Shown piece after piece: positions 1 to 32,488 of a DNA stretch of 32,488 nt (position 1 is the stretch's first letter; the number at the start of each line of letters is the position of its first letter). A program made the position numbers and the translations under genes. The stretch spans positions 1-32,488 of the forward strand of contig JAJRPG010000110.1 in assembly GCA_024280855.1 (NCBI GenBank). The letters are read 5' to 3'. The notes below the pieces were generated by a model, which did no database searches, was not told the origin of the DNA, and saw only the letters and a program-made list of their open reading frames with translations. Source of the DNA: Planctomycetota bacterium. Its GTDB lineage: Bacteria; Planctomycetota; Phycisphaerae; UBA1845.

Positions 1-125
1 ACTGGTTACGCGAGTTTCTAGTTCATCGAATCCAATTGCCCAATTTTTGGCCTCAGAAATTGAAATGGGCTACGCCAGCTTACACGTCCGCCCATATCTG
101 AACGATGGCTGAAAATGAGGATTCT
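1..125. other. Non-coding edge; possible mobile-element end
   Basis: No gene is visible. Read on the minus strand, the beta-helix gene runs into ACAGCCTGTTGA and stops at once, and non-coding sequence follows. CCTGTTGA-type sequence recalls the ends of some insertion sequences, so this edge could be the terminus of an element lying outside the window. This rests on resemblance only. Confidence 0.25.
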
Positions 126-1490
126 TCAACAGGCTGTTAGGAGGCAACGCGAAAACTCAGCAGAGCTTATTGTAATAATGATCGCGTTATAGTAAGAGGA
201 ATTACCAGTAAAAACACAGTCAGACACCGAGATAGTACTACTTTCCGCGATTCGCAGTGCGCCTCCGTATCGGCTACTACTGTTGTTATCGAACAAACAC
301 TGCGTCATGGTTGCACTAGAACTTATCAGGTACACGCCGCCACCGCCTGTAAACCCCGTCGCATGGGCTCGATTGGCTACGAAATCAGATTGATCTATCG
401 CAAGCGTGCTCCCTTCGCCGTAGATCGCTCCTCCCCCTGAATCATCATCATCATTGTCATTACCCGAGTTTCTTTGGAAGCTGCACCCTGTCATGCTTAT
501 GATTGAGCTTAAGGTATAAAGCCCAGCACCTCGCCCAGCACCGGGGCCAGCGATATTGCTATCAAAAGTACAGTTAGTCAACGTCGGACTGTTGTTGCTA
601 TCGCTATACATCCCCCCGCCCAGCAACCCGCTATTGCCTGAGAAAAGACAGCCCGTGAACGTGGGAGAACTATCGCCCTTGAGATACGCGCCACCGCCAC
701 GGCCAGCTGTTACGTTGTCATAAAACGAGCAGTTGGTAACAGTCGTGTCCACACTAAAGTGCATGTACAAACCAGCCGCGACGTTGCCGGACTTATTGCC
801 GCGTAATTCGCAGCCTATCAACGTTGCTTTCCCATGATCGTTAAACGCGCCATGATTAACCGAATAGTTGTCGGTGATCTTACAATTGGAGACGGTTGGG
901 AAACCGAGATAGTTATTCACGCCACTACCTTGATCTCTACTAGCAGGGGAAGCGCCAAAGTTCGTTCCGTTGGCATATCCACCGCTTATGGTAAAGCCGT
1001 CTATCACTGTCGCAGCGCTAACGTTATGAGTCGTAACCACATGATATACGTTTTCCAATCGGTTATTGAAGTTCAAACCGTCATCGCCATTTTGGTCACC
1101 GTTGAGAATCGTTTCGAATAAAACAAAATCCCGCGCATCTGGATCAAGTGTCCCGCAACCTTGATAGCTGCCATTGATGATCGAACCGCTTGGAATGGCA
1201 AAGGTCGCCTCTCTATCGCCACTCGTCCCTGGCTTATACACACCCTGCGCGACACGAACCTCCGTATCAACCCCCGCAACCGCCAGTGCCTGCTGAAGGT
1301 CTTGATACGCATTGCACCAACTCGACCCGTCAAACACCGGGCCTGTCGCATTTGCGTCAACATAAACAATCGTCTGCCCCAACGCGGTTGTGCTGACTAC
1401 CCCCAATAGCAGCAACATCATCGCATAGTTAAAACGACATCGCGGACTGACCTTGCTATTTCGCCCTTGGCTTAGAATTGGTGAACACAT
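126..1490 (-). CDS. Secreted right-handed parallel beta-helix protein, possibly 3'-truncated
   Basis: 454 aa. Residues about 23-39 form a hydrophobic signal segment ending in ALGQ, followed by the VYVDANATGP opening usual in secreted planctomycete beta-helix proteins. From about residue 160 to the end, short repeats of the form PTxTNCxFxxNxxxxGGGxY recur (polymorphic outer-membrane-protein/pectin-lyase fold); each would be one helix turn. The ATG has GGAGG nine bases upstream. The protein ends abruptly in mid-repeat (SRCLLTAC), without the C-terminal cap or sorting tail seen in the other secreted proteins of this window, so the gene may have been cut by an insertion or frameshift. The role is probably extracellular or surface-bound; no substrate can be named. 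Confidence 0.75.
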   Translation of the reverse strand: MCSPILSQGRNSKVSPRCRFNYAMMLLLLGVVSTTALGQTIVYVDANATGPVFDGSSWCNAYQDLQQALAVAGVDTEVRVAQGVYKPGTSGDREATFAIPSGSIINGSYQGCGTLDPDARDFVLFETILNGDQNGDDGLNFNNRLENVYHVVTTHNVSAATVIDGFTISGGYANGTNFGASPASRDQGSGVNNYLGFPTVSNCKITDNYSVNHGAFNDHGKATLIGCELRGNKSGNVAAGLYMHFSVDTTVTNCSFYDNVTAGRGGGAYLKGDSSPTFTGCLFSGNSGLLGGGMYSDSNNSPTLTNCTFDSNIAGPGAGRGAGLYTLSSIISMTGCSFQRNSGNDNDDDDSGGGAIYGEGSTLAIDQSDFVANRAHATGFTGGGGVYLISSSATMTQCLFDNNSSSRYGGALRIAESSTISVSDCVFTGNSSYYNAIIITISSAEFSRCLLTAC

Positions 1491-1677
1491 AATTTCCGGC
1501 CTCCAAATTTGATAGGAACTGACAAAGTGACGTCGTCAAGTCCCTTCAATGTATTCAATTTAGCAATAATATGCAAGATAAATATAAATTGCCGTGATGA
1601 TTGAATTCTTACGATGGCCTGATAGAAATGGCTTTCTACCCAAAACGTGCCTAACGGTGCAGAAACTCGGATATGCC

Positions 1678-2352
1678 TTAGCGACGTCGCAGCGTATATT
1701 CGCTAGACGAGGCTAACTTCGTACGCAGCTTGTCGTGATTGACCTTCGCACCCATCGCTACGACGTGAAAGACTAAGGAATCTTCATCTTCGTAAAAAGT
1801 ATACTTTCTACTACGAAGATAATGTTGACGAAATAATTCTTTCATCTGAGAAATACGCTCGGGCGTATTCTTAGCTAAGACGTGATACTCTTGAAGGTCG
1901 CGCCGATTGCCAATCCATCGTTCAATAGAATCAAACAAAAACAGGGCCGATAGAATAGCCGCTGCCCCAAGCGTCCCCAACGCCAGCTCGCCAAAACCCA
2001 CTGCCATGCCGATGGCAGCCACCGCCCAAATAGTCGCTGCCGTGGTTAATCCAAACACGCTCCCGCGGTCTCGCAGGATAGCGCCCGCCCCTAAAAAACC
2101 GATACCGCTAACGATTTGAGCCGCGATACGCGTCGTGTCCCAGTCAGGCCCGCCTATAGACTGCGAGATAATGGTAAACAGGCATGAACCTACGCAAATG
2201 AGAATAATCGTGCGAAAGCCAGCCGGCTTATCCCGCACCTCACGCTCAATCCCAACCATCCCGCCAAGCACGGTGGCAAAGACCAACCGAACCACATAGG
2301 CCATATCGAATGAGGCGAAATCGGAACCAATACTATGCCAAATATCTGACAC
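1678..2352 (-). CDS. MgtC/SapB family membrane protein
   Basis: 224 aa with a GTG start preceded by GGAG about ten bases upstream. The N-terminal 140 residues contain four to five membrane helices with the family signatures GGMVGIEREVRDKPAGFRT, ICVGSCLF and IVSGIGFLGAGAILR, followed by GLTTAATIWAVAAIGMAVG. A soluble C-terminal tail of about 80 residues is consistent with the ACT-like domain found in many MgtC homologues. Bacterial members are inner-membrane proteins linked to growth at low magnesium and, in some pathogens, to control of the F-ATPase; the exact role here is unknown. The gene is monocistronic in view, with a REP-like palindrome upstream. Confidence 0.88.
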   Translation of the reverse strand: MSDIWHSIGSDFASFDMAYVVRLVFATVLGGMVGIEREVRDKPAGFRTIILICVGSCLFTIISQSIGGPDWDTTRIAAQIVSGIGFLGAGAILRDRGSVFGLTTAATIWAVAAIGMAVGFGELALGTLGAAAILSALFLFDSIERWIGNRRDLQEYHVLAKNTPERISQMKELFRQHYLRSRKYTFYEDEDSLVFHVVAMGAKVNHDKLRTKLASSSEYTLRRR

Positions 2353-2404
2353 TTAAAAGATCACTCCATTGACCAACATTCCATCATTCCAGCATCACAC
2401 CATT

Positions 2405-2488
2405 CCGTCATTCCCGCGCAAGCGGGAATCTAGTTCTGGCACGGACTGTTAAACCGTTCCTGGATTTCCGCCTACGCGGGAATGACGG
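2405..2488. repeat. REP-like palindromic element, complete two-arm copy
   Basis: The left arm (2405-2433, GTCATTCCCGCGCAAGCGGG...) and the right arm (2460-2488, ...CCTACGCGGGAATGACGG) are inverted copies, and each is itself a small palindrome. Single-arm relatives occur at 4278, 5415, 7688 and 11195. The element lies between the MgtC and P5C dehydrogenase genes. Confidence 0.85.
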
Positions 2489-2531
2489 TGTAAACCGAAT
2501 CCATGTATACTTTCAATATCTTCAACAACCA

Positions 2532-4082
2532 CTACAGTCTTTCCGTCACGCTTTTCGCCTGCATAAACAACTGCAAATAATCACGCCCGCCGGCCTTTGA
2601 ATCCGTGCCAGACATATTAAACCCGCCAAAAGGCTGAACATCCACAAGCGCGCCGGTACATTTTCTATTCAAATACAAATTACCCACATGCAATTCGTGT
2701 CGCGCCCGCTCTAATCTTAAGCGGTCATTCGAGAACAGCGCCCCCGTCAAACCATATTCCGTACCATTCGCAATATCCAAACCTTCATCGAAAGTCTTAA
2801 ACTTTATCGCGGCTAGCACAGGGCCAAAAATCTCTTCTTGGGCAATACGAGCGTCAGGCTTCACATCGCCAATAATCGTAGGCGGAACAAAATAACCCTT
2901 GTCAGGCTTCTTACCATCCGCCAACAACGCCTTACCCTCACCCTTGCCAATACCAATATATTCGTTGATTTTATCGTAAGCAGATTGATCGATCACCGCG
3001 CCCATATTCAAATTCTGCTCACCCGTCGTATCACCGATAGTAAGCTCTTTTGTTCTAGCTACGACCTGTTCAATCAAATCATCATAAATCGCTTCGTGAG
3101 CAATAAGACGACTACACGCCGAACACTTTTGACCCTGGAAACCAAACGCCGCAGCTACCACACCCTCCGCAGCCGCAGCTACATCAGCCGTCTCGTCCAC
3201 AACGATGCAATCCTTACCACCCATCTCCAGCACCGTGCGTTTCAACCATTTCTGACCCGGATGAACCTTAGCCGCCTTCTCGAAAATGCCCGTGCCCACT
3301 TCTCTTGACCCGGTAAAAGAAATATATCGAGTCTGTGGGTGACACACCATGGCATCGCCCACGCTACCGCCCGGACCTGGCAGAAAATTCATTACGTTTT
3401 TAGGCAGACCAGCCTCGTGCATACACTCTACAAACTTCGCAGCGACAACAGGCGACGTACTCGCAGGCTTCAAACAAATCGTATTACCCGTCACCAAGCC
3501 AACACTAGCCATCCCACAACAAATCGCCAGCGGAAAATTCCACGGCGGAATCACCACGCCCACGCCTAGTGCCATATACCGCACTTCATTCTCTTCACCA
3601 GGAAAAGGTGTCACCGGGTGGGAACCCTTAAGTCGCATCATTTCCAAGCCGTAAAAATCAAGAAAATCTATCGCCTCGCAGGTATCCGCGTAAGCCTCAA
3701 TCCAGCTTTTACTTTCCTCATAGCACATCCAAGCCGAAAATTCGTACACCCGCCGCCGCATAATCGCAGCCGCTTTAATAAGAATTCGCGCCCGCGCGTC
3801 CGGGTCCCATCGGCTCCACTCCTTAAAAGAATCAGCCGCACCCCGAACAGCTTTGTCCGCGATGTCAGCGTTCGCCTTCACCATCGTACCAATCACACGA
3901 CTCGGGTCAGCCGGCGAGAAAGAATCAAACGTCTCACCACTGGTAATCGCTTCACCATTAACCCAAAGTGGATACGTTTTCCCAAGCTCCCCGCCCACTT
4001 GCTTGAGGGCAGCCAGCATCTTATCGCGCGGGCCAGGCTGATTAAAATCTACATACGGTTCGGGTGAAAAAGGCATAAACAT
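2532..4082 (-). CDS. rocA/pruA: 1-pyrroline-5-carboxylate (glutamate-semialdehyde) dehydrogenase
   Basis: 516 aa from the ATG at 4082. A TTG nine bases further upstream is in frame, but the GAGG ribosome-binding sequence fits the ATG. This is a stand-alone aldehyde dehydrogenase of the RocA/PruA type, which oxidises glutamate-5-semialdehyde to glutamate with NAD+ in proline and arginine catabolism. Visible motifs are PPWNFP (about 179-184) in the nucleotide-binding fold, FTGSREVG (about 257-264), LEMGGK with the general-base Glu at about 287, FGFQGQKCSAC with the catalytic Cys at about 320, and EEIFGPVLA near the C-terminus. The length equals that of monofunctional bacterial P5CDH. No proline dehydrogenase is adjacent. 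Confidence 0.93.
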   Translation of the reverse strand: MFMPFSPEPYVDFNQPGPRDKMLAALKQVGGELGKTYPLWVNGEAITSGETFDSFSPADPSRVIGTMVKANADIADKAVRGAADSFKEWSRWDPDARARILIKAAAIMRRRVYEFSAWMCYEESKSWIEAYADTCEAIDFLDFYGLEMMRLKGSHPVTPFPGEENEVRYMALGVGVVIPPWNFPLAICCGMASVGLVTGNTICLKPASTSPVVAAKFVECMHEAGLPKNVMNFLPGPGGSVGDAMVCHPQTRYISFTGSREVGTGIFEKAAKVHPGQKWLKRTVLEMGGKDCIVVDETADVAAAAEGVVAAAFGFQGQKCSACSRLIAHEAIYDDLIEQVVARTKELTIGDTTGEQNLNMGAVIDQSAYDKINEYIGIGKGEGKALLADGKKPDKGYFVPPTIIGDVKPDARIAQEEIFGPVLAAIKFKTFDEGLDIANGTEYGLTGALFSNDRLRLERARHELHVGNLYLNRKCTGALVDVQPFGGFNMSGTDSKAGGRDYLQLFMQAKSVTERL

Positions 4083-4183
4083 GACTGACAATCCTCAAAG
4101 ATGTAAGCAAAAACAGAACTCGCAAAACCAGCATTCGTTGTACACCAATCAACCACTTTTGACCACCCCAAGAGCCTCCCAAA

Positions 4184-4234
4184 CGAGCCGCGGGTGGAAT
4201 GAATTCCCGACTCGTCGGGAGCCCGCGCGGAGGT
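4184..4234. repeat. GC-rich palindromic repeat
   Basis: It begins CGAGCCGCGGGT and ends CCCGCGCGGAGG, with an internal CCCGACTCGTCGGG palindrome. The same outer arms occur at 10255-10281, inside the glycosyltransferase gene, with only three bases between the arms. Confidence 0.7.
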
Positions 4235-4277
4235 GCATATGTTGATATCGCTCGATGACAATACAGCCCAAAACCCT

Positions 4278-4309
4278 CGTCATACCCGCGAAGGCGGGTA
4301 TCCAGAAGC
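4278..4309. repeat. REP-like arm
   Basis: Single-arm copy of the dispersed repeat (CGTCATACCCGCGAAGGCGG...). The paired changes ATACCCGCG/CGGGTAT keep the hairpin intact, so the stem looks conserved. Confidence 0.7.
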
Positions 4310-4325
4310 GGTCGTAAATCGCCCA

Positions 4326-4358
4326 ATCAGAGCCGCACGGCGCAAGCCTGCGGGCATG
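4326..4358 (+). repeat. 33-bp dispersed repeat, copy 1
   Basis: Runs from ATCAGAGCCGCACGG to CTGCGGGCATG and contains the palindrome GCAAGCCTGCGGGC. A perfect inverted copy lies at 31723-31755, 27 kb away. The first eleven bases (AATCAGAGCCG, counting one base upstream) also occur at 32173-32183. Confidence 0.8.
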
Positions 4359-4435
4359 CATATTTCACATCAGATGGGCATGAAAACCCGCCGTCCCGTC
4401 TAGTCGCTCATCAATAACCAAGCTAAACTCAATCC

Positions 4436-5245
4436 ATGACCACCGACGCCCCTCAGCCAATACCCCTCACCCCCATCCCCGACCACATCCACTGCCCCAA
4501 ATGCGCCTACGACCTCACAGCCTCCACCTCCCCCAAATGCTCCGAGTGTGGCTACGACCTCGCCGGCTTCCGCCAAAAAGAATCCGCCATCCCCTGGACC
4601 CACCGAAAAACCCAAGGCTATCTCCGCACCTACGCCAAAACCGTCTGGCTAGTTATCTTCAAACAAAAAAAATTCTGCGAAGAAATAGTAAGACCAGTGA
4701 GCTACGGCGACGCGAGAAAATTTCAACTAATTACCATCCTGTTAGTCATATTCCCGACGTTTGCAACCGTTTATGCAGCCTACTGGTGGTACCCTTGCCA
4801 CGTCCTCGAATTCCCCAATGAAAACATGGCTCTTCTCTGGACTGGACCAGTTTACCCAATCTATTTCGATTTTGCCTACGCTAAAGTTTGGCCCATTGCC
4901 TTAAGCCTCATTTCTTACTTTATTTTCCTACTAATAATGACTGGGATTCCAAGCTTCTTCTTCCACCCAAAAGAAATGCCAATCCACCGACAAAACAGCG
5001 CTATCGCCATGAGCTACTATAGTGTCGCACCAATGTCATTTATAATTGTCGTATATGCCTGCGATTTGTTGATATTTCACTACCTCTGGCCAAGTGATTG
5101 GCAGAATGCGCACGCCATCAGACTACCTCAATTCCTCAAGCAGTTTTACGGATTTCCGATTCTTGTTTCGCTAGAAGTTGTAGCATTAGCTTTATGCCCG
5201 ATTCTCAGCTATGCAAATCTTGAAGAAACAATCAAACGTATTTAA
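4436..5245 (+). CDS. Zinc-ribbon multi-pass membrane protein, copy 1 (ended by an in-frame stop)
   Basis: 269 aa. The N-terminus holds two CxxC-YDL/CxxCGYDL knuckles with Cys 20, 23, 35 and 38, a likely single zinc ribbon common in planctomycete proteins. Hydrophobic membrane segments lie at about 97-117, 151-175, 199-218 and 239-260. The ORF stops at a TAA (5243-5245), but the same frame stays open to 5380, and the peptide encoded there lines up with the last 50 or so residues of the paralogue at 6787-7635. This copy has therefore probably lost its C-terminal membrane helix to a point mutation. It converges with the minus-strand gene at 5451, an arrangement repeated in the second copy. Function unknown; the membrane location is inferred. 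Confidence 0.75.
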   Translation: MTTDAPQPIPLTPIPDHIHCPKCAYDLTASTSPKCSECGYDLAGFRQKESAIPWTHRKTQGYLRTYAKTVWLVIFKQKKFCEEIVRPVSYGDARKFQLITILLVIFPTFATVYAAYWWYPCHVLEFPNENMALLWTGPVYPIYFDFAYAKVWPIALSLISYFIFLLIMTGIPSFFFHPKEMPIHRQNSAIAMSYYSVAPMSFIIVVYACDLLIFHYLWPSDWQNAHAIRLPQFLKQFYGFPILVSLEVVALALCPILSYANLEETIKRI

Positions 5246-5380
5246 CCGTACACGCGCGTTAAAAGAACTGCAATTATAGCCGGATTAAGTATATCAATAC
5301 CGATACTCGGTATGTGTTACTTATATTGCATACCAGGTCTCATGCTGTACCTTACAATAATTGTCACAAGCCTAAAATAA
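5246..5380 (+). pseudogene. Severed C-terminal tail of the zinc-ribbon membrane protein
   Basis: In-frame continuation of the 4436 gene after its TAA. It reads PYTRVKRTAIIAG, then two hydrophobic runs and VTSLK, ending at a TAA (5378-5380). The intact relative ends EFKKRAALYTSLP...VVVNSLM, with the same hydrophobic pattern and distance to the stop. From 4436 to 5380 is exactly 315 codons with a single internal stop. Confidence 0.65.
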
Positions 5381-5414
5381 AGTCGCCAAATTGCGTCAAT
5401 ATCGCGAGACTTAG

Positions 5415-5440
5415 TTATTCCCGCGCAGGCGGGAATCCAG
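5415..5440. repeat. REP-like arm between convergent genes (duplication copy 1)
   Basis: TTATTCCCGCGCAGGCGGGAATCCAG forms a strong short hairpin. It sits between the convergent stops of duplication copy 1, at the position matching the arm at 7688-7719 in copy 2. It may act as a bidirectional terminator or as a transcript-end stabiliser. Confidence 0.65.
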
Positions 5441-5450
5441 TCACGACAGT

Positions 5451-6791
5451 TTAACCTTCCGGTCGCCCCACCAGATGAAAAGTCCTATCGCCTTTTTTGG
5501 CTTTACGATCCCAGACTTCCCCTCCGTCATCCACCCCGTCCACATCAATGCTGTAGACCACAACCCGACCATCTTCGACAACATACTTGATTGGGTCGTC
5601 TATTTCCCCAAATGGATCACGCGGGATTTTCGGTAAGTAATCGGGAACAAGTTCATCCAGCGAACCAGGCCATCTACCCTGCTCAATCTCAAACAGTTTC
5701 ACGGCTAGCGCCGTAACTACCAATCTTCGTTGGGCAAGTCGGCGAAAAAATAACCTCACCAATATTTCTAAACGCCCCGGTTTTGAATAGAGCATTCCTT
5801 CTGTCAAAGGATAAGAAAGTAAGTTAAGAATATTTCGCCGAATTTTGTCGACACGCAACTCAGTCAGAGCACTTCGCCAAGTTGGAGTCAAAATCGCCCG
5901 AGATTGCCTTGTATCAAAATCCATGCTTCGAACGGTATCAATTAATAAAACTGGATGCCCAAGATAGTCTATAACTGAGTCAACAGACCATGACGCTCCT
6001 TGCGATCCTACGCTGTAACTATAGGACATATATTCTGTATTCATATAACTTGTTGCTCGACTACCCAGCAAAGATATTTCCGTAACAGAAAGAAATGTAT
6101 CTTCATTTTGTGATGCTTGTAGCCATCGTACTAACTGCTTTCGGATTTCTACATTATCTACCGCGCCACGTTTCGACAGAAGGCCAATGGTTTCTTCTAA
6201 TGAATCATAGGCTATACCGTGGCACGCGAGTCCAACCAAAAAAGGAATAACTTCCGGATGATCCATGACGGCATCCGAAAATAACAATAGATCATGTAGG
6301 TACCTAATAGCTTCTCCGAACTCACCTTGCTGAATACGATAGTTCGCATTAAACCAAAGGAGTTGGGCCAGTGCTCGCTGATGTGAATGCCGACTCACAT
6401 TTACTGCTGTCGGATCGACATTTAGCCGATCATTCCACGCAACCTGTTTCCGCAATTGGGCCTGTCGAACTAACGATATGACTTCAGCATTCAGCGACAC
6501 CAACTCCAAAGCATCAGCAGACTTGGTTTCAAATAGCGATCGATCATCGTTGAACTCCTCATACCTAACCCCCGAAGTAGAAGTTCTTACCAGTTTCCGC
6601 ATCGCCTCTTCATACAAAATCGCCGCATTATCCTCATCCGGCACGGCGTCCAACACCGCATCAAACTCAGCCGCGTCCACCATCTGCCCAGCTGCGCGAT
6701 ACCCAGCTATCGCCGCATCAAGCCGCCGCTGCGCTTCATATCCCCACCACAGCCGCAGCGCCACTAACCCCAAAACCATCACCACCCCCAA
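5451..6791 (-). CDS. Planctomycete single-pass protein, copy 1 (lost its N-terminus)
   Basis: 446 codons if the TTG at 6791 is used; GTG or ATG codons a few codons later are equally possible. The first residues are the membrane helix GVVMVLGLVALRLWWGYEAQ, followed by a helical region (AEFDAVLDAVPDEDNAAILY) almost identical to the paralogue at 7764-9203. That paralogue has about 30 more residues upstream, including its true start; here they are replaced by the head of another gene. The C-terminal part carries FEIEQGRWPGSLDELVPDYL and PRDPFG, a pilin/type II secretion G-like C-terminal motif frequent in planctomycetes. Function unknown. Whether a truncated protein is still made depends on a start and promoter that I cannot see. 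Confidence 0.6.
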   Translation of the reverse strand: MGVVMVLGLVALRLWWGYEAQRRLDAAIAGYRAAGQMVDAAEFDAVLDAVPDEDNAAILYEEAMRKLVRTSTSGVRYEEFNDDRSLFETKSADALELVSLNAEVISLVRQAQLRKQVAWNDRLNVDPTAVNVSRHSHQRALAQLLWFNANYRIQQGEFGEAIRYLHDLLLFSDAVMDHPEVIPFLVGLACHGIAYDSLEETIGLLSKRGAVDNVEIRKQLVRWLQASQNEDTFLSVTEISLLGSRATSYMNTEYMSYSYSVGSQGASWSVDSVIDYLGHPVLLIDTVRSMDFDTRQSRAILTPTWRSALTELRVDKIRRNILNLLSYPLTEGMLYSKPGRLEILVRLFFRRLAQRRLVVTALAVKLFEIEQGRWPGSLDELVPDYLPKIPRDPFGEIDDPIKYVVEDGRVVVYSIDVDGVDDGGEVWDRKAKKGDRTFHLVGRPEG

Positions 6792-7635
6792 ATGCTCCGA
6801 GTGTGGCTACGACCTCGCCGGCTTCCGCCAAAAAGAATCCGCCATCCCCTGGACCCACCGAAAAACCCAAGGCTATCTCCGCACCTACGCCAAAACCGTC
6901 TGGCTAGTCATCTTCAAACACAAAAAATTCTGCGAAGAAATAGTAAGACCTGTGAACTACGGCGACGCGAGAAAGTTTCAACTGGTGACAGTCCTGCTAG
7001 CTTTCCTTCCTACGCTAATAACTATAATTGGTGCCTATTGGGACTATCCGAATAAGACTTATTTATTGCGGCACGGAAGATATGCTTCTTTCTGGGCCTC
7101 ACCAATATTTCTGCTCTATTGGAAATCGGCATACATCCAAGTTTGGCCTATCGTCCTAGCTATGCTGAGCTATTTACTCAGTATTTATGCCATTACTGGC
7201 CTGCCCAGCTATTCCTTTCATCCACCCCAGCTCCCTATTCGCAGACAAAACCGCGCCACAGCCCTAAGCTATTACACTGCCGCGCCTTTGGCACTTTTCT
7301 CAGTAGCATATGTAGTGGAAATTTTAGTGATTGGATACTACTGGTGGAATAGATGGGGGCTTATAACGTATATCAAGCTGCCCAAATTCATTGCAATTAA
7401 TAGCCACATCGTTTTCCAAATCACGGTCGAAGTGACAATAACCTGTATCTGTTGGCTAATTTACTACTGCTTACTTATCCAGCTACATAAAAATATCATG
7501 CCACTAGAATTCAAAAAACGAGCCGCCCTGTATACATCACTTCCCATAGTCTGGGCAACAACCTTACTTTTGTTTCTCGTAGGCCTCCCGTTCGCAGTCT
7601 TTTATTTGCTGGTGGTCGTTAACAGTTTAATGTGA
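6787..7635 (+). pseudogene. Zinc-ribbon membrane protein, copy 2 (5'-truncated)
   Basis: From CCC-AAA-TGC at 6787 the frame encodes PKCSECGYDLAGF and about 60 residues that are near-identical at DNA level to copy 1 (4532 onward), then a divergent membrane part with segments matching those of copy 1 plus an intact C-terminal helix ending VVVNSLM. The first zinc knuckle (CPKCAYDL) and the start codon are missing. Upstream, the open frame runs into the antisense of the minus-strand gene, so a longer ORF beginning near 6478 is an artefact. Probably not translated from its own start. Confidence 0.65.
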
Positions 7636-7687
7636 CAACAGCGACCCATCCATTAGCCCTGTTAATCTATCAAGAATTGTCCCCCTC

Positions 7688-7719
7688 CCGTCATTCCCGC
7701 GAAGGCGGGAAGCCAGTCG
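7688..7719. repeat. REP-like arm between convergent genes (duplication copy 2)
   Basis: CCGTCATTCCCGCGAAGGCG...AAGCCAG, same family as 2405, 4278, 5415 and 11195. It occupies the position equivalent to 5415-5440 in the other copy, which suggests that the repeat predates the duplication. Confidence 0.7.
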
Positions 7720-7763
7720 AATCAATGTTGTGTGGCAGCTTTTATAGTGATAAACAAACCCAG

Positions 7764-9203
7764 TTACTTTTCTGGCTTTCCCACCAAGTAAAATTTCCTC
7801 TCCGATCTTTGGGCTACGACATAATGTCTAATTCGACCATAATGCACGTTAGTTGGGGGGATACCGTAGACGTAGACTAAGTCATCTTTAACAGTACACT
7901 TAAACGGCTCATCAATTCCCCCGAACGGATCAAGCGGAACGTGCGTCAAGTATTCTGGAACTAGCTCAGCCAACGTCTCAGGCCATTTCCCTTTTTCAAT
8001 CTCAAATAACTTCACAGCTAGCGCCGCAACGACTAACCGACGAAGCGATAAACGATCAAAAAAATTGGCCAATGTTTTTTTCGCAAGTTGCATATTGGAC
8101 AATCCTGGAATTCTTCTTCCTAAATTAGAAAGAGGATGAAACAAGAAGGGGACCTGAAATACTTCGTGACTGTTAATTTCATCCACTGCTAATTGAAAGG
8201 TCGACTGGCTCTTAGCAGAAATGGTTTTGGAGAGGAATACTGCATCGCGTGTTGTTTTCAATTGTCTGACAGGTCGAAAAACAACTTCAACGACGTTCGT
8301 ATACCCCTTCAACCTTCTCCAAAACTTATTGGGTAGAAAACTCCTGTACGGATTAAACCCCGCATAATCCTTGGCCTTATGACGATTGCCCAAATAAGAA
8401 TTCTGCGTACGCAATACATATGCAGCGTCATTCTGTGCTACGCGAATAAACCGTCGAAGTTGTTGCACGAAATGATCTTCTGTTGGCGTATCACTACTCG
8501 AAACCAACATCATCAAGTCTTCAAGGGGATAGATAGCCATATTTTGGTATACTTTCCCGTGTTGCATCGCTGGCAACGATGGATGGTTGGCAACGGCATC
8601 CGAATATATCCACATATCGCAAAATATTTCTAGCGATTCCCCATATTCACCTTTATACATGTAGTAGTGTGCCGCTAAATCAAGTAACTGGGCAACCATT
8701 TGCTGCTTAACTTTAAGCATCGATATCCCGGTAATCGGGGCATCATTTAACCGATTACTCCATGCAATTTGCTGACGCGATTGAGCCTCTCGCATCAATT
8801 CTATCACTTTGGTATTTTGAGATAAAAGCCCCTCAGCCACTTCAGATTTTTTTTCTAATAAAGAACGATCACGATAGAAATCGTAAAAGCTCAACCCCGA
8901 ATCCGTCCCAGGCTCTATCTTCCCCATCGCCTCTTCATACAAAATCGCCGCATTATCCTCATCCGGCACGGCGTCCAACACCGCATCAAACTCAGCCGCG
9001 TCCACCATCTGCCCAGCCGCCCGATACTCAGCTATCACCGCATCAAGCCGACGCTGCGCTTCATACCCCCACCACAGCCGAAGCGCCACCAGCCCCAAAA
9101 CCATCACCACCCCAGCCAGCGCAATCCGCTTGAGCCACCAATACCGAATCGGCACAGGCCTATCATCCTCAGCCATCAAAACATGTTCAGCCGCATCACT
9201 CAT
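7764..9203 (-). CDS. Planctomycete single-pass protein, copy 2 (full length)
   Basis: 479 aa. The N-terminus (MSDAAEHVLMAEDDRPVPIR) is cytoplasmic-like, followed by a membrane helix at about 28-46. A large extracytoplasmic helical region with DAAEFDAVLDAVPDEDNAA follows, and near the C-terminus FEIEKGKWPETLAELVPEYL and PLDPFGG. The latter resembles the C-terminal module of type II secretion pseudopilins (F..x.G.yP..L..L.p.yl...P.DPfG). The ATG directly follows the TAG of the glycosyltransferase gene with no gap (9204/9203), so the two are probably co-transcribed and translationally coupled. Copy 1 at 5451-6791 is near-identical over about 60 residues and then only distantly similar. Function unknown. 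Confidence 0.75.
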   Translation of the reverse strand: MSDAAEHVLMAEDDRPVPIRYWWLKRIALAGVVMVLGLVALRLWWGYEAQRRLDAVIAEYRAAGQMVDAAEFDAVLDAVPDEDNAAILYEEAMGKIEPGTDSGLSFYDFYRDRSLLEKKSEVAEGLLSQNTKVIELMREAQSRQQIAWSNRLNDAPITGISMLKVKQQMVAQLLDLAAHYYMYKGEYGESLEIFCDMWIYSDAVANHPSLPAMQHGKVYQNMAIYPLEDLMMLVSSSDTPTEDHFVQQLRRFIRVAQNDAAYVLRTQNSYLGNRHKAKDYAGFNPYRSFLPNKFWRRLKGYTNVVEVVFRPVRQLKTTRDAVFLSKTISAKSQSTFQLAVDEINSHEVFQVPFLFHPLSNLGRRIPGLSNMQLAKKTLANFFDRLSLRRLVVAALAVKLFEIEKGKWPETLAELVPEYLTHVPLDPFGGIDEPFKCTVKDDLVYVYGIPPTNVHYGRIRHYVVAQRSERKFYLVGKPEK

Positions 9204-11012
9204 CTACTCATCCCGCAACTTCGCAGACAACCTCTCAATCGCCACACCATAATTATACTCAATTCCAGCCAAAATCTCCGCCTCGATTGACGCCGCCCGC
9301 GCCAACCCTATCGCCGCCTCATAATGCCCCACCGCCTCATCAAACCGGCCCTGCAAACTCAACGCCTGCGCCAAATTATTCTGCGCCTCCATCGAACCCG
9401 GATGAACCTCTACCGCATAAGCCAAATACGGCGTCGCCTCCTCAAGCCTCCCCGCCTCAGCCGCTGCTACCCCCGCGTTCATAAAAGCCAGCGCATCCAG
9501 CCGACCCTCATCATGCATAGGCCAATGACAAACCCCCGCCACCACCAACCCAGCCAGCGACGCTCCCCACAAACTAGCCACCCGCCCCGCTCGAACCCGC
9601 CGCACAGCCTCCACCAAACCAACAGCCGCAAACGGAACCATTAGCGGAACCAACACAAACCGATATCGAGCCAAAATGAAAAACGCAGCCACAGCCACCA
9701 CCATCACACCCATCATCACATAATAAATCCACAGCTCTCGCCAACGCGACTTCGTCAACACCATCCCCATCGCAGCAAATACCGCAAGCACCCCATACTG
9801 CCAAAACGCCCCCATCACCCCAAGCCACGGCGAAGCTGCTGAATACACAGCCAGGCTTTCAACATCAGCTACTTCATATCGATGTACCACCATTAGTAGC
9901 TTCCGCCCCATCAGCCTCAGCCATCGCCCCGGCGACTCACCAATCTCAGTCCACGCCCGCGCCATCCAATAGCCCGAAACCTCCTGCATTGATAACGACC
10001 TCCGCGCTGCCCGTTGAGCTAGCAACGTCGCATCATTACGTTCAAACTGCGGCGTCTCATGTCCACGAACTAAAGATCGGTAGTAACCATTCGCTGAATT
10101 GCCATTACCAATATAGAAATTAGGCCCGGCTTGAAATGTACTCAAAGTCCACGCCCCGCCGACTTTCCGATTGCGAACAGCCACCGTCCCCAATACCAGC
10201 ATCATCCCAAACAAAAACAAAGCTACCAACATCATAAGCGAAGCTCGACCAACACGAGCCGCGGGTTTCAACCCGCGCGGACTCTCAATCGAATTTGGCT
10301 TTAGACACTCTTGAGATTCCAATTTTATATCTTCTTGAACGACTTCAGGCCGGCGATGTCTCCAAAACTCAACAATCAACCAAACCAATATAAATGGCCA
10401 CCAGGCAAACGCATTCTCCCGCGTAATACAAAGCAACCCGAAAACCAACCCCAGTGAAATAGCCCTACCATACCTAAAAACGCTATTTCGCAAGGATAAT
10501 AACCAAACCAAAGCGCAAACCAAAAATCCCGCGAGAGAAGCCTTCTGCAAAATGCCATCAAAGAATATCGCAGGGGGGTAGAGCGCATACATCACGCCAG
10601 CTACGCATCCAGCCGTCAAACCAAATAGCTGTGTAGTAGCCAGGTACAGCAATAACACAGCCAAAGACCCCCAAAGCGCCTGCACAAATAACATGCGATG
10701 CGGATCAGGCCCGATAATTTTTGTAATGACAGCCAACGTGTACGGATAGAGGGGGGCTTGATAGAAAGGCTCGTTCCCTAACCAATCGCCAGCTGCAATA
10801 AACTGTGACCAGTCGTAATATCCTTTGGCGTCGCCTACTAAGTGCCATGAGGTTGGCACTGATTTCGTGTTTTCGATGTGAGATAGCCGTACCAGCATCG
10901 CCATGCCGCACAATAGCAGACCAATCAATACCAACTTCTGCAACGAAGCCGATTTGTGACCATTCGTCACAGTGCGTATTGCATCCAGTTGCTCATCCAC
11001 GTTCTCGCTCAT
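9204..11012 (-). CDS. GT39/ArnT-like membrane glycosyltransferase with C-terminal TPRs
   Basis: 602 aa. An N-terminal membrane helix is followed by GDAKGYYDWSQFIAAGDWLG and EPFYQAPLYPYTLAV, the acidic first-loop signature of GT-C (family 39/83-like) polyprenyl-phosphate-sugar transferases, then about ten membrane helices to about residue 490. The last ~90 residues form two TPR units (NAGVAAAEAGRLEEATPYL, NNLAQALSLQGRFDEAVGHY). Members transfer sugars from lipid carriers to protein or lipid on the outer face of the membrane; the acceptor here is unknown. Residues near 240-250 (ESPRGLKPAARVGRA) are encoded by a dispersed GC-rich palindrome (10255-10281) lying in frame between two hydrophobic segments, so the repeat seems to have entered the gene without breaking it. 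Confidence 0.82.
   Translation of the reverse strand: MSENVDEQLDAIRTVTNGHKSASLQKLVLIGLLLCGMAMLVRLSHIENTKSVPTSWHLVGDAKGYYDWSQFIAAGDWLGNEPFYQAPLYPYTLAVITKIIGPDPHRMLFVQALWGSLAVLLLYLATTQLFGLTAGCVAGVMYALYPPAIFFDGILQKASLAGFLVCALVWLLSLRNSVFRYGRAISLGLVFGLLCITRENAFAWWPFILVWLIVEFWRHRRPEVVQEDIKLESQECLKPNSIESPRGLKPAARVGRASLMMLVALFLFGMMLVLGTVAVRNRKVGGAWTLSTFQAGPNFYIGNGNSANGYYRSLVRGHETPQFERNDATLLAQRAARRSLSMQEVSGYWMARAWTEIGESPGRWLRLMGRKLLMVVHRYEVADVESLAVYSAASPWLGVMGAFWQYGVLAVFAAMGMVLTKSRWRELWIYYVMMGVMVVAVAAFFILARYRFVLVPLMVPFAAVGLVEAVRRVRAGRVASLWGASLAGLVVAGVCHWPMHDEGRLDALAFMNAGVAAAEAGRLEEATPYLAYAVEVHPGSMEAQNNLAQALSLQGRFDEAVGHYEAAIGLARAASIEAEILAGIEYNYGVAIERLSAKLRDE
10255..10281. repeat. GC-rich palindrome inside a coding sequence
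   Basis: CGAGCCGCGGGT-TTC-ACCCGCGCGGA: the outer arms equal those at 4184-4234. Read on the minus strand it encodes SPRGLKPAAR in a loop of the glycosyltransferase. Confidence 0.7.
10841..10860. repeat. AGTGCCA-N6-TGGCACT palindrome, copy 1
   Basis: Perfect 7-bp inverted repeat with a 6-bp spacer, inside the 5' part of the glycosyltransferase gene. Related copies lie at 12898-12917 and 13019-13036, with a partial one at 14891-14904. Confidence 0.7.
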
Positions 11013-11194
11013 AAGCCAATACTACCACGCCACCAACCAATCGCCCGCATCACCACCAGGCGAAACGAGTCGGCCAATCTCGTACAAAATCTCACCACCA
11101 CAAATACAATATCAGCCATAAACACGACCACACCAGACTTACAGTGACTGTTACATTTTTAACGTACCTACATATTTTCTGCTGACATGTTTCA

Positions 11195-11225
11195 CCGTCA
11201 TTTCAGCGAAGGCGGGAATCCAGTC
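11195..11225. repeat. Degenerate REP-like arm
   Basis: CCGTCATTTCAGCGAAGGCG...GAATCCAGTC: the left half of the hairpin has decayed (TTTCAGCG for TTCCCGCG). Confidence 0.6.
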
Positions 11226-11336
11226 TTAGCCTGTATGAGGCATCGTTCTGAATTTCCGAGTGGCATGAGTAAGCCACAGCTTAGCCGTGCCCAATTGAAG
11301 GCATAAAAATCATACAACTATATTTTGATATAGTAA

Positions 11337-11352
11337 TGTTTCACGTGAAACA
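11337..11352. promoter_or_regulatory. parS: parS site 1 (ParB nucleation site)
   Basis: TGTTTCACGTGAAACA is the exact 16-bp consensus parS palindrome of bacterial chromosomes. ParB-CTP loads here and slides along the flanking DNA to form the partition complex. It lies 507 bp upstream of the parB start; a second perfect copy is 262 bp away. Confidence 0.96.
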
Positions 11353-11598
11353 CACCAAATCACCTGAGAGAGGTAGGATGTATATTTTAATTTTGATATT
11401 TCTTAACTCAGCATAAATCTCAGAGTAAGTACGCAAAATCATTCCTAATGAATAGCAAAAATAATACTCATCACACAGAGTCGTCCCGGTGCACGCTCTG
11501 TTAAGTAAGCAGTTCATTGTCAGCAAGTCTTCAAATAACTCAGAATTGTTATTCAAGACAACATAACGAATTAGACTACCTGAGTTGGTAAAAGCTCA

Positions 11599-11614
11599 TG
11601 TTTCACGTGAAACA
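11599..11614. promoter_or_regulatory. parS: parS site 2 (ParB nucleation site)
   Basis: Second perfect TGTTTCACGTGAAACA, 245 bp upstream of the parB start. A random match to a fixed 16-mer is very unlikely in 32 kb, and two copies next to parB make the identification secure. Confidence 0.96.
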
Positions 11615-11767
11615 TAATTCGAGGCGCGTACACAGAGTCAAAATACTATTCAAATTTTTGCATTGGAATGGCGGCACGAAAGGACCAATACAGACGCAAA
11701 TCTGCCCAATCACAGAGGGACACATTCCATAATTCAACATTTATCTCTACATAGTCCGAAAATAAGT

Positions 11768-11797
11768 TTGCACTAACTCCCGCTTGTAGGGTATGCT
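11768..11797 (+). promoter_or_regulatory. Sigma70-like promoter of parB
   Basis: TTGCAC (11768-11773) and TATGCT (11792-11797) are separated by 18 bp. Transcription would begin near 11804, leaving a leader of about 55 nt to the ATG at 11859. It overlaps the longer possible start at 11793, which argues against that start. Confidence 0.5.
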
Positions 11798-11858
11798 GCA
11801 TCAAATTGCAGATGCCTTAATCGACACAAAACGGTCAAATGCACCTATGGAGAAGATC

Positions 11859-12860
11859 ATGTCTAAAGCAGCAAGAAGGCTCGGTCGCGGAATTCGCACA
11901 CTTATTACTCCAACGTCATCCGCAATTGAAATCCCAGCCAGCGTAGAACCAAAGCCTGCGCAATCGGTTCCGCCTGCTAGCCAGGCCACAGGTGTAGCTG
12001 TGCTTCCCAAGCCAGCCGTCGCTGAGTCGCCAGTTCCTGAAGTGCAACATGGCCCCAAAACAGTTGGCGTAGAATCTATTATCCCCAATCCTCATCAGCC
12101 ACGCAAAACGATACCTCTTGATTCGATCTCCAGCTTAGCCGCATCAATCAAGACCAATGGCCTGCTTCAACCGGTCACGGTGCGCCCCGTCAAAGAAGGG
12201 CGCTATGAAATCATCGCGGGCGAGCGGCGATGGACAGCTATGAAATCTTTAGGCTGGAAGCAAATCCCCGTCATTATCCGACCGGCTAGTAACCAGGAGA
12301 TGCTTGAGCTAGCTCTGATCGAAAACATTCATCGCGAAGACCTAAACGCCATCGAGCGTGCCCGTGCTTACCGAGAATTCAGAGACCGATTCCACCTGAA
12401 CGCAGAAGCCGTAGCCCTACGTCTGGGCGAAGATCGAACCACCGTCACAAACTACCTTCGTTTGCTAGACCTGCCAGAAACGATTCAGGCAATGGTTGCC
12501 GGCAGCCAGATATCAATGGGTCATGCCCGCTGCTTGCTGGGGATTGTTGATATCGACCTGCGCAATAAGCTAGCCGAGACAGTGATCAACGATCACCTGT
12601 CCGTTCGCGCTCTCGAAGACATTGTACGCAAAGAAAAATCTCGCAATCAACCGGCCCCCCAAACAGCCCAGCCTGCCACGCCAGACGCCTCAGCCCATCT
12701 TCAGGACATGCAACGACAATTTGAGGAGTCGCTCAAGACAAAAGTTCGCATCAAAGAGAGCAAAAAGAAGGGCACAGGCCGGATTACCATCGATTTCTAT
12801 TCTTTAGACGATTTTGACCGCGTCGCCAGTAAGCTCGGCGTTAATCTTGACGCAAAATAA
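11859..12860 (+). CDS. parB: Chromosome partitioning protein ParB
   Basis: 333 aa from the ATG at 11859, chosen because GGAGAAG ends three bases upstream and the protein then opens MSKAARRLGRGIRTLI, the usual ParB N-terminus for contacting ParA. A Pro/Ala-rich linker runs to about 65. The ParB/Srx CTPase domain follows, with PNPHQPRK (77-83), AGERRWTA (120-127, CTP-binding arginines) and ENIHREDLNAIE (155-166). The helix-turn-helix parS reader is at about 182-203, with a second DNA-binding helix up to SMGHARCLL. The C-terminal dimerisation domain is at about 290-333 (GRITIDFYSLDDFDRVASKLGV). It binds the two parS sites just upstream and, with ParA, segregates the replication origin. No parA is visible on either side. 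Confidence 0.95.
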   Translation: MSKAARRLGRGIRTLITPTSSAIEIPASVEPKPAQSVPPASQATGVAVLPKPAVAESPVPEVQHGPKTVGVESIIPNPHQPRKTIPLDSISSLAASIKTNGLLQPVTVRPVKEGRYEIIAGERRWTAMKSLGWKQIPVIIRPASNQEMLELALIENIHREDLNAIERARAYREFRDRFHLNAEAVALRLGEDRTTVTNYLRLLDLPETIQAMVAGSQISMGHARCLLGIVDIDLRNKLAETVINDHLSVRALEDIVRKEKSRNQPAPQTAQPATPDASAHLQDMQRQFEESLKTKVRIKESKKKGTGRITIDFYSLDDFDRVASKLGVNLDAK

Positions 12861-12897
12861 CAACCTTGAGCCACCTACATCCCGCAGCCAAGACGAG

Positions 12898-12917
12898 AGT
12901 GCCACCTACTTGGCACT
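12898..12917. repeat. AGTGCCA-N6-TGGCACT palindrome, copy 2
   Basis: Perfect 7-bp stem with a CCTACT loop in the short gap between the convergent parB and mobA genes. It could serve as a hairpin terminator, but no T-run follows on either strand, and the same motif occurs inside coding sequence. Confidence 0.65.
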
Positions 12918-12941
12918 GCCGAGAGCATTGCACCAGTGAAA

Positions 12942-13553
12942 TCATTTGCCGTGTTGTATACGCTGCCAATCCTCAGGTGTGTTTACGTTTTTCAATGACA
13001 TTAAGCCACCGTCTTCATGTGCCACATCCTTGGCACTAATAAGTTTCGCGCCGCAGTCTCTAACAAAGTCCATCGCCCGGAAGTTTTTGCTCGCGAGCTG
13101 CGATTTCAGCGTTGATAGCGTACTTATACGGTAGACTCCAAGCAGCGGATAGGCTCTATCTTCATACTCAGGAACCACCGCCATCTCATCACCCAACGCA
13201 TCAATCAATGCCTGCAAGAATTTCGTTTGAACCAATGGATGATCGCAGGCTACGACAATCACAGCATCACATGTTGGTTCGAGCAGTGTCATGCCCGCAG
13301 CCATTCCGGCTAATGGACCAGCATACTTCGAGTCGTCATACGCATATCGTACCGGAATGGATAAGGGCGGCAGCGACTTTCCCGACCGGCCCGCAACGAC
13401 AACCTCAGAGCATACGCTCGAAACCGTCGTCACTACCCGCTCAAGTATCGACTGCCCATTCAGCATCAGCCAGGCTTTAGATTGCCCCATACGGCGACTA
13501 TCCCCGCCACACAAAACCAAGCCTCCAATGCTAATAGGTGTAGTTTTTGTCAT
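12942..13553 (-). CDS. mobA: Molybdenum cofactor guanylyltransferase MobA
   Basis: 203 aa, the usual length. It attaches GMP from GTP to molybdopterin to form the bis-MGD/MGD cofactor precursor in the cytoplasm. The N-terminal nucleotide-binding signature GGLVLCGGDSRRMGQSKAWL (about 10-29) is intact, followed by YAGPLAGMAAG (about 77-87), VACDHPLV with the metal-binding Asp, and a C-terminal NVNTPEDW typical of the family. No other molybdenum cofactor genes are nearby. An AGTGCCA-type palindrome (13019-13036) lies within the frame and encodes part of SAKDVAHE. Confidence 0.9.
   Translation of the reverse strand: MTKTTPISIGGLVLCGGDSRRMGQSKAWLMLNGQSILERVVTTVSSVCSEVVVAGRSGKSLPPLSIPVRYAYDDSKYAGPLAGMAAGMTLLEPTCDAVIVVACDHPLVQTKFLQALIDALGDEMAVVPEYEDRAYPLLGVYRISTLSTLKSQLASKNFRAMDFVRDCGAKLISAKDVAHEDGGLMSLKNVNTPEDWQRIQHGK
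13019..13036. repeat. GTGCCA-N6-TGGCAC palindrome, copy 3
   Basis: 6-bp perfect inverted repeat with a CATCCT spacer, inside mobA and 101 bp from copy 2. Confidence 0.55.
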
Positions 13554-13674
13554 AAGCTTGAAGCTTTATTCTAATCGCTATCAGCCAACTTGGCACGTTT
13601 CAATTCGTTACTTCAGGCTCTTCTCGGACGATCCGATAAACACGCAGCGGATTGAACTTTTTTCGGAGCGAACA

Positions 13675-13842
13675 ATGAAAACTAATTTTACACGCACCTG
13701 GGCCATCGCCCTCGTCACGCTATTAGCTATCTCCATGACCGGATGCACAGAGCGTATCGTTGGCAACGCAGCCCTGCGTGGCTTCAACACATTCCTAACC
13801 GGCGTGGTGAACGATACTTTCAGTGCTGTCATCATCAACTAG
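13675..13842 (+). CDS. Tiny lipoprotein
   Basis: 55 aa. GGAG lies six bases before the ATG at 13675, which selects this start over a longer open frame upstream. The N-terminus has a basic end (KTNFTRTW), a hydrophobic core (AIALVTLLAIS) and a lipobox-like MTGC with Cys at about residue 22, so the mature lipoprotein would be only about 34 residues (CTERIVGNAALRGFNTFLTG...). No domain is recognised. It is read divergently from mobA and may have its own promoter. Function unknown. Confidence 0.6.
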   Translation: MKTNFTRTWAIALVTLLAISMTGCTERIVGNAALRGFNTFLTGVVNDTFSAVIIN

Positions 13843-14170
13843 CAGCCAACTAGCAATGAACGCGCGGCATAGCAAGCCTTTCCTCAACAATGGTAAACGC
13901 TGCAAGTGTTAGCCACCATGTATGTGCGGAACTACCCCCAATATGAAATGATCCTCATCCGTCCAATCTAAATCGCAACCATATTTTTGTTACTGGAATC
14001 CAGCATCGTATCATCGTTAAACCAGCCTTTCGGCTCTCCAGGACTGTTACATAGCCGTACCAGTCCTATATTTGTATCCCTTCGCCGGATTGTGTACGAT
14101 TATGGCTTACGGTTCAATGGAAATAAAACGTCAGCAAGACGCTGTCATAATCAGAAAGAAAGGTAGACAC
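13843..14170. other. Gene-free region before the thioredoxin-like gene
   Basis: About 330 bp without a convincing gene, RNA or repeat. An in-frame start at 14072 would lengthen the following protein, but it places about 33 polar residues before a clear signal peptide, so I treat that stretch as leader sequence. Confidence 0.5.
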
Positions 14171-14881
14171 ATGAACGGAAAATTATCGATGCTGTATAGC
14201 ACCGCGGTCATCGGCTTGCTTATGAGCGGAGCCGCGTTCGCTCAGGACAATTCGGGCGAAATTAAAGAGCTTAGGAAAGAAGTCCAGGGACTTCGCAATG
14301 ACATCAAAGGCATGCGCGGCGACATCAACAAAGCCATCGCCGCCATGAAATCCAAGCCAGCCGCCCGCCCAAAACAACAACGTCCAGCAATGACCATGAT
14401 CGGTAAGAAGCCGAGCGTGCATAAATTAACAACCATTGATGGCCAAGCAGTTACGGTTGGTGGCAAACGCGATAAGCCACAGGTCGTATTTTGCTATGCT
14501 TCATGGTGCGGCTTCTGCAAGAAAGCGTTACCTTGGATGGACGAAGTTCAAAAGAAGTACAAAGACCAAGGTGTTCAAGTTTTGGCTTTGAATCTTGACC
14601 AACGCGGCGAAGGCGGCCGGGCACGCACGGAAAAGCAAACTGAAGATCACTTCCGTGGCCTGAACTATAGCTTGCCCATGGCTATGACCACCAGCACGAG
14701 CAACACCGCCAAGCTCGGTGTGGAACTAAAAGCTCGAAGCTTCCCAACCCTGTTCGTGATAGGGGCCTCAGGAGTAATCGAGTCCGTGCACGTCGGCGCC
14801 AAAGCCGGACTAGCTAACATCATCGGGAAAGAGCTTGACCTGCTCCTAGCCGGTAAGAATAGAACTTCGTTCCCGAAGTAG
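14171..14881 (+). CDS. Secreted TlpA/thioredoxin-like disulfide oxidoreductase with coiled coil
   Basis: 236 aa from the ATG at 14171. A signal peptide (MNGKLSMLYSTAVIGLLMSG, cleavage after AAFA) is followed by a short coiled coil at about 28-60 (EIKELRKEVQGLRNDIKGMR), a basic Pro/Lys linker and a thioredoxin fold from about 80. The active site WCGFCKK has Cys 113 and Cys 116, and the cis-Pro lies in RSFPT (about 192). The protein probably reduces or exchanges disulfides outside the cytoplasm; the coiled coil suggests that it oligomerises. A hairpin follows 43 bases after the stop. Confidence 0.85.
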   Translation: MNGKLSMLYSTAVIGLLMSGAAFAQDNSGEIKELRKEVQGLRNDIKGMRGDINKAIAAMKSKPAARPKQQRPAMTMIGKKPSVHKLTTIDGQAVTVGGKRDKPQVVFCYASWCGFCKKALPWMDEVQKKYKDQGVQVLALNLDQRGEGGRARTEKQTEDHFRGLNYSLPMAMTTSTSNTAKLGVELKARSFPTLFVIGASGVIESVHVGAKAGLANIIGKELDLLLAGKNRTSFPK

Positions 14882-14923
14882 AAACATAATGCCAACAACC
14901 TGGCACTATAGAAGAACAATAAC

Positions 14924-14957
14924 GACAGGCCTGCCCCAACCGGGGTGGGCCTGTTGT
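14924..14957 (+). terminator. Hairpin terminator after the thioredoxin-like gene
   Basis: GACAGGCC-T-GCCCC, loop AACC, GGGG-T-GGGCCTGTTGTC: a long GC-rich stem with small internal mismatches. The following sequence (ATAGTTAG) is only moderately T-rich, so termination efficiency is uncertain. Confidence 0.55.
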
Positions 14958-14970
14958 CATAGTTAGTGAG

Positions 14971-15306
14971 ATGCAAATAATGGATCGCAATATGAACGCT
15001 GAAGACGCACATGTTAGCTCTGATATTTACTGCGTAACCTGCGAATACAACTTGCGCACACTACCACTCACGGGTCGCTGTCCAGAATGCAATACGAAAG
15101 TTAGTAGCTCTCTAAATCGTAAGCCTCCAGAATTAAATCGGCGGCTTCGCATATTGATGGTGATTATGGTTATTGCCGCATGTTGCCCTTGGTTTGTGGT
15201 TTGGTTGGTTAGACCACCAAATTCTGACTTTGAGATGAATTTATGTGTTGGTAGTATTGGTGTCAGTGGATTGATCGAATTAGTATGCTGTGCATTATGG
15301 TTTTAG
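14971..15306 (+). CDS. Small zinc-ribbon membrane protein
   Basis: Up to 111 aa; starts at 14971, 14980 or 14992 are possible and none has a strong ribosome-binding site. It contains YCVTCEYNLRTLPLTGRCPEC, the CxxCxYNLR...GRCPEC zinc ribbon typical of planctomycetes, then two hydrophobic segments (LMVIMVIAACCPWFVVWLV and a C-terminal one ending CALWF). In the next frame, overlapping the stop, a further membrane-like peptide is encoded (15323-15445), so the gene may be frameshifted. Function unknown. Confidence 0.55.
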   Translation: MQIMDRNMNAEDAHVSSDIYCVTCEYNLRTLPLTGRCPECNTKVSSSLNRKPPELNRRLRILMVIMVIAACCPWFVVWLVRPPNSDFEMNLCVGSIGVSGLIELVCCALWF

Positions 15307-15322
15307 GAAGGCATGTATAAGC

Positions 15323-15445
15323 GTGACGCCAGATCATATGCTTGGGGATTTAAAATTCTGGTGGCTGCTACTATTTCTAGCTATAGGCCTTTTCTATGCC
15401 TATTTTGCTTACATGTTTATCTTTCACATTGATTCTTTTGGTTGA
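15323..15445 (+). CDS. Possible 40-aa membrane peptide, or frameshifted tail of the preceding gene
   Basis: GTG start (an ATG five codons later is also possible) encoding VTPDHMLGDLKFWW, a strongly hydrophobic stretch and FHIDSFG. AGGAAGG lies about 11 bases upstream of the GTG. The frame is open upstream into the end of the zinc-ribbon gene at +1, so it may instead be the displaced C-terminal membrane helix of that protein. Confidence 0.3.
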   Translation: MTPDHMLGDLKFWWLLLFLAIGLFYAYFAYMFIFHIDSFG

Positions 15446-15574
15446 TTAGTCTCTGCCCGACGGATCTCGCGATTCATTTCTTTTTTGCTTGATTCCGATA
15501 ATCCATATGACTACAATGAAGCGACAAATAGGGGTTATTTTATCGACATCTTAATTCTACATCGGAGGAACGCG

Positions 15575-16894
15575 ATGATGCGCATACTGGCAGTTCTGAT
15601 ATTGGCTGTTTTTTCTGCATCGGCCCTAGCTGAAGATAAGGCATTTCATTCGTATAGGAGTCCGAGTAATGAACTCAACATTGCGCCGTCTTGCCAAACA
15701 GGGCCCGATGTATTCGACTACTCACCATTCCGCAGTAATACCGAAGCTGAAAAACTAGCCATTAACCTCTCTGGTCAGATGCGCGCGCCAGAAAGAGAAT
15801 ACACCCGTATATTACGAGACCTTCAACTGATAAGGGCCGAGTTCCCAGAGATTGCTTTCATCAGCAGCAGAACATTATACGCGCCTAACCAAATGCTCAT
15901 TCGTTTGATAGATGGCCAACCAGAAGATGCCTACAACGCACTCAATGCGTATTACCAAGTAGTAGAAGACCGAACTATTTCCAACTCGTTGAACATTCAC
16001 CTTCTAACGTTTTGTGGTAATCTTAATATCCCCTTATTAACTTCCCTCTATGTCGCGCCTAACATTCGTTACGCTGAACCAAATTCATCATTTGGTGATG
16101 GAGATAGGATTTCTGTTGAGCGATTTGGTTCTGTATATCGCTATCATATCAAAACCGGGTGCGGAGATTGTCTTTCTGGTTGCATATATAACCGAAGATG
16201 GATCATAGATGTTGATGCGTATGGAAATCTCACACTAACATCATTTGTCGATTCGTATGCATCATGTTTTGTCGATTGTTGCCTGCCCCAAGGAGCATGC
16301 CTGAATATCGCAGACAACACCTGTAGATGGGGAAATGGCATACAAGTGTCTGAATGTTATGGCGACGATAATTGCGATGGATTAGATGATGCGTGCCCAG
16401 ACGAATTTTTACCGTCATCGAATACGGTCATATTGAATTATAATTCGAACCCATGTATCCAAAAAATTGATATCGACATCATGCCCGGCAGCGATAGCAA
16501 TACGTTTCAACTAGGAGGAAAAGGCGTCTTACCTGTTGCCATTTACACGACAAACTTAGCCGACGGTGACATAGATGATTTTGACGCCGCGGACGTCGAT
16601 ACAACAAGCCTAAGCTTGGCGGGGGCTACTCCGATGCCACGCGACAATGTTGGACACGCAGGCATACTGACAGACATTGATGCCGATGGCGACCTCGACC
16701 TGCTGTTGCATTTTCCTATTGTTCACTTGGATATAACCGAAAGTGATGCCCTAGCCGTATTAGTTGGGTATACGATGAACGGCGCGTACATATTCGGTCG
16801 CGATTTAATCTCGGGACAAAGAATTGAACCGGCCTACAAGATTTACCGCTTCGATGATGATAATGAATCCAGACGAATGAAGTTTCCTAGATAA
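15575..16894 (+). CDS. Secreted planctomycete protein with Cys-rich segment and C-terminal beta domain
   Basis: 439 aa from the ATG at 15575, which has GGAGG six bases upstream. Signal peptide MMRILAVLILAVFSASALA. The central region has a Cys cluster (GCGDCLSGC) and CCLPQGACLNIADNTC followed by DDNCDGLDDACPD, a fragment of the same Cys-rich repeat style seen at 30176. The C-terminal ~130 residues (IDIDIMPGSDSNTFQLGGKG, then DIDADGDLDLLLHF) are a recurrent secreted-protein beta domain with a D-x-D-x-D calcium-like loop. It has no sorting tail. It converges on the phage-like operon with only 29 bp between stops and is not part of it. Enzymatic function unknown. Confidence 0.7.
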   Translation: MMRILAVLILAVFSASALAEDKAFHSYRSPSNELNIAPSCQTGPDVFDYSPFRSNTEAEKLAINLSGQMRAPEREYTRILRDLQLIRAEFPEIAFISSRTLYAPNQMLIRLIDGQPEDAYNALNAYYQVVEDRTISNSLNIHLLTFCGNLNIPLLTSLYVAPNIRYAEPNSSFGDGDRISVERFGSVYRYHIKTGCGDCLSGCIYNRRWIIDVDAYGNLTLTSFVDSYASCFVDCCLPQGACLNIADNTCRWGNGIQVSECYGDDNCDGLDDACPDEFLPSSNTVILNYNSNPCIQKIDIDIMPGSDSNTFQLGGKGVLPVAIYTTNLADGDIDDFDAADVDTTSLSLAGATPMPRDNVGHAGILTDIDADGDLDLLLHFPIVHLDITESDALAVLVGYTMNGAYIFGRDLISGQRIEPAYKIYRFDDDNESRRMKFPR

Positions 16895-16923
16895 ACGCAA
16901 ACATATTGGTTAAAATTACAAAT

Positions 16924-17706
16924 TTACCCTGCAATAATAATCCTCTCGCCCCGCACCACGCTGCTGCCCAGGCTTACTCGTCGGGCTTCTAGCTGGCTCA
17001 TCGTTGGTTGTAGTCTCGCTAGTCGCATTCTCGGCATAGGAATTGGAACAGGTGACGCTAAGGTTGGCGAGCCGGCTACTGTAGCGTTTATGGCGTTTCC
17101 GGATACGTCCGTTGCGGATACTTGGCTATGATATCCGGGGTGGGTGAATAGCTGTCCTGATGACACACGCGGCCGGAGCCAATGGCTTAGGGCTTCTGCT
17201 TGTGACATGCGGCGGTTGTATATGGCTAGAAACGACAAGTCTCCGGTGAAGGATTGCTGGGCGTTGTAAGTTCTTCCTGCGTTCAACGCTTTTCCAGAGT
17301 CGTTCGCTACTGTGCCAACGCCCGTTGTTTGCGTGCTATATGTTGGCTCCGCAGGCTTAGACGTAAGTGTGCCGTGCAGTATGGTGGGGGCTACGCCGTC
17401 TGAATCCATCAGGCAAACCCACTCCCAGCGGTTCGCCTGGATGATGTTGCTCGATGAATTGACCACAGTATTCGTCGTCGCACGGCGATGAAAGAATTGC
17501 CAATCATTAGACCCCACGCCAAAGGCAGGCCGATTGAGCAACAGTTTGCTGTTGGCTGAATACTCTTTGCTCAAGAGCGTATAAGCGGTGCTAGAAGCCG
17601 TAGCTGAGACGCGATACCAAGCCATGATGGTGATGGCGTCTAATTGATCTAAAAGGCTCGAAGAAAAGCTTAGCCCTTCAGTGTTGCTATTAAAAGTTAG
17701 TGCCAT
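16924..17706 (-). CDS. LamG/concanavalin-like protein at the end of the Mu-like operon
   Basis: 260 aa. The pattern LTFNSNTEGLSFSSSLLDQL, ITIMAWYRVSA, then ...GDLSFLAIYNRRMSQAEALSHW is that of a LamG/pentraxin-like beta-sandwich (a 'concanavalin-like lectin' domain). The C-terminal 50 residues are Pro/Arg/Met-rich (PVPIPMPRMRLARLQP). As the last gene of the operon it is the likely outermost or receptor-binding part of the particle, binding glycans. No signal peptide is present, as expected for a virion protein. It starts 39 bp after the previous stop. Confidence 0.7.
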   Translation of the reverse strand: MALTFNSNTEGLSFSSSLLDQLDAITIMAWYRVSATASSTAYTLLSKEYSANSKLLLNRPAFGVGSNDWQFFHRRATTNTVVNSSSNIIQANRWEWVCLMDSDGVAPTILHGTLTSKPAEPTYSTQTTGVGTVANDSGKALNAGRTYNAQQSFTGDLSFLAIYNRRMSQAEALSHWLRPRVSSGQLFTHPGYHSQVSATDVSGNAINATVAGSPTLASPVPIPMPRMRLARLQPTMSQLEARRVSLGSSVVRGERIIIAG

Positions 17707-17745
17707 ATCATCGTCCCTTATAATGCTGCGTTATTTTTAATACCA

Positions 17746-18222
17746 CTATTCCCAAATGATCGAAGCCTGATGCGTACTAGTCACCGCCAGGGTGCTTGTG
17801 GCATCGAACTTTAACGACATCGTCACGATCTCCCCAGCCACCAAGGTGTCTGCATCGAGCGCGAACTTGGCTTCTTTATACTTGTCCGCATCACCTGTCG
17901 ACCATGTGATTGTCGTATCGCCTTCGAGGTTTAGTGTCGCGGTGAAGGCATTCTCTCCGTTTGGATCGATTGACGCCCATTGCGGCTCCAAGACCACCGT
18001 TCCCGTCACGGCATTAGCCATGGAGACTACGACGAGCTTACCCGTACCGCTGGGAAGCTTTGGCGGTAGGGCGAAACGTAAATGCCAAATGCGATCAACA
18101 GAGATGCTCGCAGCTAGACCCAGCCCCTCCTCGTATCTACTGTTGGCACTATGAACGCTGGGAAATGTTTCACCGGAAGTATCCGGGACGGCACTAAATG
18201 GAAAGATGGGACCACCAGCCAT
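17746..18222 (-). CDS. Beta-rich virion-like protein of the Mu-like operon
   Basis: 158 aa, no signal peptide or membrane segment. Strand-rich sequence with VDRIWHLRFALPPKLPSGTGKL, then ATLNLEGDTTITWSTG and EIVTMSLKFDATSTLAV, suggesting a single jelly-roll or Ig-like domain. Ten bases separate it from the upstream gene. I do not recognise a family. Its position between a fibre-like protein and a LamG protein suggests a particle surface protein; a baseplate or fibre-associated role cannot be excluded. Confidence 0.6.
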   Translation of the reverse strand: MAGGPIFPFSAVPDTSGETFPSVHSANSRYEEGLGLAASISVDRIWHLRFALPPKLPSGTGKLVVVSMANAVTGTVVLEPQWASIDPNGENAFTATLNLEGDTTITWSTGDADKYKEAKFALDADTLVAGEIVTMSLKFDATSTLAVTSTHQASIIWE

Positions 18223-18232
18223 GATTTTTCTC

Positions 18233-18889
18233 CTAATCTATTGTGTATTCTAAAACGATCCAAAGTTTGGTCGGGGCACTGGCTACGGCTGAGGCGTTAT
18301 AGCTAAGCCATTGCTCCGCTGCGACACTGCCTGAACTTGAGAATGCCGTTGTGTTGGCACTTGCCGCAACCGCTTGTAAATTCGACGAGAGGATGTCTGT
18401 ACCAGCTACGTCCGGGGTGTTGGTGCTACGGCGCTCGATGTTAAAGTCCACCGCGCCGACATCCGTCACGGCTCGTACCTGCACGAAAGTGATGTTGTCA
18501 GCCACGAAGGCAATCGGAAATGAATCGCTAGCTATAGGGTCTTCGATGTAAAATATTTTAGTAATCGTGCGATGTTTCGCCGCGAGGCGAGCGCTGGCCA
18601 GGGTTCCTAAACCGATAGATGCGGCGTCTAACAAGCCGCCATTCGCTACGTCCTGGTGGGTATGCACGGCCAGGCTGCCACTAGCGGTTAAGTCGGTTTC
18701 CGCGCCGGTATCATCTTTGGCATAAAGCTTTCCGTCCGACTTGGCGTATATAACAACCGAACCCGTGGGCGGAGCAGGCGGGGCTATCATCTCTTGAAAG
18801 CTCAGCGGCGTATCGTCGCCTAGCATGAGGGCGTCGTCAACGGAAAGGTTTCGTGTTCGCAGGCTGTCGGAATTGTTGGTGATAGGCAT
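18233..18889 (-). CDS. Tail-fibre- or decoration-like protein
   Basis: 218 aa. The N-terminal part has PPTGSVVIYAKSDGKLYAKDDTGAETDL, a phrase often found in phage structural and fibre proteins, then a LAVHTHQDVANGG segment with an H-x-H motif (such motifs bind metal in some trimeric phage fibres) and GLGTLASARL. The C-terminal ~100 residues form a beta domain ending TKLWIVLEYTID. That domain resembles the end of the 254-aa protein at 21871 (PFLVIVDYV). Probably a surface fibre or spike; the exact partner is unknown. Confidence 0.6.
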   Translation of the reverse strand: MPITNNSDSLRTRNLSVDDALMLGDDTPLSFQEMIAPPAPPTGSVVIYAKSDGKLYAKDDTGAETDLTASGSLAVHTHQDVANGGLLDAASIGLGTLASARLAAKHRTITKIFYIEDPIASDSFPIAFVADNITFVQVRAVTDVGAVDFNIERRSTNTPDVAGTDILSSNLQAVAASANTTAFSSSGSVAAEQWLSYNASAVASAPTKLWIVLEYTID

Positions 18890-18904
18890 CGTTATTAATC
18901 CTCG

Positions 18905-19351
18905 TTAAGAAGCGATAGCTAGCCCGACTTCCAGGCCCCAGGTGATGTTGCCGGTGTCAGGGTTGGTCCATTGAATGCGAAGTTGGTCGCCTGCTTGAAA
19001 CGTCCAGGGCGATGGCGGCTGACTTTCCTCGCTCGTGATGCGAAAGTTCACGTCTTCGCCATTGCCCACGCGCATCAACGTATAGAGCAACGAATCGTAG
19101 GCTGTGCCGCTAGCTGAGCTGAGCGATATAGTCATCATCGCTTTCCCGGAAGTGCCGGTATAGTGACACCTAATAAACACAAGGCGGAAGCTTCTATCCA
19201 GCTTGAACAAGTTATTGATGTCGCCGGTCCCGGTGGCTGTACTGCATACCACGAACATAGGCTGTTGAGCGCGAAGCAGTTGCAATTCGCTTTCCTGCTG
19301 CGAAAAACCTAACTGCGCCGTATCCAAAATCTTAGAAATGTCGCTAGCCAT
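18905..19351 (-). CDS. Small structural protein of the Mu-like operon
   Basis: 148 aa, no membrane segment. The N-terminal helix (ISKILDTAQLGFSQQESELQLLR) is followed by beta-rich sequence (FRLVFIRCHYTGTSGKAMMT, WTFQAGDQLRIQWTNPDTGN). The latter phrase suggests a solvent-exposed beta-sandwich, perhaps another head or fibre adaptor. No family recognised. The ATG is separated from the previous stop by two bases, so translational coupling is likely. Confidence 0.6.
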   Translation of the reverse strand: MASDISKILDTAQLGFSQQESELQLLRAQQPMFVVCSTATGTGDINNLFKLDRSFRLVFIRCHYTGTSGKAMMTISLSSASGTAYDSLLYTLMRVGNGEDVNFRITSEESQPPSPWTFQAGDQLRIQWTNPDTGNITWGLEVGLAIAS

Positions 19352-19353
19352 GA

Positions 19354-19800
19354 TTAGGACTCCACGATGTCTGTGAGGTGCGCACTCAGCGCGACGCCTT
19401 GAGGAATTTGAACCCGAAAGGGAACGCCGATTAGCTCTGGCACGCCCGAATTGATTGATGGCACGGTAATGGATGCGTCACCGATGAAAATGACATCGAG
19501 TAAAGTGCGAAGACGTTTTTCGCCCGCGCCGCGATAGCGTATTAACAGGTCAATCGAGGAAGTTAGTCCTAGCAGAGCTTGTGCCACTTGTCCGTCATAA
19601 GAAAAGACAAAGCCAGAGATTCTCGACAGTCCTCGGCCAAAGGTGCCGCGTGGGCCTAGCGTGGCGTCGTCGCCGGAAAAGGGGACGGGTTCGATACCTG
19701 GTTTATAGACGACGCTATGCACGCCTTCGATGGTTGTCTCGGTAAAGGGCGAGCTTTTGAGCTTGGTCGAAGCGCCGCGAGAGGCCAATATCCAAATCAT
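19354..19800 (-). CDS. Small structural protein, possibly a tube- or stopper-like component
   Basis: 148 aa with alternating beta pattern (GVHSVVYKPGIEPVPFSGDD, SSIDLLIRYRGAGEKRLR, GVPFRVQIPQGVALSAHLTD). Its position two genes after gp36, after a likely completion protein, is where neck or tail-tube genes lie in tailed phages, and the length and beta content would fit a tube subunit. This is inference from position; I see no family signature. Confidence 0.5.
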   Translation of the reverse strand: MIWILASRGASTKLKSSPFTETTIEGVHSVVYKPGIEPVPFSGDDATLGPRGTFGRGLSRISGFVFSYDGQVAQALLGLTSSIDLLIRYRGAGEKRLRTLLDVIFIGDASITVPSINSGVPELIGVPFRVQIPQGVALSAHLTDIVES

Positions 19801-19821
19801 TATATCACCTTATTTATAGCG

Positions 19822-20304
19822 TTAAGCTGCTGGCACGCGATTTTGTAATCGCTGCACTGTCACCACGAATGTTTGCTTGCCGGTCACGCTCACGACGCGC
19901 GAGCCGGATGAGGTTTTGGCGTTTTCAAATGTCCAGTCGCGGTCGTCGAAACCTGTCGCGCCTTCGAGGATGCCGGTGTCGATAAGGCTATCCAGATAGT
20001 CATCAACCGCGCCAACGGCATCTAACATCGCGGCGTGCGCGTCCGCTTGAATCGCATCAACATAACTTCGCAGCGTCATGTTCACTTCGATGAGCTTGTC
20101 GTTGTCCATCGCGCCAATCACACGGGCACGCGATAGCTGAATGGCTAGAAAGGGCCGTGGAAAAGCTTCCGCGCCACTGTCACCAACGACGATACTGCGA
20201 AAAGGTTTCGTCTTGGTGGGCGGATTGGCTACGAGGTTGGTTTCGAGAAGAGAAACGAACGTGTCGATAGCCGCCTTGACTGTTGTTCTATCTGCTGTTG
20301 GCAT
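19822..20304 (-). CDS. Probable head-tail completion / gp37-like protein
   Basis: 160 aa, directly after the gp36-like gene (19 bp apart). An alpha/beta protein: an N-terminal helix (TTVKAAIDTFVSLLETNLVA), a central helix (AHAAMLDAVGAVDDYLDSLIDTG), then strands (RVVSVTGKQTFVVTVQRL). The layout recalls tail-terminator or completion proteins and the Mu gp37 position, but the match is by size, order and secondary structure only. Confidence 0.5.
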   Translation of the reverse strand: MPTADRTTVKAAIDTFVSLLETNLVANPPTKTKPFRSIVVGDSGAEAFPRPFLAIQLSRARVIGAMDNDKLIEVNMTLRSYVDAIQADAHAAMLDAVGAVDDYLDSLIDTGILEGATGFDDRDWTFENAKTSSGSRVVSVTGKQTFVVTVQRLQNRVPAA

Positions 20305-20323
20305 AATTTGCTTTCACTCAACT

Positions 20324-20764
20324 TTAGAAATCTGAAAGTTCACCGCGTGATAATGTTCGCGTGTCGCCGATAGTCGCCGCGTTTTTTCCTCGGTTGCTGC
20401 TGAGGGCGACGCCGGGGCTTGGTAATTCGAGCGTGCCGTCGGCTATACGGGCCAGCCAGGTTAGTGCGTGGCGAAGTCGCTCGCTGACATCCTTAGCTAC
20501 GGGCGGGCGTCGGAGTCGTAAGCGATGTTCGGCCAGGTCTAGCGTGACGGAGGTTAGCAGGCCAACCAAGCTTGTGTGAATGGTAAGGTCAATGGGCGTT
20601 TCGTATCGCCGGGCTAGATAGCTATTGACCTCGCCTTCAGCCGCGTTGCGCACTTCATCGAGGACGGCGGTATCGGCTTGGCCATCACCGTCGTCGTCGG
20701 TTAGTTGAAGCAGCGATGGAAGGCCTACTCGGTCTTGCATATTTTGATTGGTAATGTAACTCAT
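20324..20764 (-). CDS. Mu gp36-like (DUF1320) head protein
   Basis: 146 aa from the ATG at 20764, chosen because AGGA lies nine bases upstream; an ATG three codons earlier is overlapped by that site, and a longer frame runs back into the capsid gene. MSYITNQNMQDRVG, LTDDDGDGQADTAVLDEVRNAAEGEVNSYLARRY and the C-terminal RLRHALTWLARIADG match the gp36/DUF1320 family of Mu-like phages, which sits after the major capsid and acts at the head-neck junction. The length fits Mu gp36. Confidence 0.82.
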   Translation of the reverse strand: MSYITNQNMQDRVGLPSLLQLTDDDGDGQADTAVLDEVRNAAEGEVNSYLARRYETPIDLTIHTSLVGLLTSVTLDLAEHRLRLRRPPVAKDVSERLRHALTWLARIADGTLELPSPGVALSSNRGKNAATIGDTRTLSRGELSDF

Positions 20765-20873
20765 CGTGGTCATTCCTATTTTTGTGTCGCATGTATGGCA
20801 CTCTAAACAACATAACTCCCGACAGGCGAGGCCAGCCAATGACCAGCCTCGCCTGGGGGTGCTGCCTGCCGGT

Positions 20874-21797
20874 TTAACTTGGCACGGCGAATAGGGTGCG
20901 GGTGGCGAACTGCCAATAGCCATAGGCCATGCGATAGCGGGCGCGGACGCCGTAGAGATATTTCTCTCGACGGAAGCCTTCTTCGCTGTTTTCGGTGAGC
21001 GACGTGAATTCAATTGGCTCGCGGTCCTGGAAAATGAAAGGACGAATGACGCCGTCGGTTTTAAGCAGATACCAACGTCTGATGTCGGTTAGCCAAGGTA
21101 CGGCGATGATGCGGGCCGCGCCAACCAGGACATTGGCTGTGCTGTCCACGACAGTAGCATTTACCGCTTCGAGGGCGGTGAGATACAACGCGGCTGGGAC
21201 TACGGCGACGAGATTAGTGGCTCCGAAAACCATCAGCTCGCCTTGGTCGTCATTAAAATCGTGCATGCTGGTGATAGCCTGCTTGAGCGCGGCTTTGAAT
21301 TCATCGACGGTGGGGTTGTCCGGGTCTACGGCGTCTGCGCCCAGTCGATTATCCTGCGTTCCAGACGAGCCGGATTGGTGCGTGCTGGAGAAAAACGTCG
21401 TGCCGTCGTAGCTATTAAAGCCTGTCGTTTCGCCGTTGATGAGTAGTTGGGCGAGAAGATAGTCTTTGTGGGTGGCCGCTCGTTGGGCGAGTTCGGCGAT
21501 GCGGATGCGAATTTGGCCGGTCTTGTCGTCGGCTATTTCGTCACGGTCTACTTCGAGGGTGGATTCGTATTTTAAGTTTTCGACGGAGTAACTTTCAGTA
21601 CGCAGTCCACGGGCGAGTCGGCCTGTGCCCCACTCTCTCATGCGTGGCAGGGAGCCTAGCCAACGATAAGTTTCGCTGTCAGAGTTGGAGGTGATGCGAG
21701 TGCTTAAATCCTGATAGAAAGTTGACGTCGCATCGAAGCGATTTAGGAATTCGCTGCGTAAGCCTTTGCTTAGCAGTCCGGTGTTGATGATAGCCAT
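20874..21797 (-). CDS. Mu-like major capsid protein gpT
   Basis: 307 aa, close to Mu gpT. It forms the icosahedral shell (HK97 fold). Typical gpT features are the N-terminal LSKGLRSEFLNRFDA, the motif W(L)GSLPRMREW-TG-R, VENLKYESTLEVDRDEIADD, the GFNSYDGTTFFSSTHQ segment and the C-terminal YRMAYGYWQFATRTLF. The reading frame is intact with no missing core. A 109-bp gap, the longest in the operon, separates it from gp36. Confidence 0.92.
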   Translation of the reverse strand: MAIINTGLLSKGLRSEFLNRFDATSTFYQDLSTRITSNSDSETYRWLGSLPRMREWGTGRLARGLRTESYSVENLKYESTLEVDRDEIADDKTGQIRIRIAELAQRAATHKDYLLAQLLINGETTGFNSYDGTTFFSSTHQSGSSGTQDNRLGADAVDPDNPTVDEFKAALKQAITSMHDFNDDQGELMVFGATNLVAVVPAALYLTALEAVNATVVDSTANVLVGAARIIAVPWLTDIRRWYLLKTDGVIRPFIFQDREPIEFTSLTENSEEGFRREKYLYGVRARYRMAYGYWQFATRTLFAVPS

Positions 21798-21870
21798 GAG
21801 TGGTGTTCCTTTTTAGAAGCTTGTGTTGGTAATGTTTGGCTACTTGTTATGAAATTTCTTTTCCGCAAAT

Positions 21871-22635
21871 TTAGACGTAGTCAACGATGACAAGGAACGG
21901 GCCAGGGTCGGCGGTGGCTCCGTTGGTTACGGCTAGGGTGAGTACGTCGCCGCCGTCGATGTGCTGATTGCTCAGTGCGCCGAGGTCGTTTTTGCTGTTC
22001 GCAGCCGGGAAGACGGTGGTGGCGTTATAGGTTTTGGTGACGACGGTTCCTACGCCGGTGGCTAAGATGATGGCACAGGTGTTTGAATTGTCGATACCAG
22101 CGGAGGCTGTCGCCTGGTTGACAATGCGGGCGGAGATTAGCCATGCTTCGTTGTCGAAGCCTTGAATGGCGCGGGCGGCGATGTCTGCGCCGGCGGCGAG
22201 ATTTTCGACGGGATGAACGACGGTTTTAATTTGTCGATTAGCTGTGTCGAGGCGAAGGATAATCTCACCCGTCGAAACCACGTCTTGAGCTATACCGACG
22301 TAGGAATTAGCCGCGGCGGTGAAGGTGAGGGTATCGTCTGCGGAGGCGAATACGGGGCGACCTATATCAGTCGTAGCTGCTCCGGTGAGGGAGAGTCCGA
22401 AGTCGCCGATGGTGTAAACACGAAGCGAAAGTGCGCCATCTGCGCCGCTGGTGTTATCCATTTCTTCGTAGGCGATGCCGATGAATTTGTCCGAGGCGGT
22501 AAGCGGCTGAGCATATCCGGTGGCGGATAGGCCGATGAATGAGCCTTTGTAGACGTGTTTCGCTGCGGCGATTTGGAAGGCTCGCAATTCCTGGTCGATG
22601 TAGTGGTCTACTTCTGTGTTGGCGGTAAGTGGCAT
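21871..22635 (-). CDS. Capsid decoration-like protein between protease and capsid genes
   Basis: 254 aa. The N-terminal ~120 residues (ITKHVYKGSFIGLS-like pattern: AAKHVYKGSFIGLSATGYAQ, FIGIAYEEMDN, GDFGLSLTGAATTDIG) match the small DUF2190-like or cement-type proteins that lie before the major capsid in Mu-like phages (gp33 position). The C-terminal ~110 residues are an extra beta domain ending DPGPFLVIVDYV that resembles the end of the 18233 protein. The two-domain build is longer than Mu gp33 and suggests a decorated capsid surface. AGGAAA precedes the ATG. Confidence 0.65.
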   Translation of the reverse strand: MPLTANTEVDHYIDQELRAFQIAAAKHVYKGSFIGLSATGYAQPLTASDKFIGIAYEEMDNTSGADGALSLRVYTIGDFGLSLTGAATTDIGRPVFASADDTLTFTAAANSYVGIAQDVVSTGEIILRLDTANRQIKTVVHPVENLAAGADIAARAIQGFDNEAWLISARIVNQATASAGIDNSNTCAIILATGVGTVVTKTYNATTVFPAANSKNDLGALSNQHIDGGDVLTLAVTNGATADPGPFLVIVDYV

Positions 22636-22702
22636 GATAAATGTTTCCTTTCTTGAATTTTTCTTGGTTCAAACGTGTTCACAAATGCGTAAGCGTAGCT
22701 GA

Positions 22703-23656
22703 CTAATTTTTAGATGGCTGGACGCCGCTATCTTGCATGGCGTCTTTGACGTAGGCCTCTTCGGTGGTGAGCGAGGCGAGTAAAGGATTAGCCCGGAACT
22801 CGGCGCGGGCGCTGGCTATGGCTGATCGCTGACTGCAAGAGGCCGCCATCGTGACACTATTTTCGAGACTTCGTCCCAAAGACACGATGACCGGGGCGTT
22901 TTGCAGCCATTGGTCGAAGAGGGATTCGTCTTTGGCGATAAGCTGCTGTGCCCAGGGTTGCAAAGCTTGGGTGAGCTTACCGGTTCGCATAGCATGGTCG
23001 ATGCGGTTGTCGGTGTGCTGCTGATGACTTAGCGTTTCGAGTTTGGTGATGCGGTTGCTGGCTGCGATGAGCAGGTCGGTGATTCCGGCGGATTGAGGCA
23101 GGGACAGCGTGGTTCGCAAGGCGTCCATCATGGGTGACACTTCCTCGTCATTAGAAAGCTGCTGGGCGTTGACGATGGGTGTCATGCCAACGATCGCAGG
23201 CTTGTTGGTGAGCGCGGCGGAGTGGATGGCGATTAGTTTGCGGTCGGATTTGCGAATGATAGCTACGGGTGAGAGGAAGCGATATTGCTTGGCGACCAGC
23301 ATTTCCTGAGCTTTTTCGGTCCACTCGATTTCGGCGAAGATGCCCACGTTAGGCTCGGCGATGATGCTTTTGATCCAACCGGCGGCGGGCGCTTGACCGT
23401 TGGGTGAGGCGTATTGGCCTCCGAGTGTTTGGTGTTCGTAGTCGATGGGAAGGTCCGTGCCATGATCGTCGAAGGCGGCGAGTACGAGGTCGGCGGCTTC
23501 GGCGTCGATGGTGAATGATCCGTTGGTGCTTTCGACATTTCCCCACGGGGCAATGAGGATGCGGGTGGCGAGTGCGTCGGCTTGCAGGGTGGCCGATCGT
23601 AACGGCTGAATCTCTCGCGTTTGGTCTGGTGTTTTCATGTTGTCTTTTGTCATCAT
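22703..23656 (-). CDS. Mu gpI-like prohead protease/scaffold
   Basis: 317 aa from the ATG at 23656 (an ATG at 23653 is equally good); GGAG lies nine bases upstream, whereas an ATG at 23692 has none and overlaps a promoter-like motif. The N-terminal protease domain carries LPIDYEHQTLGGQYASPNGQ, APAAGWI, EIEWTEKAQEML and the YRFLSPVAI...IHSAALTNKPAI signature of the Mu I protease. The C-terminal half (about 160-317) is helix-rich, as in the fused scaffold region. It matures the prohead and removes the scaffold. A 21-bp motif shared with the terminase gene lies at 23690-23710. Confidence 0.9.
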   Translation of the reverse strand: MMTKDNMKTPDQTREIQPLRSATLQADALATRILIAPWGNVESTNGSFTIDAEAADLVLAAFDDHGTDLPIDYEHQTLGGQYASPNGQAPAAGWIKSIIAEPNVGIFAEIEWTEKAQEMLVAKQYRFLSPVAIIRKSDRKLIAIHSAALTNKPAIVGMTPIVNAQQLSNDEEVSPMMDALRTTLSLPQSAGITDLLIAASNRITKLETLSHQQHTDNRIDHAMRTGKLTQALQPWAQQLIAKDESLFDQWLQNAPVIVSLGRSLENSVTMAASCSQRSAIASARAEFRANPLLASLTTEEAYVKDAMQDSGVQPSKN

Positions 23657-23689
23657 CTGATGTTCTCCGTTTTGTGTGGTCAGTGCTGT

Positions 23690-23710
23690 CATATAAAGAA
23701 CAACGCCGGT
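23690..23710 (-). promoter_or_regulatory. Shared motif upstream of the protease gene
   Basis: On the minus strand ACCGG, two variable bases, then TTGTTCTTTATATG. It ends 34 bases before the protease ATG at 23656. The copy at 26450-26470 upstream of the terminase gene is identical in 19 of 21 bases. No -35 box stands 17 bp upstream of the TATATG, as in activator-dependent Mu late promoters. Confidence 0.6.
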
Positions 23711-23738
23711 GGTTGCTCCGCGCGAACTTTTGGTGCGA

Positions 23739-25013
23739 TCATGTCGTCGATTTTGTCGGGAAAGATGGGCTTTCCTGCTCCTGGGGGATGTTTAAGGTTT
23801 CATGCATCCATTTTTTAGGAACGGATAAACCGAGCTTATTGATGGCTTGATCAAGAAGATCAGCCTTAGCTACTCGCTGATCGAAGCGGGTGGTGATGCG
23901 GTGGAATTGAGGGACGGGTGCATCGGGGCTAAAGCGTAGTTGGACCATGGGGGCGAGGAGGTCGCGTTGGATGGTGCGGGCTTCTTTGCGCATGTCGTCG
24001 GCGAGTATTTCTCCGCGCACACGTTCGTGGACCTGGGCGGCGGCGATGGATCCGCTTTGGCCTGTGATGTCGGTGGAGAGTGTTTGTCCTAGCCAAGCTT
24101 TGCTAAGTTCGCGGTTTAGGAATTGGATTAAACTTTCGTAAGGCGCACTGCCACCGCTGCGACGGGGTTCGAGCAGTTGCAGATCAACGCTTTGGCTAAA
24201 GAGTCCGGCGGCTTGTGAGCCTAGCGATTCGAGCATGTGGATGAGTTCGCGTTTTTCCTCGGCGGTGGTGTTAGGCCCGTAGCGGGCGACGCGGACGGGC
24301 ATGCCGAAAATTTCTGCGAAGATCATCCAGTCTTTAATAGCTAGGTTCTTGGCGAGGTAGATCATGGAGGTGACGCGGGCGACGCCGCCTCGTTGGGGAT
24401 GGCCTGAGACACTGTGGGGCGTGTGGATGATGAATTTGTTGGGCGGAGGGGCGATGCCGGTGCGGTCGTTGTCGGAGGTGAGAAGTCTGGGCTGATCGAA
24501 TTCGTCGAATACGATGCGTGAGAAATTGACGGGGACAAAGTCAATGGGTCTTAAGCCTGCGTCATCAACGTCCCAGACTATTTCTGAGATAGCGATGTTT
24601 CGACCGACGGCGAGCGAGAGGTGTTGTAAGGTGTCGTCGAAGCTGTCGCAGCGCTGGAGCTGATGTCGGCAGTAGTCGGCGGTTTGATCGGCTAAGATTT
24701 GGCTTTGCTCCGATGCCACATTAGCGGCACTAACGATTTGCCAGGGTAAGCCGGTGAGTGATAGGCGGCGGGTTTGGGCGACGGCGTAGAGGTGGGCGTC
24801 TTTTTCCTCCATTTCCTCGTAGAGAGAAAACATGGCTGAGGGCGATCCTTCGTCAGCTTCGCGGAGGATGGCGAAGAGCCGTGAGGGGGTTAGGCCTGCG
24901 CTGGGGTAGTCGCGGACGGTGTCTTGTAGGCGGGGGACCAGAGATTGGCCTGCTTTGGGTGGTGGCGGTTTTAATGATCGAACTGCGCCGACGATTCGCT
25001 CTTTCCATGTCAT
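23739..25013 (-). CDS. Mu gp29-like portal protein (DUF935)
   Basis: 424 aa. Portal subunit that forms the ring through which DNA enters and leaves the head. Signatures of the DUF935 family are SRLFAILREADEGSPSAMFSLYEEMEEKDAHLYAVAQTRR, GLPWQIV, FHIP-like FIIHTPHSVSGHPQRGG, LAKNLAIKDWMIFAEIFGMPVRVARYG and FLNRELSKAWLGQTLSTD. It is shorter at both ends than the about 510-residue Mu protein. It starts 51 bases after the terminase stop. Confidence 0.92.
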   Translation of the reverse strand: MTWKERIVGAVRSLKPPPPKAGQSLVPRLQDTVRDYPSAGLTPSRLFAILREADEGSPSAMFSLYEEMEEKDAHLYAVAQTRRLSLTGLPWQIVSAANVASEQSQILADQTADYCRHQLQRCDSFDDTLQHLSLAVGRNIAISEIVWDVDDAGLRPIDFVPVNFSRIVFDEFDQPRLLTSDNDRTGIAPPPNKFIIHTPHSVSGHPQRGGVARVTSMIYLAKNLAIKDWMIFAEIFGMPVRVARYGPNTTAEEKRELIHMLESLGSQAAGLFSQSVDLQLLEPRRSGGSAPYESLIQFLNRELSKAWLGQTLSTDITGQSGSIAAAQVHERVRGEILADDMRKEARTIQRDLLAPMVQLRFSPDAPVPQFHRITTRFDQRVAKADLLDQAINKLGLSVPKKWMHETLNIPQEQESPSFPTKSTT

Positions 25014-25064
25014 GTTTTTCTCCTTGAGGTTGTTATTGCGTTACTGATGTCATGTGTTGGTCCA

Positions 25065-26393
25065 TTACCATGCGCCGATTCGTGCGAATGAAAGTGGCTT
25101 TGTGTTTACGGATTCGATGGTTGCGTAAGCGTTGTGGGCTGCGCGAACGGCGAGGGCAGCCGCCCAGAAGCGGTCGGCGTGGCTGCCATGTTGCCGTGGG
25201 GCGGAGATGCGAAAGTTTCCGCTGCTGGTCATGGACCGCTCGACGCTGTGCCAGTCGTTGATGATGGCGTCGCGGTTGGGGATGCGGATGCTTTTGTTTT
25301 CCACGGCGATGCGCAGGTCACCGGCGAGTGATGATTTTAAGGACGAGGTGAAGGTGACAGGTTCGACGCGATGTTTTCCGAATCGGGTGAGAAGCTCCTC
25401 GGCTAATTGCATGCCTAATCCTCCGGCGTCTATGCAGCACTTTTTGACGCAACGTAGTGAGAGCAGTTGGTGGAGCATGGCTTGTTGCGCTCGAAAGGGG
25501 GCTGCGGATAATTCGAATATTCCCACCGTAGAAAGAACATCGCCGTTGATTTGTAAAACCCAGACGACGGTGAGATCATGCAGCCGACCGATGTCTACGC
25601 CGATGTAGAGATCGCCAGAGTCGGAGGTTAGGTCGGTCACGTTTTCAGCTGGGGCGAGATGCTCGTCTACGCAGGCGAGAATTTGGTCGTAGCTTAGCAG
25701 GGCGGTGGCTTCTTCGACGAATTCGCAGAGGAATTCCTGACGAAAGAGCAGGTCGTCGTTACAGGCTTCGCGCAGGGCGACGATGTCGACGTTTAGGCCT
25801 TGCTTGATAGCGTCTGGGAGGGTGAGGGTGTCGGTGGTGAAGCGGGGATTGTTGCGGAGTTCGTAAAAGAGATTGCCCTTGCCTTTGGGAGTGGAGGCTA
25901 TGTCCAGTTCGCCGTTGCCTCGGAGGAGGGTGGGGAATAGTGCCGCCCATATGTCACGGTCGTCGCGGTGCATGGCGAATTCATCGAGCAGGACGTCGCC
26001 AGTGTAGCCTCGGGCGGTTTGGGGGTTAGCGGGCAGGCCTATGATGCGCACGCCGCCGGGTAAAATGATTTCGCTGGAAGTAAAGTGCATGTCGTTGAAG
26101 TAGGTGGAGCCTTTGAATTGAGTGGTTATTTGTAATACTTGGCAATGTTGGCGGGCTTTGAGCATGAGTTCGCGTGATTGGCGCATCCCGGCTGAGAGGA
26201 ATATTTGGTTTCGTCTGCAGGAAATGCCACGGATGATGCGGCGTAGAGATTTCGTGAAGCTCTTGCCGGTTTGCCTAGCCCAGCAGTTCCAGCGGAAGCG
26301 GTCGTTGGATTCGAGGTCGCGGAGCTGGTAGGGGTGCAGGGGGATGATGGGCTTGGGGCGAGCGGGTTGCTTGGTGGCTGATTGTTTTGGCAT
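25065..26393 (-). CDS. Mu gp28-like terminase large subunit
   Basis: 442 aa from the ATG at 26393 (MPKQSATKQ...); a longer frame upstream is out of keeping with the family and covers the shared promoter-like motif. The ATPase domain has a Walker A variant at 39-46 (ARQTGKSF) and Walker B LLDEFA with Asp 137 and Glu 138. The RNase H-like nuclease domain begins LYIGVDIGR (Asp 267) and continues with CCIDAGGLG (about 322). It packages DNA through the portal. All catalytic residues are in place, so the motor looks competent. It is shorter than Mu gp28, and no small terminase gene lies upstream. Confidence 0.92.
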   Translation of the reverse strand: MPKQSATKQPARPKPIIPLHPYQLRDLESNDRFRWNCWARQTGKSFTKSLRRIIRGISCRRNQIFLSAGMRQSRELMLKARQHCQVLQITTQFKGSTYFNDMHFTSSEIILPGGVRIIGLPANPQTARGYTGDVLLDEFAMHRDDRDIWAALFPTLLRGNGELDIASTPKGKGNLFYELRNNPRFTTDTLTLPDAIKQGLNVDIVALREACNDDLLFRQEFLCEFVEEATALLSYDQILACVDEHLAPAENVTDLTSDSGDLYIGVDIGRLHDLTVVWVLQINGDVLSTVGIFELSAAPFRAQQAMLHQLLSLRCVKKCCIDAGGLGMQLAEELLTRFGKHRVEPVTFTSSLKSSLAGDLRIAVENKSIRIPNRDAIINDWHSVERSMTSSGNFRISAPRQHGSHADRFWAAALAVRAAHNAYATIESVNTKPLSFARIGAW

Positions 26394-27084
26394 GATGATT
26401 ACGCTTTTTGAAAAAAAGGATTTGCGATGATTCGGATTAGGTCGCTCTACATATAAAGAACAAGTCCGGTGATCTATGGAGAGGGGATAAGGAATAGCGC
26501 GCTTCAATCCATCAAATCTAATATTGAAGGAGGGGCTTATCGGGTAAACCCCCAATTTCAATGCTGCATGCTATTGATGCCAACACGATGCCCCCATGGG
26601 TCATGGGCTATTTTTAGCTTTAATCGTGCGTTTCCATTCGGAGTATTGAGGAATTCGATTGTAGATTTAATATTTACCAGGAATTGTATTATTTTGTTGC
26701 ATATCAAAAACGAAAAGTTACAATGGGGTTGCGTTAACAAGAGATGCGTTCTTATCGTGTTTATTGCATATTCGTGTCTCCTTTTTTTGTTGTGTTAAGT
26801 CGTGCGTGACAGTTTCTAGCTTGGGTCGCGCTCGGTCTAAAAATTGAGAGTGGCGTGGGGTATGGATCACGCGTTCCATATCTCTTCGCGCCTATCGAAA
26901 AGTGCGTTGCACGTAATCGTCTTATTTTGTGAGTCATAAGACTGTGGTTGGGGTGTGCGCACGAGAGATTGTCGTGATCTCATGAGAGCGTTTGGTATCC
27001 TAACTCCTCTTATGTGCTAAATCACTACAAACTCCCTGCGAAAAGAATATTGAAGATTTCTGTCCTCGCTTGTGGAGAAAAGAA
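26394..27084. other. Divergent control region upstream of the terminase operon
   Basis: About 690 bp, AT-rich, without a convincing gene; the open frames across it have no family resemblance. It holds the 21-bp motif at 26450-26470 and must contain the promoters of the leftward capsid operon and of the rightward secreted-protein gene. No repressor, transposase or integrase gene is visible. Confidence 0.55.
26450..26470 (-). promoter_or_regulatory. Shared motif upstream of the terminase gene
   Basis: On the minus strand ACCGG, AC, then TTGTTCTTTATATG, ending 56 bases before the terminase ATG. It matches the motif before the protease gene; the only differences are the two bases after ACCGG. 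Confidence 0.6.
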
Positions 27085-28656
27085 ATGAAATTCTGGCTTC
27101 CCAATATCATCGCGACGATGTTCGTTAGCGTGAGCAGTGTTGTTGGTCAATCTCTGATTTTTGATGATGTTACCTCCTCGTCTTTGCTTAGTTATCCTCC
27201 CTCGGCGAGTGTTGTGCTGGGCGTGCCCGGATTGCAGGGTGTTTCTGTTGGTGATTATGACGGCGACGGGTGGGACGACATTTGTTTTTGTGGAAATTCG
27301 CAAGTTGGCGTGTTGATGTTTCGAAACCTTGGCGACAAGACATTTCAGGATGTCACGAGCACGGTGTTACCGGCTGGTTTGCCGAATGCTTCAACCTCTA
27401 TCTTTGCTGACATTGACAATGACGGCGATCTCGATCTGGTGATGGCTAGGCACAACGCTGGCGCTGGAGAGACCTGTTTAGACTATCTTATTAACGACAA
27501 TGGTGTCTTTATTGAAGTTGGTAGCCCTTGCAAAGGTGCCTTGCATAGTGCCATTTCTGGCGGTTTGTCAGTAGCTGATCCGGATCGTGACGGGGATCTG
27601 GACATTGCGATTACCCATTGGGGCGGTCCTGCCTGGTATTTTGTTAATTCCGGCGCTCTCTCATTTACGGAAGTTGCCAGTCAAATAATTCCGGGGTTAG
27701 AAACTTCGCGCATGCATTGGACCCCAGTATTTGCAGACTTTAACAATGATGGCATGGTTGACCTACATGTAGCTGTTGATGTCGATGAAGACTTTCACGC
27801 CAACAATCAGAGTAGCGACATCTTCACGGATATTAGCACTACCTGGGATTCCCAAGAAGGCAGCGCGGACATGGGCATTGCCTGCGGAGATATTGAAAAT
27901 GATGGAGACCTGGATTTTTTTGTGACGAATATCGGCGTACATATGTTGCATGTAAACGACGGTAGCGGTCTATTCTCTGAAGAGGGCATGGCTCGTAATG
28001 TTGATTTTAATGGCCAAAACTATGTCGCATGGGGCACGGCTTTTGTTGATTTCGATCACGACACTGATGTGGACCTTATTTTCGTAACGACTGGAGGACC
28101 AGAGGGGTCTATATTTGAAAATGATGGGCTTGGATATTTTACGGATGTTACGGTTGGCAGCGGTATGGCACTTCGAGGCTCTGGCTTGGTTCCTTTTGAC
28201 TATGATAAAGACGGCGATATTGATTTAATCGTCGCGGATGTGACCGGGCCATTTCTATATGAAAATGTGACTCCAATGGCGGGGAAACACTGGATTCAAA
28301 TTGATTTGAAAGGTATTGCATCAAACACAACGGGCATAGGCTCGCGTATTACAGTTACGATAAACGGGCAAACGATGATCCGTGAACTCCTGGGGAATTA
28401 TTCGTTTTATGCAGGCCCCCCAGTTCGTGCGCATTTCGGATTGGGTAGTGCAACTTTAATTGACACCCTTCAGGTTGAATGGCCTTCCGGAAATGTTCAA
28501 ATATTAAACAACGTGGCTGTGGATCGGCGTCTGGTGATTACTGAGAGTGGTGGCATACAGGCTCCGACTATGTCTTCATGGGCGTTAGTCGTCATGATGA
28601 TTTTGATTGTCACGGCTGGCAATCTTGTGCTTAGACAACGCAAAATTATAACGTGA
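27085..28656 (+). CDS. Secreted FG-GAP/VCBS protein with ASPIC/UnbV domain and sorting-like tail
   Basis: 523 aa from the ATG at 27085, with GGAGA six bases upstream. Signal peptide ending VVGQ at about 21. Repeated VCBS/FG-GAP units with DYDGDGWDDI, DIDNDGDLDLV, DPDRDGDLDIAI, DFNNDGMVDL, DIENDGDLDFFV and DYDKDGDIDLIV, all calcium-type D-x-D-x-D loops, build a beta-propeller. At about 390-480 an ASPIC/UnbV domain follows (GIGSRITVTINGQTMIREL, PVRAHFGLGSATLIDTLQVEWPSG). The last 28 residues (APTMSSWALVVMMILIV... RQRK) have the IPTL-CTERM layout in a degenerate form, so the protein may be surface-sorted. Probably an adhesin or surface propeller; no substrate is known. Confidence 0.82.
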   Translation: MKFWLPNIIATMFVSVSSVVGQSLIFDDVTSSSLLSYPPSASVVLGVPGLQGVSVGDYDGDGWDDICFCGNSQVGVLMFRNLGDKTFQDVTSTVLPAGLPNASTSIFADIDNDGDLDLVMARHNAGAGETCLDYLINDNGVFIEVGSPCKGALHSAISGGLSVADPDRDGDLDIAITHWGGPAWYFVNSGALSFTEVASQIIPGLETSRMHWTPVFADFNNDGMVDLHVAVDVDEDFHANNQSSDIFTDISTTWDSQEGSADMGIACGDIENDGDLDFFVTNIGVHMLHVNDGSGLFSEEGMARNVDFNGQNYVAWGTAFVDFDHDTDVDLIFVTTGGPEGSIFENDGLGYFTDVTVGSGMALRGSGLVPFDYDKDGDIDLIVADVTGPFLYENVTPMAGKHWIQIDLKGIASNTTGIGSRITVTINGQTMIRELLGNYSFYAGPPVRAHFGLGSATLIDTLQVEWPSGNVQILNNVAVDRRLVITESGGIQAPTMSSWALVVMMILIVTAGNLVLRQRKIIT

Positions 28657-28667
28657 TGCCGTGTTTG

Positions 28668-30047
28668 TTACGGACCCGTGAAAGCGGCTTGGAATAAAGC
28701 GTAGTCTGTCAGGTCGCCATTAAATTGGGCTTGGTAAGTTGCGAAATCTTGCAGGTCTATACGGAATGAATCAGGCGTAAAGTCGTTGCTATCTGTAAAA
28801 GCGACATTGAATACATACGCCGATCCGCACTGCTCGCCCTTGTCGCAGTCATCGCCAATGGCGCCAGCTACAGCCGTGATTCCATCTAACGCGACGTAGT
28901 ATCCTAAATCATCCCCTCTTCCCGAATCAGATGCTGTCAGCTTCTGCATTTGGACCCAGGAAATTCCGTCGAAATGATATGCGTATGCTGATCCGCAGAA
29001 GATGCCTGTCGCGCAATCGTCTGCGAATGCGCCAGCTACGACTGTGTTTCCGCTGATGGCTACGGACCTACCAAATCGGTCCTGGGCTGTCGCGTCGAAA
29101 GCGGTTAGTATTTGCTCCTCAAACCAGGAAGCGCCGTTATATCTAAAAACATAAGCGGCTCCGCACACAAATGAATCTTTCTCGACGCAGCCTGCGAGCC
29201 AGGCACCGACAGCTATCGCGTCACCACTTAACGACACGGAAATCCCAAATCGATCTCGATCAGCGTCGGAGGCGGTTAGTTTTTGCTCTTCGATCCAGGA
29301 AGTGCCGTTATATCGAAACACATAAGCCGAACCGCAAAGCGTGCCGGCATCACAAATGCTTTGGGAAGCTCCGACTACTAGTGTGTTACCTTTAATGGAC
29401 ACGCTCGTGCCAAATGCGTGCCTTCCGCTAGTGTCAGATCCTGAAATTTTTTGTTGCTCGATCCAGGAGTCGCCGTCGAACCAAAAGACATAGGCGGCTC
29501 CGCTATTAGGTCTACCCGGCATGCCATCAGCACCATGGGCTCCGACGATCATGTAGTCTCCATTCAAAGATACAGAAATGCCAAAAAAATCACTTGTCGC
29601 AGCGTCAGAAGCGACGAGCTTTTGTTGTTCAACCCACAAGGATCCGTTGAAATGGAAGACATAAACCGAGCCACAATTATCGCCTGCAGTACAGTCATCT
29701 CTGAAAGCGCCAACGATGGCGGTGTCGGCGTCCACAGCGACAGAAACGCCGTAGCCATCAAAATCTTCGGTGTCGGATGCGATTAGAATTTGCTCTTGAA
29801 TCCAATTCGTGTTGCGTAGGCGGTAGATGTATGCCCGGCCAAGCTCTACAGCGTCTACAGTGCCTACCGCGCCCACTACAATCACATCACCAGAAATTGA
29901 GATGGTCCGTCCGTAGAGGTCGAACTCGCTGGCATCTGAAGCGGTCAACTTTTGTTTCTCTTCGTTTACGACGATGGCCAATGCCGCTGATGCGCTAACA
30001 AAAACCACTGAGGCGAATACGAGACGTTTTGCGATACTTATTTTCAC
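28668..30047 (-). CDS. Secreted integrin-like FG-GAP beta-propeller protein
   Basis: 459 aa, GTG start with AGGAG seven bases upstream. Signal peptide to about residue 24 (SASAALA). Seven or so repeats of the form WxEQQKLxASDxxxxDxFGxSVSxxGDxxxVGAxxDDCxxGxxCGSAYVF make one FG-GAP propeller. The C-terminus (NDFTPDSFRIDLQDFATYQAQFNGDLTDYALFQAAFTGP) is the degenerate dockerin-like tail common in planctomycete secreted proteins. It converges with the ASPIC gene with 11 bp between the stops. Extracellular or surface role inferred. Confidence 0.8.
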   Translation of the reverse strand: MKISIAKRLVFASVVFVSASAALAIVVNEEKQKLTASDASEFDLYGRTISISGDVIVVGAVGTVDAVELGRAYIYRLRNTNWIQEQILIASDTEDFDGYGVSVAVDADTAIVGAFRDDCTAGDNCGSVYVFHFNGSLWVEQQKLVASDAATSDFFGISVSLNGDYMIVGAHGADGMPGRPNSGAAYVFWFDGDSWIEQQKISGSDTSGRHAFGTSVSIKGNTLVVGASQSICDAGTLCGSAYVFRYNGTSWIEEQKLTASDADRDRFGISVSLSGDAIAVGAWLAGCVEKDSFVCGAAYVFRYNGASWFEEQILTAFDATAQDRFGRSVAISGNTVVAGAFADDCATGIFCGSAYAYHFDGISWVQMQKLTASDSGRGDDLGYYVALDGITAVAGAIGDDCDKGEQCGSAYVFNVAFTDSNDFTPDSFRIDLQDFATYQAQFNGDLTDYALFQAAFTGP

Positions 30048-30175
30048 TTTCTGCTCCTACCCCTAGAACGGCAGTTAAAGGCTAAAATGCAACTATCATG
30101 CTACACGAATGGTGTTGCGAAATGCAAGTAAAATATCGCTTTTTAGCTTATATTTTGGCTAACTGCATGCTTGGC

Positions 30176-31396
30176 CTATTGAACCGAAGGCCGCTTTAAT
30201 CGGAAGACCATAGTTCCGATTACGTTGATAAGAAGCATCATCGTTAGCACGCCCCACTCTGACACAGTGGGTACTGGGGGCGAGGTTTCGCAAGCGTCGG
30301 CTGTACTGTTGCCATTGGCGTCGGTGCAATCTGTTAGCGCGCCAGCCCAGCTTGAGTTGGGGACTACGCCGCAATCTGTTTCATTAAGCACCAGGCATCC
30401 TCCACTATCCAGGCAGCATGCACCGCTGGGCTGTGGGCATAAGCCGGCGGAGCATTGTACCTGGTCGCCTTGGAATGTTCCGCCGGAGGCTGCACAGTCG
30501 GTGTCGAGAACATCGTTGGTGCAGGTGCCATCGGTGTTGCAACATGCGCCGGTTGGGAAGCAAGTTGTCGTGGCGCAGACGGAGCCTGGGCCTTGATTGA
30601 ATCCGGAAGCTAAGCCGCAATTAGCTACGGTCAGGTCCAAGCAGCTACCTGGTCCGAAGCAACAGGACTCGTTGCAGGTGATTGTGCCGCAAGTGACGCC
30701 ATCGCCTCGGTAAGCGCCGCCGGATGCAATGCACGACGTACTTGTCACTTCGTTGCATCCGCCGCCGACTTCACAGCATGCGCCGGTTAGTGCGCCGCAA
30801 TCGACTACCGCGCGAAGGAAGAAATCTCCGGAAACGCCGAGGGTGCAAGAACTAATCCATCCAAAGCCTATCGCTTCGATCGAATTTTTTCCCGCCTGGC
30901 ATCCCGTATCCGTTACGATGCTGGGGCCATTGGCTGCGTTTGGTGCATTCATGAATTTGAAAGAAACGACAAAACCCTGGCCATTGGTTACGGGGACGAG
31001 CAGTGGAATCGTCAGCATGTCATCGAGAAAACGGTATTCGTTATTGAAGCCGTCCGTCATTTGCGGACCGATGATAGCTTCAAGTTCTGCGCCGGGCGTA
31101 GGAAAAGTTCCCGCTTGAAAAATTCGGATGGAGTCCTCAATAGTTTGAGGTTCCGTGCCTGTGATCGATTTCCAGTATACCTGCACAGCGACAATGTTGC
31201 CGTCGCAGGGTGAGGTTAGCCAAGAGGCAGCACTTTCACCGGCAGCAAAGCCCGCCTGGATATTTCCGTTAGCGCCGTCGGAGAGCGTGTCGTTTTGGAC
31301 GGTGATTTCCTGGGCAGTGGTGATTTGAATGGGAGCTAATGCAAAAAGCAAAAGCACTACTGCGCCGCTGAGATGTCGTTCTGTTTTCTTGCACAT
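30176..31396 (-). CDS. Secreted Cys-rich repeat protein with IPTL-CTERM sorting signal
   Basis: 406 aa. Signal peptide ending TTAQ at about 29. The first ~190 residues are a beta domain (TVQNDTLSDGANGNIQAGFAAGE...) often found at the start of such proteins. About five Cys-rich units follow (GACCEVGGGCNEVTSTSCIASGG, GACCNTDGTC, GACCLDSGGC and so on), each about 40 residues with the pattern GACC-x-GxC-x-TxxxC-x-GGxxxGxGxxC, presumably disulfide-stabilised. The C-terminal PVPTVSEWG, hydrophobic helix and RLKRPSVQ form a clear IPTL-CTERM signal, normally processed by an exosortase/archaeosortase-type system. No sorting enzyme is in the window. Confidence 0.88.
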   Translation of the reverse strand: MCKKTERHLSGAVVLLLFALAPIQITTAQEITVQNDTLSDGANGNIQAGFAAGESAASWLTSPCDGNIVAVQVYWKSITGTEPQTIEDSIRIFQAGTFPTPGAELEAIIGPQMTDGFNNEYRFLDDMLTIPLLVPVTNGQGFVVSFKFMNAPNAANGPSIVTDTGCQAGKNSIEAIGFGWISSCTLGVSGDFFLRAVVDCGALTGACCEVGGGCNEVTSTSCIASGGAYRGDGVTCGTITCNESCCFGPGSCLDLTVANCGLASGFNQGPGSVCATTTCFPTGACCNTDGTCTNDVLDTDCAASGGTFQGDQVQCSAGLCPQPSGACCLDSGGCLVLNETDCGVVPNSSWAGALTDCTDANGNSTADACETSPPVPTVSEWGVLTMMLLINVIGTMVFRLKRPSVQ

Positions 31397-31776
31397 GCTC
31401 TTTCCCTCTCACTATTGAATCGCTTCTATCTCGCCGCGGCGACTACACCAAACAGGTAGACGTCTCAGGCCCGGTTACTTCTCATTTATGGGCTGTGTTT
31501 CATTGTACAAAATTGGCCTGCTTGATTCAAGCTTTTTTTTGGGGGGAGGCTTGGATTGTGTTGGTTTTTTCAGCAACCATTGAATAGTTATCAGAAACCG
31601 CTTTCTCGTCAACTAATTGCATCTAATCAGGTATTCGCACATTTGTTGAGGGAAGATGAGAAGTGTCAAGAAAACCTGGCGAAAGCTTTTTGACCGGTCC
31701 ATGGCTCACATGCTTAGCTAGACATGCCCGCAGGCTTGCGCCGTGCGGCTCTGATCGGAACCAATGCTTCTGGGTG
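31397..31776. other. Intergenic region with the inverted 33-bp repeat
   Basis: About 380 bp, AT-rich on the left, without a convincing gene. It contains a TTTTTTTTGGGGGG tract near 31533 and the 33-bp repeat at 31723-31755. Nothing else is recognised. Confidence 0.5.
31723..31755 (-). repeat. 33-bp dispersed repeat, copy 2 (inverted)
   Basis: Exact reverse complement of 4326-4358 over 33 bases. Confidence 0.8.
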
Positions 31777-32043
31777 TCATTGTTGAGGCACTATCTGGTA
31801 GAGTCCATGGCCAGCGTGTTTAAGTCGGCCATTTTCGACGAGTTTTTCCCAGACAGCTTTGGGATATTGCAGGGGGGGCATGATCGCTACGACGCCCGAT
31901 GACTTTCCGCTGGACATAGGGCCGTGTCCGAGTTTTGCTTCGTCGTCGAGGCGGGTAAGTTTGAGACGCTTTTTGAAGGCCTTCATAGCTTTGCGAAGTT
32001 CCTCTGGTGTTGGTGATTCTGGTGCTGGCTGAGATTCGGTCAT
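31777..32043 (-). CDS. Small soluble protein of unknown function
   Basis: 88 aa. AGGAG lies nine bases before the ATG. Acidic/Pro N-terminus, then EELRKAMKAFKKRLKLTRLDDEAKLG, GPMSSGKSSGVVAIMPP and YPKAVWEKLVENGRLKHAGHGLYQ. The last segment looks like a small winged-helix-like or recognition unit (a VWEKLVENGRL helix followed by a turn). The compact, charged layout suggests a conserved cytoplasmic protein; I know no function. An overlapping ORF on the same strand (31820-32050) is a shadow. Confidence 0.6.
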   Translation of the reverse strand: MTESQPAPESPTPEELRKAMKAFKKRLKLTRLDDEAKLGHGPMSSGKSSGVVAIMPPLQYPKAVWEKLVENGRLKHAGHGLYQIVPQQ

Positions 32044-32412
32044 TGCTCATGGCTCCTAAAGACTGTTACTTGGTTTTGAGTATACACGATTGGGCCGTTG
32101 CGACCAAGGATAACTTTGCGCCCTGTTATTGGGCCGTTTAGCAGATAGATTGTCTGCTGAATCTATGATCCAAATCAGAGCCGGTAGCGCCAGCGCCCGG
32201 TGTCTTCGGCTGTCATGCACGCGGGGAATTTTCTGCATGATTAAAAGTTCATAGCGCGTCGAAAACACGGGTCGCTTGCGCTCGCCGCTCGGTTTGCCAT
32301 AGTGCATCGTAGTAGAAAAAGCCCTGTTCGTTAGTACCGTCGAATATCTCAGGAATGAATCCGAATGCGCATCATCAGACTTCCCCATGTCCAAAAAGAA
32401 GGACATGATTCC
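32044..32412. other. Gene-free region before the last gene
   Basis: About 370 bp. A 116-codon minus-strand frame (32056-32406) has no recognisable motif and low-complexity codon use, and I do not regard it as a gene. The repeat start AATCAGAGCCG occurs at 32173-32183, followed by GC-rich palindromic sequence unlike the rest of the 33-bp repeat. Confidence 0.45.
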
Positions 32413-32488
32413 ATGAAAGAGAGTTCTCCTGCAGAATTCATTGGACGGCGTATCCTCGTGGGACCGCCAAAAACAGAATTCTTTTACG
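32413..32488 (+). CDS. Start of an unidentified gene (cut by the window end)
   Basis: The frame begins MKESSPAEFIGRRILVGPPK and is open to the end (25 codons). AAGGA lies nine bases before the ATG. Too short to identify. Confidence 0.45.
   Translation, partial: MKESSPAEFIGRRILVGPPKTEFFY

Follow-up and report, generated by a model that had tools for sequence, protein, structure and literature searches.

A conserved inverted-repeat element precedes the terminase and protease genes of a Mu-type capsid operon in a phycisphaerean genome

Analysis of a 32,488-nucleotide stretch of planctomycete DNA (the window) showed that a 21-bp motif repeated in a phage-type capsid operon is the core of an element of ~60 bp, and that the signal before both capsid genes, the terminase and the protease, is a real, conserved control element. 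It is most likely an activator-dependent promoter, which would be read by a dimeric DNA-binding protein varying between lineages, and it probably wires together a domesticated phage particle. Taken as a whole, a promoter-proximal control element, bound by a dimeric factor and serving a domesticated operon resembling a gene transfer agent (GTA), is the best explanation that the sequences suggest, and we hold it to be somewhat better than an even bet. The sequences themselves show the element, the number, position and strand of its copies, its recurrence in other genera, and the age of the operon and the purifying selection on it; its action in transcription, the activating role of the factor and the identity of that factor are inferred.

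A scan of the window located two exact minus-strand copies of the motif, ACCGGNNTTGTTCTTTATATG, at 23690-23710 and 26450-26470, and no further matches with up to three mismatches; 100 shuffled sequences gave none. The sequence-only reading had described this 21-mer, in one orientation, before the terminase and protease genes, and it was correct. Its distances of 56 and 34 bp stood for the terminase (56 nt from the motif to the ATG at 26393) and not for the protease, where the first ATG outside the motif, at 23656, is 33 nt away. As an in-frame protease ATG (23692-23690) sits inside the motif copy, the protease start is uncertain (23692 or 23656), and the element in the portal-protease gap overlaps a possible start codon. 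Both copies had been described as lacking a properly spaced -35 box; a scan restricted to the sigma-70 consensus found no sigma-70-like sites in 22600-26700 (shuffle mean 2.0).

The conserved stretch exceeds the reported 21-mer, with its start ~31 nt farther upstream and its end ~5 nt past the motif. The element is comprised of TGATCNCTC, ~17 nt, and GATCACC-N6-GTTCTTTAYATG, and contains three boxes (Table 1). The spacing of the box1 and box2 half-sites varies from 23 to 27 bp and does not correspond to complete turns of the helix. Between box2 and box3 no gap was opened in alignments of 35 and 24 sites, a spacing that the patterns used to find the sites favour. Box3 is boxA-like in the window's own genus only, and becomes GTTAT or GTTGT in other genera. 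The two upstream elements of the window were in the training sets of both profiles, R1 and R2. A third, weak copy, coding by its coordinates, sits within terL, ~910 nt away from the site that precedes the gene; G001 has an equally placed copy that scores 35 bits, and G002 also has one. R2 missed the window's own internal copy and saw none inside terL of other genera.

Table 1. Capsid operon genes and copies of the element in the window.
Feature	Position	Strand	Evidence or detail
terL, terminase large subunit	25065..26393	-	Terminase_6N/6C E 1e-13, 2.5e-14; phrog_5909, phrog_2
Mu-type portal protein	23739..25013	-	Portal_Mu E 3e-87
Mu I-like head maturation protease	22703..23692 (start 23692 or 23656)	-	Mu-like_Pro E 5e-54 for 22703-23659
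Structural cement-like protein	21871..22635	-	phrog_1731 E 3e-21; Pfam Phage_cement E 0.0076, under cut-off
Major head protein gpT	20874..21797	-	Mu-like_gpT E 1e-55
Mu Gp36-like protein	20324..21013	-	Phage_Mu_Gp36 E 4e-22
Six more same-strand ORFs	16924..20304	-	Five without family match; last (16924-17706) with Laminin_G_3 domain
Element before terL	26444..26504	-	R1 47.1 bits, R2 25.4 bits; site before terL in other genera
Boxes upstream of terL	box1 ~26501-26492; box2 26474-26466; box3 26461-26450		box1 variant CGCGCTATTC; box2 GATCACCGG; box3 GTTCTTTATATG
Element in portal-protease gap	23684..23746	-	R1 43.5 bits, R2 23.2 bits; compared with 11 other genomes
Boxes of the gap element	box1 ~23741-23732; box2 23714-23706; box3 23701-23690		box1 TGATCGCACC; box2 AACCACCGG; box3 GTTCTTTATATG
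Third, weak copy, inside terL coding sequence	25522..25581	-	R1 21.3 bits, E 8e-4 per genome

The capsid operon is an old one that evolves under purifying selection (dN/dS 0.11-0.14). Its gene order is the same in the window, G043, G042, G013 and G034, and terL is present in 77 of the 114 genomes of the order. The terL tree (52 rows) largely follows the host families, with label changes at their minimum, which is 5; families f5 and f8 each form one clade and f1 does not, family labels standing in for a host tree. The operon looks like a GTA-type remnant. In PMC9662315, GTA viriforms are defined by Caudoviricete-derived structural proteins, endogenised often at several loci, and by vertical co-diversification with their hosts; they encapsidate mostly random host DNA, cannot fully package their own genome, and deliver DNA to other cells. 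The likeness extends to the head genes (terL, the Mu portal, the Mu protease, gpT and Gp36, by Pfam and PHROGs), to more than one host locus (the main operon plus a winged-helix-like locus apart from it) and perhaps to vertical co-diversification, of which there are signs. The planctomycete system is known from its genes, and its particle, packaged DNA and delivery are putative. Among the genes of the window, none was identified as a tail gene.

When the R2 profile was run on 36 capsid-operon loci (175 kb, 32 genomes), 35 matches were obtained at E<=0.5, with 18 before terL (16 genomes) and 13 in the portal-protease gap (11 of the 32 genomes). The rest were three matches inside terL (G001, G002) and one opposite-strand echo, and there were none elsewhere in the 36 loci. 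R2 had been trained on 16 other-genus terL sites, three terL sites and one protease site of the own genus, and four others; only the terL matches in G055, G054 and G017 are therefore independent of its training, and the sole gap site in the training set was that of the genome holding the window (G000). A separate expectation-maximisation (EM) profile is circular, as it feeds on its own sites. The element profile gave no matches in 98 kb of other loci.

The family's terL upstream regions were also compared with control windows, using profiles that left out the tested genus and every GTA-locus site; of 42 regions, 20 reached p<=0.01 (0.4 expected) and 22 fell short. In an earlier run the own-genus sample could hold terL sites, and the rerun gave the same counts. 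The other-genus sites feeding this test were found by R2, and the terL sites of G055 and G002 escaped both runs, since their distance upstream is greater than the region used. With a looser profile the element was found in 34 of 51 family genomes, at up to ~50 copies each and with lineage-specific half-sites, and 17 had no match. Conservation before orthologous genes held where it is visible, but not in every genome.

A second, detached locus, which carries a small winged-helix-like gene, has the element in front of it as well. Among 30 such loci (97 kb), nine had a match, in every case upstream of the winged-helix gene and on its strand, and 21 had none. Relatives of this locus elsewhere adjoin a terL, and the ORF neighbouring the gene is read as small-terminase-like. 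The predicted structure of the winged-helix protein was of low confidence (pLDDT 66.9). In a PDB fold search all matches had E >0.001 and, among the matches listed, nearly all were winged-helix regulators; a PDB sequence search with the protein gave nothing better than E>=0.12. The sites before terL and protease orthologues in other genera and at this second locus uphold the earlier proposal of a regulon-type signal.

The further proposal that the signal is capsid-specific was not upheld. In its phycisphaerean host genome, a profile search found 27 copies at E<=0.001, most upstream of unrelated genes or facing convergent genes (7 of the 25 sites judged non-coding face one), and the other downstream genes shared no common theme. 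Many promoter-unrelated copies would have counted against a regulatory role, and most of the extra copies, judged by a crude ORF call, lie between genes. In other genera, as we read them, many copies have no obvious ORF after them. The rRNA operon that was located is without the element, and viral contigs held no stretch exactly matching one pattern, a search that diverged copies could escape.

The comparison with phage Mu made from the sequence is apt in part. Mu late promoters have non-consensus -10 and -35 regions and an activator drawn as a dimer, and there are several per gene set, including one for gene I; the window likewise has no consensus -35/-10 pair, the likeness being one of description. 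The Mu-type activator did not carry over, as the Mor/C family (PF08765) was over the Pfam cut-off in 0 of 51 family genomes, with one weak match below it in G013, and copies here lie far outside phage genes. Another parallel is the Caulobacter GTA (CcGTA), whose promoters are bound by GafY, IHF and GafZ (PMC11150451), a near-perfect palindrome being required for GafZ binding and GTA production. As against that system, the host phylum here is another, the head genes are of Mu type, and the inverted repeat is long-spaced and followed by an additional box.

Several other explanations were weighed. Antitermination sites of rrn leaders have a boxB-boxA arrangement, and the inverted arms followed by GTTCTTT resemble it. 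The element could be an RNA-level signal, a hairpin with the boxA-like GTTCTTTA, which loads Nus-type factors and completes long untranslated or polar transcripts; this we regard as unlikely. Box3 is similar by eye to the genome's own rrn leader (TGTTCTTTGACAA), and the more rrn-like CGCTCTTTGACAAYTRAATAG follows an element by 31-132 nt at all 13 places where it was found (G000, G001). Arm complementarity exceeded permutation across genera (27 sites, P 0.0006; the arms were hand-picked and the sequences are related), but within five genomes the arms matched their own partners no better than swapped ones (P 0.83-0.997), and for this reason the hairpin is kept as no more than a rival. Folding-energy z-scores over the arms were low in G055 (mean -2.84) and less so, from GATC on, in G000 (-1.10), yet those near the sites were unremarkable in G001, G004 and G043. 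RNAalifold predicted no pairs over 35 sites, and outside the own genus box3 departs from boxA. Rfam gave no matches at the gathering score for the window and 14 site loci. Structured RNA directly after the motif had seemed likely by eye and was not borne out by the z-scores. Anti-termination is employed by a Caulobacter GTA (PMC11150451), a precedent in favour of this reading.

A promoter class of a dedicated alternative sigma factor, with the boxes as its recognition elements, would account for the gap-free box2-box3 alignments and for the placement of sites upstream of genes, and is less likely still. The box1-box2 spacing is variable, and the box2-box3 step is shorter than the -35/-10 of the sigma-70 family allows. 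The sigma-54 signature is GG at -24 and GC at -12; when the sites are aligned on CAC, the 35-site counts give AT and GT there instead, and a second full rpoN was not found in G000. Sigma-54 had been considered as the box2-box3 geometry resembled -24/-12 and second partial Sigma54_DBD matches occur in G000, G001 and G058. The idea was dropped: the G000 match belongs to a small protein of a prophage-like region, that of G001 is a short RpoN-like tail, and the two G058 matches appear to be parts of a single gene divided between two contigs. A repetitive or mobile intergenic family with a promoter-like end, beside the capsid genes by chance, is improbable. Its high copy number would fit, as would the ~300 bp around the element common to four G000 copies and one G001 copy (a fifth G000 copy shares the first half) and the AAACNAACCCATT sequence following 38 of 59 copies in five other genomes; chance, however, lacks the power to hit the same two operon gaps and the second locus in many genera. 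It is disfavoured for the capsid sites and could explain the origin of the extra copies. The least probable reading takes the copies not for promoters but for sites where the GTA-like terminase starts packaging (pac-like) or otherwise processes DNA. Copies do have a direction, occur both within terL and close to it, and are dispersed through the genome, but the GTA-locus matches are nearly all on the coding strand in gaps upstream of genes, and the terL-internal copies are confined to one genus.

We return to the control element as the favoured reading. The motif would be the core of a promoter-proximal element whose inverted half-sites, TGATCN...NGATCA, are recognised by a DNA-binding protein that acts as a dimer and is most likely an activator. 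The box 13 nt downstream, GTTCTTTAYATG here and of GTTAT type elsewhere, would belong to the core promoter or the start region. The oldest identifiable job of the element would be to switch on the domesticated, GTA-like head operon of Mu type from two places, one ahead of terL and one ahead of the protease, and the same switch would also turn on the winged-helix-like locus with its neighbouring ORF. Each lineage would later have altered the half-sites jointly across copies, and placed or captured many extra ones. Pairing of the arms across genera but not within genomes is as expected of one trans-acting dimer with drifting specificity. Counting against this reading are the terL regions, winged-helix loci and family genomes that gave no match, the half-site spacing, the copies that face convergent genes or lack an obvious ORF, and the absence of a theme among the other downstream genes.

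A bolder version, which we put forward as doubtful, is that an undescribed Mu-headed GTA spans one order of the Phycisphaerae, its loci wired by a fast-evolving palindromic promoter. This would be read by the winged-helix protein of the GTA's own second locus, which has the same element upstream of its gene. Tens of further promoters would have been captured per lineage, many launching boxA-protected non-coding or antisense transcripts, such that particle production might reprogram much of the cell.

If the favoured reading is true, this would be a GTA-type system in a lineage for which no report was found in the open-licence literature searched, and the motif would predict particle loci, inducing conditions and the responsible protein. 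It would further illustrate clearly how a single palindromic element can shift jointly across dozens of sites of a genome, and in several lineages, which would help in studying the co-evolution of a regulator and its sites.

The 21-mer ACCGGNNTTGTTCTTTATATG, which the sequence-only reading had described as repeated in the same orientation before the terminase and protease genes, was recovered exactly at both places (see the table) and nowhere else in the window, with none found in 100 shuffles. A related 25-mer pattern was present in three stretches among the GTDB species genomes, from which own-genome records were possibly excluded. Each of the three belonged to one MAG, Phycisphaerae bacterium OFTM182, and on this basis the source genome was assigned to the phycisphaerean planctomycetes. 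The 21-mer lies within a conserved element of ~60 bp, with the consensus TGATCNCTC, ~17 nt, AGATCACCGG-N4-GTTCTTTAYATGGAG. This was derived from an alignment of 35 sites (22 from the source genome, G000, 12 from G001 and 1 from G002, both of the same genus), in which 10 columns were invariant. The motif, proposed as a regulon signal, proved to have further copies when the 4.56 Mb source genome, in which the window is contig C24, was scanned with R1, a strict sequence-only profile built from these sites: 27 copies were found at E≤0.001, of which 22 had served to build R1. Three weaker R1 matches were opposite-strand overlaps of strong sites.

Positions of the element and of other features
Feature	Location	Setting
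21-mer copy	window 23690-23710, minus strand	portal-protease gap
21-mer copy	window 26450-26470, minus strand	before terL
Third weak element copy	window 25522-25581	inside terL; counterpart inside terL of G001 (35 bits) and of G002
Element copy	C80:18618-18678	upstream of 119-aa protein gene and a further ORF
CGCTCTTTGACAAYTRAATAG, 7 occurrences	G000: C5, C6, C10, C47, C84, C88, C93
CGCTCTTTGACAAYTRAATAG, 6 occurrences	G001: C40, C58, C79, C83, C98, C107
FG-GAP_2 repeat protein	window 28668-30047	DNA periodicity 168/171 nt
Second, prophage-type terL (L198)	G000:C7:55000-68000	53 % identical; own winged-helix-like gene directly upstream
Prophage-like region (L230)	G000:C6:53500-60000	large replication-type protein; by reading, capsid-like protein; a tandem pair of 79-aa proteins, with a match to the end of the sigma-54 DNA-binding domain in the first

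Judged against ORFs of ≥80 aa, 22 of the G000 sites were intergenic, four overlapped an ORF and the remaining one fell within terL by coordinates. Three of the overlaps (C16:97676, C24:26444 and C1:11503) were read as involving a doubtful N-terminal extension only, and one site (C19:46238) was deep within an ORF. The next ORF was on the same strand at 18 of the 25 sites judged non-coding and convergent at 7. The downstream genes were diverse, and included peptidase M2, lipid A acyltransferase, peptidase S15 and rotamase by Pfam, a globin just under the Pfam cut-off, and cysS, SulP, galE and tuf, named by reading the protein sequence. The promoter of the rRNA operon was of the TTGACA/TATGAT type by eye, and no R1 match was present at the rRNA operon found.

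R1 sites were present in only 7/51 genomes of the family. A looser profile from 24 diverse sites, R2, identified sites in 34/51 at E≤0.05 per genome (among these, G000 and G043 had 27 each, G001 had 22, G014 had 29, and both G004 and G055 reached 51) and none in 17/51; up to 107 candidates were scored per genome under stricter filters, so that weak sites were lost. The half-sites differed by lineage, with TGATCT...AGATCA in that of G000, TGATCG...CGATCA in several genera and TGATCC...GGATCA in G059. The TGATC-to-GATC step varied (23-27), and the GATC-to-GTT step was constant at 13 nt in alignments, a spacing that the site-finding patterns favour.

At 36 capsid-operon loci from 32 genomes (175 kb, some loci stopping short of the portal-protease gap), R2 gave 35 matches at E≤0.5. 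Of these, 18 (from 16 genomes) preceded terL and 13 (from 11 genomes) fell between portal and protease; three were inside terL in G001 and G002, and one was an opposite-strand echo, with none elsewhere in these loci. The gap sites, except that of G000, lay outside the R2 training set, and the gap element was compared side by side in 12 genomes, including G001. Conservation upstream of orthologous terL, by whose absence the sequence-only reading was to be judged, held in part: with profiles lacking any GTA-locus site and leaving out the tested genus, 20/42 upstream regions scored at p≤0.01 (0.4 expected), whereas 22/42 were above p 0.01. Outside the source genus, 18/39 regions and 14/26 genera scored at p≤0.01. 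R2 had no match in 98 kb of other loci, including one terL locus of family f8. In f8, 1/16 terL upstream regions scored >10 with an EM profile, and the 119-aa winged-helix-like protein described below was matched in one genome. Seven f8 regions (L180, L190, L195, L197, L199, L201 and L203) shared by eye a different string around GAGCAA(G), perhaps another clade-specific signal.

Besides six smaller ORFs, the capsid operon comprises terL, Mu portal, Mu protease, a cement-like protein, gpT and Gp36, and its gene order is identical across the five genomes compared. Matches to terL (E≤1e-20) were found in 77/114 genomes of the order and 46/51 of the family, the best being 85-90 % identical within the genus and mostly 56-69 % within the family. 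In a tree of 52 rows (30 from family f1, 21 from other families and the second terL of G000), f5 and f8 each formed one clade (100/99), and host-family labels changed the fewest possible times overall; f1 was not a single clade and many inner forks were weakly supported. The dN/dS of terL, portal and protease was 0.11-0.14 against G001 and G002. Phage relatives were distant (89 matching records, all <60 %; best among the matches listed, 36.8 %). The operon appears to fit the sequence-testable parts of the gene transfer agent (GTA) definition used (PMC9662315). No report of a GTA in Phycisphaerae or Planctomycetota was found in the open-licence literature searched. In the portions of the sources available, a GTA operon was described in an alphaproteobacterial MAG (PMC13055281), the TerL of a predicted prophage in the planctomycete Zavarzinella was placed near RcGTA-like TerLs (PMC7947584), and incomplete prophages were reported in Phycisphaerales MAGs, with GTAs as a general possibility only (PMC8597652); GTAs occurred only among the references of PMC11237797 and PMC12213060, and planctomycetes were unmentioned in PMC12946183.

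The rrn-like CGCTCTTTGACAAYTRAATAG (≤3 mismatches) occurred 13 times in G000 and G001, each time 31-132 nt downstream of an R1 match, and five of the seven G000 occurrences faced convergent genes. Six more matches were found in G043, G006 and G065, the position relative to the element being compared for G000 and G001 alone. AAACNAACCCATT (≤1 mismatch) followed 38/59 element copies in five other genomes (L265-L323 of G055, G004, G043, G014 and G012), counted at the copies alone; in G055 it was often doubled, 50 nt apart. These sequences hint at non-coding transcripts. Repeats of ~300 bp holding the element and ending near the rrn-like sequence were seen at L069, L006, L008 and L015 (G000) and L033 (G001), and the first half only at L011.

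The element could be recognized as a hairpin in each RNA or as a symmetric DNA site. Across genera, the two arms of a site complemented each other better than swapped arms did (P 0.0006 over 27 GTA sites; arms hand-picked, rows related), and an earlier, simpler test was weaker (6/400 and 17/1000 permutations equally good). Within genomes, own arms had no advantage over swapped arms (P 0.97 in G000, 0.997 in G001, 0.99 in G004, 0.86 in G055 and 0.83 in G043), so arm pairing tracks the genome and not the individual site. A hairpin in each RNA does not predict this, and RNAalifold found no conserved fold across the 35 sites; the pattern is what a symmetric site bound by one changing dimer would predict.

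The 119-aa protein encoded at the detached C80 locus was present in 60/114 genomes of the order and 44/51 of the family, and matched phrog_436 (E 1e-5). The further ORF there, tentatively read as small-terminase-like, a label from no search, was matched in 24/30 loci. R2 gave nine matches at these 30 loci, all upstream on the gene strand and four <15 bits, and none at 21; in G055 and G054 a site lay ~1.5 kb upstream of the gene on the same strand, just beyond the stretches scanned. In G000 (C7), G013 (C16), G056 (C200) and G103 (C130), a more diverged copy of the protein shared its contig with a neighbouring terL match, which was the genome's second terL in G000, G013 and G103; R2 detected no element at that of G000.

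We judge an activator-dependent promoter to be the most likely reading of the element, at slightly better than an even chance. The nearest working models, in the portions of the sources available, are the Mu late promoters (PMC4461284) and those of the Caulobacter GTA, in which GafZ requires a palindrome and ~18 accessory promoters are sites of action of GafY and IHF (PMC11150451). No Mor/C protein, the Mu activator family, scored above cut-off in the 51 family genomes. The 119-aa protein has the winged-helix order of elements in a low-confidence predicted structure, with best fold matches to F-93, MarR and PadR type regulators (all E 0.01 or worse), and its position and this fold guess make it a candidate factor that may act at the element.
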